Made by a program: the position numbers and the translations under genes. Source: Okeania sp. SIO2B3 (lineage in GTDB: Bacteria > Cyanobacteriota > Cyanobacteriia > Cyanobacteriales > Microcoleaceae). From it: a stretch of DNA of 64,000 nt. Below are positions 1 to 64,000 of the stretch, piece by piece. The stretch is from assembly GCF_010672525.1 (NCBI RefSeq), contig NZ_JAAHGH010000002.1:204583-268582 (forward strand). The letters are read 5' to 3'. How positions within the stretch are numbered: the first letter of the stretch is position 1; every line of letters begins with the position of its first letter. The notes beneath the pieces were generated by a model. That model was not told where the DNA came from. It made no database searches and worked only from the letters and a program-made list of their open reading frames with translations.

Positions 1-112
1 AATAAGTATTTGATTAACTATACCCAAGTTTTTAGACTGTTCTGGGGGCGATGTTTCTGTCATTTTGAATGTTTCCTTTTGAGATGAAAAATACAATTTT
101 CCATCATACTAT

Positions 113-157
113 AGGAAGGAAGAAGGAAGAAGGAAGAGGGAAGAAGGAAGGAGGAAT
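113..157. repeat. Purine heptamer tract (ggaagaa type)
   Basis: An imperfect run of the purine heptamer ggaagaa and variants. Similar tracts recur across the window, for example about 12961-13010, 47735-47782 and 54333-54411, usually just after stop codons or just before starts. Short heptanucleotide tandem repeats (STRR) are known from heterocystous and filamentous cyanobacteria. No coding or regulatory role can be read here. Confidence 0.7.
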
Positions 158-333
158 AATATCATGTCCGGTTGAACAGTGATAAATAAATAACTACGGA
201 GGAGTCAGGAGTCAACCCACCCCTAACCCCTCCCAACCCACCCCTAACCCCTCCCAGGAGGGGAGGGGAAGTCAGGAGGAAAGAGGGAAGAGGGAAGAAA
301 GAAGAACAACTGGAGAAGAAGGATAAAGTTTTC

Positions 334-565
334 AGGACTTACGCATAACCACTATATCTAGTAGGGGCGTTACGAAGCAAACGGCCGTTCGCCCCTACAC
401 CTGGTATATGATTTGCTATTTTGCGTAATATCATGTTCGGATGCTCACTTACAATAAAGTCATTGCGACTGGAACGGAGTAGAAGGAAGCAATCTCAAGG
501 GTTTGAGATACCTCTTTCATCTATATCCTAATCATAACTATTCAACCGAACATGATATAAGTCCT
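334..565. mobile_element. Family E inverted-repeat element interrupted by a family D element
   Basis: The left end AGGACTTACGCA (334) and the right end AAGTCCT (559-565) are the termini of a short inverted-repeat element also seen at 6679-6767 and 39086-39174, where it is 89 bp long. Here its right end is split after GCGTA by the element at 428-557. The core holds a perfect 28-bp palindrome built on GTAGGGGCGAACGG. Between 334 and 427 it has no coding content. Calling it a non-autonomous transposable element (MITE) is inference from the inverted termini and the interspersed copies. Confidence 0.65.
428..557. mobile_element. Family D MITE-like element with ATATCATGTTCGG termini
   Basis: The termini ATATCATGTTCGG and CCGAACATGATA are inverted repeats. 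The flanks read GCG-TA and TA-AGTCCT, so the element looks inserted at a TA dinucleotide with TA duplicated, the habit of IS630/Tc1-mariner relatives. Single ends of the same family (ATATCATGTCCGG) occur near 161, 5041, 8187 and 35821. Part of the interior (GCGACTGGAACGGAGT and neighbours) recurs in reverse near 28310-28345. No transposase is in the window. Confidence 0.6.
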
Positions 566-790
566 GTAGGAAAAAAAAATCCTCCCAACCCTTGACATTT
601 ATGTAGCATAAAATATAGAGCAGTGGATATTTACAGCGGTTTTCATTTGGGTAGACCACAGTAGGGGCGAACGGCCGTTCGCCCCTACACCTGTATATGA
701 TTTGCTATTTTGCGTAAGTCCTGTAGGAAAAAAAAATCCTCCCAACCCTTGACATTTATGTAACACAAAAATATAAAACAGTGAATATTT
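560..790. repeat. Direct duplication of a family E end plus flanking sequence
   Basis: About 70 bp starting at GTCCTGTAGGAAAAAAAAA (561) is repeated almost exactly from 719, separated by another copy of the GTAGGGGCGAACGG palindrome (662-689). The rest of 1-958 holds only low-complexity purine tracts, a GGGAGGGG-type palindromic cassette near 215-270 and a partial family A end near 790. I see no gene in 1-958. Confidence 0.55.
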
Positions 791-958
791 AGGGTTTGCT
801 GAATAAAGTCTTTTTGCCAACTCCCCACTCTCAACTCCCCATTCCCTATTTAGGCAAGATGTAGCGATCGCATGATTCAATACAATAGACCGCTATTGTC
901 AAATTGTTCCTCGGCAAAGACAAGGAAGAACAATTTTACTCACCCTTCCTCAAAAAAA

Positions 959-2905
959 TTACTCTTGTTGTTGACTTACTGCTTCTGAATGAGCAACTGC
1001 TGCTGCAAATTCTGGATTTTGTTGTAGGTCTTCTGGAACTCCTATTGCTTCATGTAAACCGATAGTATTTGACCACTTGGTTTGATTATCCCATTGGATA
1101 TTACTGAGGTCGGCATGAATGAGCTTGGCCAAAATGAGGTCGGCATGAATGAGCTTGGCCAAAATGAGGTCGGCATGAATGAGCTTGGCCAAAATGAGGT
1201 CGGCATGAATGAGCTTGGCCAAAATGAGGTTGGCAAAACTGAGGTCGGCACCACTGAGGTTGGCACCACTGAGGTCGGCACCACTGAGGTTGGCATCACT
1301 GAGCTTGGCATCACTGAGGTTGGCACCACTGAGGTCGGCACCACTGAGGTCGGCACCACTGAATTCTGCAGCACTGAGGTTGGCACCACTGAGGTTGGCA
1401 CCACTGAGGTCGGCACCACTGAAGTTGGCACCACTGAGGTCGGCACCACTGAGGTCGGCACCATTGAGAAAACTACCTACTATTTTCACAAAAGCAAAAT
1501 TCCCAAGACATTGACTATAACCAATCATCCTCAATAGTCTTGTTCTATCAAAATCTTCACTACCAGGTTGACCGCAAGGATAAAAATGCAACTGCTCTCG
1601 CAATTCCTCCTGAGACTGCCCATAACGATGCAGCTCAAACAACAAAATCATCACATTCAACCCCGTATAAATATCCACCTGACGTTGCCCAGACTCAATT
1701 CCCCACTTCCACAACTGCCTCACCTTCTGAGATAAAGCATCCTCCATCTTCTCAATAAATTTCCCTTCACACCAGTCTAGATAAAACCCATGCAACCGCT
1801 TAAACAACACCTCCAACTTAACCTCACTTTTCACCAACAACGCCATCAAATATTCCACAACCTCCACAGTCAAACGGCCATAACCAAAGAGGTCGTAAAC
1901 CTGCCGTTCCAACTCCTTATCAGACACAAAATAATTAACCTGGCCTCGTCTTTCAGTTTTCTCCGTCAAATCTTCCAGACCTTCTACCATCCGTTTTGCA
2001 CAGAGAAACTCACCAAAACTCTTGTGAAAAAACTCCACTGAATTATTGGTTGCTGTTTCCGACTTCTTCAAATAAAAAGCAGCCAAAGCATTTTTCAACC
2101 CATCCTCTCGCTTATTTTGCCGAGCATTCTCAATTAAATCCTTCAACTCCTGACATCCCTGCTCCAGAAGTCGGTCTTCAATCATTTTTATAGCAGCATA
2201 TTCGCCACCAGACTGCACCACACACAACCCTGCTTCTGCCAACAAAATTTCTAAATCTCTTGGCTCTAACTTTATAATTTCCGGATTAAGATTTCTGCCC
2301 TCTTCAAATCGCTGCTTCTCTAGTACCCACTCCAACGCTTGCTCATAAATCAGAATTTCGGCTCCACCAACATTAGCATCAGCAAACATCTCTGTCTGTA
2401 ACTTCCCATCCCGATGCATTGCAGCTAGCAAATACAACAAAAGTGGCTCCCGTGCCAACACCTTAACCTGCTTTGGACATTGCTCGCTGTGCAAAAACTC
2501 CCGAAACTTTTCTGCCTCCACTTCCCCAACAATAGTCTGCCACTTCTCAAACCACCGTTGCTGAATATCATCATCCATTGGCAAAATACTCACCCGCTGT
2601 AAATTTTGTGGCATCAACCTTTCAATACCATAAAGTGCCAAAGGTCTACCCGTAATTAAAACTCGATGACCGCGCTCAGAATTGTCTCCTGCCTGTTTCT
2701 GAAACTGCGCCACCTGCTCTAGAAAAGGTTTCAACTCATTAGTCGCGCCACGCTCCAACAACAATTCATCAAACCCATCCAGCAAAAACAGAAACCGAGT
2801 GTTGCGGTCTGTCAACCAACCACTATCGCTAGTAACAAAATCTCTACCCACTGCATTAGCTAAAGTCTCATCAATATTTGCTGCAAAATTTCTGACATCC
2901 CGCAA
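959..2905 (-). CDS. NACHT NTPase, C-terminal part with pentapeptide repeats (downstream half of a frameshifted gene)
   Basis: This open frame holds the part of a NACHT-family STAND ATPase after the P-loop. A Walker B-like motif FLFLLDGFDEL lies near residue 40, followed by a helical region and then about 130 residues of pentapeptide repeats (A-D/N-L-S/F-X) with the register ADLSG/ANLSG and four identical ILAKLIHADL blocks. NACHT proteins couple NTP-driven oligomerisation to an effector, and several bacterial NACHT proteins act against phage; no effector is proven here. Its first methionine lies inside the NACHT fold, so it is not a natural start. The missing 5' half is the neighbouring frame ending at 2911, and the two join perfectly if one TA dinucleotide is removed near 2925-2935. 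As written the protein is broken, or needs slippage to be made. Confidence 0.85.
   Translation of the reverse strand: MRDVRNFAANIDETLANAVGRDFVTSDSGWLTDRNTRFLFLLDGFDELLLERGATNELKPFLEQVAQFQKQAGDNSERGHRVLITGRPLALYGIERLMPQNLQRVSILPMDDDIQQRWFEKWQTIVGEVEAEKFREFLHSEQCPKQVKVLAREPLLLYLLAAMHRDGKLQTEMFADANVGGAEILIYEQALEWVLEKQRFEEGRNLNPEIIKLEPRDLEILLAEAGLCVVQSGGEYAAIKMIEDRLLEQGCQELKDLIENARQNKREDGLKNALAAFYLKKSETATNNSVEFFHKSFGEFLCAKRMVEGLEDLTEKTERRGQVNYFVSDKELERQVYDLFGYGRLTVEVVEYLMALLVKSEVKLEVLFKRLHGFYLDWCEGKFIEKMEDALSQKVRQLWKWGIESGQRQVDIYTGLNVMILLFELHRYGQSQEELREQLHFYPCGQPGSEDFDRTRLLRMIGYSQCLGNFAFVKIVGSFLNGADLSGADLSGANFSGADLSGANLSGANLSAAEFSGADLSGADLSGANLSDAKLSDANLSGADLSGANLSGADLSFANLILAKLIHADLILAKLIHADLILAKLIHADLILAKLIHADLSNIQWDNQTKWSNTIGLHEAIGVPEDLQQNPEFAAAVAHSEAVSQQQE
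1111..1230. repeat. Four perfect 30-bp tandem repeats inside the pentapeptide region
   Basis: Four identical 30-bp units start at 1111, 1141, 1171 and 1201. Read on the minus strand each encodes the ten residues of two pentapeptides (LIHADLILAK register). Nucleotide identity, not only amino-acid identity, points to recent in-frame expansion by slippage or unequal exchange. The flanking pentapeptides to about 1470 are more diverged. Confidence 0.9.
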
Positions 2906-2910
2906 CCGAA

Positions 2911-3945
2911 TTAAAATCGGCGTATATAATATATAGGATGTAATTCCCGACGCACAAAGTCAGCAAACATCCGGCAAAATACACTTTTTCCTCTTCCGGG
3001 CCCTGCCTGAATAAATAACACCTGTTTATTTTTCTTTTCATCCAGCAAAATTGCTTTTGCCCACTCCTCAATATTCTGGGGTGTTGCTGTTTCTTTAACT
3101 TTCCCATCGGAGTCAACAGGTTTAACTTTTAGTGGTACATAAATATCCTGAAAAGAGAAATTTTCATCAAATACTTTTTCCTTTGGTTTTTCAGCGATCG
3201 CCTCCTCCAAATACTTATCAATACTGCTATAAACTTCCAAATCTTGTTGCCAACCTCCCCCATATATTCCGGCTAACTTTTTAGCATCATCTTTCACCTC
3301 CAACACTGCTTCTTTCAGATAACGGTGAGTACTGCGAGAAATTCTTTCAGTGACATTTTCTGCCATATTGTCATCTAAACCAGACTCTTTCAGACGAGCA
3401 AATAAAATATCATCAAACTTTTCTCTCAACGGTGAATCATAGAAACAAATCAAAGTATCCTTAGCTTTTCGGTCATTAAAATCAATTTCTTCATCCCATT
3501 TTTTTATCTTTTTTTGCACTGCTTCTGATGCCTCAGTTTCCAGCTTTTCTGATATTTCAGGATGGTCTATTAAAAATTCTCGTAAACTTTCTAAATAAGC
3601 CGCCTGAGCCACCAATTCTACTTCATCTTCTAAAGTTGGTTCATGCCCAGTTTTTTTAATAATATAAGTAATAATTCCAGTTGCAATAGGCAAAAAAGGT
3701 AAACCCTCCTTGACAACTTGTCCCAAAGGAGAATTTAGTGCATCCAAAAGTGAATCAATATTATTAATAAAGGGGTTTAACAGACTTAACTCTGTAGCAT
3801 TTTCTTGTATAACTTCTGCTATTTCAAAAACCGCTTTACCACCCTCAACCCCTCCTTTAACAGTTTCCGATTCCAGTAAATTCAATTCTATTTCTGTGTT
3901 GAGAACTCGCCAAATATTCTGCAATAATTTAAATTTACTTGTCAT
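2911..3945 (-). CDS. NACHT NTPase, N-terminal part with Walker A (upstream half of a frameshifted gene)
   Basis: The likely start is the ATG at 3945 (protein MTSKFKLLQN...), preceded by GGAAG about ten bases upstream. The frame stays open to 4083, but that extension reads low-complexity repeat DNA. Residues 1-300 are a mainly helical region with a hydrophobic stretch around LPFLPIATGIITYII and no recognised effector domain. The end carries the Walker A motif GPGRGKSVF and the start of the NACHT fold, then goes out of frame at HPIYYIRRF. Deleting one TA from the short TA-rich run restores HPILYTPILIRLRDV and continues into the downstream half. Full length would be about 1000 residues: unknown N-domain, NACHT, helical linker, pentapeptides. 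Confidence 0.8.
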   Translation of the reverse strand: MTSKFKLLQNIWRVLNTEIELNLLESETVKGGVEGGKAVFEIAEVIQENATELSLLNPFINNIDSLLDALNSPLGQVVKEGLPFLPIATGIITYIIKKTGHEPTLEDEVELVAQAAYLESLREFLIDHPEISEKLETEASEAVQKKIKKWDEEIDFNDRKAKDTLICFYDSPLREKFDDILFARLKESGLDDNMAENVTERISRSTHRYLKEAVLEVKDDAKKLAGIYGGGWQQDLEVYSSIDKYLEEAIAEKPKEKVFDENFSFQDIYVPLKVKPVDSDGKVKETATPQNIEEWAKAILLDEKKNKQVLFIQAGPGRGKSVFCRMFADFVRRELHPIYYIRRF

Positions 3946-4021
3946 AGTTAATATTTCTTCCTTTAATTTTTGCCCAATATAGCGCTGTGCGCAGGCAACA
4001 GGCAACAGGCAACAGGCAACA

Positions 4022-4064
4022 GGCAACCCACCCCTCGCCCCTCCCCCTCCCAGGAGGGGAATAA
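4022..4064. repeat. Palindromic GC-rich cassette (CCCTCCC-AGGAGGGG type, family F)
   Basis: A short cassette of the form CCCACCCCTcgCCCCTCC followed by CCCAGGAGGGG. Copies, some nested in larger elements, lie near 215-270, 6473-6510, 18345-18375, 26833-26875, 29832-29865, 39370-39405, 47785-47845, 51787-51825 and 61085-61129. The core pairs with itself as a hairpin. One copy sits in an intein coding region and one in tnpB, so it is mobile or is carried along by something mobile. Its mechanism is unknown. Confidence 0.7.
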
Positions 4065-4222
4065 AAAACCGTTTGCGCAGCATCTCCGTTGGAATAGTAT
4101 AAGACTTTTAGCTATTGGACAGTTCTTGTAATTTGTAAATATGCCAGCGCACATTGCTATATATTTTTATATCTACAATTAAGTCTCTGTAAATTCCCGA
4201 TGTTAAAAGAATTGTATTCCAG

Positions 4223-4475
4223 TGTAAGCATTCAGCCGTCAGCCAGCCTCCTATGGTCGTAACTGCGTTAACAGCTATTGCTTTTAATTTAGGATAAAAG
4301 CAATATTTAATTGTCTTACTACAAAAGTTGGCTCCCTTGTCCTTTTAAAGCCAGTTGTTAATTTAAACACTGTTCTATATGAGAGAGTCTTGTTGCTGAA
4401 GTCCGCAGTTCCTCCGGAGGAGGCTAGCTGACAGCTAATAGCTGTTTGCGCAGCATGACCTAGGAAATGCTTACA
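4223..4475. mobile_element. Family B inverted-repeat element (TGTAAGCATT termini)
   Basis: About 250 bp bounded by TGTAAGCATTCAGC and AATGCTTACA. Related copies lie at 18601-18849 and 55244-55425. They share inverted ends, subterminal GTCAGC/GCTGATAGCTG stretches and, in this copy and the 55-kb copy, an internal AAAAGCAATATTTAATTG. There is no coding capacity. Its right end abuts the stop codon of the gene starting at 4476, so that gene's terminator region may be supplied or removed by the element. 4084-4222 holds nothing else I can name. Confidence 0.65.
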
Positions 4476-4913
4476 TTATTTCTGTTTTTGATAGAAACCT
4501 AAAACCTTCTCAGTATAGCTACCAATCTCACCTTGATTATATTGATTCGGATCTCCTGCCATCCACCATGCTGCTGCTCGACGTACTGCTAACGACTCAT
4601 CATTACCACTAGCAGCATATTGCTCTTTCAAAATATCTTCCATTACACATCCCAAAATTTCCCTTGCTTTTGTTGTATTTGCTTCAAACTCTTTTACAGT
4701 CATTTCCTCTCCAGTGCAAAGTCTCGACCACCTGGGAATATTATCTGGCTTAATTTGCCAGTCGCTATACAATCCATCATTTTCTGTTCCTGTTTGCGGT
4801 GCCGCTAGTCGGAGTGCTTCAACTAATGCCTGAACTTGAGTATTTGATATCTGTGCTTTTGCTGGCATTACCCAAATAGTTAGAACCGCGATTATCCCTA
4901 ATATAAATCTCAT
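4476..4913 (-). CDS. Secreted protein of unknown function
   Basis: A 145-residue protein with a clear signal peptide: MRF, a hydrophobic stretch ILGIIAVLTIWVMP, then an AKA-QIS cleavage-like site near residue 20. The mature part is about 125 residues, with two cysteines (RLCTGEE and LGCVMED) that could form a disulphide, and a Trp-rich AAAWWMAGDPNQY segment. I do not recognise a family. Start is the ATG at 4913; no strong Shine-Dalgarno sequence is seen. It stands alone, with repeat elements on both sides. Confidence 0.7.
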   Translation of the reverse strand: MRFILGIIAVLTIWVMPAKAQISNTQVQALVEALRLAAPQTGTENDGLYSDWQIKPDNIPRWSRLCTGEEMTVKEFEANTTKAREILGCVMEDILKEQYAASGNDESLAVRRAAAWWMAGDPNQYNQGEIGSYTEKVLGFYQKQK

Positions 4914-4964
4914 AGTCTCTCACCCATAACCAGAAGTAAATTTGATTTTAAATTATATATTAAC

Positions 4965-5032
4965 AGAACTTACACAGAGCCACCACCTGTAGGGGTTAAC
5001 CGCCGTTAACCCCTACAGGTGGTATAAGTCCT
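4965..5032. mobile_element. Short family E element with a GTAGGGGTTAACC palindrome
   Basis: About 68 bp from AGAACTTACACAG to ATAAGTCCT, matching the termini of the AGGACTTACGC family, around an almost perfect palindrome GTAGGGGTTAAC / GTTAACCCCTAC. It is shorter than the 89-bp copies. A single family D end (ATATCATGTCCGG) follows at 5040. Confidence 0.55.
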
Positions 5033-5224
5033 GATTAAGTTATATCATGTCCGGATAATTGATGAATATCTACAAGAAATTTAGGTTTTTTTCTTGCTCA
5101 ATAGTCTTTCCCCGTTCTTAGAAACCTACGATTATCTATATAAATCTATGATTATCTATAGATAGCCTGTTCTATTCCTGTTTCTACCTGGCAAGGTCGG
5201 CGTTATCCAGTCCACAGACTGTCA

Positions 5225-5284
5225 CGGTCGTTTGCTTCGCAACGCTAGCGCGAAACGCGTTAGCGTTGCGGAGCAAACTGACCG
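5225..5284. repeat. Long GC-rich inverted repeat (hairpin)
   Basis: The two arms, CGGTCGTTTGCTTCGCAACG... and its near reverse complement ending CAAACTGACCG, pair over about 28 bases with a tiny AAA loop. GC content is far above the surroundings. The preceding CCAGTCCACAG...CTGTCAC string recurs near 33570-33600, so this is part of a dispersed repeat. It could also act as a terminator-like structure, but there is no U-run. Confidence 0.7.
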
Positions 5285-5385
5285 CCATCGCTAAATTTAT
5301 AGTAGATAATCTATGATTATGTCAAGCTGTTAATTACCCTCTTCCCTAAAGTAGCGTTCTTAACATCTATTCCGCAACTATATCG

Positions 5386-6221
5386 CTCTATTTGGCTCTA
5401 ATTGATGTTAATTTTACTATTGTCCAATAGTTATTACTCCCCACACAAAGCGATCGCTCTATTTGGCTCTAATTGATGTTAATTTTACTATTGTCCAATA
5501 GTTATTACTCCCCACACAAAGCGATCACTCTATTTGGCTCTAATTGATGTTAATTTTACTATTGTCCAATAGTTATTACTCCCCACACAAAGCGATCGCT
5601 GTGTTTGGCTCTAATTGATGTTAATTTTACTATTGTCCAATAGTTATTACTCCCCACACAAAGCGATCGCTCTATTTGGCTCTAATTGATGTTAATTTTA
5701 CTATTGTCCAATAGTTATTACTCTGCACTGGCAAGCGATCGCTCTATGAAAGGGATGGCTTGATGTTAATTTTACTATTGTCCAATAGTTATTACTCCCC
5801 ACACAAAGCGATCGCTATGTTGGGCGACTATTGATGTTATATTTACTATTGTCCAATAGTTATTACTCCCCACACAAAGCGATCGTTATGTTGGGCGACT
5901 ATTGATGTTATATTTACTATTGTCCAATAGTTATTACTCCCCACACAAAGCGATCGCTATGTTGGGCGACTATTGATGTTATATTTACTATTGTCCAATA
6001 GTTATTACTCCCCACACAAAGCGATCGCTATGTTGGGCGACTATTGATGTTATATTTACTATTGTCCAATAGTTATTACTCCCCACACAAAGCGATCGCT
6101 ATGTTGGGCGACTATTGATGTTATATTTACTATTGTCCAATAGTTATTACTCCCCACACAAAGCGATCGCTCTATTTGGCTCTAATTGATGTTCTATTTA
6201 CTATTGTCCAATAGTTATTGC
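5386..6221. repeat. 71-bp intergenic tandem array, 12 copies, each with an ACTATTG-TC-CAATAGT palindrome
   Basis: The palindrome ACTATTGTCCAATAGT begins at 5416, 5487, 5558, 5629, 5700, 5774, 5845, 5916, 5987, 6058, 6129 and 6200. The spacing is 71 bp every time except one 74-bp step. Most units also carry TACTCCCCACACAAA and a HIP1 site GCGATCGC. Two unit types exist: one reading CTATTTGGCTCTAATTG (copies 1-5 and the last) and one reading TATGTTGGGCGACTATTG (copies 7-11), with a divergent unit between them. The period is not a multiple of three and stops occur in all frames, so it is not coding. Whole-unit conservation excludes a CRISPR array. The palindrome also occurs alone at 6569 and 6715. 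Confidence 0.93.
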
Positions 6222-6295
6222 TCTACCGATAAAACCTCAAAGCTTTTACAGGTAAAAGTTTCAGTTTTTTTTACCTCAAACATTGAAGTTATATT

Positions 6296-6564
6296 TAGGG
6301 CTTGCTGATTAAATCTAAAAGCATTGATATATTAAAGACAAGCGCCTTTTTAGGGTCGAATTGCAGTACCTGGTTTTCAGCTCTTCACGCTCAGAAAGTC
6401 AGTATTTTAGGCAAGAGTTGGGCAGAACAATCTTGGGGCAAAACTTAGCTCCTACCTCTTCGCTCATTCCCATTTCTCCCCTCCTGGGAGGGGTAAGGGG
6501 TGGGTTGTCTCCAGTATAGCTGTCTCCTACAAAGAGCAAAAAGACTTTCCATCAGCAAACCCTA
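6296..6564. mobile_element. Family A MITE-like element (TAGGGTTTGCTGA termini)
   Basis: About 270 bp from TAGGGCTTGCTGATTAAAT to ATCAGCAAACCCTA, inverted ends flanked by TA. Related copies lie at 18307-18592, 26651-26933, 29769-30044 and 51739-52024, with partial ends near 790 and 62236-62292. All share ATGCTTTTAGATTTAATCAGC-type subterminal sequence, a TTTTCAGCTCTTCACGCTC-like middle and, in most, a GC-rich GGGAGGGG cassette. There is no ORF. TA-flanked short inverted-repeat elements are typically mobilised by IS630-type transposases; none is in this window. Confidence 0.75.
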
Positions 6565-6678
6565 TTTATCTATTGTCCAATAGTTACAGAAGTTTCCGCG
6601 CATTATGAAGTAGATATGCACAAGCAAGTGCGGCAGCTATATACTTTCATGCAACAAAGCCATTATTAATTATTAATT

Positions 6679-6767
6679 AGGACTTACGCAGATACGCTAT
6701 ATATAGTACTCATAACTATTGTCCAATAGTTACTGGACTCTATACACAGTGTCTTTGCGTAAGTCCT
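6679..6767. mobile_element. Family E element, 89 bp, containing the array palindrome
   Basis: AGGACTTACGCAG at the left and TTTGCGTAAGTCCT at the right form perfect-ended inverted repeats around 89 bp, exactly the length of the copy inside the nrdJ intein. Its centre holds AACTATTGTCCAATAGTT, the same palindrome that punctuates the 71-bp array upstream, so the array motif may have spread with this element or the reverse. The rest of 6565-6920 is AT-rich and ends in a CCCCTACTCC pyrimidine tract. Confidence 0.7.
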
Positions 6768-6920
6768 GTTAATTATTCGGTAATTATTATAATTTATAAC
6801 GCGAGCAAGATGCTCGCATTAATTGTCAAACACCAACCAGGTGGTTGCTATATGTTTACTACTCCCCCGCTCCCCTACTCCCCTACTCCCCCACTCCCCT
6901 ACTTTCTCCTCAGTTCGCAG

Positions 6921-8099
6921 TTACCCAAAAGCTTTAATTTCTGCAACTAATTTATCAATTTCTGCTTCTTGAGTAAAATAATGAACACAAGCTCTTACAC
7001 AATCTGGATCGAGAATAGTTCGTACCATAATTTCCTGTTTTTCTAGATATTCAACTAACTGCTGATGAGACTTACCATTAGTTAACTGAAAAGAAACTAA
7101 TCCTGCTTCTGGTGGTGCAGTTCGCAAACAATTAATCTCAGGAATTTTCTTTAAATTTTCCCATAAATATGCACTTAATTCTTTTATTTTTTCATACCTT
7201 TCTTCAGCAGTTCCCCACTGATTATGTAGAGCGATCGCCTCATTTAAAGCCGGAGATAAAGGATAAGCAGAAGTCGCAATTTCGTAACGTTTACCATTAG
7301 GTTGCCAAGCAATTGGTTTACCACTTTTATCTTTAATAATACTCCGCCATCCAATAAAAGTAGGGTTTAAATTTTCCCTAGCTTCAGCACTGACATAAAG
7401 TCCCCCCAAACCACCAGGACCACACCACCATTTATGACCAGTAAAAGCATAAAAATCAACTTCTGTTTCGGCTAATTTTAAAGGTAAAACCCCTACAGAT
7501 TGAGCAGCATCAACTAATACTTTAACTGGAGAAGGAGAGAAGGTGTGACACATTTTAACAATTTCAGTTAATGGCAAAACCTGACCTGTATTCCACAATA
7601 TATGGCTAATTACTAATAATTTAGTATTTGAGCGTAAATTATTAGCAATAACTTCTACCGGGTCTCCTTCATTTAAAGTAGCCATAATCGGGCAAGTAGA
7701 AACCTCTATATTAAAACGTCTTTGAATCTCCTCAATTGTAGCAATAACTCCTGGATGTTCGCAGTCAGAAAGTAATATATGGTCTCCTGCTTGCCAATCA
7801 ATACCCCAAAGTGGAATATTACAACCGACAGTAACATCTTCTGTCAAAGTAATAGTATCTGGAGAAACTCCTAACTCAGCAGCGATCGCTCTCCGGACTG
7901 AGGCTACTTGTTTTTCTACCCAAATTCCAGCTTTTCCTGAAAAAGGTCCGATATTTTGTAATTCTTGATAAGACTGATAAATCGCCTGTAAAGATACTTC
8001 AGGCATCGGTCCTTGCCCACCATAATTAAAATAAATTTTATTAGCTAAAGCCGGAAATTTTTGTTGATAATTTGATAATTGAGAAGGATGATGATTCAT
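6921..8099 (-). CDS. Class V aminotransferase-fold PLP enzyme, cyst(e)ine lyase/desulfurase-like
   Basis: A 392-residue fold-type I PLP enzyme of the class V aminotransferase family. Visible features are an N-terminal KIYFNYGGQGPMP substrate loop, LSDCEHPGV (conserved EH), VLVDAAQSVG (the Asp that contacts the pyridine nitrogen) and TGHKWWCGPGGLG, whose lysine should be the Schiff-base residue. The FNYGGQGPMP start and HKWWCGPGG resemble the cyanobacterial cystine C-S lyase (C-DES) and isopenicillin-N-epimerase-like branch more than IscS or SufS; no mobile-loop catalytic cysteine is evident. It probably acts on cyst(e)ine or a related amino acid in the cytoplasm, but the substrate is inferred. 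Single gene; start ATG at 8099. Confidence 0.8.
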   Translation of the reverse strand: MNHHPSQLSNYQQKFPALANKIYFNYGGQGPMPEVSLQAIYQSYQELQNIGPFSGKAGIWVEKQVASVRRAIAAELGVSPDTITLTEDVTVGCNIPLWGIDWQAGDHILLSDCEHPGVIATIEEIQRRFNIEVSTCPIMATLNEGDPVEVIANNLRSNTKLLVISHILWNTGQVLPLTEIVKMCHTFSPSPVKVLVDAAQSVGVLPLKLAETEVDFYAFTGHKWWCGPGGLGGLYVSAEARENLNPTFIGWRSIIKDKSGKPIAWQPNGKRYEIATSAYPLSPALNEAIALHNQWGTAEERYEKIKELSAYLWENLKKIPEINCLRTAPPEAGLVSFQLTNGKSHQQLVEYLEKQEIMVRTILDPDCVRACVHYFTQEAEIDKLVAEIKAFG

Positions 8100-8429
8100 A
8101 ACAATATTGCAGATTATCTAATAATTTAGTGCTTAGGAATTATACCATAAATTTTTATTTAAACGGCGTTGGTGAAAAGAGGTATGATATCATGTCCGGA
8201 TAAGAGCGCGAACAAAAAACTTTCTCTTCTACTACTCTTTTCTTTCTTCTGATTTATTCCCTCCTGAGTTCTGAGTTCTGAGTTCTGACTCCTAAAGTAT
8301 TAAGATTAATATCATACACAAGCTTCAGCAACACCATTTAAACTTGTGCAGGATGGCAGAAATAACTAGCCAGTTACAAAATCCTAAAAGCCTTACCAAT
8401 CAATACTTTTGACTTTGAACTTTTGACTT
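8100..8429. other. Intergenic, no gene seen
   Basis: AT-rich DNA with one family D end (ATATCATGTCCGG) at 8188 and a short run of the septamer GAGTTCT. No promoter could be identified with confidence, although the divergent-free position means it serves only the minus-strand gene ending at 8430 as a 3' region and the gene starting at 8099 as a 5' region. Confidence 0.6.
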
Positions 8430-11270
8430 TTAACTTCCGGGTAGCGGCACTTGTAATTCTTTTAAAATAGACTTAGCAATAACAAACTCATTTTCCAATT
8501 GAGTTAAAAGAGATTCTGCTTCTGCTTTTGTTATGGTATCAGCTTTAGCTTTTTGCTCTAAAGTTGCAGAGATTTCAGCCAAGCGCACTACTCCTAAATT
8601 GCCACAACTACCTTTCAAAGCATGAGCGCTTTCTCTTAGTGCTTCTGTGGCAGAATTATCGATCGCCTCTTTAATAGCTAGTAACTGCTGTAAAGTATCT
8701 TCAAAAAACAAATCAATCAGTTCCGTTACTATATCAGCTTCCCCCTCTATCTGTACTTCTTGGCGAATATGTTCAATAACTTCCACCATCACAGAAGGAG
8801 AACTAGAAACCCTCTCTACCTTTGGTTTAGGAGATGGTGGAGAGGGAGCTTTTTCTACCTGTTGCAGTTGTGTAGTAGGAGTTTTTTGACCTATGATTGT
8901 TTCTCCCCAACTTTCCAGAACTTCCTGTAGGTCTTCAACCTTAACTGGCTTACTAATATAATCATCCATACCCGTTTGTAGACAAATTTCGCGGTCGCCC
9001 TCCATCGCTCCTGCAGTCATGGCCACAATCACAGGTCTGTTGTTTAACTCATTGCCATATTTGTCACAAATATGTTTTGTTGCTTCCAAACCATCCATTT
9101 CTGGCATTTGCACATCCATCAACACCAAATCATAGGGTACTCTCTCTAAAGCCATCAAAGCTTCCAATCCATCACTAACCACATCAGGGCGATAACCCAT
9201 TCGTCCTAACATCGACAATGCAACTTTTTGATTCACTACATTATCTTCAGCTAGTAAAATTCTTAAAGGTAGTCTGAGCGCCAGGTTGCTATCAATTTTG
9301 ATCTCAGCTGAATTTTTAACCTTGACTGCCTGATTAGCAAAAATCTGCATCAGTAAGTTATATAACTGATCTGGCTTAATCGGTTTATTTAGACAAGCTT
9401 GTAAATTTCTTGTATCACCTTTGGGACAACCTACTGAAGTTAACATAACTAATGGCAGTGTTTTTAGTCGAGGAAGCTTACGAATTTCAGCGGCTAAAGT
9501 TAGACCATCTATTTCCGGCATTTGCATATCTAAAATAGCCAGATCGAACTTTCTACCTTTCTTCAGCAACTCTAAAGCTTTTGCACCACTATCTACTTCT
9601 GTAGAAATTATATTCCACTTTTTATTTTGTATTTTTAGAATTAGCCGATTAGTAGGATTATCATCAACTACTAATATTCGTTTACCATTAAGTTGAGGCT
9701 GAGGATTTTGATAAACTTTAGGAATGCTAGGAGCAGTTGTAGTTAAGATTGTAAAGTGAAATGTTGAACCCACAGCAACAGCATTTGCAGAAGCAAAATT
9801 ATTTTGATTCACCCCCAAGGGATTTCCGGCCACATTTCCCCTGCTTTCTGCCCATATTTGCCCACCCATCATTTCACATAGTTTCTTACTTATAACTAAG
9901 CCTAAACCTGTACCCCCGTATTTACGAGTAGTTGAAGAATCTACTTGAGAAAAAGGTTGAAAAAGTCGCTTTAAACCTTCTGGTGCAATACCAATACCAG
10001 TATCTCTGACAGCAAAATGGATTTGGTGGGTGGGAGATTGAGAATTGTTTGAGTTAATTTCTTCGGCAGTAACATTTATTACTACTTCTCCAGAGTTGGT
10101 AAATTTAACAGCATTACTGACTAAATTTACCAGAATTTGACGCAACCGAGTCACATCACCCATAATTCTACAGGGAGTATGATCGTCTATAATGTAGGCT
10201 AAGTCTAACGCTTTATCTGTAGCTTGAGGCACTAGCAAATCTAGACAAGATTCTACACATTCTCGGAGGTCAAAAGCTTGGTTTTCTAACTCTAACTTAT
10301 CGGCATCAATTTTTGAGAAGTCGAGAATATCATTAATAATGATTAACAAGTTATCTCCACTACTACGAATAATTTCCACAAAGTTTCGTTGTTGGGGATT
10401 GAGATTAGTATCTAGCAGCAAACCAGTCATCCCAATTACTCCATTCATTGGGGTACGTATTTCGTGACTCATGTTGGCCATAAATTCTGATTTCAGCTTG
10501 GCTATAGATTGAGCTTCCTTTAAGGCCGCATCTAATTCCTGATTTTTTTGTTCTAATTCTGCTGCTATTTTGGATGTTTGTTCTTGAGATTTGGCCTTCT
10601 CTTCTAGATAAACTTGAAGTTGGTTGACTGCGGGTCTAAATACAAATAGTCCCTCTGATATTAGTAGTAATATAGCAACTGTTAATAATAAATTTTCGAC
10701 TCGCCTGGTTTGCTGAACCTTTTGTTGGGCTTCGGCATCATATTGGAAGACAATTTGATTCATCCGTGGGAGAAAAAGGGCCTCATTTTCTAAAATGGTT
10801 TCTACAAAAGGGCTAGTATCTTCCTGTGCTGACTGTGAGTTGATGATTACTAGCAAACCCTGAGCAGCTTTAACTATTGCCTGATAATATTCTTCCATCT
10901 CCGCAAACATTTGTTTGACTTTGGGACTATTATTATTACTGGGTAATCCTAAGTCTGAATCACCTTTTTGTAGTCCCTCATGGGAGTGTTGGAATATATC
11001 GATAACATCTTCTAGTTCCTGTTGACGTTTTTTTCTGACTTCTGAGTCAGAGCTAGACTGGATAGCTAATGCTACTTTGCTAAGTCTTTGACTCAACATT
11101 CGTTGACGACCTGCGATGTTAATTACACGAGAACTTGTAAGCTGATATTTTAGGGATGTTTCTACTAAAAATTGTTCAAATATAAATAATCCGGCAATTA
11201 CGCTAAGTCCGACAATATAAAGTACTGTCAGGCGATGAGTTGGATATGGCTTGCGTAGTTTTTTTGACAT
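8430..11270 (-). CDS. Hybrid sensor histidine kinase with PilJ-type sensor, two receivers and Hpt
   Basis: A 946-residue inner-membrane phosphorelay kinase. TM1 is at about 13-37. An extracytoplasmic region (40-190) has the PilJ/type IV pili chemotaxis-like signature [22 protein letters not shown]2 is at about 193-213, followed by a short coiled coil. HisKA has the phospho-accepting His269 in [11 protein letters not shown], and HATPase_c shows DTGIGI and GGTGLGL. Two receiver domains follow: the first has ILVVDDN and AILDMQMP, the second ILLAEDN and [11 protein letters not shown]-terminal Hpt carries [11 protein letters not shown]. All phospho-acceptor residues are visible, so a full His-Asp-His-Asp relay is possible. 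The ligand and the output partner are not identifiable, because no response regulator gene is adjacent. An orphan kinase of this architecture is common in filamentous cyanobacteria. Confidence 0.93.
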
Positions 11271-11460
11271 TTTTTTTATAGTTATTGTTATAGAGAATTT
11301 TCTCTATACTTCACTGTTTGATGATGAAAAACACTGGGTCTTTATATCTAGATTTTATCTCAATTCAATAAATGGACTAGACTATATATATATGTATATA
11401 GTTATGCCACTTTGGACTTTTGACTACAGCAAAGTGTCTGACTCACTAACTAAATAATTA

Positions 11461-12957
11461 ATGTTTATAACTGATTCTCAGCTACTTTCTTATCAACGTT
11501 GTCCTAGAAAAGTATTTTTGGATACCTATGGAGATTTTACGCAACAAGATTCTCCTAGTGATTTTTTGCTGAAATTAATTAAAGATAGTTCGGAATTTAG
11601 GTCGAGCATTATCAAGAATTACATTTATCAAAAGCCTGATTATCTTCGTGGAGATTTAATTGCAGGGGGAAAGGCTACGGAAGCATTAATGGCAGCAGGT
11701 ATTGATGTTATTTATAAGGGAATATTAATTATTCAACAATCTTCAATCAACTCATTCTCACAAAATCAGACTATTAATTTTGTTAGCTATCCAGATTTAT
11801 TGATTAAACAGCCTGGATATTCTAGATTTGGTGATTGGGTTTATATTCCCACAGATATTAAGTTAAGCAAACGTCCGAAATTAGAATATCAAATAGTTGC
11901 TACTTTTCACGCTCAAATATTAGCAAGTATTCAAGAAGTTTGGCCGGAAACTGCTTGGTTGATTCTCCGAAAGAAAGGGTTATATAAGGTTAATTTAGAA
12001 AAGCGAATTGAGCAAATGCAGGAAACTATTTCTGAGTTAATTTATATGTTGCAAAATTCTCTAGAACCAGAAGTCTTTATTTCCCGTCAAAAATGTAATC
12101 TTTGTACCTGGTATAGTAGCTGTCATGCTGTTGCTGAAACTCAAAAACATTTATGTCTTTTACCGGGAGTTACTTCTAATAGATATGCTGTGTTGAAGAG
12201 CTTGAATTTAACAACTTTAGAGTCTTTGAGTAAAACTAACCCTAATGATTTAGAAGTTTATCCTGAATTTGCTGATGGAGTCGGGATACAAGTTGTGCGA
12301 CAAGCTCAATCTGTATGGGAAAATAAAGTGATTCTGAGAAATGAAAAATTTGCTGAAGAAATAGATAGTGAAACTTTACCTGTTAATTATTACAAATCAA
12401 CTAAGCTAGTTAATGCTCCTGTAGAAATATACTTTGATATTGAAGCTCAACCAGACATTAATCTAGATTATTTACATGGTGTATTAGTAGTTGATAAACG
12501 CCAAAATACAAAAAAATTTTATGTTCATTTAGCCGAAAATCCTTTAGATGAAGAATTGATTTGGTATCAATTTTTAGACTTAGTTTGGAAATATCCTATC
12601 GCTCCAATTTATCACTTCTGTGAATATGAAACTCAAACTGTAAAAAAATTAGCTAAACTTTATAACACTCCAGATTATCTGTGGAAACCATTGTTAAAAA
12701 GATTTGTAGATATTCATCAAATTGTTACTCAAACTATTATATTACCTGTAGAAAGTTATTCCCTCAAAAATATTGCTCGTTGGTTAGGTTTTGAATGGCG
12801 GAACCCCGAAGCTAATGGCGCTCAATCTGTTTGTTGGTATGCAGAATGGTTGAAAACAGGCGATCGCTCTTTATTAGATGCCATTATTATTTACAATGAA
12901 GATGATTGTTATGCTACTTATTATATTAAAGAATGGCTATTACAATTTTTAGAATAA
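11461..12957 (+). CDS. TM0106-family RecB-like nuclease with RNase H-like C-terminus
   Basis: A 498-residue protein. The N-terminal half opens with SYQRCPRKVFLDTYGD, carries a PD-(D/E)XK-like core (DWVYIPTDIKLSK) and a cluster CNLCTWYSSCH. With Cys18 this resembles the iron-sulphur four-cysteine arrangement of RecB/AddB-like nucleases. The C-terminal third has DEDD/RNase H-like exonuclease motifs: YFDIEAQP, FCEYE and YNEDDCYATYYI. This is the layout of the TM0106 family of putative nucleases, of unknown physiological role. Start ATG is at 11461, directly after a TAAATAATTA stretch, with no strong ribosome site. It is divergent from the kinase gene, sharing the 11271-11460 spacer. Confidence 0.82.
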   Translation: MFITDSQLLSYQRCPRKVFLDTYGDFTQQDSPSDFLLKLIKDSSEFRSSIIKNYIYQKPDYLRGDLIAGGKATEALMAAGIDVIYKGILIIQQSSINSFSQNQTINFVSYPDLLIKQPGYSRFGDWVYIPTDIKLSKRPKLEYQIVATFHAQILASIQEVWPETAWLILRKKGLYKVNLEKRIEQMQETISELIYMLQNSLEPEVFISRQKCNLCTWYSSCHAVAETQKHLCLLPGVTSNRYAVLKSLNLTTLESLSKTNPNDLEVYPEFADGVGIQVVRQAQSVWENKVILRNEKFAEEIDSETLPVNYYKSTKLVNAPVEIYFDIEAQPDINLDYLHGVLVVDKRQNTKKFYVHLAENPLDEELIWYQFLDLVWKYPIAPIYHFCEYETQTVKKLAKLYNTPDYLWKPLLKRFVDIHQIVTQTIILPVESYSLKNIARWLGFEWRNPEANGAQSVCWYAEWLKTGDRSLLDAIIIYNEDDCYATYYIKEWLLQFLE

Positions 12958-13595
12958 GTTAAGAAGGAAGAAGGAAGAAGGAAGAAGGAAGAAGGAAGAA
13001 GTTAACAAGGAAAAAGTAATAAGCAAGAAAGAAGATACAAGAAGCTAATAAGGAAGGAGTAAGAAGCAAGAAGGAATAAGGAAGAAGCTAACAAGGAAAG
13101 AGTCAATAATGAATAATGAATAATGAATAATGAATAATTACCTCTCCTTGAAAAGAAGAGGATTGACTAATCATGAAAATTTTTATTTATTATCCCCTTA
13201 AAAGGGGAGGCGCATACCCACAATTTTTCGGTAAGAAGCAGTTATTCAATATTTTAGAATAAGGAAAAAGTAATAAGCAATAAAAAATACAGAAGAAGTT
13301 AACAAAGAGGCAAATAAGTAAGAATAAATTATTCATAATCAAGAAAAAATAAAGTGAAAAAAGATCGTGTTATTTATATCAATAGTAAATAATATCAGTT
13401 TGAGAGATGTTTGCTACAAATCTCTTTTCCTAGCTCCGGTGTTCCCTGTTCCCTTTATTCATCATTAAGAAAAAAGAAGGTGAGAAAGTATTATGTTATC
13501 TATATCAATATCAATAGAAAATCCTACCACTTTGATAAATTTTTGCTACGAATCTCTTTTCCCTATTCCCTATTCCCTGTTCCCTATCAGAATAT
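12958..13595. other. Repeat-rich intergenic region
   Basis: It begins with a GAAGGAA heptamer tract (12961-13010) and further purine-rich imperfect repeats to about 13130. A 45-bp block at 13190-13234 (CCCCTTAAAAGGGG then CGCATACCCACAATTTTTCG) recurs in reverse at 32608-32651. Two diverged copies of a TTTGCTACRAATCTCTTTTCC block (about 13405 and 13545) precede the next gene. No gene is seen. Confidence 0.6.
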
Positions 13596-14720
13596 ATGAA
13601 TATCTTTAAACATAGAACTTATAAATACCTAATTTTAACCTTAATTACTTGTTTGATTATTGCTGTAATTACAGGCAGAATAATTAATTCAGTGACTCAA
13701 GCAACTCTTCCTAAAATCACTTTTTTAGGAGAGGTAAACTTTCCCACAAGATTAGAATTTAAAAATACAGAAGCTGGTGGGCTTTCTGCCATAACTTACA
13801 ATCCAGAAAAACAAATTTATTACACAATTTCTGATGACCGTAGTAGCAAAGCACCAGCTAGATTTTATACTCTAAAAATTGACCTAGAGCAAGATGAAAT
13901 TTCAGAGGAAACAGTAACTTTTACAGATGTCACAACTTTATTAAATGAAACAGGTAAACCATTTCCCACTTTGAGTATTGACTCAGAAGGAATTGCTTTT
14001 ACAGGAGAGACTTTATTTATTTCTTCTGAAGGAGATAGAAAACGTCAAATACAACCATTTATTAGAGAATTTTCTCTCACAGGTAAACAACTACAAAATT
14101 TGCCAATCCCTGAAAAATTTCTCATACAATCAAACAGTGGAATTAGAAATAATCTAGCACTTGAAAGTTTAACTATTACTCCAAGTCAAAAATATCTCTT
14201 CACCGCTACAGAAAATGCTTTAGTTCAAGATGGTGCAGAAGCCACTTTTAGTCTGGGTAGCTACTGTCGAATTATACGGTATGATTTAGCTAAAGGTCAG
14301 CCAGAAACAGAATTTCTATACATCACAGAACCTATTGCTACTAATTCTAATAATGTAGGTGGTTTTAGTACCAATGGTTTAGTAGATTTAATCGCGTTAG
14401 ATGATACTCATCTTTTAAGTTTAGAAAGGTCTTTTTCCCTAGGAACAGGAAATGTAATTAAACTTTTCCAAATAGATTTATCAGATGCAGATAATATTCA
14501 AAAAATTGATGGCTTAAATAATCAAATTACTGAGATTTCTCCAGTGCAAAAAAAATTACTCTTAGATTTCAGCACTCTAGAAATAGTCTTAGACAATATT
14601 GAAGGTATAACTTTTGGCCCAGACTTGACAGACGGTCAGCGATCGCTCATCCTAATTAGCGATAATAATTTTAACCCTCTACAAATTACTCAGATTCTGA
14701 TTTTTAGCACTAATCTTTAG
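13596..14720 (+). CDS. Exported esterase-like/phytase-like beta-propeller protein
   Basis: A 374-residue protein with an N-terminal signal anchor (YLILTLITCLIIAVITGRII, about 11-30). The rest reads as the esterase-like activity of phytase family: AGGLSAITYNPEKQIYYTISDD near the start, then SIDSEGIAFTGETLFISSEGD, ALESLTITPSQKYLFTATEN and NIEGITFGPDL, each a propeller blade with an E-G/E-S motif. Family members are periplasmic or secreted and are named for weak esterase activity; the real substrate is unknown. ATG at 13596 is favoured because the signal sequence begins there. It is followed by tRNA-Asp after 260 bp. Confidence 0.75.
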   Translation: MNIFKHRTYKYLILTLITCLIIAVITGRIINSVTQATLPKITFLGEVNFPTRLEFKNTEAGGLSAITYNPEKQIYYTISDDRSSKAPARFYTLKIDLEQDEISEETVTFTDVTTLLNETGKPFPTLSIDSEGIAFTGETLFISSEGDRKRQIQPFIREFSLTGKQLQNLPIPEKFLIQSNSGIRNNLALESLTITPSQKYLFTATENALVQDGAEATFSLGSYCRIIRYDLAKGQPETEFLYITEPIATNSNNVGGFSTNGLVDLIALDDTHLLSLERSFSLGTGNVIKLFQIDLSDADNIQKIDGLNNQITEISPVQKKLLLDFSTLEIVLDNIEGITFGPDLTDGQRSLILISDNNFNPLQITQILIFSTNL

Positions 14721-14980
14721 TCAGCAGTCAGTAGGTGGAATAAAAACTATAGTGCCATAGTTAATTTAGGGTAGACTACCACTTTGACTATTCAGTAGTC
14801 CGTAGATTTCTGTTTGATCCCTAAATATCTGACCTAAATAATGCCGTAAAAAGGTAAGTATCTAAACCTTACTCTAGTCTTAGGTTTCAGCTCTTAGAAA
14901 AACACAGAGAAAAAAAATTTAGAGAAAAGCTTGACAAATCAAAAGAAAAACTACATAATTGTAAAAGGCTAAAAAAACAA

Positions 14981-15054
14981 GGGACTGTAGTTCAACTGGT
15001 TAGAGCACCGCCCTGTCACGGCGGAAGTTGCGGGTTCGAATCCCGTCAGTCCCG
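14981..15054 (+). tRNA. tRNA-Asp (GTC)
   Basis: A 74-nt cloverleaf: acceptor GGGACTG pairs with CAGTCCC, discriminator G. The D arm contains TAGTTCAACTGGTTAGA, the anticodon stem CCGCC/GGCGG encloses CTGTCAC (anticodon GTC), and the T arm is GCGGG-TTCGAAT-CCCGT. CCA is not encoded. It lies upstream of the glutamyl-tRNA synthetase gene. Confidence 0.97.
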
Positions 15055-15276
15055 TAAAGAAACAACTTAAACCTCAGAATATACTGAACATAATACGAAC
15101 AGTAACTACTGTTTGGTGAAACTCCATACTTTATGATAAAAGTAGGGAATCAAATAAGTATCGAAATTGTAGATTTTAATATCATTCTGGTAAATCTGGT
15201 AAGATAAACATTTTCTCAAATTGAACCAGAATGGACAGAAAAAATCTAAAAACAAAAAAACAAAATAGAAATTGAT

Positions 15277-18213
15277 ATGAGTGTTAGAGTTCGTCTGGCC
15301 CCAAGTCCAACAGGAAACTTACATATCGGTACAGCCAGAACAGCTGTATTTAACTGGTTATTTGCCCGAAACCAGAAAGGAAAATTTATCCTCAGAATAG
15401 AAGATACAGATATAGAGCGATCGCGTCCAGAATATACAGAAAATATTATGGAGGGGTTGACCTGGTTAGGATTAGAATGGGATGAAGGGCCATCCTACCA
15501 GTCTCAACGGTTAGAATTATATCAAACAGCCACTCAAAAGTTACTAGACAAAGGATTAGCGTATCGCTGCTATTGTACCGCAGCAGAACTAGAGGAAATG
15601 CGGGAAGCTCAGAAAGCGAGAAAAGAAGCACCCCGCTATGACAACCGCCACCGTGACCTTACACCTAAACAACAAGCAGCTTTTGAAGCAGAAGGAAGAC
15701 AGCCAGTAATTCGGTTTAAAATTGACAATGACCAAATAATTACCTGGAAAGACCAGGTAAGAGGGACAGTAACCTGGAAAGGCAGCGACTTGGGTGGAGA
15801 TATGGTCATCTCTCGTGCCGCTAGTGGAAAGACAGTAGGACAACCCCTCTACAATATGGCAGTGGTAGTAGATGATATGGATATGGAAATTACCCATGTA
15901 ATTCGTGGTGAAGACCATATCGCCAATACAGCTAAACAAATATTACTTTATGAAGCCCTAGAGGGAAAAGTACCAGAATTTGCTCATACACCTCTAATTC
16001 TTAATCAAGAAGGACGCAAACTGTCAAAACGGGATGGAGTAACTTCAATTTCTGATTTTAAGGAATTAGGTTTTATCCCGGAAGCACTAGCAAATTATAT
16101 GTGTTTGCTTGGGTGGACACCTTCAGACTCAACCCAAGAAATATTTACCCTGACAGAAGCAGCTCAACAGTTCACTTTTGAGAGAGTGAATAAAGCAGGG
16201 GCTAAGTTTGACTGGGGTAAGTTGGATTGGATAAATAGTCAATATTTACATAATTTACCAGTAGGACAACTGACTGATAGATTAATTTCCGTATGGCAAA
16301 AAGCAGGATATGAACTAGACCCACAGAGCGATCGGCCTTGGTTAGAACAATTGGCCGCATTGATTGGACCTAGCTTGACTCGTCTCACAGATGCAGTAGA
16401 AATGAGTAAGTTATTCTTCTCCCCCACTGTAGAACTGGATGCAGAAGCCACTGAACAAATGCAGAAAGAAGATGCTGTAAAATCTATTAATGCTATTATT
16501 GAGGCGATGGATACTGATGCACCTCTGCGAGTGGGTGATGCACAAAAAATTATTAAAGGGGTGACTCAGGAAATTGGTGTTAAGAAAGGTATTGTTATGC
16601 GCTCTCTAAGGGCGTCTTTAACTGGTGCAATGCAAGGACCAGATTTAATTCAGTCATGGTTACTCCTACATCAAAGGGGTTTTGATATATTACGCTTCAA
16701 AAAAGCTATAGGTCAGAAGGTTGAAGAAAGTAAAAAAGTAAAGACTCCTGCTAATAGTAGTAATAAAGGGTTTGCTGAAATAAAAACAGCAACTTCAAAA
16801 ACGTCTGTTCCACCAAAACAACAAGCTCAGAAAATAAAAGCATCAATTACTCTTGCTGGTGAGTCTCAAAGTGTTAAACCAACTACAGATAAAACACAAA
16901 CAACTACTCCTACGGGAAAATCTAAAGTTGTTGAACCGACTGTAGAGAAAAAGAAACAACCTACAACTCCTACAAGTGAATCTAAAAGTGTTAAACCAAC
17001 TATAGATAAAGCACAAGCAACAACTCCAACTGGGGAAACTAAAGGGGTAAAACCTGCTGTAGAGAAACAGACACAACCTACGACTCCTGTAGATAAGTCT
17101 AAAAGTGTTAAACCAACTATAGATAAAGCACAAGCAACAACTCCAACTGGGGAAACTAAAGGGGTAAAACCTGCTGTAGAGAAACAGACACAACCTACGA
17201 CTCCTGTAGATAAGTCTCAAAGTGTTAAACCAACTATAGATAAAGCACAAGCAACAACTCCAACAGGGGAAACTAAAGGGGTAAAACCTGCTGTAGAGAA
17301 ACAGACACAACCTACGACTCCTGTAGATAAGTCTCAAAGTGTTAAACCAACTACAGATAAAGCACAAGCAACAACTCCAACTGGGGAAACTAAAGGGGTA
17401 AAACCTGCTGTAGAGAAACAGACACAACCTACGACTCCTGTAGATAAGTCTCAAAGTGTTAAACCAACTACAGATAAAGCACAAGCAACAACTCCAACAG
17501 GGGAAACTAAAGGGGTAAAACCTGCTGTAGAAAAGCAAGCAACAGCAACACCTACAGTTCCAACAACTCCAACAGGGGAAACTAAAGGGGTAAAACCTGC
17601 TGTAGAAAAGCAAGCAACAGCAACACCTACAGTTCCAACAACTCCAACAGGGGAAACTAAAGGGGTAAAACCTGCTGTAGAAAAGCAAGCAACAGCAACA
17701 CCTACAGTTCCAACAACTCCAACAGGGGAAACTAAAGTGGTCAAACCTGCTGTAGACAAACAAACATCAAAAGAAACAACTCTTACTACGAAACCGCAAA
17801 CCGAAGAACAAAAAACTTCTGCTCAAGTTGAAACTTCAACCTTAGATGACCAACCATCTGTAGAAACAACAACTAATGAAACCGTAGAGAGCGATCGACT
17901 ACAAAAGATTAAAGAAAAATTGATCGATACTTTTGCTTACTTTCCTGATTACATTAGTCAATTCTATCAAAAATATCAACGTCAGCTTAAAGTAATTGGT
18001 TCGCTGATCTTAATCATATTAACCTTCAGGTTAATTCTTGGTTTCCTAGAAGCTTTAGAAGGAATTACTACTTTATCAATTAGCTTTGAATTGATAGGTA
18101 TGGGATATTCAGTATGGTTTGTTTACCGTTATTTGCTGCGGAAATCTAATCGGCAAGAATTATTAGATAAAATTGAAGATATCAAAGCAGATATTGTTGG
18201 TAAAAAATCTTAA
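15277..18213 (+). CDS. gltX: Glutamyl-tRNA synthetase with repetitive linker and membrane CAAD domain
   Basis: Residues 1-485 are a complete discriminating or non-discriminating GluRS: class I signature [10 protein letters not shown] (HIGH-type), [15 protein letters not shown] (KMSKS-type) and an anticodon-binding domain ending near [13 protein letters not shown] low-complexity Thr/Pro/Lys linker of nearly 400 residues follows, built from near-identical repeats. The last about 105 residues form a CAAD domain: an amphipathic helix, TM ([15 protein letters not shown]), a short loop, then [18 protein letters not shown] and a charged tail ending DIVGKK. CAAD domains are known to anchor some cyanobacterial aminoacyl-tRNA synthetases, including GluRS, in thylakoid membranes. 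Usual GluRS is about 480 residues, so this one is twice as long. GluRS also feeds tetrapyrrole synthesis through Glu-tRNA. Confidence 0.95.
16981..17565. repeat. 117-bp coding tandem repeat, five units, in gltX linker
   Basis: Units begin at 16981, 17098, 17215, 17332 and 17449. Each encodes 39 residues of the pattern [20 protein letters not shown] followed by [18 protein letters not shown]. Differences between units are a handful of silent or conservative changes, so expansion is recent. The period keeps the reading frame, and unit number probably varies between strains. Confidence 0.93.
17500..17724. repeat. 75-bp coding tandem repeat, three units, in gltX linker
   Basis: Units start at 17500, 17575 and 17650, with a diverged continuation from 17725. 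Each encodes 25 residues of [19 protein letters not shown] plus VPTTPT. It is a second expansion that partly overlaps the last 117-bp unit and reuses its [13 protein letters not shown] block. Confidence 0.92.
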
Positions 18214-18306
18214 ACTTCTAATAACTTTAGATACTGAAAACAACATGGGGGAAATTAAAAATCGAAGTAAACCAGAAAAATGTTTGTTTCAAATTCCCCC
18301 AATAAT

Positions 18307-18592
18307 TAGGGTTTGCTGAAAGAGTCTTGTTTAAGGAGTAGGGGACCCACCTCTAACCCCTCCCAGGAGGGGAAAAAGGGAGTGGGGGAGTAGAGAGTAG
18401 TTAGGAGGAAGGGAGAATAGAATTTAAATAGGAGGTATTCATAGATATTTGTTCCTTGATTTTTATGCAATTATTCTGCCTTTTATGCTAACTTTTTTAG
18501 GGTTTTGGGCTGAAAATTTGGCACTTTTTTCAACCCCAAAATAGTTTGAGCTAATATCAATCAATGCTTTGAGATTTAATCAGCAGAGCAAT
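18307..18592. mobile_element. Diverged family A element
   Basis: It begins TAGGGTTTGCTGAAAGAGTCTTG and ends near CAATGCTTTGAGATTTAATCAGC, the same ends as the other family A copies, with a GC-rich cassette near 18345-18375. The right terminus is degenerate. It lies between gltX and the next family B copy; there is no gene in 18214-18886. Confidence 0.55.
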
Positions 18593-18600
18593 AATTATTT

Positions 18601-18849
18601 TGTAAGCATTTCCTGCGGAATGCTGCGCAAACAGCTATTAGCGGTCAGCTCTTCCTAGGTCATGCTACGCAAACAGCTTTTTAATAAATGAAGCAAGCAT
18701 TTGCTTAACTTCTGCGACATTTTTAAACAAAGAATTGAAACACAAGAACAGCAAGCTTAAATTCTCCACTAAAATTAATAAAGCTGATAGCTGTTAACGA
18801 AGTTCCTCCGATAAGAGGCTAGCTGATAGCTGACTACTGAATGCTTACA
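18601..18849. mobile_element. Family B element
   Basis: TGTAAGCATT at 18601 and ATGCTTACA at 18841-18849 are inverted ends, with inner GGTCAGCTCTTCCTAGGTC and AGGCTAGCTGATAGCTG. It closely follows the family A copy and ends 37 bp before the next start codon, so it may contribute promoter sequence to that gene. Confidence 0.65.
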
Positions 18850-18886
18850 TTATTTTGAATCTCTTTATCCTAAAACAGGACTCTAA

Positions 18887-19387
18887 ATGAATAAAAATAA
18901 ACGAAGAAAAACAATATTATTTTTAGTAGTATTATTTTCATTAGCTGGGATACAGAAAATCAGTCCTGTTTTATCCCAAGATTTACAATTGACACCTATA
19001 TTTGAAGATGTAAATCTATATCCAAAATCTCCTCAAAACCGAATGATTATTAGAGGATTAAGTGGAGGTCCTGTATCTGCAAAAGAGACAACAGGTAGAA
19101 ATGATACGGTAACTGGACCTTGCGTAGGTTTTATCGATCGAAAACCAGATCATAGATTAATTTTAAATGGTTTTTTTCAATCCCTAAAACTTGAAGTTAA
19201 AAGTAGTGAAGATACAACTTTAGTAATTAGAGGTCCTGGGGGTAGTTGGTGTAACGATGACTTTGAAGGAAAAAATCCTGGAATTATGGGTCAATGGTTT
19301 TCAGGTACTTATGAAATATGGGTAGGTTCTTATCAAAGAAATAAATATTATCCCTATGTTATTAAAATTACTAAAGAAGAAGATTGA
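18887..19387 (+). CDS. Exported protein with PPC-like domain
   Basis: A 166-residue protein with a signal peptide (basic MNKNKRRK, hydrophobic TILFLVVLFSLAGI, cleavage likely near VLS-QD). The mature part has two cysteines (GPCVGF and SWCNDDF). Its C-terminal block TTLVIRGPGGSWCNDDFEG, then GTYEIWVGSY and YVIKIT, resembles bacterial pre-peptidase C-terminal (PPC) beta-sandwich domains found in cyanobacterial exported proteins. Function unknown. Start ATG at 18887 follows an AAAACAGGACTCTAA leader. Confidence 0.75.
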   Translation: MNKNKRRKTILFLVVLFSLAGIQKISPVLSQDLQLTPIFEDVNLYPKSPQNRMIIRGLSGGPVSAKETTGRNDTVTGPCVGFIDRKPDHRLILNGFFQSLKLEVKSSEDTTLVIRGPGGSWCNDDFEGKNPGIMGQWFSGTYEIWVGSYQRNKYYPYVIKITKEED

Positions 19388-19560
19388 TATATTCCCTGGG
19401 GTGAAGTTATGGAGATTTTCATTTTAAGAATAATTCTTGGTTCAGCGAAAAGAACAAAAGTAAAGATAATTTCAGTATTTATTTGGTACTGTCAGTTCTG
19501 AAATTTTATTTATAATTGACCCGTCCGTTAGCGTAGCTCCCCCGGAGGGGGAATATGATA

Positions 19561-22500
19561 TTAGTCTTCTATAAAATTACGCTTTTTTTCATCTTCAATC
19601 CACTTCTTAAAATACTTAATTTCTTTTTCTACATATTCTTTGTGTTGCAGAAGGTCTATTGTATTAAAAATTGGTTGTAATGATTCAAGATATTCTATGA
19701 TTTTATGTGTTGCTTCAATATTCTTAGAGCTACTCAAAATATAATCTTCTGAGGAAATTTCCTTATCATTCTTAACATAAGGTTCTAGGGGAAGTTTCTT
19801 AAAATCCTGAAAATTTTGATTGTTCTGACAAAATAGATCGATAAATTGATAACGTCTTTCGTAGGGAAATGTTGTAGTTACGCTAAACAATAATTGCATC
19901 AAATCAATATCTGTATATCTATTTTTAATCAGACTTTTTAGCAGTTGATTTTGTCTATCCTCAAAAACAACTTTCTCTTCTTCTGTTACTTCCAAAAAAA
20001 ATATTCTTTCGAGGATAGTATTACTAAATCCAGAGTTAGATAATTCTTTTTCTTTCTGATAAATATGCTCAACTACTAGAGTGATTAATTCCTGATAATT
20101 TTCAGATTGCCAAAGAAATGTATAGTTTAGGTCATCTTGGAAGTTTGAGAACTTTCTTTCCTCATCGTATACCCAGTCAATATATTCAATTATAAAATTT
20201 TGGTCAGCAGCAAGAATGCGAGTAAATATGTCTTCAAAATTAGATGAATACCTCGGAATTTTTTGACTTAAGAAATATATTTCTTTTAGGACATCAAGTT
20301 TTTCTGTGAATAGCTGAATTAAAAGCTGATTTGCTTTAGTGTAAGGATTAAATAAAGACGTAAAAATATCGGAATAATTTATCTCTTCATTAATCTTACT
20401 TACCATAATTTCTGTCACCTTAGCAAATAGATTGAACAGTTCAATTGAAAGCTGATTTGCTTTAGTAAAAGGATTAAACAAACACTTAAAAGGAATAAAA
20501 TTATCTATCTCTTCATTAATCTTACTCAGAATAATTTCTGTTACCTGAGCAACTACATTTTTATCTATGTGACGATATTTAAGAAGAAAGTCAAAATCTT
20601 GTGGCATTTCACTAAGTTTGCTTTCCCTATATAAGTTATAGAGTTTCTCCAAATAATCGGATGTAATTTTATCTTCAGGTAGTAAGTTGTAAAATCCAAA
20701 TAACCATTTTCTTTTTGAAGCAAAATCAAATTGATTGAGCAATTCAAAAGCTTTTTCAACTCCAGAAATTTCTATTAACTTCTGAACTAATGGAAATGGA
20801 AAGTTATTAATTTGAAAAGGATCGGCACGTTTGAGATAATCTTTCAGCACATCTAAATAAAGCTCTGATTTTTTGCAGGCAATAAAAATAAATACTTCTA
20901 CTACTTTATGACTAGGAAATTCAGGTACTTTATAAGTAGGAGATTGAAAATCGTAATTGTTTTTCAGTTCTGTTACAGCTTTGATCTCATGGCATTTAGC
21001 AAAGAAATCCTGATAATCCTTAAAATCGTAATTGGCAAAATATTCTTTGATTTGATTTTGCTTAAATTTATCATATTCTTTCCAGTCTAAGTTTAAGTTT
21101 TTTCCCTTATTTCTATCAGCTAAAAGTATCCTAGACAGCTCATAAGTTTCATTGACAAATCGTTCTCTTAGTTCATTATTAAATTCAATTTGACGAGACT
21201 CTAGAAAATCCAAATATTTCTGAACTATAAGACAATGAGAATAATCTTTAGGATTTAACTGATTTGCAATAAAGTCAAGCACTTCTAGAGTATCCTGCTT
21301 AATAATTTCACCGACAGGAAAATTAGAATATGATTTGCTATATTGATGAATTATATTGATTACCTCTTTCTCAAAAATATCTATCTGATAAAGCTGAAAT
21401 ACTCCCTGCCAAATTTTCTGTCTCAAATTAAGTAATTCTGGTGTAGGTAGTGGGGGAAATTGACGCAATAAAAACTCTCTTTTATTTTTAAGCTTAGAAG
21501 TATTAAATTCAAGTTTGAGATATTTTTCCGCTACACCAAAAAATAGTTTGACAAATAATTTGTTTTTTCCTTGATTTACTTTTTCCAGTAGCTTGTCAAT
21601 GACTATAGACTGACTAATAAATTTTGTTATGTAGGAATCATATTCAAATCCAAACACCTCAATAAGAAGGCGAAACACCTGTAATAGTTCCTGTGGTTTT
21701 TTTGTCAGATATTCAAACAGCAAATCTATAGCAATCTGAAAATTTTGTTCGTCAAAATTACTCGATAAACTAAGTAAGTCGAGAATAGAATATGGTGGAA
21801 TGTCAATATTAGAATTAGACGGAATATCTAAAGTTGAAATATCTACTGATTCGACTTCCATCTGGTCAATACAATTTTTAGCATATATGAGAATTTCTGT
21901 CTGTTTAAAAAACCAAAAAAGTTTCATCAGTTGAATTAAACTCTTCTCCTCTTTTGCCTCCTCATAAATTTTCCAAACTCTGTCTACATCTGGACTAAGT
22001 ATTTTGATAATCTTCCCACTATCAAAAGCATTTAAAACAGGATTAAGAGCATCAACAAAATTATATTGAAACTGAGGAAAGAAATTATCTAAGAGAACGG
22101 AAAATTTCCACAATTTCTCCTTGAAAAAAGTAAGATAAAACAGATATGTAGCTAGAACCTGGTCAGATATTCTGGCAATCTCATCTTCATACATATCTAC
22201 TAACTCAAATTCATATAATTTACGAACTGCTTCCCAGAAAATTTCCCTGTCAATTTTGAATGCTGTTTGAATCCTTTCCATCATTTCATCGTTAGACTTA
22301 TCTACTACTTGAAAAAAGGCAACAATACCAGCAACTTCCAATAAACTTCTATCCCTAAAATCTGTAATATCTTGTCTAATTGAAGAATAATATATATCGT
22401 AAATATCAGATACATTGCTGATACTTTCAATGGTTTTTTCTCGCTCTACTACCAAAGCAGTCATTATTGCCAGACGAGGATTACCTTGAGCTATATCAAC

Positions 22501-23415
22501 AATTCTTTCTATATATAATTGATTCTGAATTTTGTATTCTTCTTTAACTATTTGCTCAATTTGCTTATCTGTTAATGAGTCAATTTTTACTAGCTCTAAA
22601 TTATTATCATAAGAACGCGCTACTTCTTTAATTTGCTCAACTGCATAGTCACGAACCGTAGCGATTATTTTAGTTTGCTGATTTTCACGTTTATCAAAAA
22701 GAAGATGAATAAAATACTCAAAATTTTTGACCCGGTTAGCATCATCTAAAAAAATTAGATAACTTCCATCATCTGATAAATAAACACGGATATCCTCATA
22801 AATATCGACTCCTTTATCAAAAATACACTTAACTTTGTACTCAGAATATTTCTCTAAAAATTTCCTACAACACTCTAAAACAAGTCGAGATTTACCTACT
22901 CCTGCTTTACCAGAAACTATAACTAGATTATTTTCCTCAAGTCCTTGTAATATTTCCTTTATTTCATTTTCCCGAAAGCAAAACTTTGTATCTAGAGGAG
23001 CAACAAATTTTCTTTTATTATAAGTAGTAATAAACTCATCAAGATCAACTATTTGACCAGTATCTACCTCAACTCCAAGAAAATCTTTAGCAATACCAGG
23101 ATAATTTTGATAAAGGTCAAAAGAAATAGAGTCAATATCAAATATATCAAGTTCAACTCTATGCTTGTGACATTTCTCTTTCAGAGAATTCTCTTCTTCT
23201 GTAGTCAGAGTAGAATTATGGCATAAAACAATCTTTTCTATTTCTGTTATTGATATTCCAGTTTTTTCCTCATCAAAACATTTGCCGAGGTCTTTCTTAA
23301 ATTTTTCACAGACTCCTTTTTTCTCTGTTGTATATTCTGCCAAAATATACTTTCCATTTTCCAGAATAATTAAAGTATCTGGAGTTCCTGTTCTTGTTTT
23401 GTTAGCTCCTGACAC
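19561..23415 (-). CDS. Large STAND NTPase with N-terminal PD-(D/E)XK-like nuclease domain
   Basis: From the GTG at 23415 the protein is 1284 residues. Residues 1-110 are the C-terminal part of a restriction-endonuclease-like domain: GTPD...ILAEYTTEKK is a PD-(D/E)XK-type strand pair. Residues 120-430 are a STAND ATPase with Walker A SGKAGVGKS (168-176) and Walker B SYLIFLDDANR (about 218-228). The remaining about 850 residues are helical, without recognised repeats. The frame is open upstream to 23577 and reads KELSGGEFQKFADVYLHKK, the usual beginning of this nuclease domain, but there is no ATG, GTG or TTG there. The real start is therefore either lost or a rare ATT near 23544. Proteins pairing such nucleases with STAND NTPases are typical of prokaryotic defence; that role is inferred. 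No partner gene is adjacent. Confidence 0.85.
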   Translation of the reverse strand: MSGANKTRTGTPDTLIILENGKYILAEYTTEKKGVCEKFKKDLGKCFDEEKTGISITEIEKIVLCHNSTLTTEEENSLKEKCHKHRVELDIFDIDSISFDLYQNYPGIAKDFLGVEVDTGQIVDLDEFITTYNKRKFVAPLDTKFCFRENEIKEILQGLEENNLVIVSGKAGVGKSRLVLECCRKFLEKYSEYKVKCIFDKGVDIYEDIRVYLSDDGSYLIFLDDANRVKNFEYFIHLLFDKRENQQTKIIATVRDYAVEQIKEVARSYDNNLELVKIDSLTDKQIEQIVKEEYKIQNQLYIERIVDIAQGNPRLAIMTALVVEREKTIESISNVSDIYDIYYSSIRQDITDFRDRSLLEVAGIVAFFQVVDKSNDEMMERIQTAFKIDREIFWEAVRKLYEFELVDMYEDEIARISDQVLATYLFYLTFFKEKLWKFSVLLDNFFPQFQYNFVDALNPVLNAFDSGKIIKILSPDVDRVWKIYEEAKEEKSLIQLMKLFWFFKQTEILIYAKNCIDQMEVESVDISTLDIPSNSNIDIPPYSILDLLSLSSNFDEQNFQIAIDLLFEYLTKKPQELLQVFRLLIEVFGFEYDSYITKFISQSIVIDKLLEKVNQGKNKLFVKLFFGVAEKYLKLEFNTSKLKNKREFLLRQFPPLPTPELLNLRQKIWQGVFQLYQIDIFEKEVINIIHQYSKSYSNFPVGEIIKQDTLEVLDFIANQLNPKDYSHCLIVQKYLDFLESRQIEFNNELRERFVNETYELSRILLADRNKGKNLNLDWKEYDKFKQNQIKEYFANYDFKDYQDFFAKCHEIKAVTELKNNYDFQSPTYKVPEFPSHKVVEVFIFIACKKSELYLDVLKDYLKRADPFQINNFPFPLVQKLIEISGVEKAFELLNQFDFASKRKWLFGFYNLLPEDKITSDYLEKLYNLYRESKLSEMPQDFDFLLKYRHIDKNVVAQVTEIILSKINEEIDNFIPFKCLFNPFTKANQLSIELFNLFAKVTEIMVSKINEEINYSDIFTSLFNPYTKANQLLIQLFTEKLDVLKEIYFLSQKIPRYSSNFEDIFTRILAADQNFIIEYIDWVYDEERKFSNFQDDLNYTFLWQSENYQELITLVVEHIYQKEKELSNSGFSNTILERIFFLEVTEEEKVVFEDRQNQLLKSLIKNRYTDIDLMQLLFSVTTTFPYERRYQFIDLFCQNNQNFQDFKKLPLEPYVKNDKEISSEDYILSSSKNIEATHKIIEYLESLQPIFNTIDLLQHKEYVEKEIKYFKKWIEDEKKRNFIED

Positions 23416-23420
23416 AGACC

Positions 23421-24545
23421 CTAATGATTTAATTGATTTAACCTGTTCAATTTTTTTATGAAGGTAAACATCAGCAAATTTTTGAAACTCACCACCACTT
23501 AATTCTTTGAGTTTATTTTGAATTTCATTAATTTTTTCAATAGTAATTTTATAGAGATAAAAATAATATCTTCTTCCTCAACTTGAAAGTAGCGATCGCC
23601 TTTCTGTGCTATCTCTATTTTAGCAATTAAATTTTTACTCTCAAGTGCCAAAAAGTAATATCTGGAGTTCCTTTTCTGATTTTTTTTAGTTCCCGATACA
23701 GACCCTAATGATTTAATTTACTTAACTTGTTCAATTTTTTTATGAAGGTAAACATCAGCAAATTTTTGAAACTCACCACCACTTAATTCTTTGAGTTTAT
23801 TTTGAATTTCATTAATTTTTTCAATAGTAATTTTATAGAGATAAAAATAATATCTTCTTCCTCAACTTGAAAGTAGTGATCGCCTTTCTGTCCTATCTCT
23901 ATTTTAGCAATTAAATTTTTACTCTCAAGTGCCAAAAAGTAATATCTGGAGTTCCTTTTCTGATTTTTTTTAGTTCCCGATACAGACCCTAATGATTTAA
24001 TTGATTTAACCTGTTCAATTTTTTTATGAAGGTAAACATCAGCAAATTTTTGAAGCTCACCACTACTTAATTCTTTGAGTTTATTTTGAAGTGTGATTAA
24101 TTTTTTCAATAGTAATTTTATAGAGATAAAAAAAATATCTTCTTCATCGACTTGAAAGTAGCGATCGCCTCTCTCTATTTTAGGAATTAAATTTTTACTC
24201 TCAAGTGCCAACTGGAGTTCATTTTCTTATTTTTTTTTTAGTTCCAGGTGCAGACCCTCATGATTTAACCAACTTGACCTGTTCAATTTTTTTTGAAGGT
24301 AAACATCAGCAAATTTTTGAAGCTCACCACTACTTAATTCTTTGAGTTTATTTTGAAGTGTGATTAATTTTTTTCAATAGTAATTTTGTAGAGATAAAAA
24401 AAATATCTTCTTCATCGACTTGAAAGTAGCGATCGCTTCTCTCTATTCTCTCTATTCTCTCTATTCTCTCTATTTTAGCAATACAGATAAAAATAATTAT
24501 TCTTCCTCAACTTAAAAGTAGCGATCGCCTTTCTCTCCTATCTCT
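23421..24545. repeat. About 284-bp tandem duplication of the STAND gene 5' region (four units)
   Basis: Markers CTAATGATTT / CTCATGATTT fall at 23421, 23705, 23989 and 24258, giving periods of 284, 284 and 269. Each unit, read on the minus strand, encodes a leader ALESKNLIAKIE...GDRYFQVEEED and then the first about 55 residues of the nuclease domain (KELSGGEFQKFADVYLHKK...SLGSVSG). It breaks just after a GTPD motif, usually in a shifted frame. Unit 1 overlaps the live gene; the others are progressively degraded, the fourth with CTCTATT slippage repeats. The 23783-24211 open frame is only a chain of such units, not a gene. Confidence 0.85.
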
Positions 24546-24881
24546 ATTTTATATGAAATCTGGTTATACAATTATCCCACTCTCTACTTCCATTCAACAC
24601 AGACAAAAAATGTAGGTATATCCCCAGATAATTCCCACTCTTATTCTTCCTTTCTTCTTTCTCTTTTCTCCTGAATAATACGATAACGAACTATCCAGAA
24701 TATTTTGAAAAGTTTGCCTCTATAAATGTAGCTGAAAACTATAAGCACTCGAAGGAAAAGGCGCGGAAATATCAAAAGCTTAAAACTCAGACAACACAAA
24801 ATTTTTTCTTCTGTCCTAGATAACTAAAACCTTCTATCCTAGATAACTAAAGCCTTCCTCCTCCTACTCACTTCAGACAAT

Positions 24882-24936
24882 AAAAAAGAGCTAGAGATAC
24901 CTACACAAATAAAACATCCCTAACTCTTAGTTTTTT
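24882..24936. terminator. Bidirectional intrinsic terminator
   Basis: AAAAAAGAGCTAGAGAT and ATCCCTAACTCTTAGTTTTTT form a 13-bp imperfect stem flanked by A-run and T-run, so it can work in either direction. It is placed to end the transcript of the minus-strand TPM gene whose stop is at 25072. The rest of 24546-25071 is pyrimidine-rich spacer without a gene. Confidence 0.65.
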
Positions 24937-25071
24937 CCACTTATATTTTATAAATTTATCCTTTTCTTTTGGGTTTAATAACCCATCATCACTCGCGGTT
25001 TTTACAATTGGTTGAGGTTTAAATCCCTTCCACTTTTTCCAATTTCAGTCTTTCTTTCTTCTTCCTTCTTC

Positions 25072-25878
25072 TCACGTTTCAGAAGCAGAAGATTGACTGA
25101 GAAAAGGAGTCAAATAAGCAACCAAAGCACCAATCAGAAAAGCTGCTACATTACGAGTCAATGGCAACCAATCTGAAGTTCTCGTCACTACTGGGCCAAT
25201 TCCGAAAGCAATGAACAAAATTCCCCACAATGGAGAAAATATTAACGCCCACTGCCAAGAAAAAGCTTGGTCCGGTTTCCGGGGTTGAGCTGCAAAACCA
25301 CAAATTACTCCGCCAAGCGCTGATGTAATTAAAGTTAAAATCCATTGCTCCCTTGGTAAACCTGGTACAACATTACAACCACCTTGACGTAAACAAGTTT
25401 TGATAGATTCTAATGATTGGATAATAGATTGGTCTTCACCTTGGTCTCGCACAAAAAATTGATTACCGTAGCGAGTTTGTAACTCCACCCAAAATGTCCG
25501 AGGTAGAAATTCATAGAGAGCGCGACCCACATTAAAGTTCAGAATATTACCACCACGGGAGTCAGCTACTAATAAGACACTTCTATTATCAAGTTCCCAA
25601 AAATCTTTAACTGCTCTACCAGGAGTACGGTCAAATTGAGTCAAAACCCTCAGTTTCCAACCAGTTTCAGTTTCAAATTGCTCTAAATCTTTGGCTAGTA
25701 TATCTTCTTGAATGTCTGTTAAGTTTCTTGCTAAGTCAATAATTGGTGTTTGCTCTTCAGGAAGTAACTGAGGATTATCATAAGCATTGGCAACTCCAGG
25801 AGTTAGAGCAAAAATTGATAATGCCACGAAAATTACTGTAATTAATACAGAAAAATTTTTCAAAAAGTTTTTTTTCAT
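25072..25878 (-). CDS. TPM-domain protein, Psb32/TLP18.3-like
   Basis: A 268-residue protein. Its signal peptide is LITVIFVALSIFAL with a likely cleavage at ANA-YDNP (residue about 32). A TPM domain follows (LLPEEQTPIIDLARNL, WKLRVLTQFDRTPGRA, VLLVADSRGGNILNFNVG), then two or three membrane segments (WILTLITSALGGVICGFA, WALIFSPLWGILFIAFG, VAAFLIGALVAYLTPFL). The TPM family includes the thylakoid lumen TLP18.3/Psb32 proteins involved in photosystem II repair. A lumenal TPM domain tethered by the C-terminus fits, but identity with psb32 is not certain. Single gene with an intrinsic terminator about 140 bp downstream. Confidence 0.8.
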   Translation of the reverse strand: MKKNFLKNFSVLITVIFVALSIFALTPGVANAYDNPQLLPEEQTPIIDLARNLTDIQEDILAKDLEQFETETGWKLRVLTQFDRTPGRAVKDFWELDNRSVLLVADSRGGNILNFNVGRALYEFLPRTFWVELQTRYGNQFFVRDQGEDQSIIQSLESIKTCLRQGGCNVVPGLPREQWILTLITSALGGVICGFAAQPRKPDQAFSWQWALIFSPLWGILFIAFGIGPVVTRTSDWLPLTRNVAAFLIGALVAYLTPFLSQSSASET

Positions 25879-26119
25879 TTTATCTTTAGTTTCAAACTTA
25901 AAAGTGGACAGTAAATGCTTGTATTAAAAAAAGTTCAGAAAAATCTCATATTTCTTTACATTTATTTACTTTAACTTACATTTGTATAAAATGTAGAGCA
26001 AATATTAATATTTTTGAAACTTTTGACTGAATAATATTGACTATTGGTAATACAAATAAGAATATAATTATGTATTAAAGATCACTATTTTTATTTTTTA
26101 TCTCAACGTTGGTTGAAGA

Positions 26120-26496
26120 CCCGCGCTCTCCCGTTGGCGGAGCCTAGCGGCAGCTATTAGGGGAACATCGGGATGAATGCGAGCGCATTCCGGAGGAAAA
26201 ACCAATCAATCTTGCAGTTTTACAGATAATTTGTTAAAATAGAGGACTAAACCAAAAACCAAGGTTGAGATTACTATTGTTTTTTTCAAGTCCCGTCGCC
26301 GAGGGGCACGCCTCCTCCGGAGGAGCTGCGCTAACGGAGAGGTTAAACGGACACAGAGGAAGCGTGTTTACTGGCATTGCCAGCATTTTCCAGTGAGGTG
26401 TCAACCCGCCCTGAGTCGTTCAGTCAGCTTAGTCTGTTTGATTGGTGGATGGGAATCGGTGCGCTGTCTCGCAGAGCAGCGTCGGGAGGATGTCAA
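26120..26496 (+). other. GC-rich structured region ending in an IS200/IS605-like right-end hairpin
   Basis: In an AT-rich spacer, 26120-26496 is distinctly GC-rich and contains several short hairpins (CCTCCGGAGG near 26310). It ends GGGAATCGGTGCGCTG ... CAGCGTCGGGAGGATGTCAA. The plan 'GAATC, stem, loop, stem, GGGAG..GTCAA' is that of right ends of cyanobacterial tnpB elements and matches the end of the tnpB element at about 61705-61736. No tnpB remains here. I read it as an orphan element end, possibly with its guide-RNA (omega RNA) region; this is inference. Confidence 0.4.
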
Positions 26497-26528
26497 TAAA
26501 ATAATATGGGTCTAAAACCCAGCCTTTT

Positions 26529-26633
26529 AAGGGGAAATATTTTTGTAGAGTTGCTCAAATCCCCGGTATAAAAATCACTTCTGACTTGGGGACTTCTGAC
26601 TTGGGAACTTCTGACTTCGTTAAGCTCACCTAC
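26529..26633. repeat. Dispersed repeat also found inside the nrdJ intein (family M)
   Basis: It starts AAGGGGAAATATTTTTG, continues GAGTTGCTCAAATCCCC, and ends in repeats of ACTTCTGACTT and GACTTCGTTAA. The same string of blocks occurs at 39310-39420 within intein 2 and, inverted and shorter, at about 49215-49262. It directly precedes a family A element. Confidence 0.65.
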
Positions 26634-26650
26634 TTAATATTAGAGTTAAG

Positions 26651-26933
26651 TAGGGCTTGCTGATTAAATATCAAAGCATTGACTGATATTGGTTTTAGCA
26701 TTTTTTGGTTAAAAAAAATTTCAGCTTTTCAGCTCAAAGAGCTGCATAAAGCTAGTATTTTGGGATGATTATGGCAGAACAATCTTGGGACAATTTTTCC
26801 GACTACCTCCTCTATAATTCCCATTTCTCCTGTCTTCCCCTCCTCGGAGGGGTTAGGGGTGGGTTGTCTCCTATCTCCTGTCTCCTACCTCCTACCTCCT
26901 ACCCCTACTAAAAGATTTATTCAGCAAACCCTA
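26651..26933. mobile_element. Family A element
   Basis: TAGGGCTTGCTGATTAAAT to TTTATTCAGCAAACCCTA, 283 bp, flanked by TA (AAG-TA...TA-AGT). It contains the GC-rich GGAGGGGTTAGGGGTGGG cassette and CTCCTACCTCCTACC runs. It ends 13 bp before the ruvC stop codon. Confidence 0.75.
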
Positions 26934-26945
26934 AGTAGCAGAACT

Positions 26946-27443
26946 CTAGATTTCACTCAACCAACTTGCGGCCAAAGCAATTGCTAAAGCATCAGCAGCA
27001 TCATCTGGTTTAGGAATCTCATCTAAATCTAATTCTCTTGCTACTGCTTGTTGAACATCAGATTTATTTGCATTGCCATAACTTGTTAGTGCTTTTTTAA
27101 TTTGTGCAGGTGTAAACTCTATTAATGGAATTCCATGTTGGGCTAATACTAACATTAAAATTCCTCTAGCTTGGGCAACTAAAATTGTATTGCCCATACG
27201 ATAAAAAAATAGTTTCTCTGTAGCTGCTAAGTCTGGTTTAAAGGTATTAAATATCGTATGTAAATCTTCATAAATTGTGATTAAACGCTCGCCCATTTCT
27301 TGTTTTTTTGTGGTTTTAATCACTCCAAAATCAACTAGAGAAGTAGAGTCTATCTTGTCTGTTTTTGAATTATAAACACATTTAATTACTCCAAATCCTA
27401 ATATTGCAAGACCTGGATCTAATCCAATAATTAACTTTTCCAA
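26946..27443 (-). CDS. ruvC: Crossover junction endodeoxyribonuclease RuvC
   Basis: A 165-residue Holliday-junction resolvase. The four acidic catalytic positions are visible: Asp9 in IIGLDPGLA, Glu76 in AATEKLFF, and the C-terminal pair in [10 protein letters not shown] (about 147-151). Other family blocks are [15 protein letters not shown] and [19 protein letters not shown]. Length is normal for the family. It resolves four-way junctions after RuvAB branch migration. RuvA and RuvB are not adjacent, as is usual in cyanobacteria. Confidence 0.96.
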
Positions 27444-27926
27444 TTTTAGACTTTTGATTCTTATAGTAAATTTGTTGGTTGTAGGGAATCGGATAAAATT
27501 ATCAGCTCTTATCCAATATTACATTTTGTCAGTTTTTCCGCTATATAATACCAAATCTCAAAAGTCTTGCTACATCTCCTTGAGAGTAGGGAGTAGGGAG
27601 TAGGGTTAAAAGACATAAGATATGTTGGTGTAATGACGATAATCGTTACAAACACTGCTGAAACATTATTATTACTTAATAACTGAAGTTCATCGGAAGT
27701 ATAGCATTATTTTTGGGAATTAGTATAAGGAATGCCTAAATTCCGAACATGAGTAGTAGCTCTAATTTTTCTATGGTGTATCTGCCATTATTTAATAAAG
27801 TACCTGGTTGCCAGTTGTTCATCATTGTTAAATTCATAACTTAACTTAAGTGAAAAAAATCATAAAGTGGTGCATCTCAATATTTGTAAGTTGAGGACTC
27901 AGGTAAGCAGATAATAAAAGTTTCAG

Positions 27927-28053
27927 GGGTGCATCTCAATTTTGAATAAAGCCAAAAAATTATCGCTTTTAGGCAATAGGCAACAGCTCATCTGGCAACA
28001 GGCAACAGGAAATATATAGGAAAAAAGTATTGTTGCAAATATGAGATGCACCC
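27927..28053. mobile_element. Short inverted-repeat element with GGGTGCATCTCA ends
   Basis: GGGTGCATCTCA (27927) and TGAGATGCACCC (to 28053) are perfect 12-bp inverted ends around about 127 bp of non-coding DNA. A solo GGTGCATCTCA end lies at about 27871. The shape suggests a miniature transposable element. Confidence 0.55.
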
Positions 28054-28450
28054 AGTTTCAGCCTTAGATAAAACCTGTTTTTATAAATTAGTATTAGTCG
28101 CTTTGTAGGTGTTTTGACTATAACTATTTTTTTTAATTTGGTATCAATAATTTTTAATCTCTCAATCTTGAGAATACAATAGGACTAATTGTGACTAATA
28201 CTGTCACTAATAAAAGTGCTATTTTTTGTTCAAAAGTTGTCCTTTCGCAAACTTCTCCAAAACCTATAGTTATAAAAGCTGTGCGACTATCCTTCTTGCG
28301 CCACATGAGATTGCTTCCTTCCACTCCGTTCCAGTCGCAATGACGAATACAGTGACTAATTACCCATATTCTATATAACTGCTAATTGCTATATTAAAAG
28401 ATTTAATATTTTTAATTCTCTGAAAAACCAGCCATAATTTAATCAAAATA

Positions 28451-28535
28451 GGAGAAGCACTGATAAGAGTTTTTCATAATTGTTAAATAGCTAATTTTTC
28501 ACCTCAAAAAATCGCTTTTATCAATCTGCTTCTCC
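28451..28535. repeat. Inverted repeat downstream of chlI
   Basis: GGAGAAGCACTGATAAGAG and CTTTTATCAATCTGCTTCTCC pair over about 18 bases with a 42-base loop, then CCTAAAAAA. It lies 40 bp past the chlI stop (minus strand), so it could stabilise or end that transcript, though the loop is long for an intrinsic terminator. Confidence 0.4.
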
Positions 28536-28576
28536 CTAAAAAATTCAACTACAATTAACGAAGATTAATTATTAAA

Positions 28577-29683
28577 TTATCCTTCTACATCTGCCAATCC
28601 AAAAACTCGATTAAAAACTTTCTTTACCTTATCACCAGAATCAATACTTTCCAATGGATCTTTTCGTAGTCGATGCCTTAAACACATTGTAATAACACGA
28701 CCAATATCTTCCACCGTCACTTCTGTCTTACCCTCAAAAGCAGCTAGAGCTTTTGCCGCACGGTTAGTAACAATATCTCCCCGTAAACCATCCACATCTA
28801 ACTCAGAACAAACTTGAGAAATTTTCACTCGTAAATCATAATCAACTTCCACTGACTTCAGCTTTTGTTGAGCACCTACAAGCTTATCTTGTAATTCTTC
28901 CTGTTGTATTTGGTAATTTAATAAAAATTCTTGAGAATTTTGGTCAAAAGCTGAACGTTGCTCAACAATTTGAACTCGTAATGAAGGGTCTTTAACAGTC
29001 CTAATTTCGGCGTGCATTCCAAATCTGTCCAGTAATTGAGGCCGTAATTCCCCTTCTTCTGGATTTCCCGAACCCACAAGCACAAAACGAGCAGGATGAC
29101 GAATAGAAATACCCTCCCTTTCTACAGTATTCCACCCACTGGCTGCTGAGTCAAGCAAAACATCAACTAAGTGGTCATCCAAAAGATTAACCTCATCAAC
29201 ATATAAAATGCCACGATTTGCCTTAGCTAATAATCCAGGTTCAAAAGCTTTGACCCCTTCTGATAAAGCCTTTTCAATATCAATAGTACCACATACCCGG
29301 TCCTCAGTAGCCCCTAATGGTAAGTCCACCATTTGGACTTTTCTTTTAACTATGGCAATTTCTTGCTGTTGTGCCAATCTATCTTGGACAGCATCACTCA
29401 TTAGATCGGGGTCTTGAGGGTCGCTGTTGAAAGGATCGTCTAGAACAATGTCAATTTCTGGGAGCAGATCGGCTAAAGCACGGATAGTAGTAGATTTACC
29501 AGTGCCACGATCGCCCATAATCATCACACCCCCTATTTTGGGGTCAATTACATTTAATAACAAGGCCAGTTTCATTTCTTCCTGGCCGACAATTGCAGTG
29601 AAGGGAAAAACAGCCCGAATTCTGGGGACGGCTGGTTTAACAGATGTATTTACCTTATTATTGGCTTGAGCGGTTGGACTCAC
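28577..29683 (-). CDS. chlI: Magnesium chelatase subunit ChlI
   Basis: A 368-residue AAA+ ATPase of the Mg-protoporphyrin IX chelatase. Visible are [19 protein letters not shown], Walker [11 protein letters not shown] (about 56-65), Walker [15 protein letters not shown], the sensor/arginine-finger region [21 protein letters not shown], and the C-terminal [14 protein letters not shown] helical lid. ChlI forms hexameric rings with ChlD that drive magnesium insertion by ChlH, the first committed step of chlorophyll synthesis. Length is normal. chlD and chlH are not adjacent. Confidence 0.97.
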
Positions 29684-29768
29684 AGTAGACTCTAAATTCT
29701 GATTACTAATTTTTATTTTTGCACATTGACGGACAATTAGAGTTTATTACTGTACTTTTATCTATATG

Positions 29769-30044
29769 TAGGGTTTGCGCTTCACTAGTCTTTTAGTAGG
29801 GGTAGGAGACAGGATACAGGATACAGGAGACAACCCACCCCTCGCCCCTCCCAGGAGGGGAGAAATGGCTTGGGAGGGAGGAGGTAGGAGCAAGAATTGT
29901 CAGAGTGATTTTTCTGCCCAACTATGCGCCTAAAATACGCTCCATGCATGAGCATGAAGAGCTGAAAACCAGGAACTTTTTAAAGGCCCAAGAAAGGCAC
30001 TTGTCTTTGATATGTCAATGCTTTTAGATTTAATCAGCAAGCCA
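29769..30044. mobile_element. Family A element, opposite orientation
   Basis: It begins TAGGGTTTGCGCTTCACTAG and ends TTTTAGATTTAATCAGCAAG. The interior matches the 51739-52024 copy closely (GTCTTTTAGTAGGGGTAGG, GAGAAATGGCT, TTTCTGCCCAACTATGCGCC). It is upstream of chlI in the 29684-30489 spacer. Confidence 0.7.
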
Positions 30045-30050
30045 TGTATT

Positions 30051-30345
30051 TGACACTCCACGGGATAAATCCGCGTGGATTCGTTACTAGGAGTTGTAAA
30101 TCGGGTTAAAACCACGATTTTCACATTGCTCGTAACAACCACATTGCCAGTACCGTACCGTAGTACGTATACAGCAGCAGTCCACGCTTACGGTGCCAAT
30201 TGCCACTACTCTCTCCGGCCAAAAGACCATTGAGGCTACTTTTTAAGTTTTCAAGTTAATTATAACACATTTTTTGACTACGGATTAAAATCCGCGCCCG
30301 TCGTTTCCATCCACCGCTTAAAAGAGGGTGGTTTCCCACTTACCG
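30051..30345 (-). other. IS200/IS605-like orphan right end with structured upstream sequence
   Basis: On the minus strand it ends CGAATCCACGCGGATTTATC then CCGTGGAGTGTCAA, the stem-loop plus GTGTCAA plan of tnpB element right ends. The 250 bases before it (to about 30345) are GC-richer than the surroundings and full of short palindromes such as ACTACGGTACGGTACTGG, but encode no TnpB. A second GGGTGGTTTCCCAC end lies near 30325-30340. I infer a non-autonomous derivative or solo guide-RNA region. Confidence 0.4.
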
Positions 30346-30489
30346 AAATTTTACGATGAAAGGGAAGAGGGAATAGGGAATAGGGAATAGGGAACGGAGA
30401 AGACAAATGTCTGTGCAATATTTGCGTAGCGCTATAGATAAAATGCTCTAAAATGCCTATGTTTACTCCTAGTATTATTGATAGAAATT

Positions 30490-31317
30490 ATGACAAGCCA
30501 AAGTTCGACTCCAGTAATTGTTAATGGTGCTGCGGGCAAGATGGGCCGTGAAGTAATAAAAGCTGTAGCAAATGCTAGTGACATGACTCTTTTTGGTGCC
30601 ATAGACCGCCAACCTGAGTATCTTGGTAAAGATGCTGGCGAATTGTGTGGTTGTGGAGAACTAGAAGTGCCAGTGATGGATGATTTACAGGGGATGTTAG
30701 TCATGGCCGCCCAGGAAAAACAACCAGCAGTAATGGTTGATTTTACTCACCCAGATAGTGTTTATGAAAATGTTCGTTCTGCTATTGCTTATGGTGTCAG
30801 ACCAGTGGTAGGAACTACAGGTCTTAGTCCAGAACAAATTCAGGACTTAGCAGAATTTGCAGAAAAAGCCAGTATTGGTACACTAATAATTCCTAACTTC
30901 TCTATTGGTATGGTTTTGCTCCAACAAGCAGCGATCGCCGCTTCCCAGCATTTCGATCATGTAGAAATTATTGAGTTACACCACAATCAAAAAGCTGATG
31001 CTCCTAGTGGTACTGCAATTAAAACTGCACAAATGCTATCAGAACTAGGAAAAACTTACAATGTACCTAATGTTGAAGAAACAGAAAAAATAGAAGGGGC
31101 CAGAGGTTGTTTAGCAGACGAAGGAATTAGGATTCATAGTGTACGCTTACCTGGTTTAATTGCTCATCAAGAAGTAATATTCGGTGGGCCTGGTCAAATT
31201 TATACCTTACGACACGATACATCAGATAGGTCTTGCTATATGCCTGGAGTTTTGTTAGCCATTCGTAAAATCCAATCTTTAACCAAACTAATCTATGGTT
31301 TAGAAAAGGTACTTTAG
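30490..31317 (+). CDS. dapB: 4-hydroxy-tetrahydrodipicolinate reductase
   Basis: About 275 residues. DapB reduces hydroxy-tetrahydrodipicolinate in lysine/diaminopimelate synthesis. Seen are the Rossmann motif [12 protein letters not shown], the [12 protein letters not shown] loop, [27 protein letters not shown] (the catalytic His-His/Lys signature) and [17 protein letters not shown]-like C-terminal block. I choose the ATG at 30490 (MTSQSSTP) over the in-frame ATG at 30478, because family members start just before the Rossmann strand. It converges with the next gene, the two stops lying almost back to back. Confidence 0.95.
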
Positions 31318-31318
31318 A

Positions 31319-32323
31319 CTAAGAACTACTGCGCCTACTACGTCTACTTTGGCGAGAACGAGTGGAGATATCGTATTCTAAAACTGCACCTATGCCAAAC
31401 AAAATCGCAGTAAATACAAAGAATACCTCTAATAAACCCCCACTTTCATAATCTCCTTCAATGCGGGAATCTGACCACTTAAAATACATATCAGCAATGT
31501 AAAGTGAAAATGTAGCAGCAGCAATCATCCGCCAAGACTGAGAAAAACGTCCACCCCAAAAAGCTAGAAGTAAAGCAGTAGCAATAATTAGTAAAAATAC
31601 ATCAGCAATGATATAGAACAAGTTTATGCTATAAGCAAATGGTTCTAACTGTCTATCTATACTTAGTACCCAAGACGGAGCCAAATTGGCCGATACTTCT
31701 TCTATATCTACCTCTTCTAAAACTGAAGTATCTGGAATAGATAATAGGCCAAATAATGAAGGATCGGCGACCCAAATAGCCAAAGCAATTCCTGCAACTG
31801 CTACTCCTGCCAAAACTCCCCACTGCCAAAATTCTAGATTTAGTCGTTTGGAAGTGACAGCCAAAGTCATACCCCAACCAATGAACAGGTAAGAAAAAAT
31901 GTAGAAAATATCTGCTAGTGAAACATCGGGGTCTAGTTCCCAAAGTAGTTCCCAACAACCAAAAACTACACCAGCAATAAAGTAGAATAATAATCCTAGA
32001 CCAATGCCCATCCATACATTGCGCCCACTAACCATTTGAGGACTTTGCCAATTTCTCAAGCAAACTATAGAGGCTAATAAGTAAGCTCCCAGTTCAAATA
32101 TGTAAGTACCAACAGAGTACCAAAAAGGTAATTCTTCGCCTGGTAAAGGCACACTAAACAGAAGAAAAAATAATAGGGCAAGTACACCCCAAATAAGACC
32201 AGTAATTACAATAGTCTGGGCTGAGAATAAGGACTTAGTAAGGGATGTAGATGATTTTTCTGAAGTGCTGCTCATAGGAATATTCTCATCAAGCTTAACT
32301 TTGGACACATATTTTTTCTCCAT
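31319..32323 (-). CDS. Conserved cyanobacterial membrane protein of unknown function
   Basis: 334 residues. The N-terminal 35 residues are Ser-rich and cytoplasmic-looking. About eight to nine hydrophobic segments follow (TIVITGLIWGVLALLFFLLF, VGTYIFELGAYLLASIV, GIGLGLLFYFIAGVVFGCW, IFYIFSYLFIGWGMTLAV, WGVLAGVAVAGIALAIWV, INLFYIIADVFLLIIATALL, and VFFVFTAILFGIGAVLEY at the end). The tail is Arg/Ser-rich (RSRQSRRSRRSSS). A start at the second Met (MSSTSEKSS) is also possible. No known domain is recognised. Confidence 0.7.
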   Translation of the reverse strand: MEKKYVSKVKLDENIPMSSTSEKSSTSLTKSLFSAQTIVITGLIWGVLALLFFLLFSVPLPGEELPFWYSVGTYIFELGAYLLASIVCLRNWQSPQMVSGRNVWMGIGLGLLFYFIAGVVFGCWELLWELDPDVSLADIFYIFSYLFIGWGMTLAVTSKRLNLEFWQWGVLAGVAVAGIALAIWVADPSLFGLLSIPDTSVLEEVDIEEVSANLAPSWVLSIDRQLEPFAYSINLFYIIADVFLLIIATALLLAFWGGRFSQSWRMIAAATFSLYIADMYFKWSDSRIEGDYESGGLLEVFFVFTAILFGIGAVLEYDISTRSRQSRRSRRSSS

Positions 32324-32779
32324 TTTTCACCATTTTTAGTCTTTTTTTGAGATTTATCAAAGGTATTAAGGAGATAAAAATAGACTTACTTTGTTTTTTT
32401 GACCGATCAATATTAAAGAAATAGACTTTTTTCATCAATCAAATTTAAATTAATGAATTTAACCTAGTATTAATTAAGATTGGACAAAAGAAGATCTTGA
32501 TAGACTCTTTGATTTTAAATGCTGTTTAAACAGATAAATACGATCTGATGCCAAACTTATTATGTAGCAACATTTTATTTTATTTAGACCGACCAATATC
32601 AATTTTTTACCGAAAAATTGTGGGTATGCGCCTCCCCTTTTAAGGGGATAAAAAAAGAGAATATTTCAGATTTCAATCCCAAGGCTTTCCTAGGTCATGC
32701 TGCGCAAACAGATAGAGGTACTGATAACTGATAACTGAAATGACCTAACTCCAGAAGTGATACTGGCAAACTTTTTAAA
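32324..32779. other. Intergenic, one dispersed repeat
   Basis: AT-rich spacer. 32608-32651 (TACCGAAAAATTGTGGGTAT...CCCCTTTTAAGGGG) is the reverse complement of the block at 13190-13234. At 32680-32745 a fragment of family B subterminal sequence (CCTAGGTCATGCTGCGCAAAC) occurs. No gene is seen. Confidence 0.6.
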
Positions 32780-33451
32780 TTACTTTACTGCCCATTGTTT
32801 ACCTTCAGGAAATTGATTTAGCCAAGCCATGAACTGAGTTTTCTCAGAATTAGGCATAGATTCTAAGATTTCATCAATACCTTCAGCAAAATTGGAATTA
32901 CCAAAATATTGTTCACCTAAATGATGGACTTCTTGCAGTAAAGTGTATAGATGAACTTCCCGCCAAGAAGGTAGTGGTAATTTTTTCACAGGATCGACAG
33001 TTAATAAAGCTTTAGTTGCATCAGGAGAATCAGTGTTAGGAAAGTTTCTGTTTTGAAGAAGCTTGGTAAAATCCTTATGAAAGGACTTGGCCTGTCGATT
33101 ACCTAATAAATCTTCTACATCAAAGTAAAGAGCTTGTACTAGCAACAAACAACCTTGAATAAAGGAAGGAGTAATGGCATCCTCATCTTTTGAGTCTTCA
33201 TTACTAAGTTGCTCTAAGCGGACTTTTCCCCAAACACTATATCGATCAGGTTCCTCTAGTAAAACACAAGCTTTACCACGATTATCTGTTAAATCCCGCC
33301 AGAAGGATCTAGCTTCTTCAGCTTGCTCGGCCTTAAAAAGACTGATTAAGCGAAAAGTTTGCCCTTGATAACTAAGAATAGGGATCTGTTGATCCTTTTT
33401 TGGGTGTTGAATACTTGTAATTTCAACATCTTGCCTTTTCAGAATAAACAT
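32780..33451 (-). CDS. Conserved cyanobacterial hypothetical protein (Npun_F0813-like)
   Basis: A 223-residue soluble protein. It begins MFILKRQDVEITSIQHPKK and has RDLTDNRGKACVLLEEPDRY and YSVWGKVRLEQLS, blocks I recall as typical of a cyanobacteria-restricted family often labelled Npun_F0813. The second half is helical (EVHHLGEQYFGN). No enzymatic motif, signal or membrane segment. Function unknown. Start ATG at 33451 is supported by the conserved N-terminus. Confidence 0.72.
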   Translation of the reverse strand: MFILKRQDVEITSIQHPKKDQQIPILSYQGQTFRLISLFKAEQAEEARSFWRDLTDNRGKACVLLEEPDRYSVWGKVRLEQLSNEDSKDEDAITPSFIQGCLLLVQALYFDVEDLLGNRQAKSFHKDFTKLLQNRNFPNTDSPDATKALLTVDPVKKLPLPSWREVHLYTLLQEVHHLGEQYFGNSNFAEGIDEILESMPNSEKTQFMAWLNQFPEGKQWAVK

Positions 33452-34360
33452 GACACTTTACATTTGACTCCCATAATTACCTGGGGTACTATTGGGTAAT
33501 TGTAATCTGTTTGAGATTTGTTAACATTTGTTTACAAATACTTCCTGTTTCTAGCTAGAAGTGTCGGCACCACCTAGTCCACAGGGTTTGACTGTCACAC
33601 CTGACCACCAATTAAAAACACGATCTGAAAAAAATTTCTATTTTCTTCCCTAGTTAGCTCCCTAGTTAGAATGGTTTGATCAGCTTTCAAAGCATTTAGC
33701 ATATCCTTACCAATAATTAATGAATCCTCTCGCATAGATTTAATTTTATGTATATTTTTCTATAAAAGTAATAGGTATTTTGGCAAGCAAAGTTTTAAGC
33801 TATGCTTTGCTGATATACAACTTGCGATTTTTCAATCTATATGTGGTATTAGTAAACAAGTAGTAATTTTTACAACTTGCCTCCTAAGCATAAATAAGGA
33901 TGTACTCATAAATATCTTTACATATTTAGGACTACCCTATAAATAATATAACTCCCTCAAACAAAAGCTAAAATTGTATTGGATATTGTTAATGTTATAG
34001 ATATTATGAAAGATTTACCATACTTTATAATACTATTGTGTCGGAGGTTAGGGCAATTAAACTCTTGGGGCGTGGAGTATCAAATAACTATCACAAAAAT
34101 AGAATTTTAGAGATTTTTAATTTTTTGGGGGGTCATTTGACATAATAATTATCCTTAAGGATAATATTATTCTCAATTCTTAAGATACTTGTACTTAAAT
34201 TAATCTCAAGATCGATGATCGACTTGCGTATTTGGAGATTTGCCAACTAAATGTCGCTCTTGGCCTCCCATTATCATCTCCGATTTAACGGCAGAGGAAT
34301 CGTCACCTGCAAAAAAACTCATCTCTACAGTAAAGTAAAAAGAATTATGCTATAATTAAT
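33452..34360. other. Long AT-rich intergenic region, no gene seen
   Basis: No credible open frame. Near 33555-33600 is a copy of the CCTAGTCCACAG...GACTGTCAC string also seen at 5195-5225. At 34262-34310, CATCTCCGATTTAACGG...GAATCG resembles the hairpin at 35664-35705 and may be another orphan element end. Confidence 0.55.
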
Positions 34361-34384
34361 CTCATCAGGATTAGCAATAATAGG

Positions 34385-34637
34385 CACCTGATTGCAGAAC
34401 CGAGGCAACTCAAGCTCTGGGGTTCAACTGGTGAAGTCCTAGCAATTTCCGATTTGTCGGTAAAATCTTGAAGGTAGCTAGGTGAGTGCAGAACTGGACA
34501 GTACAAAATGGCAGTTGGTCTCATCGTTGCTGCCTGTGGACGCTCGCGAGGATGCTCAACCAGCAGAAGCAGGAAGCCCTTTTCCGTGAGGGAGGGAAGC
34601 TCTCGTTAAGCTAGCGCTATAACGAGGGATAATGTCA
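34385..34637 (+). other. GC-rich structured segment ending in IS200/IS605-like right-end hairpin
   Basis: A 250-bp island of higher GC with many complementary short arms (for example CCGATTTGTCGG, CCAGTTGGT..). It ends GAAGCTCTCGTTAAGC ... GCTATAACGAGGGATAATGTCA. The last part follows the same hairpin plan as the tnpB element right end near 61705-61736 and the orphan ends at 26451 and 30051. It stops 43 bp before a tRNA gene. I infer an orphan tnpB-type guide-RNA/right-end remnant; an unrelated structured small RNA is the alternative. Confidence 0.38.
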
Positions 34638-34680
34638 TTTAGAATAATAAAGAGTAATTTCAATCTGATGGTTGAAAATT

Positions 34681-34754
34681 GGGTGCGTAACTCAGTTGGA
34701 TAGAGTAGCGACCTTCTAAGTCGCGAGTCGCAGGTTCGAATCCTGCCGCACCCG
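34681..34754 (+). tRNA. tRNA-Arg (TCT)
   Basis: 74 nt. Acceptor GGGTGCG pairs with CGCACCC, discriminator G. D arm is ACTCAGTTGGATAGAGT, anticodon stem GCGAC/GTCGC with loop CTTCTAA (anticodon TCT), and T arm GCAGG-TTCGAAT-CCTGC. No CCA encoded, no intron. Confidence 0.96.
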
Positions 34755-34972
34755 TAGATGCTGAATTTAAAAGTTTCCTAGATACAGCAAATATTTTAGG
34801 TTTTCTCTAGTTACCTCCTTGACTATTGAGTTTAAATCTCAGTCACAGCAATAATTTAGCTTTTGACCTTTCATTTTAGACTTTTGGCTTTTATGATATA
34901 ACTGCGATCTAGCACTAATTTCATATAAACTGTGGATTGATTCATACCACTAGGAGAACATTGTAAACAAAA

Positions 34973-35179
34973 ATGGAAATAGGTCAGAAAGTAAAAGTAA
35001 AAGGTATCAAACAAAAGCCTATACCACCTGCAACTATCATTGACCAACTGAAGAAAAGTCCAATTGGTACAATAAAGGAATTCAGAATGGTAGACGGTAG
35101 TGGAATCGGCTTTTGGGTCGAATTTGAAGAAAACATAGGTACTTGGTTTTTTGAAGAGGAATTAACGCCTATCTCTTAA
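34973..35179 (+). CDS. PetP-like DUF2862 protein, cytochrome b6f-associated
   Basis: 68 residues, beginning MEIGQKVKVKGIK and ending DGSGIGFWVEFEENIGTWFF-EEEL. The MEIGQKV start, the MVDGSG turn and the TWFFE(D/E)E end are the hallmarks of DUF2862, an SH3-like fold. A cyanobacterial member is the PetP subunit of the cytochrome b6f complex, implicated in tuning electron flow. Family length is about 65-70, so this is complete. Several paralogues can exist in one genome, so the assignment to petP itself is probable, not certain. Confidence 0.82.
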   Translation: MEIGQKVKVKGIKQKPIPPATIIDQLKKSPIGTIKEFRMVDGSGIGFWVEFEENIGTWFFEEELTPIS

Positions 35180-36446
35180 CAGCTTTGAAAAACCTAGCCA
35201 AAGAAAGGACATTTCTAAGGTTGTCTCTCAAGGGTTGCAGATCGAGTCTGAAGTGACTACGTTGGCAGGTCACGACCACCATAAGTGAACTCCAGCACAT
35301 AAGCTGGTCGCTCTAAATTAAGGACAGCGTTTAATAGCGCCAATTGGAAGTGGGTTTGACACCGAAGCGTGTTTAGAGCATGAACAAGCCTGGCCAACAC
35401 GATCGAGGAACACTTTACTGAAAAGGAATAGACACCACAATGTCTAATTAAAAGTTGTGCATAAATAAAGATGGTTATACCTATACATTATTGTCCACAA
35501 TTGTCTATAAATGTCCAGGAAAATGCTGTCTAAAACTTAACAGATGCTGTAGCAGAAGGAAGAAGGAAGAAGGCAGAAGGAAAAATCTGATGTTGTCTGA
35601 GTTTTCCGCTTTTGATATGTCCTCTTCTTTCCTTCGACTGCTATCTAAAATGGAGCTTTGAGGACTCCCGGTATAATCTCCGATTTACCGGGAGATGAAT
35701 CGCGACGAAAATAAAAACAGATACTGACCAAGACTAGCAAGAGTTTAACTTAACATCACACTCAGATAGAACCCACATTTTGCACTACAAAATGTAGTAT
35801 ACAATCAGGAGGACTGAGTCATATCATGTCCGGTTGAATAGTTACACTTTGGAGGAGTTCATTAATGGATAATGGATAATGAATAATGGATAATAATTAC
35901 CTCTGGTTAAAACCGTTACGGAATTGAATATCAGGAAATATTATTTCTTCTCTTGGTCTCATGGATATGGCGAGGTCTCCTCGCCATCCCACCCTGCGGG
36001 AAGCTACGCTTTTTCCTGACGGAATGCTCCGCAAACATGTCGCGTAGCGTTAACGGAGTTGTGCGCCAGCAAAACGACCGCTTTTTCCCCTTAAAAGGGG
36101 AGGCTTCAAGGCGCGAATTATTTAATTATTAATTATTAATTATTCGGTAATATAGAAAAAAAGTATTGCTTTTAGTATCAATTTATATCATAAATTACTG
36201 ATCCCTATTATATAGAATCCGGTTATATACTATATGTTTATAACCATACTTCAAGCCTTCCATCTCCTCTACTCCCCTACTCCCTTACTCCCCTACTCCC
36301 TTACTCCCCTACTCCCCTACTCCCCCAACTATATAATTAAGTGTTCAACTGCATTTGATATTAGAGCGGGAGCAAGATGCTCCCACTGACTATACCGTGA
36401 GCAAAATTATCAGAACGGGAGCAAGATACTCCGACTGATTATACCA
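35180..36446. other. Intergenic region with structured and repetitive DNA, no gene seen
   Basis: 35205-35440 is GC-richer and hairpin-rich (GACACCACAATGTC near its end) but unassigned. 35666-35695 is a perfect-stem hairpin CTCCCGGTA...TACCGGGAG; read on the minus strand, it again matches the plan of an IS605-like right end. A family D end is at 35821. 35946-36105 is a family C repeat. 36213-36345 is a repeat (TATATAGAATCCGGTTATA ... CCCCCAACTATATAATTAAG) enclosing CTCCCCTACTCCCTTA runs and recurring at 46478-46612. Confidence 0.55.
35946..36105. repeat. Family C dispersed repeat (ATGGCGAGG-CCTCGCCAT hairpin)
   Basis: It contains ATGGCGAGGTCTCCTCGCCAT, then CGGAATGCTCCGCAAACATG, GCGTAGCGTTAACGG, AACGACCGCTTTTTCC and a CCCCTTAAAAGGGG palindrome. 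Copies: 44405-44575 (inverted), 57469-57580 (shorter) and the right edge of the window (about 63935-64000, inverted). No ORF; the many nested palindromes suggest a composite mobile repeat. Confidence 0.65.
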
Positions 36447-39400
36447 TTACAATGTATCACTAGAAGCTTTTAACTCACAAACCATTCCAGAACAAGCGGG
36501 GTCTTGGGGTCCCATCTCTGGTAATTCACTCGCTAACACATAAGCATTCATCAACTCGGAAAAATTATCGGACTTGCGACGACGCAATACATCTTCTTGC
36601 ATTTTTTCATATTCCTCCTGAGATATGTGTTCAAATGGCAACCGGGGAAACGGTGCATCAAACCGCGCTAACAACGCTGAGGAAATATAACCCTCGTCAT
36701 CGCGAATTGCTTCATAAATGCGTTTGCCCAAAGGTTCAATTTCTGCTTCCGTTAATAAAATGGTACTACTGCTGTTGTGAGTCGTCCAATGTTGTTGTAC
36801 TCCCATGTAAAAATCAAACATAGCAGTAGCGCTGAACTTCTCAATGGCAATCTCTTCAACTCCAGGTAAATCTATCCAAGATACCTGTACTGGAATTTCT
36901 ACTAACCATTCTTTAGCGCGATCGTCAAAAGGATCGTTCAGTAAATTTCCATTTTCATCTTTGCTTGACTGCCCAGGAATCACGGAATAACCGTAGTCAA
37001 GACAAGCTAATGCTACGGGGTCATTTTTGGCAAAAGTAATCCGTCGTACCCACCACAACCCAAAAGGAGGATGCCAACCGGGAGCTGCATTTGTTAGCAG
37101 AGATTTGGTGCCACTGGGTTGAACTGTTGTACAACGGTTTGGACGTTTGAGGTTGTGGCGATCGCAATAATCCCATACTCCCCGATGTACTATTTCGCGC
37201 CAACGGGTCAAATATTCTGCTTCCTGTTGTTTAAATTCTAGACCTTGAATAGTTGCTGGACGACCTGCTTGCCACCAACGCAACCATTCAATGCCAAAAG
37301 CTTTTACAAAAAAGTCAAATAAACCTGTGAAAGATACTCCCACAATTGGGTCTAATTCTCGACTATAACGATAGCGAGGTTCGACGAATTTATGGTTAAG
37401 TAAGGTTGCCACAGAAAGGGCGCCTGCGGTAAAAGCTTCTTCTTGTTCTTTGTGGTTATTTGGGTCAATTTGATTGAGATGAATTTCTGACAAATTACAA
37501 TTTCCTGTCAAGGTATTGCCAAAAACACCTTTATGAAATTCTGGTTCTTCAAAACAATAAGTGTCATGTATTCCTGGTAATTCTTCAACACTTTCAATTG
37601 TTTGATTGTTCTGTTTTAACTCTGTAGACTGGGCATCTTGCCCGGTCATCAATTTACAAGGAATTTCACTACAATCAGTTATTTGTAAGTAGTAAAGGTC
37701 TTTATTTCTTTCTCTTAAATTTGTAGTAGAACCGCGACTTGTCATTGAATTTACTGATGCACGAATACCACATTTTGTCAACAGTAATTGTAGTCTTTTT
37801 GCCTGCTCATAATCAGACAAATAAATTATAATTCCATGACCTTTAGTATTAGAACCGTCTGCATCTGCTAATCCGGCGATAAAAGCTAGAATAGCTGGTT
37901 TATTCCAATTAGCAATGGTATTTAAAGCATCAGGTTCAGTTTGTAGACGACGCAGTAATTCTTCAGAGAATCCTAAATCTGTGACATCAACAAAAGCAGG
38001 TAGATAATTATAGTTTCGTTCTACTGACTTATTACCAGCAACAATTAATTCAGCTTTGTGAGAATCAAGCCGAATTTTAGCATTACCATTTTTGTCTAAT
38101 GTTCCATCACCTACTGCCACGCCTAGTGTATAGGCGTAAGATAAATTGATAGAATTTCCATCCTGATAATCTATGACAAAAGGTTCGGTATGTAAAACAT
38201 ATTTGCTATGAGTTAGCAAATCTTTTGTTTGTACTTCTTGATAGTTTTTACCAAACCTATCTTTAACAAAAAATCGGTGATATTCTGTCACATCTAGATA
38301 GGAACCATCCCCAAATTTAACCCGGTATAATTTTCTGTCTTTTCCTGTTTTAAAAGGAATTATTTGACTCCAATTTTTGCCGTTCCAAATTTCAACTTTT
38401 TGACCAACAACATCTTTGATTTTGTGAATACTGTCGCGAGTAATTAATAGAGTATCTCCGCTGACACAGTGAAAATTTGAACCAATAATTTCGCCGCAAT
38501 TGTGAGTTAAACAACCATTAGCAATGAAAGAATTAGTTAAAGGAACGTGCAAATCATAAACAACTTCTTCTCCAAATTCTTCAACTTTTTTCACCTTTGA
38601 GGTAAACTTAGAATTAATGGTTGACTCAAAATAATTAGGTAATGGTTTTAGCAGCCATTTTTCAGCTTTAATATTCTTACTTGGCGATAGTGGAAAGCCA
38701 ATTAATTGTTGAAATAAATTAAAGTTAAAAGTAGAGAGAAATAGTCCATAACTGCCTCGGTATAAGCTGATTTTCTCAGTTCCATCAACAGTTGTATAAG
38801 GCACACCTCTGTAACCTTTTTCCCTAATTAATCGAACTGTACTAATAATGCCTAAATTAGATAGAATCAATTGAATTTGTTGGAGTAGCTTTTCCGAACG
38901 CATAGTTAGTTTGATTCTTCTGGAATCTTTATCTACTGAACCATCAGCACTAAAAATTCCTTGTAAAAAACCAATTAAAACTTCCTGAGATTGACTAAGA
39001 AAATTATTAGGAAGTTCTTCTTTTCCAACTATACCTAGATCGGTAAAAAACTTTTCTAATTTAGGAGATTGAGTCTGGAATTCATAGGACTTACGGACGG
39101 ACACTAAATTTACTGAGGGCGAATGCCATTCGCCCCTACATATGGCGTTTTCAAGGTGAATTGGCGTAAGTCCTGATTCACAGACTCCTTTATGCGGTGT
39201 AGTTACATATTCTTTTCCTGTAATAACTGCTTTTCCAATAATATTGTAGGCAGTTTCATACTCATCTTGATTAAAAACAAACCCTTTAGCAAAGTGGTCT
39301 TGCTTCCTATGAAGGGGAAATGTTTTTGGAGAGTTGCTCAAATCCCCACAAAAACAACTTCTGACTTCTGACTTCCCCTCCTGGGAGGGGTTAGGGGTGG

Positions 39401-42185
39401 GTTGACTTCTGACTTCGTTAAATCCATCTCCGTACCACCAACCAAGCATTTGAGCTTGAGCAACAGAAATAGTACCTTTGCCAAAATTACCTGCTCCTCT
39501 CTGAATATAAATATTGTCGTCATCAGTTAAATCTTTAGTGCTAACCCAACCTCGACTGGTAAAATGTTGATGGTTTGCAGTACATCGCATTTGCATTCCA
39601 TTGGTTAGAAGAATTTTGTAGGTGGTTTTAACTCCTGTAGAAAAAGCGATCGCATCTGTTAACTTCACACCGGATAAACCTACGGAACGCAAATCTACCA
39701 ATGCTTTGAATTGTTTACCTACTAAATCCTGAATCGGAATTAACCCTTGGTCTGTAGATACTAAAGTATCCCCTGAATGGCAAGGGTTCAACCCTAATCT
39801 TGCTAACCGATGTTCAAGTTCATCATTACTAATATTTGGATAATGTTCTTGAAACCATTTTTTGGCGTTATCTTGTCCATAAGCTTTAATAAAATCACTC
39901 TTTATTTCTGGGGTGGAAAGTAGATCGCGATTAGCACGAGCAACTGCTTCACCTGCCCACTGAATAGCACCTTCACCAGAATAAAACTGTTTTCTCACTG
40001 CCTCAACACATTCTTCTAATGTTGGTTTGTGGTGGAAAACATGGGTATGATTTGCCATTCGCAGAGCATCTCTTTCCGGATCAATACCCCAGTTACCGTT
40101 TTCATCTTGTCGCCAGAGATTATCCTTCGCTACAGCAAAGAGGCGATCGCTACTATTGCCCTGGCGCATTCCGGCACTGTTATGCACCAGTAAACCATCA
40201 GCAATAAATTCGTGGTCTCCCTCTACTTCGATATCATAAGTTTCAGCTTCACCAGCAGCAGCAACAAATTGTACTTCTATCGGCAACCAGTGAGGATTAA
40301 CTAAATCTTCTGCTATCAAAGTATCCCAGTTAGCATCCCGGAACTTTCCTGGTCTGTGTTTTGGATCGACCCAAATTACATTAGCACAAGACACAGTATT
40401 CGGTTTCCATCCGGCAGCAGCTAGCTCTTTCACAAATTGATAAGGTAATGTTAGACCATTCTTTTTAGCTAACCTGATAGAAAAGCTATCGCGAACAGCA
40501 AACTGATTAATCAAGCCAACTGTAACTGCTTGAGACTGCAAACCCTGAATGTGAAGATAGTGGCATCCATCATAAAGTTTATCTCTTCCTTTGATTGTTC
40601 TTGGTTGACGTTCGTGTAACTTTGTCGCAATTCCCAAAGAAAGAGCTACTTTTTGAATTTCTCGTAAAAATTCTAACTTGTTCGAGTTTACCAGTACATT
40701 TCGCGAGGGAGTGCCATCAGCATCACTTAAACCTGCTAAGAAAGCAGCCCGAATTTCTCGACTACCTCTCCAAACAAACTCAGGAATTACAGGGCATCCC
40801 CAAGGTTGTTTATATTGTCCGAGTTCTATGGCTAGTTCTTTGCGATAAACATTGATATTACAATGACTACCTTGAATCTTGATAGCAGGATTATAACCCA
40901 TGCTACTAAGGATTCTCAAAACCTTTTGTCCTAAATCTCCCTGTAAGCGTTCAGTGGAAAGGGCAAAGCTAACTATTCCACCTCCACCATTACGTCGCTT
41001 AGTAGACTCTATATCAGCATGACCATCACCAATAAAGAAGCCTACTAACCAAGCATGATCTGTCGTTGCACAAGGCATTCCTTTAGTATGAGGAACTGAA
41101 ATTAAGCGATCGCCTGGTTGAAGTTCGCTTGCATATTTCCAGGTGTAAGATTTTAAACTATTGTAGACGGCAACTCGGTGGTTAGTAGTACAACGAATCG
41201 AGGTAACGTGAGTACGAATTTCCACAATACCCTGTTTACCTTGAATAAATTTATTGACTACCGGACGATATTCACCCCTGGAAGTTAAAACTAAGTCTCC
41301 CACTTGAATATCTTGAATATTTTTCATGCCATCAATCGCCGAAACCTTTGTTTCATAAGCAATACAGCGACGAATATTGCCGGCGACCACACAGGCTGCT
41401 GCTTCGTCAATTAGCAAACAACACTCCACAGAATTTAATTGTCGCCCAATTGCTTGATTTAAAATATTCCCACAACGTTGATACAATTCTGGCAATTTTA
41501 CCGGATTCGCAACACCACCAAATCCTTTTAACTTTTCTCCCGCAGGTCTGACATCGTTCAAGTCAATAATGACTTTGACTTCACCGGAAAATCGTTCATT
41601 AGTTGACAATTCTAACAAAGCTTGATATGAACCTACCCAACCTTGACGACTGTCTCCAACATAAATTTCTGCCTCGTCTCCATCGAATTTTAGTTCTGTG
41701 AACTCCCGACGTAATTCAGCAGGAGTAGAACCAATTTCACCCCGCAATATAATATTTAGGTGATTTCTAATTGGTGGCAGTTGATTTATATAATCTCCTT
41801 CCAATACTGCTCCGGTACCGCAACCCATCATTGCTAAGTCCATTAATAGACCAAAGGCACGCCAGTCCATTATATTTGTGGACGAACAATTGTAGGCCCC
41901 TGAAAAATTCTGTGGTTGTGTAATCCATTCTGTGCCCCCTACCCACAACCAACGGCCAGAAGACATGGCTTTTAGTTGACTCTGCATCCGATAGAGCAAG
42001 TCTGTTTCTTCGGGGGTAAGTTGGCCTAATTTTCTCAGGCCATTAATTGTGCGATCGCATACTTCTACCCAAGTCTCACGGCCATTTTCTGTTTTACGGC
42101 TATAAGTTCGATAAAATACTGGATTTGCTGTAGGTGCTGTTTTGGGAAATTCACCCTGATGTACTCTCTCTAGTTCTCGTACCAT
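36447..42185 (-). CDS. nrdJ: Class II (B12-dependent) ribonucleotide reductase containing three inteins
   Basis: A 1912-residue precursor; removing three inteins (396, 428 and 323 residues) leaves a 765-residue adenosylcobalamin-dependent reductase that makes dNTPs for DNA synthesis. Extein landmarks are GAYNCSSTN (first redox Cys), NP-CGEIIGSNFH-CNLSE split across two inteins (thiyl-radical Cys and second redox Cys, by analogy with the Lactobacillus monomeric enzyme), TTVQPSGTKSLLT, and the C-terminal shuttle pair DPACSGMVCE. Start ATG at 42185; the short N-terminus MVRELERVHQGEFP fits the family. All exteins read in one frame, so activity depends on splicing of all three inteins. T. erythraeum ribonucleotide reductase is known to carry several inteins, so this is a lineage trait, but the crowding here is extreme. 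Confidence 0.95.
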   Translation of the reverse strand: MVRELERVHQGEFPKTAPTANPVFYRTYSRKTENGRETWVEVCDRTINGLRKLGQLTPEETDLLYRMQSQLKAMSSGRWLWVGGTEWITQPQNFSGAYNCSSTNIMDWRAFGLLMDLAMMGCGTGAVLEGDYINQLPPIRNHLNIILRGEIGSTPAELRREFTELKFDGDEAEIYVGDSRQGWVGSYQALLELSTNERFSGEVKVIIDLNDVRPAGEKLKGFGGVANPVKLPELYQRCGNILNQAIGRQLNSVECCLLIDEAAACVVAGNIRRCIAYETKVSAIDGMKNIQDIQVGDLVLTSRGEYRPVVNKFIQGKQGIVEIRTHVTSIRCTTNHRVAVYNSLKSYTWKYASELQPGDRLISVPHTKGMPCATTDHAWLVGFFIGDGHADIESTKRRNGGGGIVSFALSTERLQGDLGQKVLRILSSMGYNPAIKIQGSHCNINVYRKELAIELGQYKQPWGCPVIPEFVWRGSREIRAAFLAGLSDADGTPSRNVLVNSNKLEFLREIQKVALSLGIATKLHERQPRTIKGRDKLYDGCHYLHIQGLQSQAVTVGLINQFAVRDSFSIRLAKKNGLTLPYQFVKELAAAGWKPNTVSCANVIWVDPKHRPGKFRDANWDTLIAEDLVNPHWLPIEVQFVAAAGEAETYDIEVEGDHEFIADGLLVHNSAGMRQGNSSDRLFAVAKDNLWRQDENGNWGIDPERDALRMANHTHVFHHKPTLEECVEAVRKQFYSGEGAIQWAGEAVARANRDLLSTPEIKSDFIKAYGQDNAKKWFQEHYPNISNDELEHRLARLGLNPCHSGDTLVSTDQGLIPIQDLVGKQFKALVDLRSVGLSGVKLTDAIAFSTGVKTTYKILLTNGMQMRCTANHQHFTSRGWVSTKDLTDDDNIYIQRGAGNFGKGTISVAQAQMLGWWYGDGFNEVRSQPTPNPSQEGKSEVRSCFCGDLSNSPKTFPLHRKQDHFAKGFVFNQDEYETAYNIIGKAVITGKEYVTTPHKGVCESGLTPIHLENAICRGEWHSPSVNLVSVRKSYEFQTQSPKLEKFFTDLGIVGKEELPNNFLSQSQEVLIGFLQGIFSADGSVDKDSRRIKLTMRSEKLLQQIQLILSNLGIISTVRLIREKGYRGVPYTTVDGTEKISLYRGSYGLFLSTFNFNLFQQLIGFPLSPSKNIKAEKWLLKPLPNYFESTINSKFTSKVKKVEEFGEEVVYDLHVPLTNSFIANGCLTHNCGEIIGSNFHCVSGDTLLITRDSIHKIKDVVGQKVEIWNGKNWSQIIPFKTGKDRKLYRVKFGDGSYLDVTEYHRFFVKDRFGKNYQEVQTKDLLTHSKYVLHTEPFVIDYQDGNSINLSYAYTLGVAVGDGTLDKNGNAKIRLDSHKAELIVAGNKSVERNYNYLPAFVDVTDLGFSEELLRRLQTEPDALNTIANWNKPAILAFIAGLADADGSNTKGHGIIIYLSDYEQAKRLQLLLTKCGIRASVNSMTSRGSTTNLRERNKDLYYLQITDCSEIPCKLMTGQDAQSTELKQNNQTIESVEELPGIHDTYCFEEPEFHKGVFGNTLTGNCNLSEIHLNQIDPNNHKEQEEAFTAGALSVATLLNHKFVEPRYRYSRELDPIVGVSFTGLFDFFVKAFGIEWLRWWQAGRPATIQGLEFKQQEAEYLTRWREIVHRGVWDYCDRHNLKRPNRCTTVQPSGTKSLLTNAAPGWHPPFGLWWVRRITFAKNDPVALACLDYGYSVIPGQSSKDENGNLLNDPFDDRAKEWLVEIPVQVSWIDLPGVEEIAIEKFSATAMFDFYMGVQQHWTTHNSSSTILLTEAEIEPLGKRIYEAIRDDEGYISSALLARFDAPFPRLPFEHISQEEYEKMQEDVLRRRKSDNFSELMNAYVLASELPEMGPQDPACSGMVCELKASSDTL
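37500..38468 (-). other. Intein 3 of nrdJ (LAGLIDADG type)
   Basis: 323 residues between ...GSNFH and CNLSEIH. It starts CVSGDTLLITRDSIHKI (block A Cys1), has TEYHRFFV (block B-like His) and two LAGLIDADG motifs (YTLGVAVGDGT and AFIAGLADADGS), and ends VFGNTLTGN with Cys as the +1 residue. The penultimate residue is Gly, not the usual His; such inteins exist but may splice by an altered C-terminal step. The +1 Cys is the second redox cysteine of the reductase. Confidence 0.93.
39085..39175. mobile_element. Family E element inserted in frame within intein 2
   Basis: The inverted ends AGGACTTACG (39086) and CGTAAGTCCT (to 39174) bound 89 bp. With one extra base on each side it is 91 bp, flanked by the direct repeat ATTCA (39080-39084 and 39176-39180). 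91+5 = 96 bp = 32 codons, so the reading frame survives and no stop is introduced on the minus strand. Deleting it yields PHKGVCEFQTQSPKL. The inserted peptide runs from SGLTPIHLENAIC to VSVRKSYE. Confidence 0.88.
39310..39420. repeat. Family M repeat with GC-rich cassette inserted in frame within intein 2
   Basis: AAGGGGAAATGTTTTTGGAG, GCTCAAATCCCC, ACTTCTGACTTC, CTCCTGGGAGGGGTTAGGGG and GACTTCGTTAA occur in the same order as in the intergenic copy at 26529-26633. On the coding strand it gives NEVRSQPTPNPSQEGKSEVR and on to FPLH, just after the first LAGLIDADG-like motif (WYGDGF). No stop arises. Exact insertion ends and target duplication cannot be fixed by eye. Confidence 0.75.
40179..41366 (-). 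other. Intein 1 of nrdJ (LAGLIDADG type)
   Basis: 396 residues between ...VAGNIRR and SAGMRQG. It starts CIAYETKVSAIDGMKNI, has CTTNHRVAVY (block B), two DOD motifs (WLVGFFIGDGHA and AFLAGLSDADGT), and ends IADGLLVHN with Ser as +1. All splicing residues (Cys1, block B His, His-Asn end, Ser+1) are present, so splicing should be normal. Confidence 0.95.
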
Positions 42186-42403
42186 TTATAAAATAGAATT
42201 TTTTTGGAAATAAGTGACAGACTATGAGTGTAGCGCGATTTTTTATATATAGCGTCAAAGTATTGACAAACTTCACCTTTAACTCTATATGTTGATTCAG
42301 ATTCCGATAAATTAGAGTATGTAAGAGTTATTGTTTGTAGTTAGGCTTTGGCCCTCATTGCTTGTAGTCCTTGAGAGGTGTGCTTTTTGGAACTCATCGC
42401 GCT

Positions 42404-42712
42404 TCAGTCAAAGCTTTCGGTTAAATCGGTCCCTACTATCAGAAATTCTATATTGGGCAACAATGGGTCTTGAACTACTCCTACTCCTTGGAAGCTCCAC
42501 CTTTTGAGTATTGTTTTTAACTGAGTAGCTGGAATAGATTCAATGGCGAAGCGATCGCTCAAGTCTGGAGCGTGGGTATTTAAGTAGCTGTGGGCGTCAA
42601 AGTCTTCTTGGAATAATAATAAAAATTTAACAGTCGAATCTGAGTCTGGATTGGCACTAATATAACTACCATCAACTTTAGAACGGAGTAGGTAATAGAT
42701 TTGGGATAACAT
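42404..42712 (-). CDS. Small conserved hypothetical protein
   Basis: 102 residues: MLSQIYYLLRSKVDGSYISA..., LFQEDFDAHSYLNTHAPDL, PATQLKTILKRWSFQGVGVV and EFLIVGTDL. No signal or membrane segment. It looks like a compact alpha/beta protein and its reading frame has normal codon use, but I do not recognise a family. It lies upstream of nrdJ on the same strand with a 220-bp gap, so co-transcription is possible but not shown. Confidence 0.65.
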   Translation of the reverse strand: MLSQIYYLLRSKVDGSYISANPDSDSTVKFLLLFQEDFDAHSYLNTHAPDLSDRFAIESIPATQLKTILKRWSFQGVGVVQDPLLPNIEFLIVGTDLTESFD

Positions 42713-42808
42713 GAGAAAATTGTTATTTGAGATACTAAAGTTTTTTACTACTTATGCTGGTGTTTTTCAAGGCAGGGCTGTTTGATTTTTCAACATTTGA
42801 ATATGCAA

Positions 42809-42921
42809 ACTTTGGAAACCCTAATCCCTACTTAGGGATTGAAACTGTAAGTGCTGGATTGGTCATAAATTATTGCAATCGTAAACCCTAAACCTAAAGT
42901 CCCTAAAATAGGGATTGAAAC
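42809..42921 (+). CRISPR. Two-repeat degenerate CRISPR remnant
   Basis: Two diverged 37-bp units (42809-42845 and 42885-42921) end in TTAGGGATTGAAAC and ATAGGGATTGAAAC and contain a CCCTA/TAGGG dyad, the shape of cyanobacterial CRISPR repeats ending ATTGAAAC. The 39-bp sequence between them is a single spacer candidate. The upstream part of the repeats is poorly conserved and there are no cas genes in the window, so it is inactive or a relic. Confidence 0.5.
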
Positions 42922-43195
42922 AATTTTTCACCCCTAACTCCAGAACTAACAATGAAACAAATAACCCTTGCAGAACTTCCCGAACCCATCCAAAACTTAC
43001 AGCGCTTTTCAGATTAATAAACCACATCGCCACAACCAAAACCCTGTAAGGGCGCCATTCGGAGCTTTGCGTTAGCAAATGGCCATTCGCCCCTACTGTG
43101 GTTTACCCAAATGAAAACAGGTGAACCCTTAACTATCATCCAAGATGGCATTCCCTACTATTCCTCCAATATTTCCTCTTTTCCTCCAATATTTC

Positions 43196-43228
<33 letters not shown>

Positions 43229-43232
43229 TAAA

Positions 43233-44264
43233 TCACTTCAGATTTTCCAATTTAATCCTTGGATCTACAGCTTTCAACAACAAATCTGCCAATAAATTAC
43301 CCACAATTAACATCAAAGCACCCATCATTAAACTTGCCATAACTAAATACAAATCCTGATTTCTTACTGCCTCCAAAATTAAAGTTCCTAAACCAGGCCA
43401 ATTAAAGAAATATTCGGCTATAAACGAACCACCTAATAAACTGGCAAATTCAAATCCCAATAATGTGATTAAAGGGTTAATGGCATTTCTCAAGGCATGA
43501 ACATAAATGACTCGATTCTCTGGAAGACCTTTAGCTCTCGCTGTTTGAATATAATTTTGTCGCAAAACATCCAATAATTGCCCCCGCATTAATCTCTGTA
43601 AACCAGCAAAACTGGTAATGCTTAAAGCAACAGTTGGTAAAATCATGTGCCAACCCATATCTAAAATTTTACCTACAAAAGATAGCTCATCATAATCAAT
43701 ACTTTGCATTCCTCCCACTGGTAATAAAGGAGAAAGATTTTGAGCTAAAAATAATAATAATAGAGCAGTAATAAAACTAGGAAAACCTTGACCAGTGTAA
43801 CTAATTAATTGGAGAAAACGGTCTAAAAAACGATTTTGATTAACTCCAGCAATAATACCAAGAGGAATAGCGATCGCCCAGGTCATTATTAAGGAAGAAA
43901 TTGACAAAACTAAAGTAGCTGGTATTCGCTCCCATAATAGATCGGCAACTGGTTGTTGAAAGACAAAACTTCTACCAAAATTGGCACTGGTAATAATTTG
44001 TGTTAACCAACGTAAATATTGTTCTAAAGGCGACTTATCCAAACCAAACTGTTGCTCAAGTTGTTTAATAGTATCCTGAGAAATTTGAGGATTTTGACTT
44101 AAAGTATCTATATAACTACCTGGAGCTAACTGAATTATGGCAAAACAAAGAGCAGATGCCAGAAATAAAGTCAAAATTGCTTGTAATAATCTCTTTAAAA
44201 CATAAGCAAAAGTTTCACTGGCAATTAGTTGTTTTAGCTTGTTATACTTCAATTTTTTATTCAT
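43233..44264 (-). CDS. ABC transporter permease, DppB/OppB family
   Basis: A 343-residue inner-membrane protein of the peptide/nickel importer permease type. TM1 is at about 23-45 (LLQAILTLFLASALCFAIIQ), followed by the family block LAPGSYIDTL and LEQQFGLDKSPLEQYL-RW. More membrane segments follow, plus the EAA loop QTARAKGLPENRVIYVHALRN, which contacts the ATPase. It should form a heterodimer with a DppC-type permease and work with two ATPases and a binding protein, none of which is adjacent. The substrate is probably an oligopeptide or metal chelate. A purine heptamer tract lies just upstream. Confidence 0.9.
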   Translation of the reverse strand: MNKKLKYNKLKQLIASETFAYVLKRLLQAILTLFLASALCFAIIQLAPGSYIDTLSQNPQISQDTIKQLEQQFGLDKSPLEQYLRWLTQIITSANFGRSFVFQQPVADLLWERIPATLVLSISSLIMTWAIAIPLGIIAGVNQNRFLDRFLQLISYTGQGFPSFITALLLLFLAQNLSPLLPVGGMQSIDYDELSFVGKILDMGWHMILPTVALSITSFAGLQRLMRGQLLDVLRQNYIQTARAKGLPENRVIYVHALRNAINPLITLLGFEFASLLGGSFIAEYFFNWPGLGTLILEAVRNQDLYLVMASLMMGALMLIVGNLLADLLLKAVDPRIKLENLK

Positions 44265-44404
44265 TAACTTGCAGAAGGAAGAAGGAAGAAAGCTTTAGTT
44301 ATCTAGGGGAGAAGGCATTTATATTCGGATAATTACTGATAATAAAGTTTTTGTTTGTAGTTGGGCTTTAGCCCTTACAATAGTTACCAAATAATTAAGG
44401 TAAA

Positions 44405-44575
44405 AATCCTCTCCTTTAAAGGAGAAACAGCGGTCGTTTTGCTGGCGCACAACTCCGTTAACGCTACGCGACATGTTTGCGGAGCATTCCGTCAGGAAAA
44501 AGCGCAGCTTCCCGTCGGGTGGGATGGCGAGGTTTCCTCGCCATCCCACCCGACCAAGAGAAGAAAAAAATTTCC
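44405..44575. repeat. Family C dispersed repeat (inverted copy)
   Basis: The reverse complement of the 35946-36105 repeat: GCGGTCGTTTTGCTGGCGCA, AACGCTACGCGACATGTTTG, CGGAGCATTCCG, then GATGGCGAGGTTTCCTCGCC. It sits upstream of the ABC permease. 44576-44865 holds AT-rich spacer and a GTAGGGGGCGAATGGC palindrome (44764-44790). Confidence 0.65.
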
Positions 44576-44865
44576 TTTGAGTCAATTCTATCCGTTTTCT
44601 TTTGAGAGGTAATTATTAATTATTAATTACTAATTATTAATTGTTGAAAGCAGACTCCACTAAGCGTGAGGTATACCCTGAAGTGGGCAAGATGCCTACT
44701 GTTAAAGGAAAAATCTAACGTTGTCTAAGTTTTACAGCGCTTTTGCTAAATAACCAAAACCTTGTAGGGGGCGAATGGCATTCGCCCCTACTGCCACTGC
44801 TATATTGCTCGTATTTTATAGTCAATTAACGGAAATTACCTTAGCTTCTGACTTCTAATTTTCAA

Positions 44866-45378
44866 TTAATATTCAATCAAACTAACAATTGGCACTTCAG
44901 GCAACTTCTGACGCCCACCCAAGTCTTTTAACTCAATAACAAAGCCAAAACCCACTAATTCACAGTTAGCTTTTTCAATTAATTGAGCTGTAGCTGCTGC
45001 CGTACCACCTGTAGCTAATAAATCATCAATTACTAAAACTCTACTGCCTACTGCCATGGCATCTTGGTGCATTTCCAGCGTGTCTTGGCCATACTCTAAA
45101 TCGTAAGTAACTGAATATACTGCTGCTGGTAATTTTCCCGGTTTGCGGACTGGTACAAAACCTACATTCAACTGATAAGCCAAAGGGACACCAAAAATAA
45201 AGCCCCGGGATTCCATACCCACTATATAGTTTGGTTGAAATTCTGAGCATTTTTCTGTCAAAATGTCAATAGTATAACGTAGACCTTCTGGGTAACTCAG
45301 AAGGGTAGTAATATCTCGGAATAAAATTCCTGGTTTGGGAAAATCGGGAATTTCGCGAATTAAATTTTTTAGGTCCAT
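44866..45378 (-). CDS. apt: Adenine phosphoribosyltransferase
   Basis: A 170-residue cytoplasmic purine-salvage enzyme (adenine + PRPP to AMP + PPi). It has [23 protein letters not shown], the hood loop [15 protein letters not shown], and the PRPP motif [13 protein letters not shown]. Length is normal for the family. It is divergent from the DUF3038 gene; the 45379-45594 spacer must hold both promoters, but I cannot fix them. Confidence 0.96.
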
Positions 45379-45594
45379 AAATTTTAGTCAAAAGTTATAA
45401 GATTTAGATAAATTCAAAAAAATTCCTCTGTGGGAAAAGTATATCTTTAAATGTAGACCTGAGTTTCTATTGACATTAACGATGCTGTTTAGACTGATTA
45501 CAAAATCTATAATTGGGTGCTATTCTTGATAATAATTAATATTATTTAGTTATATTGACATTTTTACCAAAATAGTATAACGAAGTATTGAATA

Positions 45595-46218
45595 TTGGCA
45601 ATAAATAAAGTAATGGAATTGAAAACTGCCCCCAGTCCGTCCACACCATTAATATTGAATAATTTACCAGATATACTTCTTCCCGATAGTGGGTGTCCCC
45701 GTAGAACTAAAACCCAAATTGATTTAATTCTTTTGGCAGTTGAAGCTTTGCAACTTGGAGGAGCTGAAGTTATGTTAAAAGTAGTCAAAGACCTAGAGCT
45801 ACAAGAGATTATTCCAAATCGGGTTTTTTTGTGGCGACTGCGTAGTACAAATCCTCTACGCCTGAATAGTCAACGTCGTCCATTAACATTGAACGAGGCT
45901 AAAGCTTTAGTGATTATTACTGGTCATTTGGCCAAACGTTTAACTGTTCCGATTCGGAAACTATTGTTTGACTACCAGCAGTTAAATCAAAAACAGTTAC
46001 CTATAGAAAATCATTTACAATTATCCTTTTATTTAGAACAGTTTAGAGCACATTTTCGCAGTCGTATGAACCCCAGGCGGTCTGGTGTAATGGCTTACAA
46101 TTCAGAGGAAAAGTTAAATCAACTAGGATTAGAGTTATTGGGTAAATTACTATTCTGTACTGGTACAACAGGTATGCAAAGGTTTTGGATTAGTCTGTTT
46201 GATGGAGAAGTGAGTTAG
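45595..46218 (+). CDS. DUF3038 family protein
   Basis: A 207-residue protein, cyanobacteria-specific. Visible are CPRRTKTQIDLILLAVEALQ, IVPNRVFLWRLRSTNPLR-like IIPNRVFLWRLRSTNPLR, and a C-terminal GTTGMQRFWISLFDG. It is mainly helical without membrane segments. The start could also be the second Met (MELKTAPSP). DUF3038 genes usually lie next to DUF4335 genes, as here, which suggests a shared but unknown function. The first codon may be non-ATG (TTG) at 45592, but ATG is preferred. Confidence 0.85.
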   Translation: MAINKVMELKTAPSPSTPLILNNLPDILLPDSGCPRRTKTQIDLILLAVEALQLGGAEVMLKVVKDLELQEIIPNRVFLWRLRSTNPLRLNSQRRPLTLNEAKALVIITGHLAKRLTVPIRKLLFDYQQLNQKQLPIENHLQLSFYLEQFRAHFRSRMNPRRSGVMAYNSEEKLNQLGLELLGKLLFCTGTTGMQRFWISLFDGEVS

Positions 46219-46644
46219 TTGAAAATGCCTTCAAATCTAATAGACATCTCCTCCAAAAGAAGGAGTAGGGAATAGGGGGGAAAGAATTGATGAATAAGAG
46301 TGCGATAATTGATTAGCATATTTCGGGCAAATGAGGTACAGGGTAAATGATGAAAATATTGTAGTGAGGTAATCTAGCCATCTTCGGGGTGTACCTCATA
46401 AAAACTGGAAGCGCTGTATTCTTTATTAGTGGAGATGTCTAATCCCTAAATTAATTTGAGAATGTCAATTTTTATGAGTTATATAGAATCCGATTATACA
46501 GTGTATGTTCATAATTCTATAATTACTTCAATCTCCCCATCTCCCCATCTCCCCATCTCCCCATCTCCCCATCTCCCCATCTCCCCATCTCCCCCAACTA
46601 TATAATAAGTATTCAATCGGTGATTTTTATGGAGCAGAAGTGCA
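46219..46644. other. Intergenic region with two dispersed repeats
   Basis: 46315-46400 (GCATATTTCGGGCAAATGAG and following) recurs at 62945-63010. 46478-46612 starts TATATAGAATCCGATTATAC, holds a CCCCATCTC 9-mer repeated seven times, and ends CCCCCAACTATATAATAAG, as in 36213-36345. No gene is seen. The repeat ends about 35 bp before the next start. Confidence 0.6.
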
Positions 46645-47733
46645 ATGACGATTCAACGTCAGTATAGTTTGCCTAACTGTAAATTGGTTTTACAAGGTTT
46701 GAGTGAAACTGGAAGTCCTAATTTAAGTCAAGGACAGGTATTATCTATTTTGACTAATGCTGAATGTCATATTCAAGGTCAAGAACCATCATTAACTGGG
46801 GGACGAGATTTTTTTGAAAGCTTGGTAAGACAGGTGAGTAGCTATGCTCAAGAATTTCTCAGTGGAATATCTTTGCCTAGACACCAAAGTGAAAGTCAAG
46901 AGTTGGTGCATTTACAGAAAATAGATACTAATCTACACAGATTGACAGTTTTTGACGGCAATGTTCCAGAGCAAAAACCTGGAAGAATTGTTGATTTAAA
47001 CACAGTCCAACTATTTGATTTGGTTGAGGCGGTGGACCAGTTTTTTGCTGATTCTTTGACTTTACCTGGTTTCTCTCTAGCAGTAAGACCTATTTCTCGA
47101 AAGGAGGCAAAATTAGGAGAACCTGTAGCTCAGAAAGTTATACCTGCTGCTGTGGGAATGTCTGGTTTGGCATTAGCTAGCTTGGCCTTATTCTTGCTCC
47201 CTATTCCAGAAGTACAACGTCCTAAAGATCCTCAACCACAGTCAAATGAAAGTATCGATAATTTAGAGGCATCTCCTAACAGTACTTCAGAACCTGGTTT
47301 TAATCCTACCCCCACACCTGAAGGTTTGGACTCATCACCAGATGCCACTATTAATTCATCAGATGAAATGGATGCGGTAGATACTTCTGAGGAGACGGTG
47401 ACTGAAGAAAATTCAGAGACATCTTTGACTACCAGTTCCAAAATTACTGACCAAGCAGAGATTCAACGATTAGAGAATTTACTCTTAGAAAAAATTAATA
47501 ACGCTTGGACAATAGGAATCAACGAAGCTTTGATTTATCGTGTCACAGTAGCTTCAGATGGTTCTATAATTGGCTATAAACCCATAAATCCGGCCGCTGC
47601 TGATGAGGTAGATAAAATTCCTCTGCCAGATTTGTTAAATAAGCAAGCATTAGGTGAGGAGAATAATCAATCCATTGTTGAGTTTAAGGTATTGTTTCAA
47701 GAAAATGGTTTATTGGAAGTAGAGCCTTGGTAA
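46645..47733 (+). CDS. DUF4335 family protein
   Basis: 362 residues. N-terminal domain MTIQRQYSLPNCKLVLQGLS, QVLSILTNAECHIQGQEP and LTGGRDFFESLVRQVSSYAQ are the DUF4335 blocks. One membrane segment lies at about 168-190 (VIPAAVGMSGLALASLALFLLP). An acidic, Ser/Thr-rich linker and a small C-terminal domain (EIQRLENLLLEKINNAW...) follow. It pairs with the DUF3038 gene upstream, 426 bp apart. Function unknown. Confidence 0.85.
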   Translation: MTIQRQYSLPNCKLVLQGLSETGSPNLSQGQVLSILTNAECHIQGQEPSLTGGRDFFESLVRQVSSYAQEFLSGISLPRHQSESQELVHLQKIDTNLHRLTVFDGNVPEQKPGRIVDLNTVQLFDLVEAVDQFFADSLTLPGFSLAVRPISRKEAKLGEPVAQKVIPAAVGMSGLALASLALFLLPIPEVQRPKDPQPQSNESIDNLEASPNSTSEPGFNPTPTPEGLDSSPDATINSSDEMDAVDTSEETVTEENSETSLTTSSKITDQAEIQRLENLLLEKINNAWTIGINEALIYRVTVASDGSIIGYKPINPAAADEVDKIPLPDLLNKQALGEENNQSIVEFKVLFQENGLLEVEPW

Positions 47734-48296
47734 CTGAAGAAGGAAGAAGGAAGAAGGCAGAAGGCAGAAGGCAGAAGGCAGAAGTTAACCCACCCCTAGC
47801 CCCTCCCAACCCACCCCTAACCCCTCCCAGGAGGGGAGGGGAAGTAGGGGGTTTGAGTAACCCTCCAAAAATATTTCGCCTTAAAAGGCGGGGTGGCGCG
47901 ACCCATATTATTTTGATCAGAAACTTCTGAAAATTTTGTGGGGAGTAGGGGAGTAGGGGAGCAGGTGAGTAGGGAGCAGGGGAGAAGAGAGAAAGAGCCA
48001 ATTTAGCTAAGTAAAACTACTTAAATTTTCAAAAAAATTTACTTTTCAATACATGATTTTTGAGGAAAAAGCCTCTCAAACACAAACACATAATTTGTTT
48101 ATTTTGTCAAGTTTAATCTTAAGAAAGATGTTTATAAAGCATAGGACTTTAGCCAGAGGTACTAATAACTGAAATGACAGTGGGGTATTCAACCCGCAAA
48201 AGAAAAGATAAAGTTATACTCCGGTATATTGTCTTATTTCTCAAATTCAGTTTTTGAGGTAGTATCAAATCAGAATAATCATCCAATGGGAAAACC
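47734..48296. other. Intergenic: purine tract and GC-rich cassettes
   Basis: A GAAGGAAGAAGG / GGCAGAA heptamer tract (47738-47782) directly after the DUF4335 stop, then two family F cassettes (47785-47845), a CGCCTTAAAAGGCGGGG palindrome (47878-47893) and a (GGGGAGTAG)n run (47940-47985). The rest is AT-rich without a gene. Confidence 0.65.
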
Positions 48297-49163
48297 GTGA
48301 GTAAATCTTCTCCCGACCGGACTCCTAATACTAGGTCTCCGGGCATGGGTTTATTAATACTATCGTTAATATTTCGATTTTTACTGCTGGTGGTAACTAG
48401 CGGTTTTTCCTGGGTTTTAGGAATGGCGATCGCTTTTCAATATCCTTCTACTACCCAAGAGATACCCATAGCAGAAAAATTACTCCGTGGTGTTAGAAGT
48501 ATAGTACTTCAGAAAAAGTTACCTCACTCCTCAAGGTCTACCCCCGCTTCTACTCCAGATATTATTATGCCTCAAGTTGAATTGACTGAGGCACAAAGAA
48601 AGGAATTACAAACAGAGCTTCAAAAGTTACAAACACAGTTAAATAGTTTAATTAGTCGTACCAGGAATTTAGAAAATCAACTGGGTGTGAGAAAATCGGA
48701 TGGAAATTTAGAGGCAAGATTGGACTTAATATCTCAACAGTTAGCTTTGCCTATCTCTGCTAGTAAGAATAAACAAGTAATAAATAAGCCTTCTCAGCCA
48801 GTTTTTAGTGAAAATACAATGATGGTTACTCTTCCTAGTGATGTTTTGTTTAAGTCTGGTAGTAATACAATTCGTTCTGAGGGAAGGTCAATTTTAGATA
48901 ATTTAATTGGTGAATTGAAAAATTATCCAGAAATGACAATTAGTGTTTCTGGTTATACTGATAATCTAGGTAAAATGAAGGTCAATCAGGAAAAATCATT
49001 TTTGCAGGCAGAAAGAGTGGCAGAATATTTCTCAAAAAGTATGGGCGATCGCTACCGTTTCTTGGTTATTGGTTATGGAGAATCTAGTCCTATAGTAGAA
49101 AATAATTCTAAAACTAATCGGCAACGTAATCGTCGAATTGAGGTTAAGATTCATCAAAAATAA
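48297..49163 (+). CDS. OmpA-like peptidoglycan-associated membrane protein
   Basis: 288 residues. The start is GTG at 48297 (MSKSSPDR...); the ATG 16 codons later is an alternative. One membrane segment is at about 18-48 (LLILSLIFRFLLLVVTSGFSWVLGMAIAF). A coiled-coil stalk (ELTEAQRKELQTELQKLQTQ...) and a C-terminal OmpA domain (VLFKSGSNTIRSEGRSIL, VSGYTDNLG, SFLQAERVAEYF, GYGESSPIVENNS, NRRIEVKI) follow. This domain binds peptidoglycan non-covalently, so the protein likely spans the plasma membrane with the domain in the periplasm, as in MotB-like or cell-envelope tethers. Confidence 0.88.
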   Translation: MSKSSPDRTPNTRSPGMGLLILSLIFRFLLLVVTSGFSWVLGMAIAFQYPSTTQEIPIAEKLLRGVRSIVLQKKLPHSSRSTPASTPDIIMPQVELTEAQRKELQTELQKLQTQLNSLISRTRNLENQLGVRKSDGNLEARLDLISQQLALPISASKNKQVINKPSQPVFSENTMMVTLPSDVLFKSGSNTIRSEGRSILDNLIGELKNYPEMTISVSGYTDNLGKMKVNQEKSFLQAERVAEYFSKSMGDRYRFLVIGYGESSPIVENNSKTNRQRNRRIEVKIHQK

Positions 49164-49662
49164 GGAATAAGGAAAAAGAAAGAAGGTAGAAGGAAGAAGG
49201 CAGAGGGAGGAGGATTAACGAAGTCAGAAGTCAGAAGTTATTTTTGTAATGGGGATTTAACAAAAATAATTGGGTCTTAAAAGGCGGGTTTTTAGACCCA
49301 ATTATTTTGATAAAGAATTGATAATTTGGCGTTGGTGCTTTTAGCTATGATTGTGCTTTAATGGCAGTTGCCTAATATTAACTGAAAAGCATTTTATATT
49401 TGGTAAAATTTAGGTTTCATAGCTTGATTCACCAACGCCGATAATTTATAGATAAGAATTGCTTTTATTTTCAGAAGGAAGAGGAAAGAGGGAAGAGGGA
49501 AGAGGGAAAAATTTTGCTTTGTCTGAGTTTTAAGCTTTTTTCTCTCTTGTCCTTCAAGTCTAGTCAGATCGAATTAGTCGGAGTAATATACAGCGCTTCC
49601 CGTTGTTATAAGGTACAATAAGTGGACTTTTGACAGGGTAAATATTTTTTGCTTGTTTCCCT

Positions 49663-49763
49663 ACTCCCGGACCTATCCGTGTATCCGTGCCATAATCAGT
49701 GTGAGCTACTCCCCCACTCCCGGACCTATCCGTGTATCCGTGCCATAATCAGTGTGAGCTACT
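49663..49763. repeat. Direct repeat of 48 bp (53-bp period) at the MFS gene 3' end
   Basis: ACTCCCGGACCTATCCGTGT then ATCCGTGCCATAATCAGTGT and GAGCTACT occurs at 49663-49710 and again at 49716-49763. The second copy overlaps the stop codon of the MFS gene, so the duplication began at the gene end. 49164-49660 is otherwise purine-tract and AT-rich spacer with an inverted family M fragment (about 49215-49262) and no gene. Confidence 0.85.
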
Positions 49764-51096
49764 GCATCAATACAGTTTGTTCAGTATTATCAGATTTAGT
49801 ATCAACTTCAAAGCGATCAGCATCAGGCAACTCTCTCTCTACCCGTCGTAACTCTGGAGTACGATAGGCGACTAATACTGCCCCAATATTCAATAGACCC
49901 ATCAATACAAATAATAAAGCCATTCCCCGGCCATCTCCAACTCCAATAATTCTTCCTACGCTACTTGCTAACATTCCATTTTCACTCATCAACGGCTTAA
50001 ACATAAACTCCACTAAAGGTGCTGCACTTAAGTGAGTAACTACTAATAAAGACTTTTCCATCATATTCTGCAACGCAAAAACTCTTCCTTGTAAATCTTG
50101 AGGTACTTTTTGTTGCCAAATAGTATGATTCAAACTAACAATAACTGCCCTAGAAAATAAATAGCCAAAACCGCCAATGGCAGCTAATACTACAGCAGTT
50201 TTAAATCCTCCTAAACATAAACATAATCCCTGAATAAATGCAAAGATTAAAATTCCCTCTATTCGACGCTTAGTACCTCCCCATAAACTTACTGCGACAC
50301 TACCTAACAACATTCCAATGCCACTAACAGACATTACTATTCCTAATTCTTTTTCAGAGGCAAAACTTAATACCATTGGCAAGAATAAAACTTGCAATAT
50401 TCCCGCACTTAGGTAAATAACACCAAAGAATATAGTCAGCTTCCGTAAACCAGAACGTATCACTACATAATTCCAACCTGAAACAACTTCCTGCCACAAC
50501 TCTTCAATACTTGTTTTACGTCTGGTAAATTTCTTTTCTCTTCTAGGGAATTTGATACTCAATAGAGTCAGCAAACCAAACAGATAAGTACCAAAATCTA
50601 CTAATAATACTCCGTGAAGATGAATTTTAAGAATCAACAACCCCGCTATACTTGGACCTAGTATTCTTGATGTTGCTATTGCACCTTGTACCATCCCATT
50701 AGCGCGACTCAGGTGTTGTATTGGTACAAGTTGAGGGATAGCAGAGGTATAAGCTGGCCATTGAAAAGCATTGCAGACAGAACTAATACCTACTGCTATA
50801 TAGATATGCCAAACTTGCAGTTGCCCCGAGAAGACCAATAACATTATTGCAAATGCTGTTACTCCGGTGATTGAGTCACTGACAATCATTACTCTACGCC
50901 GACTCCAGCGGTCTACCATTGCACCAGCAAATGGTGAAATGAAGAGACTAGGTAGATGAATGAATAAGGACAACAGAGCATAATGGGTAATTGAACCTGT
51001 TGTTTGATAAACCCATACTGCTAGAGCGAATTCACTCAGACTAGAACCGAATAGGGAAACAATTTGTCCCAACCATATAAATAAGAATGTTTGCAT
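49759..51096 (-). CDS. MFS transporter (DHA3-type efflux-like)
   Basis: A 445-residue major facilitator protein with about twelve membrane segments. It starts MQTFLFIWLGQIVSLFGSSL and has the cytoplasmic loop 2-3 signature GAMVDRWSRRRVMI and IPQLVPIQHLSRANGM, typical of the DHA3 group that includes macrolide and siderophore exporters. The substrate is unknown. The protein's last residues are encoded beside a duplicated 48-bp repeat. No biosynthetic cluster is adjacent. Confidence 0.88.
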   Translation of the reverse strand: MQTFLFIWLGQIVSLFGSSLSEFALAVWVYQTTGSITHYALLSLFIHLPSLFISPFAGAMVDRWSRRRVMIVSDSITGVTAFAIMLLVFSGQLQVWHIYIAVGISSVCNAFQWPAYTSAIPQLVPIQHLSRANGMVQGAIATSRILGPSIAGLLILKIHLHGVLLVDFGTYLFGLLTLLSIKFPRREKKFTRRKTSIEELWQEVVSGWNYVVIRSGLRKLTIFFGVIYLSAGILQVLFLPMVLSFASEKELGIVMSVSGIGMLLGSVAVSLWGGTKRRIEGILIFAFIQGLCLCLGGFKTAVVLAAIGGFGYLFSRAVIVSLNHTIWQQKVPQDLQGRVFALQNMMEKSLLVVTHLSAAPLVEFMFKPLMSENGMLASSVGRIIGVGDGRGMALLFVLMGLLNIGAVLVAYRTPELRRVERELPDADRFEVDTKSDNTEQTVLMQ

Positions 51097-51738
51097 AACC
51101 TTGAGTTGCTAGAGGAATGAAAATAGAATGAAATAGCATTGATTCAGTAAACTTTTTAATACTTAATTATAACTTTAACAGACTAAAGTTATCGGATTAA
51201 GTATGTACGAATCTGTTGATTTTTTTGATGACTGCTACAGCTATTAAAAATTTCGTTTTTGCCCGTATCGATTAATTTTCTGCTAGCTATTCAAGTAGAT
51301 TTACCTAATTAAGTTAATAACTACAATTATTTTGTTTATTAGGTTTTTTAACTAATAGTATCTCTTAGTATCTCTATTTACTTTAACTGGATATTTTTTA
51401 AGTAGCTTAAAGATTATATTGTCTTAATATTTTTATAAGTAAGTTTTATCAAATATTTTCTGTAATACTATTGTTTAAAGGAATTCAAGAAGTATTGTTG
51501 CAAAAGACACAAAAAAATATAGAAAATTCCATAGATATTTCAGGATATAATTTTGAGAAAAACAATCAGAATGTTATTTAAGTTAATTCATATATACAAA
51601 GTTAACTTTTGGGAAAAACTGGAGAAATTTTTCAAGTAAATTTAGATTAGGGTGGGGTTGAAGACAATTATCTGTAGTTAATATCAAATTTTAAGTAGTT
51701 TCTCCTTGAGATTTTTCTCTATTCCAAATGTCTATAAT
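51097..51738. other. Intergenic, nothing recognised
   Basis: Strongly AT-rich with frequent stops in all frames and no clear hairpins. It is the 5' region of the MFS gene. Confidence 0.6.
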
Positions 51739-52024
51739 TAGGGTTTGCGCTTCACTAGTCTTTTAGTAGGGGTAGGAGATAGGAGACAACCCACCCCTCG
51801 CCCCTCCCCCTCCCAGGGGGGGAAGACAGGAGATAGGAGAAATGGCTCGGGAGCGAGGAGGTAGGAGTAAGAATTGTCAATTTGGGATTTTTCTGCCCAA
51901 CTATGCGCCTAAAATACAAGCCACCCATGAGCATCAACAGCTGAAAAATTTGCACTGCAATTCGACCCCAAAAAGGTACTTTTCTTTATCTATCAATGCT
52001 TTTAGATTTAATCAGCCAGTCCTA
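51739..52024. mobile_element. Family A element
   Basis: TAGGGTTTGCGCTTCACTAG to TTTTAGATTTAATCAGCCAG, the closest relative of the copy at 29769-30044, including the GTCTTTTAGTAGGGG end, the CCCAGGGGGGGAAG cassette and GCGAGGAGGTAGGAG. The right end is slightly degraded (TCCTA instead of ACCCTA). Confidence 0.7.
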
Positions 52025-52508
52025 ATTAGGATAGTTATACCAATTTGGTAAGTATTTACTACAAAAAAAAGCATCGATATTATTAGTTATATATGCCTAT
52101 TTTTCTTCTTTTTCAGTATGAGAATTGCTATAGCAATCCTATTTTATTTGTGTATAAACATCTTACCGCTTTTAGGGAACAGGAAACAGGGAACATATGG
52201 GAGTTTCAGTTTTTTTATCTACTTTTTGATTACCCGCAACTTATTTAGGATTGCTATATAAGTAGTAAAAGTAAATTAATTGTATATTTGATTGTTAACT
52301 TAAATCAGTAGGAAAAATTATTTTTAGTTCCACTGGTAAGGCATACAAGTATATTTTTTTCCATAGGTTACCAATCCAACAGTTCTCCTACTAGATTTAC
52401 AAGTGTAAGTGTTAAATTAATTTTGCACCGATAGTTATCTTTTTTTGATATGAGATGTTTTTTAGCTAAAAAAAACCAACTTAACTAGAGTTTATGAAGT
52501 TTTTTATC

Positions 52509-53017
52509 TTATACCATTTCTCCATGAAGCTTCGCTTAATCAAAGATAACAGCTATTAGTAAAATTCAGGTTTTGGTAAGAATTATTAAGCGCATTTTTA
52601 CAGATAAATGGTATTATCTTATTGAACCAATATTAGGCTGTATTAAGATTTGAATAAAATTCAAGGTAGTCCTGCGGAACGTAATAGTAGATGGGGATGA
52701 ACAACGGCGCTTCATGGGAGCAAGATAAGAGCAAGGGAGCAAGATTTTCCCACTGCTTTTGTCCTTGACCAAAATAATTACAATAGACCACTATTACAAT
52801 GCACTACCACCAAATTAAAGAAGCAAAAGTTGATGACTGATATGTTTCGTTACTAATTTTTATCTTTGTTCCTTTGGGTTTAATATTCTGCACCTGATGA
52901 GCAGTGTTTATACCAATTCTCCATGAAGTTGTGCTTAATAAAAGATAACAGCTATTAGTAAAATTCAGGTTTTGGTAAGAATTATTAAGCACATTGTTAC
53001 AGAGAAATGGTATTATA
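52509..53017. repeat. Two copies of a 110-bp inverted-ended repeat (family J)
   Basis: Copies at 52509-52618 and 52908-53017 share TATACCATTTCTCCATGAAG, AAAGATAACAGCTATTAGTA, AATTCAGGTTTTGGTAAG and end AAATGGTATTAT, with inverted ends ATACCATTTCT/AGAAATGGTAT. The 52025-53103 spacer otherwise has no gene; a short GGGAGCAAGAT repeat lies near 52707-52745, and a pyrimidine heptamer tract ends it. Confidence 0.65.
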
Positions 53018-53103
53018 ATTAGTTGGAGTTATCAGACACAAAGTGGTAGGTCGTTGACTGTCCACATCCACTTCTTCCTTCTTCCTTCTTCTTTCTTCCT
53101 TCT

Positions 53104-54327
53104 TCAAGAGACTTGAGTAATTTGCTCTTGCCAAATTTTCACTAGGTTAGCGACTGCATTATCCCAACTATATTTAACAACAGATTCTTGGGCATTAATA
53201 CCCATTTGAATCCGTAGATTACTATCTTCTATTAATAGCTTCAATTTCTCACAAAAGTTTTCCTGATTTCTTGGTGTAAATAATAAACCATTCCATCCAT
53301 CTTGAATATTTTCCACGACTCCTCCTGCTTGAGGAGCAACTACTGGAATACTTGCGGCAAAAGCTTCTAATACTGTTAAACCTCTGGTTTCTTTTTCTGA
53401 AGCTGTGACATGAAAATCGCTATTTTTCAAAATATTAGGTATATTTTCTGGAGGTACTCTACCTAATAAATATACATTTTTTGTCAGTTTAGTTAATCTA
53501 TTTGATATTTCGTCGCGCATCGGACCGTCACCAACGATTATTATGGCAATATTTTCTAGATTTACTAATTGCTGAAGTTTGGTAAAAGCATCTAAGGTAA
53601 ATTGCCAACCTTTATCTTCGGTTAATCTGCCTAAAAAAACTATTTTTACTTTGTTGGTTAAATTAGGAATTTGATAATTTGATTCCCAAAAATTAGTTGT
53701 TATTGTGGCTGACTCAAATTTTTCCATGTCAAAACCATGAAAATTGGTATATTTGACGTTTTTGATACCCATATTCACAATTTTTTGATAGGTGACACTG
53801 CTAGAAACCAAGGTTAAGTCATATTGGTTGTAAATAGAAACAAAACTTTTTTCAAAGATTAATTTCAACATCAAGTTAATTCCTTTTGGCAAAGGTAAAA
53901 AATCTTCAAAATAGTCTAAAAAATTAGTTCTGAAAGTACAAACACAGGGAATATTATTTTTTCGAGCAAATTCGATGCCAGCTAAACGAAAAAAAGCAAA
54001 AAATAACCTTTCTGGTTCATCTACATGAATAATTTCCGGCTGAAATTTTTCTAATTCTCGGCGGACTATTTTATAAGTATTAAATCCCACATTTCTCTCA
54101 AAATCTAGGAATGGCGTACTGGGTAAATTAATGATTTGAACTCCAGGAAAAATATTACCTGTATAATCCTTCCAATTAGGATACAAATGAGCAAGGGGAC
54201 TATAGTCTGGGCAAAATAATAAAACTTGATGTCCGAATTGACTTAGTTTTTGGACTCGGTAAAAACCACTGACAGTTACTCCATCTAATACAGGTAAAAA
54301 TCCAGAGGCAATAATAGCAATTTTCAT
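53104..54327 (-). CDS. GT4-family glycosyltransferase
   Basis: A 407-residue GT-B fold enzyme. The N-terminal Rossmann half begins MKIAIIASGFLPVLDGVTVS. The C-terminal half has KIVFLGRLTEDKGWQ, AIIIVGDGPMRDE, LLGRVPPENIPNIL and the E-x7-E signature EKETRGLTVLEAF, then PQAGGVVE. It transfers a sugar from a nucleotide donor, likely in envelope polysaccharide or glycolipid synthesis; the acceptor is unknown. It stands alone, so it is not in a visible polysaccharide cluster. A GAAGGAAGAAGG / GAAGTAA tract lies just upstream of the start. Confidence 0.9.
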   Translation of the reverse strand: MKIAIIASGFLPVLDGVTVSGFYRVQKLSQFGHQVLLFCPDYSPLAHLYPNWKDYTGNIFPGVQIINLPSTPFLDFERNVGFNTYKIVRRELEKFQPEIIHVDEPERLFFAFFRLAGIEFARKNNIPCVCTFRTNFLDYFEDFLPLPKGINLMLKLIFEKSFVSIYNQYDLTLVSSSVTYQKIVNMGIKNVKYTNFHGFDMEKFESATITTNFWESNYQIPNLTNKVKIVFLGRLTEDKGWQFTLDAFTKLQQLVNLENIAIIIVGDGPMRDEISNRLTKLTKNVYLLGRVPPENIPNILKNSDFHVTASEKETRGLTVLEAFAASIPVVAPQAGGVVENIQDGWNGLLFTPRNQENFCEKLKLLIEDSNLRIQMGINAQESVVKYSWDNAVANLVKIWQEQITQVS

Positions 54328-54332
54328 AAATT

Positions 54333-54411
54333 CAGGAAGAAGGAAGAAGGAAGAAGGAAGAAGTAAGAAGTAAGAAGTAAGAAGTAAGAAGTAAGAAGTA
54401 AGAAGTAAGCT
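54333..54411. repeat. Heptamer tandem tract (GAAGGAA then GAAGTAA)
   Basis: GAAGGAA units grade into at least seven perfect GAAGTAA units, showing heptamer slippage with a drifted unit. It is immediately upstream of the glycosyltransferase start codon. Confidence 0.8.
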
Positions 54412-54431
54412 AAATCTTAAGTTTCTGCTAA

Positions 54432-54569
54432 TTATTGTTCAAAAAGAGATTCTAAATTACGATATCCACTAACTACTCTCACAATTTGAACACCATTATC
54501 TATTAAACGATAGTTTAGGTTTGTTAAAGTCAAAAGACCTCGATTACTATGAAGATCAAAAAGAACTTT
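54432..54569 (-). pseudogene. C-terminal fragment of a RelE/ParE-type toxin
   Basis: The open 45-codon stretch reads VLFDLHSNRGLLTL, NYRLIDNGVQIVRVVSGYRN and LESLFEQ, then stop. NYR(L/V)xxNGVxIxRVVSGYRDLESLF is the C-terminus of ParE-like ribosome-independent or gyrase toxins of type II toxin-antitoxin systems. An in-frame stop lies directly upstream, and no N-terminal half or antitoxin is present. A dead toxin remnant, too short for routine gene calling. Confidence 0.7.
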
Positions 54570-54912
54570 TCAGGGAACATTGTTTAAGCTGCCTGAAATC
54601 CTTAGATATTGATAATTCAGATACCTACAGGCTAGAAAATAAACTTCTATAATTTTTAGCCCCTATCCCATATCCAAAAAAAAATTGAGGCTATTTACAG
54701 ATAATATTAAACTTACACACAAAGTTATTAAAAATGATTATAAAATCAAAAGTACATAATAATCAAAGTTTGTTTTTTTCACTTTTACTTGACTTGAAAA
54801 AAAGTAGAGTGTGTTAGGAAGTTTAGTTGCAAAAAATAGATAATTTAGTAATATTTTCAGCCGTAACGCACCGCACTTATAAATTGATAAAGTTTGGTTT
54901 CTTTTGATCGCA

Positions 54913-55116
54913 TTATTGTTTATGATTCAATTTTGATTGAAAAATTGCCTCAATTTCTTCTCTATCAATTTCTGATGGTGGAGGATACTTAAAATTTTCC
55001 GTTTTGCGACTTATTAATAGTTCCAATGCTTGGCTAAATTTTTCTTCATCATTACGATTTTCTGAAAGATATTGACGAAGTTCTTGATTCTTCATTTGCG
55101 AAAGTGATTTGTTCAT
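54913..55116 (-). CDS. DUF6887-like small protein (partner of a DUF6888 remnant)
   Basis: 67 residues: MNKSLSQMKNQELRQYLSEN-RNDEEKF, then KYPPPSEIDREEIEAIF. The 'LKxLRxYVLENRxDEEAF...YPSP' plan is that of DUF6887, small cyanobacterial proteins encoded next to DUF6888. The gene start overlaps the stop of the upstream fragment (ATGA), the arrangement of a coupled two-gene unit. The pair's function is unknown; its size and coupling recall toxin-antitoxin pairs, which is only an analogy. Confidence 0.7.
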   Translation of the reverse strand: MNKSLSQMKNQELRQYLSENRNDEEKFSQALELLISRKTENFKYPPPSEIDREEIEAIFQSKLNHKQ

Positions 55117-55243
55117 ATTTCAAAATCCCAATTTCCATCTTGGCTGATTACAATTTCTAAACCATCATTCATTCAGGCTAAAATGTAAATTATTTTTAGT
55201 TTTTGGTCATAACGAAATAAATTTATGGATTGATAAAGATTAG
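55113..55243 (-). pseudogene. Truncated DUF6888-like gene with internal stop
   Basis: The minus strand reads NLYQSINLFRYDQKLKIIYI-LA, then TGA (55173-55175), then MNDGLEIVISQDGNWDFEI and stop. 'INLFRYDxRxxxIYILAGxxxxIEIxIxxDGxWxF' is the DUF6888 pattern with the stop replacing a Gly codon (GGA to TGA fits one change). The 5' part is cut off exactly where a family B element begins (55244), so insertion removed the start. Confidence 0.68.
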
Positions 55244-55425
55244 GTAAGCATTGAGCCGTCAGCTATCAGAAGAGTGCTTTTAGTCAGTGATAAAAGCAAT
55301 ATTTAATTGAGAAACGAAAAATATGACTACAAAAGTCAGCTCCAAAGTCTATATTCATTTAAACCCGATCCTTAAACACAAAATGTTATTGCTGAGAGCT
55401 GATGGCTAATAGCTGAATGCTTACA
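55244..55425. mobile_element. Family B element truncating the DUF6888 gene
   Basis: GGTAAGCATTGAGCCGTCAG to AGCTGAATGCTTACA, 182 bp. It shares AAAAGCAATATTTAATTG and ACAAAAGT..GCTCC with the copy at 4223-4475. It replaces the 5' end of the DUF6888-like gene. 55426-55594 is spacer. Confidence 0.68.
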
Positions 55426-55594
55426 AGATTAGATAGTAACTGACAAATAAAAATTGCAGTTTATTTTTGTTTATCTGTGGGCAATAATTAACTCCTTATT
55501 ATTAAAGCAGGGTGTTACCTTTGATTAACAAACTCTACTTGACTGACACTTTAGCTAACTTAGTCAACCCTGAAGCTTTATTAGCAGTTTGGTT

Positions 55595-55894
55595 TCAAAT
55601 AGATAGTAAATTATCATGTACTTCTTTGATTAACTTTTTTGTTAATTCTGGTTCTTCAACTATTACCTTCCAATAAAACTGATGCTTTTCGTTTAACTGC
55701 ATCCTGATATATCCAAATGGGAAACCTACCCACATACTTAGTTCATTAAACATGGCAATAGGATCTTTTGTCATATTGTCAAATAGTTTTAGTTTTCGAT
55801 CTTCTGGGTAAAAATGTAAAGCCTGTACAGCCCAATGTATTTTTTCCTCAATGATTTTTCTATCATCATTCATATATCTGTGACATAAAGCCAT
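55595..55894 (-). CDS. Hypothetical protein, C-terminal half of a gene split by an 8-bp duplication
   Basis: 99 residues (MALCHRYMNDDRKIIEEKIH..., LHFYPEDRKLKLFDNM, FGYIRMQLNEKHQFYWKVIV). The start ATG overlaps the stop of the upstream frame (TGATG). Removing one copy of a tandem 8-mer (TATACATC twice, about 55898-55916) fuses the two frames into KDLYICLLMALCHRY, so this is most likely the second half of one about 210-residue gene. No family recognised; acidic, helical, no membrane segment. Confidence 0.6.
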   Translation of the reverse strand: MALCHRYMNDDRKIIEEKIHWAVQALHFYPEDRKLKLFDNMTKDPIAMFNELSMWVGFPFGYIRMQLNEKHQFYWKVIVEEPELTKKLIKEVHDNLLSI

Positions 55895-56235
55895 CAGTAA
55901 ACAGATGTATAGATGTATAGATCTTTATATTGCCATTCAAACAATTGTCCAAAATTAAGTCCTATAGAAAATCCATTGAAACTGTTCACAACAGAAAGCG
56001 CAGAACGCTTAAACAACTCATGTGCACTTTCGAGATGCACTAACGCACGATTAAGAGCTTTTCCCTGATCGGCAAATGAATTTAAATTCTTAAAAATGTT
56101 TGATGCTGCAATTAACTCAGCATCCCCAACTTCTGAGAGAACTTTGCCTAACACATCACCTTCAATAAATTGTTTCAGTGCTGGTAAAGTTTTAGATACT
56201 GTCAGGAGATTTTCAAAAGACAAGAAGTCAGACAT
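55894..56235 (-). CDS. Hypothetical protein, N-terminal half of a gene split by an 8-bp duplication
   Basis: 113 residues starting MSDFLSFENLLTVSKTLPAL, then LIAASNIFKNLNSFADQG and ALVHLESAHELFKRSA, ending WQYKDLYIYTSVY after an 8-bp duplication shifts the frame. The helical N-terminal half resembles effector-associated or coiled regions but matches nothing I know. Start ATG at 56235 is preceded by AAAAAAGCTT. As two pieces they could still be translated in a coupled way through TGATG. Confidence 0.6.
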   Translation of the reverse strand: MSDFLSFENLLTVSKTLPALKQFIEGDVLGKVLSEVGDAELIAASNIFKNLNSFADQGKALNRALVHLESAHELFKRSALSVVNSFNGFSIGLNFGQLFEWQYKDLYIYTSVY

Positions 56236-56517
56236 AAGCTTTTTTCTGAACCTATAGATTTGAATTATTTTGTATAGGAGTATGTGTACTCTAGCTTGTA
56301 ATTATATCCTACTTTAAAAGTAGGGTGATTTAGGGAATTTAGTTGAAAAAAATAGATAATTTAGAAATATTTTTACTCGTCACACACCTGATAGATTAAA
56401 AATAGTTTTTTTTCTTTTGATCGAGAGTTTTGGTTAATAATGGTTTAGTTTTTTTTGTAGATAGATAGTAGGTTAAATTTCATTAACGCACTATACTAAA
56501 CTACCTAATAAAAAAAA

Positions 56518-56730
56518 TCACCAAATAATTTCCTGCATCAGTTGTTCTTCATTAAAAGCTTGACACTTAGCTTTTTCAAACTCTTTTTATGCTTCTTAAA
56601 TATCTCTAATTTTTTCTGTTCTATATCGTTATCGCAGACTATTTCTTGACATCTCCATTCAATTTTCTTGATATTCTGGATAAATTTCATCTACCACTTC
56701 TAAGATTTTCAGAAAAGTTATTATTGTCAT
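56518..56730 (-). pseudogene. Decayed small ORF of unknown family
   Basis: The minus strand begins MTIITFLKILEVVDEIYPEY-QEN, then a stop, and continues in shifted frames as MSQEIVCDNDIEQKKLEIF-KKH and KEFEKAKCQAFNEEQLMQEI-IW before a final stop. Joining the three frames gives one about 70-residue charged helical protein. At least two frame changes and one stop are needed, so it is dead. No family recognised. The surrounding 56236-56517 is AT-rich and contains a repeat of sequence near 54815-54912 (GATAATTTAG..AATATTTT). Confidence 0.45.
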
Positions 56731-57159
56731 TATCTTTTTTCCCTTTTCCATCATCTTGTTATGTCTCTGATGATAATTTCAGATTTATCAAAAGTTTTAC
56801 TTATTAATCTAAGCTTTTATGATAGAACATTTTAAAGATTGTCATCAACCTCTGACAAAAATCTGACAAAAAATCGCCAAAAATCCTGAAACTCCTAAAC
56901 ATAGTTTCAATGGTTTCAGCCTTATTTTTCAAATTATGTGATCTTGTATACTTAGTGTATAATCTATAGCTCTTTTATTACCTAATAAAATTTTAAAGCC
57001 TGAAATACCTATAAATTCGTTGTTTAAACCAGCGGTCGCCTCATTTTCGTTTGAGGATAGCGATCTAATTTTTCCAACTTCCTCTAATAGTGATTTGACC
57101 TATTTAGAACTATGTGGTAAGCATTAAAAACTTATCAATACAATTGAAAAAATCCTCAA

Positions 57160-57396
57160 ATCGCTAAATACTCAACAATACTAGATATCCTAAACGCTCG
57201 CTCACAAAATCTACCGAATCAAATTGCTTATACATTTTTGCCAGATGGAGAAACCAAATCTGGAAGCTTAACTTATCAACAATTAGACACACAAGTACGA
57301 GCGATCGCTGCCCACCTCTAATCATTCATCAGTCTAGGAGACCAAATATTAGTTGAGTTGTTTATCCCTACACTGCTAGGTCATTTCAGTTATCAC
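57160..57396 (+). pseudogene. Truncated duplicate of the fatty acyl-AMP ligase 5' end
   Basis: It reads KYSTILDILNARSQNLPNQI, AYTFLPDGETKSGSLTYQQL and DTQVRAIAAHL, then a stop, and continues as recognisable ligase sequence for a few more codons before similarity ends. It matches the first about 85 codons of the intact gene at 58102. The start codon is changed from ATG to ATC (57160-57162). The similarity extends upstream to about 56775, matching 57720-58101, so a promoter-plus-5'-gene segment of at least 600 bp was duplicated and then decayed. Confidence 0.85.
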
Positions 57397-57468
57397 TTAT
57401 CAGTTATCAGTACCTCTACCCGAAGTCAGGGGCTTGAAATATTGAACTTGATTTTCTCTTAGTCGATT

Positions 57469-57580
57469 GGATATGGCGAGGTTTCCTCGCCATCCCATCC
57501 TACGGAATGCTCCGCAAACGACCGCTTTTTCATCCCCTTGTAGAGCGGTAGCTCGCGGCGCAGCCAAGGGGAGGCTTGAG
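57469..57580. repeat. Family C dispersed repeat
   Basis: GGATATGGCGAGGTTTCCTC-GCCATCCCA, GGAATGCTCCGCAAACGACC and GCTTTTTCATCCCC, ending in AAGGGGAGGCTT. It is inserted between the truncated ligase copy and the intact gene. The core ATGGCGAGG-TTT-CCTCGCCAT is a perfect hairpin. Confidence 0.65.
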
Positions 57581-58101
57581 ACCCTATTTTTTGGTCAAGA
57601 ATGGTTTGGTTTCTTCTTGTCGGTGGGTGGTACTTTACATTTCATTTACACACCCTACAAGATCGGCGATCGCACTCCAATTTAATTGTTGAATCAAAAA
57701 TGATGTAATCGTTATTTTTTGAAGATAAAGTTTTACTTATCAATCTCAGCTTCTTTGACAGAAAATTTAAAAGATTGTCATCAACTCCTGACAAAAAATT
57801 GTCAAAAACCCCTAAACTCTTCAACATAGTTTCAATAGTTTCAGGCTTTTTGCCCTATCCTGTGATAGTATAATTCAAGGTAAAATCCAAAGGAATTTTA
57901 TTGCTTAATCAAATTTAAACGCCCGAAACACCTATAATTTCATTGTTTAAATGACCGATCGCCTCATATTCATTTAACCATGATGAACTAATTTTCCTCA
58001 GCCCCTCTAACAAGGATTTGACCTATCTACAACTATGTGGTAATCCAGAAAAACTGACTAATACAATACTCTAATTATTAATCTGCTGAAAAAATACTCA
58101 A

Positions 58102-59871
58102 ATGGCTAAATACTCAACAATACTAGACATCCTAAACCATCGCTCACAAAATCTTCCTAATCAAACTGCTTATACATTTTTGCCAGATGGAGAAACTGAG
58201 TCTGGAAGCTTAACTTATCAACAATTAAACACACAAGTACGAGCGATCGCTGCTCACCTCCAATCAATCATCATCCCACAAGACCGAATATTAGTCGTTT
58301 ATCCCTACACCGCCGGACTAGAATTTATCGCCAGTTTCTTTGGTTGTATCTGTGCAGGAGCGATCGCCGTTACCAGTAACCCTCCCCTCAACAACGACGC
58401 AATAGTCAAACTCCAGGAAAGAGTTGAATCTTCCCAACCAAAAGTCATTCTCACCACAGAATCTTTTTTACGCGAAATTCAAGAAAAATTAGCCAAAAAT
58501 CCAGAATTAGCTCCTAAACTCAACCAATTACCCTGGATAGCCACAGATAAAATTGATTTTTCTGAAGCACCCCATTGGATAGAACCAAGAATAGACCCAG
58601 AAACCCTGGCCTTTTTCCAATACACCTCCGGTTCCACAGGCAAACCAAAAGGAGTAATGGTCACTCACCGCAACGTATTGCATAACTCAGAAATTATTTA
58701 TCAGTCATTTGAACATACCCCAGAAAGTCAGGGCGTAATATGGCTACCCATGTTCCACGATATGGGATTAATTGGTGGAGTAATACAACCTTTATATGGA
58801 GGTTTTCCCGTTACCCTCATGTCACCCGTAGCTTTAATCCAAAAACCCATACGTTGGTTAAAAGCTATTTCCCAATACAAAGCAACAACCAGTGGCGGAC
58901 CCAACTTTGCTTACGACCTAGTTTCTCGGCAAGTAACGCCAAAACAACTGAAAAATTTAGACTTAAGTAGTTGGAGTGTCGCATTTTCTGGAGCTGAACC
59001 CGTGCGAGCTGCAACTTTAGAAAGATTTGCCGAGACTTTTGCACCATGCGGGTTTCGCCCAGAAGCTTTTTATCCTTGCTATGGAATGGCAGAGACTACA
59101 TTATTTATCAGTGGCGCAACAAAAACAAAACCTCCAGTTATTAAGTATGTGGATGCCGAAGCTTTAGCAGAGAACCGAGTTGTGGTTGGCGGTGAAAAAA
59201 GTAGAGCAGTAGTTAGTTGTGGTTTTGCTTGGTTGGGCGATGAAATTATGATTGTTGACCCAGAATCTTTAGTTCCACGTCCAGATGGTGAAGTTGGGGA
59301 GATTTGGGTATCTGGCGCTGGTGTAGGTAGGGGTTATTGGAATCAGTCAGAGGAGACAGAGCGAACTTTTAATGCTTTTTTGGCAGATAAAGGACCTTTT
59401 TTACGAACGGGAGATTTAGGATTTTTACAAGATGGGGAATTATTTATTACTGGTCGGATTAAAGATGTGATGATTTTGTGGGGTAGATATCGTTATCCTC
59501 AAGATATTGAGCTGACGGTGGAAAGGTGTCATCCCGCTTTACGGTCTAGTTGTGGAGCAGCTTTTTCTATAGAGGCAGAAGATGATGAGCGGTTGATAAT
59601 TGTTCAAGAGGTGGAACGCAGTTATTTACGGAAGTTGAATGTTGAGGAAGTAGTTGGAGCTATTCGTCAGGCAGTTGCTGAGGAACATACGGTGGAAGTT
59701 TATGCGATTAATCTGTTAAAGACTGGTAGTATTCCTAAGACTACCAGCGGTAAGATTCAGCGTGGAGTTTGTCGGGGTCAATTTTTGGAAGGTTCCCTAA
59801 ATGTAGTAGGTCAATGGCAACTTCAGACTGAAAGAGGTAGTGTATCGGAATTAGCTGGTAATTATATATAG
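58102..59871 (+). CDS. Fatty acyl-AMP ligase (FAAL)
   Basis: 589 residues of the adenylate-forming family. Visible are A3 motif YTSGSTGKPKGVMVTH, PMFHDMGLIGG (typical of FAAL, not CoA ligases), YPCYGMAETTLFISG (A5), GEVGEIWVSG, FLRTGDLGFLQDGELFITGR-IKD (A7-A8) and the end TTSGKIQR (A10 lysine). FAALs activate fatty acids as acyl-adenylates and hand them to carrier proteins, often at the start of lipopeptide or polyketide assembly lines. The usual GRNYYPQDIE here reads GRYRYPQDIE. No carrier protein, PKS or NRPS gene is adjacent, so this is an orphan ligase. Start ATG at 58102; a duplicated and decayed 5' copy lies upstream. Confidence 0.92.
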   Translation: MAKYSTILDILNHRSQNLPNQTAYTFLPDGETESGSLTYQQLNTQVRAIAAHLQSIIIPQDRILVVYPYTAGLEFIASFFGCICAGAIAVTSNPPLNNDAIVKLQERVESSQPKVILTTESFLREIQEKLAKNPELAPKLNQLPWIATDKIDFSEAPHWIEPRIDPETLAFFQYTSGSTGKPKGVMVTHRNVLHNSEIIYQSFEHTPESQGVIWLPMFHDMGLIGGVIQPLYGGFPVTLMSPVALIQKPIRWLKAISQYKATTSGGPNFAYDLVSRQVTPKQLKNLDLSSWSVAFSGAEPVRAATLERFAETFAPCGFRPEAFYPCYGMAETTLFISGATKTKPPVIKYVDAEALAENRVVVGGEKSRAVVSCGFAWLGDEIMIVDPESLVPRPDGEVGEIWVSGAGVGRGYWNQSEETERTFNAFLADKGPFLRTGDLGFLQDGELFITGRIKDVMILWGRYRYPQDIELTVERCHPALRSSCGAAFSIEAEDDERLIIVQEVERSYLRKLNVEEVVGAIRQAVAEEHTVEVYAINLLKTGSIPKTTSGKIQRGVCRGQFLEGSLNVVGQWQLQTERGSVSELAGNYI

Positions 59872-59876
59872 CAGGG

Positions 59877-59912
59877 AGTAGGGGAGTAGGGGAGTAGGGG
59901 AGTAGGGGAGTG
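59877..59912. repeat. (GGGGAGTAG)n tract after the FAAL gene
   Basis: Four perfect 9-bp units plus partials directly after the stop codon. 59913-60176 is spacer with two copies of a TTTTGGAGGAGRTGTCTAAT block (about 60047 and 60147) and no gene. Confidence 0.75.
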
Positions 59913-60176
59913 TGGGAAGTGTCGGAAGTGTGGGAAGAAATTAAAAAATATATATCTTTACCATTACCAGAGCAGGACAACCAAAAAATTAAATCAATTA
60001 TCGTACTCTTATTCATCAATTATTTCCCCCTACTCCCTACTGCCTCTTTTGGAGGAGATGTCTAATAGACATCTGGTAAAAATCCAAAATAAAATCAATT
60101 CTCACACAGAAATTATCAATTATTTCTCCCTACTGCCTACTCCCTCTTTTGGAGGAGGTGTCTAATGGTCAGCATA

Positions 60177-60304
60177 TCAACTTTCTAAAATTCCCACCAT
60201 AATCTGTAATAACTCCGTCAAGTTTGCTGGAACTCGATATACATTTGTATCTTGTATAACTCGTTTTTGTTGAGTATCCAAAACAGCAAATTGCCAAATA
60301 TTAC
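60177..60304 (-). pseudogene. C-terminal piece of the PD-(D/E)XK-like gene, separated by a tnpB element
   Basis: The minus strand reads IWQFAVLDTQQKRVIQDTNV then YRVPANLTELLQIMVGILES and stop. This is the natural C-terminus of the protein whose N-terminal part is at 61735-62226 (...LLYGAVSMVD|IWQFAVLD...). In that family the order is 'LYGAVTxGxxWxFxxLDRxxxxIxQDxxxYxVPxxLxxLxxILVGIL'. About 1.43 kb of tnpB element lies between the two pieces. Confidence 0.75.
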
Positions 60305-60436
60305 GAAAGATGGACGAGAGTTTGAAAGCCACGTCTTTTTAAAGCTTGGATGAAAAACGAATGGGGGATTTTAATTGCCTTAAAAGTTTGTCATTTTCTA
60401 TCCTTTAATTTTATCCTGTTAAAGGAGGTGATAAAG

Positions 60437-61706
60437 ATGTATGGATGTCAGCAAGAGTTAATTAAAATTCCCGAAATTATTCCGTTTTTAGAATACTTAT
60501 GTACCACGGCAAATCAACTCATTAATTGCGGGATTTATTTGGCTAGGCAATGGTATTTTAAGTTGGGCAAGATGCCGGGGAAATATAACTTAGAAAAGAA
60601 GTTAAAGTCTAATAGTAATTATCAGTTTTTGTATTCTCAAGCAGCACAACAAACTCTTGGAGGAGTAGCAGAAGTATTTAAGTCTTATCAAGCACTTTCT
60701 CAGAAGTATCTCAAAGGAGAATTAACTGATAAACCCCAACTACCAAAATATCGCAAAAAGGGGGGAATGGGAGTAATAACTTATCAAAAACTTGCTTTAA
60801 AGCTGGAAAATGGTCAAGTTAAAGTACCTCTGGTCAGAAAGGTTAAAGCAGCATTTAAAGTTGATAGTTTTCTCTTAGATTTCCCTAGTAATCTTGAGTT
60901 TAAAGAAATCAGAGAAATTAGAATTTTACCTCGTAACTTCTGTTTTTATGTTGAATGGGTTTATGAGTTAAGAGTCGATAGACCTCGGCTAGATCAATCC
61001 AAAGTTATAGGCATAGACCACGGAGTTGATAATTGGTTAAGTTGTGTCTCTAATGTAGGGACAAGTTTTATTATTGATGGTAAACACCCACCCCTTTAGT
61101 TCCCCTCCCGGGAGGGGATAGGGGTAGGTTGGTACAACAAACAAATAGCTACAATTAAAGATAATAAACCCCAAGGATTTTGGTAAAATAAATTAGCGTG
61201 CATAACTGAAAAACGCAATATACAAATGCGCGATGCTGTTAATAAAGCAGCAAGATTGGTGATTAATCATTGCCTTAAACATGGAATTGGTCGAATAGTT
61301 TTTGGTGGGAATAAACGACAAAAAGATAGTATTAATATCGGCGCAAAAAATAACCAAAAGTTTGTACAAATCCCCACGGCTAAACTCAAAGAAAGAATTA
61401 TTCAGTTATGCGAATTATACGGCATAGAGTTTATTGAAACTGAAGAATCGTATACCTCGCAAGCTAGCTTTTTAGATGATGACTTCTTGCCAAACAGGGC
61501 GTGAAAAACCCGGAAGTTGGAAGCCATCAGGCAAGCGAATTCAACGAGGACTCTATCAAACTCAAAAGGGTTTGTTAGTTAATGCCGATTGTAATGGGGC
61601 AGCTAATATCCTCAAAAAAGTAGCGGCAACTTTAAGGTTTTCCCTTAAAGAAGTCAGTAGAGGCAGTTTGATCATGCCTTTAAGAATCCAGTTTTGGATT
61701 GCTTAA
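60437..61706 (+). pseudogene. tnpB: tnpB (OrfB, RNA-guided nuclease family), inactivated
   Basis: A strong ribosome site AAAGGAGGTGATAAAG precedes ATG 60437 (MYGCQQELIKIPEIIPFLEY). The frame runs through VIGIDHGVDNWLSCVSNVG (RuvC-I Asp) to FIIDGK. There a 45-bp GC-rich cassette (61085-61129) brings a TAG. The frame resumes at WYNKQIATIKDNK, meets TAA (61184-61186), continues IQMRDAVNKAARLVINHC, GIGRIVFGGNK and IEFIETEESYTSQASFLDDD, then shifts by one base near 61497 into KPSGKRIQRGLYQTQKG and NADCNGAANILKK (RuvC-III Asp). The zinc-finger region is mostly lost. Family members are about 400 residues. At least two stops and one frameshift make it a pseudogene. Confidence 0.88.
61085..61129. repeat. 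GC-rich palindromic cassette inserted in tnpB
   Basis: CACCCACCCCTTTAGTTCCC then CTCCCGGGAGGGGATAGGGG TAGGTT, the family F sequence, lies between the codons for FIIDGK and WYNK. It is exactly 45 bp and keeps the frame, but carries a TAG (61097-61099). The CCCCTCCCGGGAGGGG core is a perfect 16-bp palindrome. Confidence 0.8.
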
Positions 61707-61734
61707 GAATCCCTTGTGCTTCCGCCAGGGGAAT

Positions 61735-62226
61735 ATCAACCATTGAAACTGCACCATATAACAAAGAATAGTTGGCAAATTCTGCTTTTTCTACAGCAAT
61801 TAATTCCACTGCTAATTGTGTGAAACCCTTTTGTAAGTCTGCATTTTTCGCTTCAATAACTAGAAACTGAGTTTTGGTCTGGAGAAAATAATCTAATTCT
61901 CCTTTCAACTGTTCGTTAATTTTTAAAGAATACCCCACTTTGATTTTGACTTGAGTGTAGTGAATTAATTCCATCAAAACAGGAGCAATCAGAAATTCTC
62001 TTCTAGCCATTTCGCTAGTTAAACTGACATAGGGTAAAATTTCTTGTAAGCGTTGTTTTAAATTATCTAAGCGTTCGAGTTGACGATGGGTTTGGGGTAA
62101 ACTTAGCGATCGCGATTCATAACCATAGCCAAAGTATGATAGAATATCGTCTGGTTCAGAGTTTAATTTAAAATAATCAGCAAAGGTATAAGACTGAGTC
62201 GGATTAATAATTGGAATTATAGACAT
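61735..62226 (-). pseudogene. N-terminal part of a PD-(D/E)XK-like protein interrupted by the tnpB element
   Basis: It starts MSIIPIINPTQSYTFADYFK and has LPQTHRQLERLDNLKQRLQE, ILPYVSLTSEMARREFLIAP and a nuclease-like core GELDYFLQ..QFLVIEAKNA (Asp then Glu-x-Lys). At LLYGAVSMVD the gene runs into the tnpB element; the open frame continues 20 foreign codons to 61672. Joined with 60177-60304 the protein would be about 205 residues, the usual size of this cyanobacterial family, related in look to restriction-type or Rpn/XisH-like nuclease folds. Function unknown. Confidence 0.78.
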
Positions 62227-62235
62227 ATTTCAACC

Positions 62236-62292
62236 CCAAAAAAGCTAAAGCCTTTATATATAGATGCTTTAAGATTTAATCAGCAAACCCTA
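62236..62292. mobile_element. Partial family A right end
   Basis: GATGCTTTAAGATTTAATCA then GCAAACCCTAATT is the right terminus of the TAGGGTTTGCTGA family; the left part is missing. It sits just upstream of the interrupted nuclease-like gene. Confidence 0.55.
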
Positions 62293-62306
62293 ATTAATAA
62301 CTGATT

Positions 62307-62760
62307 TTATGGTAGCCAGTTTATATCTAATAATTGTTCAAGACTATCAGGGCAGTTTTCTGGAAAAATTATCTCATATCCTGTCTTTTGCTTGACATAT
62401 TTTAATGCTTTTTCATAAAGTTTTGCTTGGTTTTCCTGTAAATAATTTCGTAAATTTTGAGTTAATTATTCATTGATTTGGGTTCTAAAACCCATAATTT
62501 CAGCTAGCCAATGATTGACATTATACTCATATTCAACAGTCCAATATTCCAGAAGAAGCAAATGTCTGATTATCTGTTCGAGACACCTTTCAACTATTTT
62601 TTTCTCTCGCCGACTCTGCTCTTCTAATTCCTCAATTAAATGTTCTTTATCTAATTCATTGAATCGGTTTTCTTTTAATAGATTAATCGTTTCTACTAAC
62701 CATTGTTCATATTCATTTTCGTAAAGGGGTATTAAATTACTTTTATAGTAGTCGCCAAGG
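62307..62760 (-). pseudogene. DUF29 family gene, second copy without start and with internal stop
   Basis: It reads SNLIPLYENEYEQWLVETIN, KEHLIEELEEQSRREKKIVE and NVNHWLAEIMGFRTQINE, then TAA (62466-62468), then LTQNLRNYLQENQAKLYEKA-like codons to LEQLLDINWLP and stop at 62307. DUF29 proteins are about 150 residues, so the TAA cuts off the last third. The start codon of the sister copy is absent; the frame is instead fused to unrelated sequence (SPLCPKHLGDYYK) upstream. It is about 90 per cent or more identical by eye to the copy at 63370-63819. No gene is seen in 62836-63036; 62945-63010 is a repeat shared with 46315-46400. Confidence 0.7.
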
Positions 62761-63036
62761 TGCTTAGGACATAAAGGAGAAACATAGCGATCGCCTTTAT
62801 AAGATGGTCTAATAATTTTATATTTTTCTCTGTCCTAACTGCCCTGTCAGTTGCTATAACTGTGATTTTTACCTCATATTATTGTGGTGGTGGTTAGGAG
62901 TCAGGAGTCAGAATTTGCTCATGTTTTCAGCTCAAATTAATTACAGCATATTTCGGGCAAATGATGTACAAGGTAAATGGTGAAAATCTTGTAGTGTGGG
63001 CATCTTGCCCGCGATGATAGACCTTATTTGATATTA

Positions 63037-63819
63037 CTACTCCAATCCAAACATACTTACCAAAGCGGGCAAAGTTCCCTTCGCTGTTTCTGCCAGTTTA
63101 GCAACGGCAGGCAGTCCCGAGAATATACCCGTCAGCATTTGTATCGCACGCTTGGCCTCCTTTTTCATACCTCCATCGCCTGGATTATTGGCAGCTTGGG
63201 CCAACTCTTGTAAGTTTTCGAGTGCAGTTTCCTTATCATCTTTGCTTAGATTTGACTCGGAAGCGATCGCCTCTTTTAGCTGAGTCAACAACTCTTTAAT
63301 TCCTGCTTTCTCTGTTTCTGGGGAGTCTGGTGACTGAATTATTACCTGCTTGTTACTGTTTTCGCCACCAAGAAATGGTAGCCAGTTTATATCTAATAAT
63401 TGTTCAAGACTATAAGGGCAGTTTTCTGGAAAAATTATCTCATATCCTGTCTTTTGCCTGACATATTTTAATGTTTTTTCATAAACTTTTGCTTGGTTTT
63501 CCTGTAGATAATTTCGTAAATTTTGAGTTAATTATTCATTTATTTGGGTTCTAAAACCCATAATTTCAGCTAGCCAATGATTGACATTATGCTCATATTC
63601 AACAGTCCAATATTCTAGAATAAGCAAATGTCTGATTATCTGTTCGAGAAACCTTTCAACTATTTTTTTCTCTCGCCGACTCTGCTCTTCTAATTCCTCA
63701 ATTAAATGTTCTTTATCTAATTCATTGAATCGGTTTTCTTTTAATAGATTAATCGTTTCTACTAACCATTGTTCATATTCATTTTCGTAAAGGGATATTA
63801 AATTACTTTTAACTGTCAT
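63037..63819 (-). pseudogene. DUF29 protein fused to a cyanobacterial effector-type C-terminal domain, with a premature stop
   Basis: It starts MTVKSNLISLYENEYEQWLV (63819) and reads the DUF29 helices to GFRTQINE, then TAA (63532-63534). Beyond it the same frame continues LTQNLRNYLQENQAKVYEKT, YSLEQLLDINWLPF and, without a break, GGENSNKQVIIQSPDSPETE, KELLTQLKEAIASESNLSKD and TGIFSGLPAVAKLAETAKGT, ending MFGLE. That last about 90-residue block is one I know as the C-terminus of various cyanobacterial pentapeptide or NACHT-like proteins, so this is a chimera. Either only the 95-residue front part is made, or the TAA is read through. The tail could be made separately from the ATG-like start at 63291. 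Confidence 0.65.
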
Positions 63820-63924
63820 TTTTACCTCATGTCTTCAGATCAAATCATGAAATAACGCTTGACAAATTCGCCAATTTTATTATTACCGAATTATTAATTA
63901 TTAATTATTAATAACTAAATAATT

Positions 63925-64000
63925 CTGGCTTAAAGCCTCCGCTTTTAAGGAAAAAAAAAGCGGTCGTTTTGCTACGCAACATGTTTGCGGAGCATTCCGT
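63925..64000. repeat. Family C repeat, cut by the window edge
   Basis: GCTTTTAAGGAAAAAAAAAG then CGGTCGTTTTGCTACGCAAC and ATGTTTGCGGAGCATTCCGT, the inverted form of the 35946-36105 repeat, runs off the right end of the window. 63820-63924 is AT-rich with TTATTAATTA runs. Confidence 0.6.

Follow-up and report, generated by a model that had tools for sequence, protein, structure and literature searches.

nrdJ and its three inteins

The window, a 64,000-nucleotide stretch of the Okeania sp. SIO2B3 genome lying in contig C112, encodes on its minus strand an adenosylcobalamin-dependent ribonucleotide reductase whose gene, nrdJ, holds three inteins, the second of which carries a MITE. The features concerned are given by window coordinates.

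36447..42185, minus strand: nrdJ open reading frame (ORF), adenosylcobalamin-dependent ribonucleotide reductase with three inteins, 1912 aa (NCBIfam TIGR02505, E 2.3e-195)
40179..41366, minus strand: intein 1 of nrdJ, of a type that, among 10 aligned nrdJ genes, only SIO3I5 has as well
38499..39782, minus strand: intein 2 of nrdJ, 428 aa, the MITE carrier (boundaries Cys1 to HN, then Cys)
39486..39782, minus strand: N-terminal splicing (Hint) part of intein 2, approximately residues 1-99 (profile match to the DnaB mini-intein 4o1r)
39423..39446, minus strand: LGWWYGDG, residues 113-120 of intein 2, which we take to be the first LAGLIDADG-type motif
39345..39425, minus strand: second dispersed repeat of intein 2, also in frame, EVRSQPTPNPSQEGKSEVRS (core with the most frequent matches, approximately 39371-39416)
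39176..39180, unstranded: target-site duplication ATTCA, right copy
39085..39175, minus strand: MITE, 91 bp, with inverted termini, translated as ...GLTPIHLENAICRGEWHSPSVNLVSVRKS... (from copies, termini, duplications and alignment)
39080..39084, unstranded: target-site duplication ATTCA, left copy
38937..38969, minus strand: second LAGLIDADG-type motif, FLQGIFSADGS, residues 272-282 of intein 2 (within the Pfam LAGLIDADG_3 match)
38499..38600, minus strand: C-terminal splicing part of intein 2, approximately residues 395-428 (DnaB mini-intein match; Asn428, then Cys)
37500..38468, minus strand: intein 3 of nrdJ (boundaries called on the ORF)
6678..6768 (C112 211260-211350), unstranded: 91-bp element with the same termini and target-site duplication TTAAT, its interior by eye without the GGGCGAATG core

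Intein 2 matches Pfam Intein_splicing (8.8e-15) and LAGLIDADG_3 (4.2e-17, residues 268-336). The splicing blocks expected of a LAGLIDADG-type intein are present, and the terminal splicing residues (Cys1, the C-terminal His-Asn and the +1 Cys) are all there. The MITE, whose termini are TAGGACTTAC and GTAAGTCCTG (family version, CAGGACTTACGCA), lies between the two LAGLIDADG motifs and outside both splicing parts. As the original prediction had it, the 91-bp element and the 5-bp ATTCA duplication add 96 bp, or 32 codons, without a stop (approximately residues 202-233), and because the two together come to 96 bp the frame of intein 2 is kept. It had also been proposed that deletion of the insert restores a smooth sequence beginning HKGVCEF; in agreement with this, relatives without the insert have HKGVYEF at that place. 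The second dispersed repeat in intein 2 has at least 43 matches in its own genome (best 40 of 1165 candidates scored) and, in the alignment, is missing or shorter in several relatives.

The 32 codons had been expected to be absent from other inteins. This held for 14 of the 16 aligned inteins, in which the exact site is empty, but not for Okeania sp. SIO3I5, which carries the MITE at the same site and in the same orientation and phase as the window. Conservation of the same residues in inteins unrelated to the repeats was looked for and not found. The window and SIO3I5 also have in common the GDLSNSPKTF stretch of intein 2. Their two MITE copies are 86% identical, as against ~93% for the surrounding intein, with differences at 12 of 99 nt that fall into five synonymous and five nonsynonymous codons and create no stop. 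For the MITE copies, dN is 0.083 and dS 0.33; for the rest of intein 2, the values are 0.039 and 0.22. Under neutrality, 12 random changes would give so few nonsynonymous codons and no stop with a P of 0.012-0.032. The peptide was kept after insertion into intein 2, as seen in this small sample of 12 changes. The endonuclease of SIO3I5 intein 2 is probably dead, because its second motif reads SANAS in place of SADGS, whereas both acidic residues are kept in the window.

Several other features were observed in these genomes. Intein 3 of SIO3I5 nrdJ (L076) has an in-frame insert, SVISYQLSVIS...VGWVERSETQHAPYCGGVYPTNKQ, where relatives have the first endonuclease motif; presumably it resembles another dispersed cyanobacterial repeat. 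A stretch of the window's own intein 3 (37590-37675) was suspected by eye to be a repeat, and a search of its own genome at E ≤ 0.001 (best 40 of 67 candidates) returned only the stretch itself. DnaB intein 1 of the window genome (C112:372469-374821) is 784 aa long and by eye contains several repeats of ~80 aa. A protein named by eye as nucleotide-sugar epimerase/decarboxylase-like, an unusual host, seemingly contains a 428-aa intein (L174:10723-13026, C228). Within the window, a glutamyl-tRNA synthetase-like ORF (by-eye name, 15277-18213) has a long C-terminal extension with many copies of a repeat listed at 21 letters, and an ORF that by eye is NTPase/pentapeptide-repeat-like (959-2905) contains a run of LIHADLILAK repeats.

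The MITE family and its in-frame copies

Own-genome searches returned at least 43 matches to the MITE at E ≤ 0.001 (best 40 of 451 first-look candidates scored), and its 13-bp terminus occurs 364 times in the 10-Mb genome, as against 0 times for the reversed control. Of 40 terminus pairs sampled in the own genome, 30 stand between perfect 5-bp duplications, compared with 15 of 1560 mispaired flanks (~1% by chance); removal of one doubled row gives 29 of 39. Among pairs sharing at least eight 8-mers with the window copy, a loose likeness criterion for which the termini alone can suffice, the figures are 28 of 37 and 10 of 1332 mispaired. On contig C112, 16 of 18 terminus pairs 90-131 bp apart have a perfect 5-bp duplication; these 18 come from 23 pairs less than 400 bp apart, five of them (153-391 bp) being left out. 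The modal length is 91 bp (24 of 37 copies), and short AT-rich targets are common. Because 29 of the 39 distinct sampled pairs carry perfect 5-bp duplications against ~1% by chance, we call the family a MITE, that is, a non-autonomous insertion sequence (IS) derivative: it is short (91 bp), lacks a transposase, has inverted termini (CAGGACTTACG.../...CGTAAGTCCTG) and high copy number, and leaves empty sites in relatives. The original description of the insert as a transposable-type repeat, a selfish element within a selfish element, is thus borne out by inverted termini, the 5-bp duplication, many copies and empty sites.

A candidate partner IS (L177) is 1397 bp long and has the same termini, a TCAAA duplication and a degenerate transposase fragment; it shares only the termini with the MITE. 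The fragment matches NCBIfam IS701_2 with an E of 9.5e-18 and 64.7 bits, below the 250-bit cut-off. Two other terminus pairs were rejected as partners, as they contain ABC-permease-like and methyltransferase-like genes, and among the three only L177 has transposase-like fragments. As a lead only, an IS701-like transposase acting on CAGGACTTACGC termini with 5-bp duplications is perhaps what moves the MITE.

DNA searches of the window genome and its relatives yielded 61 copies, which were checked in all six frames; nine rows are open for at least 50 codons on both sides, seven in phase +2 and two in phase -0. Further loci came from a peptide search with the +2 translation and are hence biased to that phase. 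In all, family members lie in frame at six protein loci, one being nrdJ intein 2 (in two genomes). Another is a magnesium-chelatase H-type protein (TIGR02025), in which the MITE is present in five genomes and the site is empty in four of nine aligned. In the window genome (L168:1093-5223; C112:561093-565223), this protein contains two in-frame copies, arranged in tandem and truncated on the right, within a loop that other simple repeats also fill; a single copy is present in four relatives and none in another four, and the duplication, where the right end is intact, reads TGAAA by eye. A polyketide synthase (PKS; L021:914-3100, C175) has an in-frame copy with a TGAAA duplication in a loading-type module. 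There seems to be a deletion adjoining this copy, because less than 200 bp separate the two matching halves as against ~940-960 bp in homologous PKSs. In an Ap4A phosphorylase of two Okeania genomes (L239:602-1633, L241), the MITE is in frame in the C-terminal domain, with TTATA as the by-eye duplication. The two phase -0 hosts, both named by eye, are an open stretch that resembles a membrane protein (L020), in which the left end of the element is cut, and a PKS-like protein (L111), with ATATT as its by-eye duplication. Two candidates were rejected. The 218-aa plus-strand ORF of L020 is by eye a text of repeats, the -0 copy lying in an 825-codon open stretch on the opposite strand, and the 57 and 41 open codons on either side of the copy in L013 were judged to be chance.

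The H-type protein passes TIGR02025, scores 983 of the 1300 bits of the PRK12493 cut-off and reaches 706 bits against the Synechocystis-type ChlH (4zhj); in 5 of 14 genomes it has no match at E ≤ 1e-60. For these reasons it may be a second, divergent H subunit, with a standard ChlH possibly lying below the threshold, and its reading as the sole, essential ChlH was withdrawn. What stands is that an ordinary, unspliced protein carries the MITE in frame in five genomes.

Could the element be a selected mobile peptide, similar to the Rickettsia palindromic elements, with length and open frame kept because it lives in proteins? The sum of 91 and 5 to 96 bp, the modal length, the six protein loci, the use of two phases by the nine long-ORF rows and the small number of nonsynonymous differences that separate the two nrdJ copies are all in keeping with it. 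However, most copies are intergenic and many have stops in every frame; among the 91-bp copies, phase +2 is open in 6 of 24 and phase -0 in 7 of 24. Moreover, the length of 91 bp may reflect one master copy, and a survey with the +2 peptide favours that phase. We hold this account to be unlikely. Insertions in genes seem to be strongly weeded out, because ORFs of at least 150 aa make up 62% of C112 yet only 1 of its 18 paired copies is within a long ORF. The in-frame copies that remain would sit in variable loops or, in the case of nrdJ, in an endonuclease domain that may decay freely.

The original prediction further held that inteins act as a safe harbour, collecting repeats as their self-removal protects the host enzyme. 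In favour of a special refuge, there are two dispersed repeats in intein 2, whereas alignments of the nrdJ extein parts are nearly gapless, and the SIO3I5 intein 3 insertion presumably resembles a cyanobacterial repeat. On C112, DNA made up of 16-mers in at least five copies amounts to 1.67% of intein, 0.81% of extein, 0.49% of other coding and 12.8% of intergenic sequence. This enrichment was assessed on one 669-kb contig (C112) and three further inteins, and its signal comes from one intein: all such intein DNA on C112 belongs to nrdJ intein 2, and 9 of the 10 inteins examined have none at five or more copies (DnaB intein 1 has 375 nt at three or more). Of 304 other ORFs, 11 carry at least 40 nt of repeat DNA. 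The same MITE occurs on the same strand and in the same phase in three unspliced proteins and in the other open phase in two more, none of which is claimed to be essential, or active with its insert. As a rule, the safe harbour is not supported, and it strikes us as rather unlikely; the intein looks like one tolerant landing place and not a special refuge.

Intein alleles and the host tree

At E ≤ 1e-20, 11 of the 61 genomes searched in the family contain intein 2, as do 12 of 291 in the order. Three of the latter are weak, partial matches (G035, G043 and G274; 35-38% identity), which were left out of the 16-sequence alignment. The window genome has four relatives in Okeania, among them O. hirsuta, SIO1I7 and SIO3B5; SIO3I5 has the same GTDB genus code as Trichodesmium erythraeum. 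In the rpoC2 tree, SIO3I5 falls outside a group formed by the five Okeania genomes and supported at 100/100, and the nrdJ exteins reject the window and SIO3I5 as sisters (AU p = 4.6e-5 and 5.1e-5 in two tests).

Intein 2 tells a different story from its host. With the inserts removed, it rejects the placement of SIO3I5 on the host side (AU 0.00096, KH 0.0044) and also the monophyly of Okeania (AU 0.0023), which both O. hirsuta and SIO3I5 break. In the SH test, the host-side placement is excluded by the C-terminal part (p = 0.018) and by neither the whole intein (p = 0.055) nor the N-terminal part (p = 0.062). The branch uniting the window and SIO3I5 has an SH-aLRT of 97 and a bootstrap of 66. 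As sister of the SIO3I5 intein, the window and SIO1I7 are not separated by AU; the C-terminal part prefers SIO1I7, and the shared inserts favour the window. For intein 1, nucleotide identity between the window and SIO3I5 is 93.8%, as against 47.7-49.0% with the eight other aligned genes, and the flanking extein parts of the two are 82.7% and 89.1% identical. One nrdJ insertion site is thus occupied by two intein types.

Transfer of intein alleles between Okeania and Trichodesmium-side lineages is well supported, because intein 2 conflicts with exteins and host and the same pair of hosts has an intein 1 type in common. Since exteins and rpoC2 separate the hosts, yet the SIO3I5 intein 2 departs from its host, the filled intein most likely crossed from one lineage to another with the MITE aboard. 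Homing may have been the route, judging from known intein behaviour; ordinary recombination fits equally.

Under purely vertical descent, the MITE would have entered intein 2 before the Okeania and Trichodesmium sides split, and every other lineage would have lost it precisely. This agrees with the site and phase common to the two hosts, with the 86% identity of the MITE copies, below the ~93% of the surrounding intein, and with the failure of the SH test on the whole intein to exclude the host tree. Against this stand the several exact losses needed, one duplication copy included, together with the AU and KH rejections and the rare intein 1 type common to the same two hosts, and we regard such a history as quite improbable. 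Two independent insertions are barely credible: short AT-rich targets are common for the family, but the copies agree in base, orientation and length, and their hosts share the GDLSNSPKTF stretch and the intein 1 type besides.

Proposed history and known systems

The history that we favour, and consider likely, is a single MITE insertion into nrdJ intein 2 with an in-frame gain of 32 residues, passage of the filled allele between the Okeania and Trichodesmium sides, and tolerance as the factor common to the loci. First, a MITE without a transposase of its own, and perhaps dependent on an IS701-like one, inserted once into the endonuclease part of intein 2, as the duplication and the empty sites show. 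One strand and phase of the MITE being open, the intein gained a 32-residue stretch between its LAGLIDADG motifs with the frame kept. Because the splicing blocks are untouched, intein 2 most likely still splices. The filled allele would then have passed between the two sides, possibly by homing. The loci, at least six in number, may have in common that each insert lies where it can be tolerated, in a loop or in a domain that is free to decay; self-removal of the intein would not be the shared factor.

A bolder reading, plausible in our view though just short of probable, is that the translated MITE rides the mobile intein as a vector into the same gene of another species, and that the family is a frame-neutral portable peptide (91 + 5 = 96) in at least six proteins, including the magnesium-chelatase H-type protein. 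If this is true, an intein carries a transposable repeat, with its peptide, between bacterial lineages. The locus is a natural experiment on the tolerance of an intein endonuclease domain, and it offers the same natural peptide in excised and non-excised settings, open to direct comparison.

The constituent kinds (MITE, intein and in-frame palindromic element) are known. In the open-licence literature searched, which misses most subscription journals, there is no report of a MITE inside an intein or of a filled intein whose sharing contradicts the host tree; the combination of a MITE in an intein with the filled intein in two lineages thus appears new in the open literature searched. A cyanobacterial likeness is the DnaB intein of Trichodesmium erythraeum, for which Yang, Meng and Liu reportedly described large tandem repeats in 2004. 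There, as in the DnaB intein of the window genome with its ~80-aa repeats, extra repeated sequence is tolerated in a cyanobacterial intein; however, the Trichodesmium repeats are tandem and internal to the intein, whereas the Okeania insert is a dispersed transposable repeat with a target duplication.

Fungal Prp8 HEN(+)extra inteins have extra linker or repeat stretches, described as of unknown origin, beside their splicing and endonuclease domains (PMC5784728). In what that source describes, the stretches are not traced to a mobile element, whereas the Okeania insert is a MITE. QMITE insertions of Coxiella burnetii are at times in frame inside ORFs, with no intein among the targets that PMC5896051 describes; here one target is an intein. 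IStrons join a group I intron and an IS into one selfish element whose splicing makes insertion harmless (PMC4227781). They are described as RNA splicing joined to an IS, whereas in Okeania the splicing is that of a protein and the element has no transposase. A further case is the 'MITEtron' of Candidatus Thiomargarita nelsonii, a MITE in a group I intron of the core gene dsrA with copies across the genome (PMC4853749). Both cases nest a MITE in a self-splicing selfish element within a core gene; the 'MITEtron' host, as described, is an RNA intron, whereas the Okeania host is an intein, the MITE is translated as part of it and two lineages carry the filled element.

Rickettsia palindromic elements are short palindromic mobile repeats that lie in frame in unrelated protein genes and give rise to a peptide insert (PMC10969869). 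Here, too, unrelated protein genes carry in-frame insertions, at six loci. As described from Rickettsia, those elements are ~150 bp long, whereas the Okeania MITE is 91 bp, has a clear 5-bp duplication and IS-like termini, is mostly intergenic and counts an intein among its targets. By this analogy, and with no claim of membership, the MITE family appears to work like the Rickettsia palindromic elements, being frame-neutral and giving peptide inserts, and it would represent their cyanobacterial counterpart.
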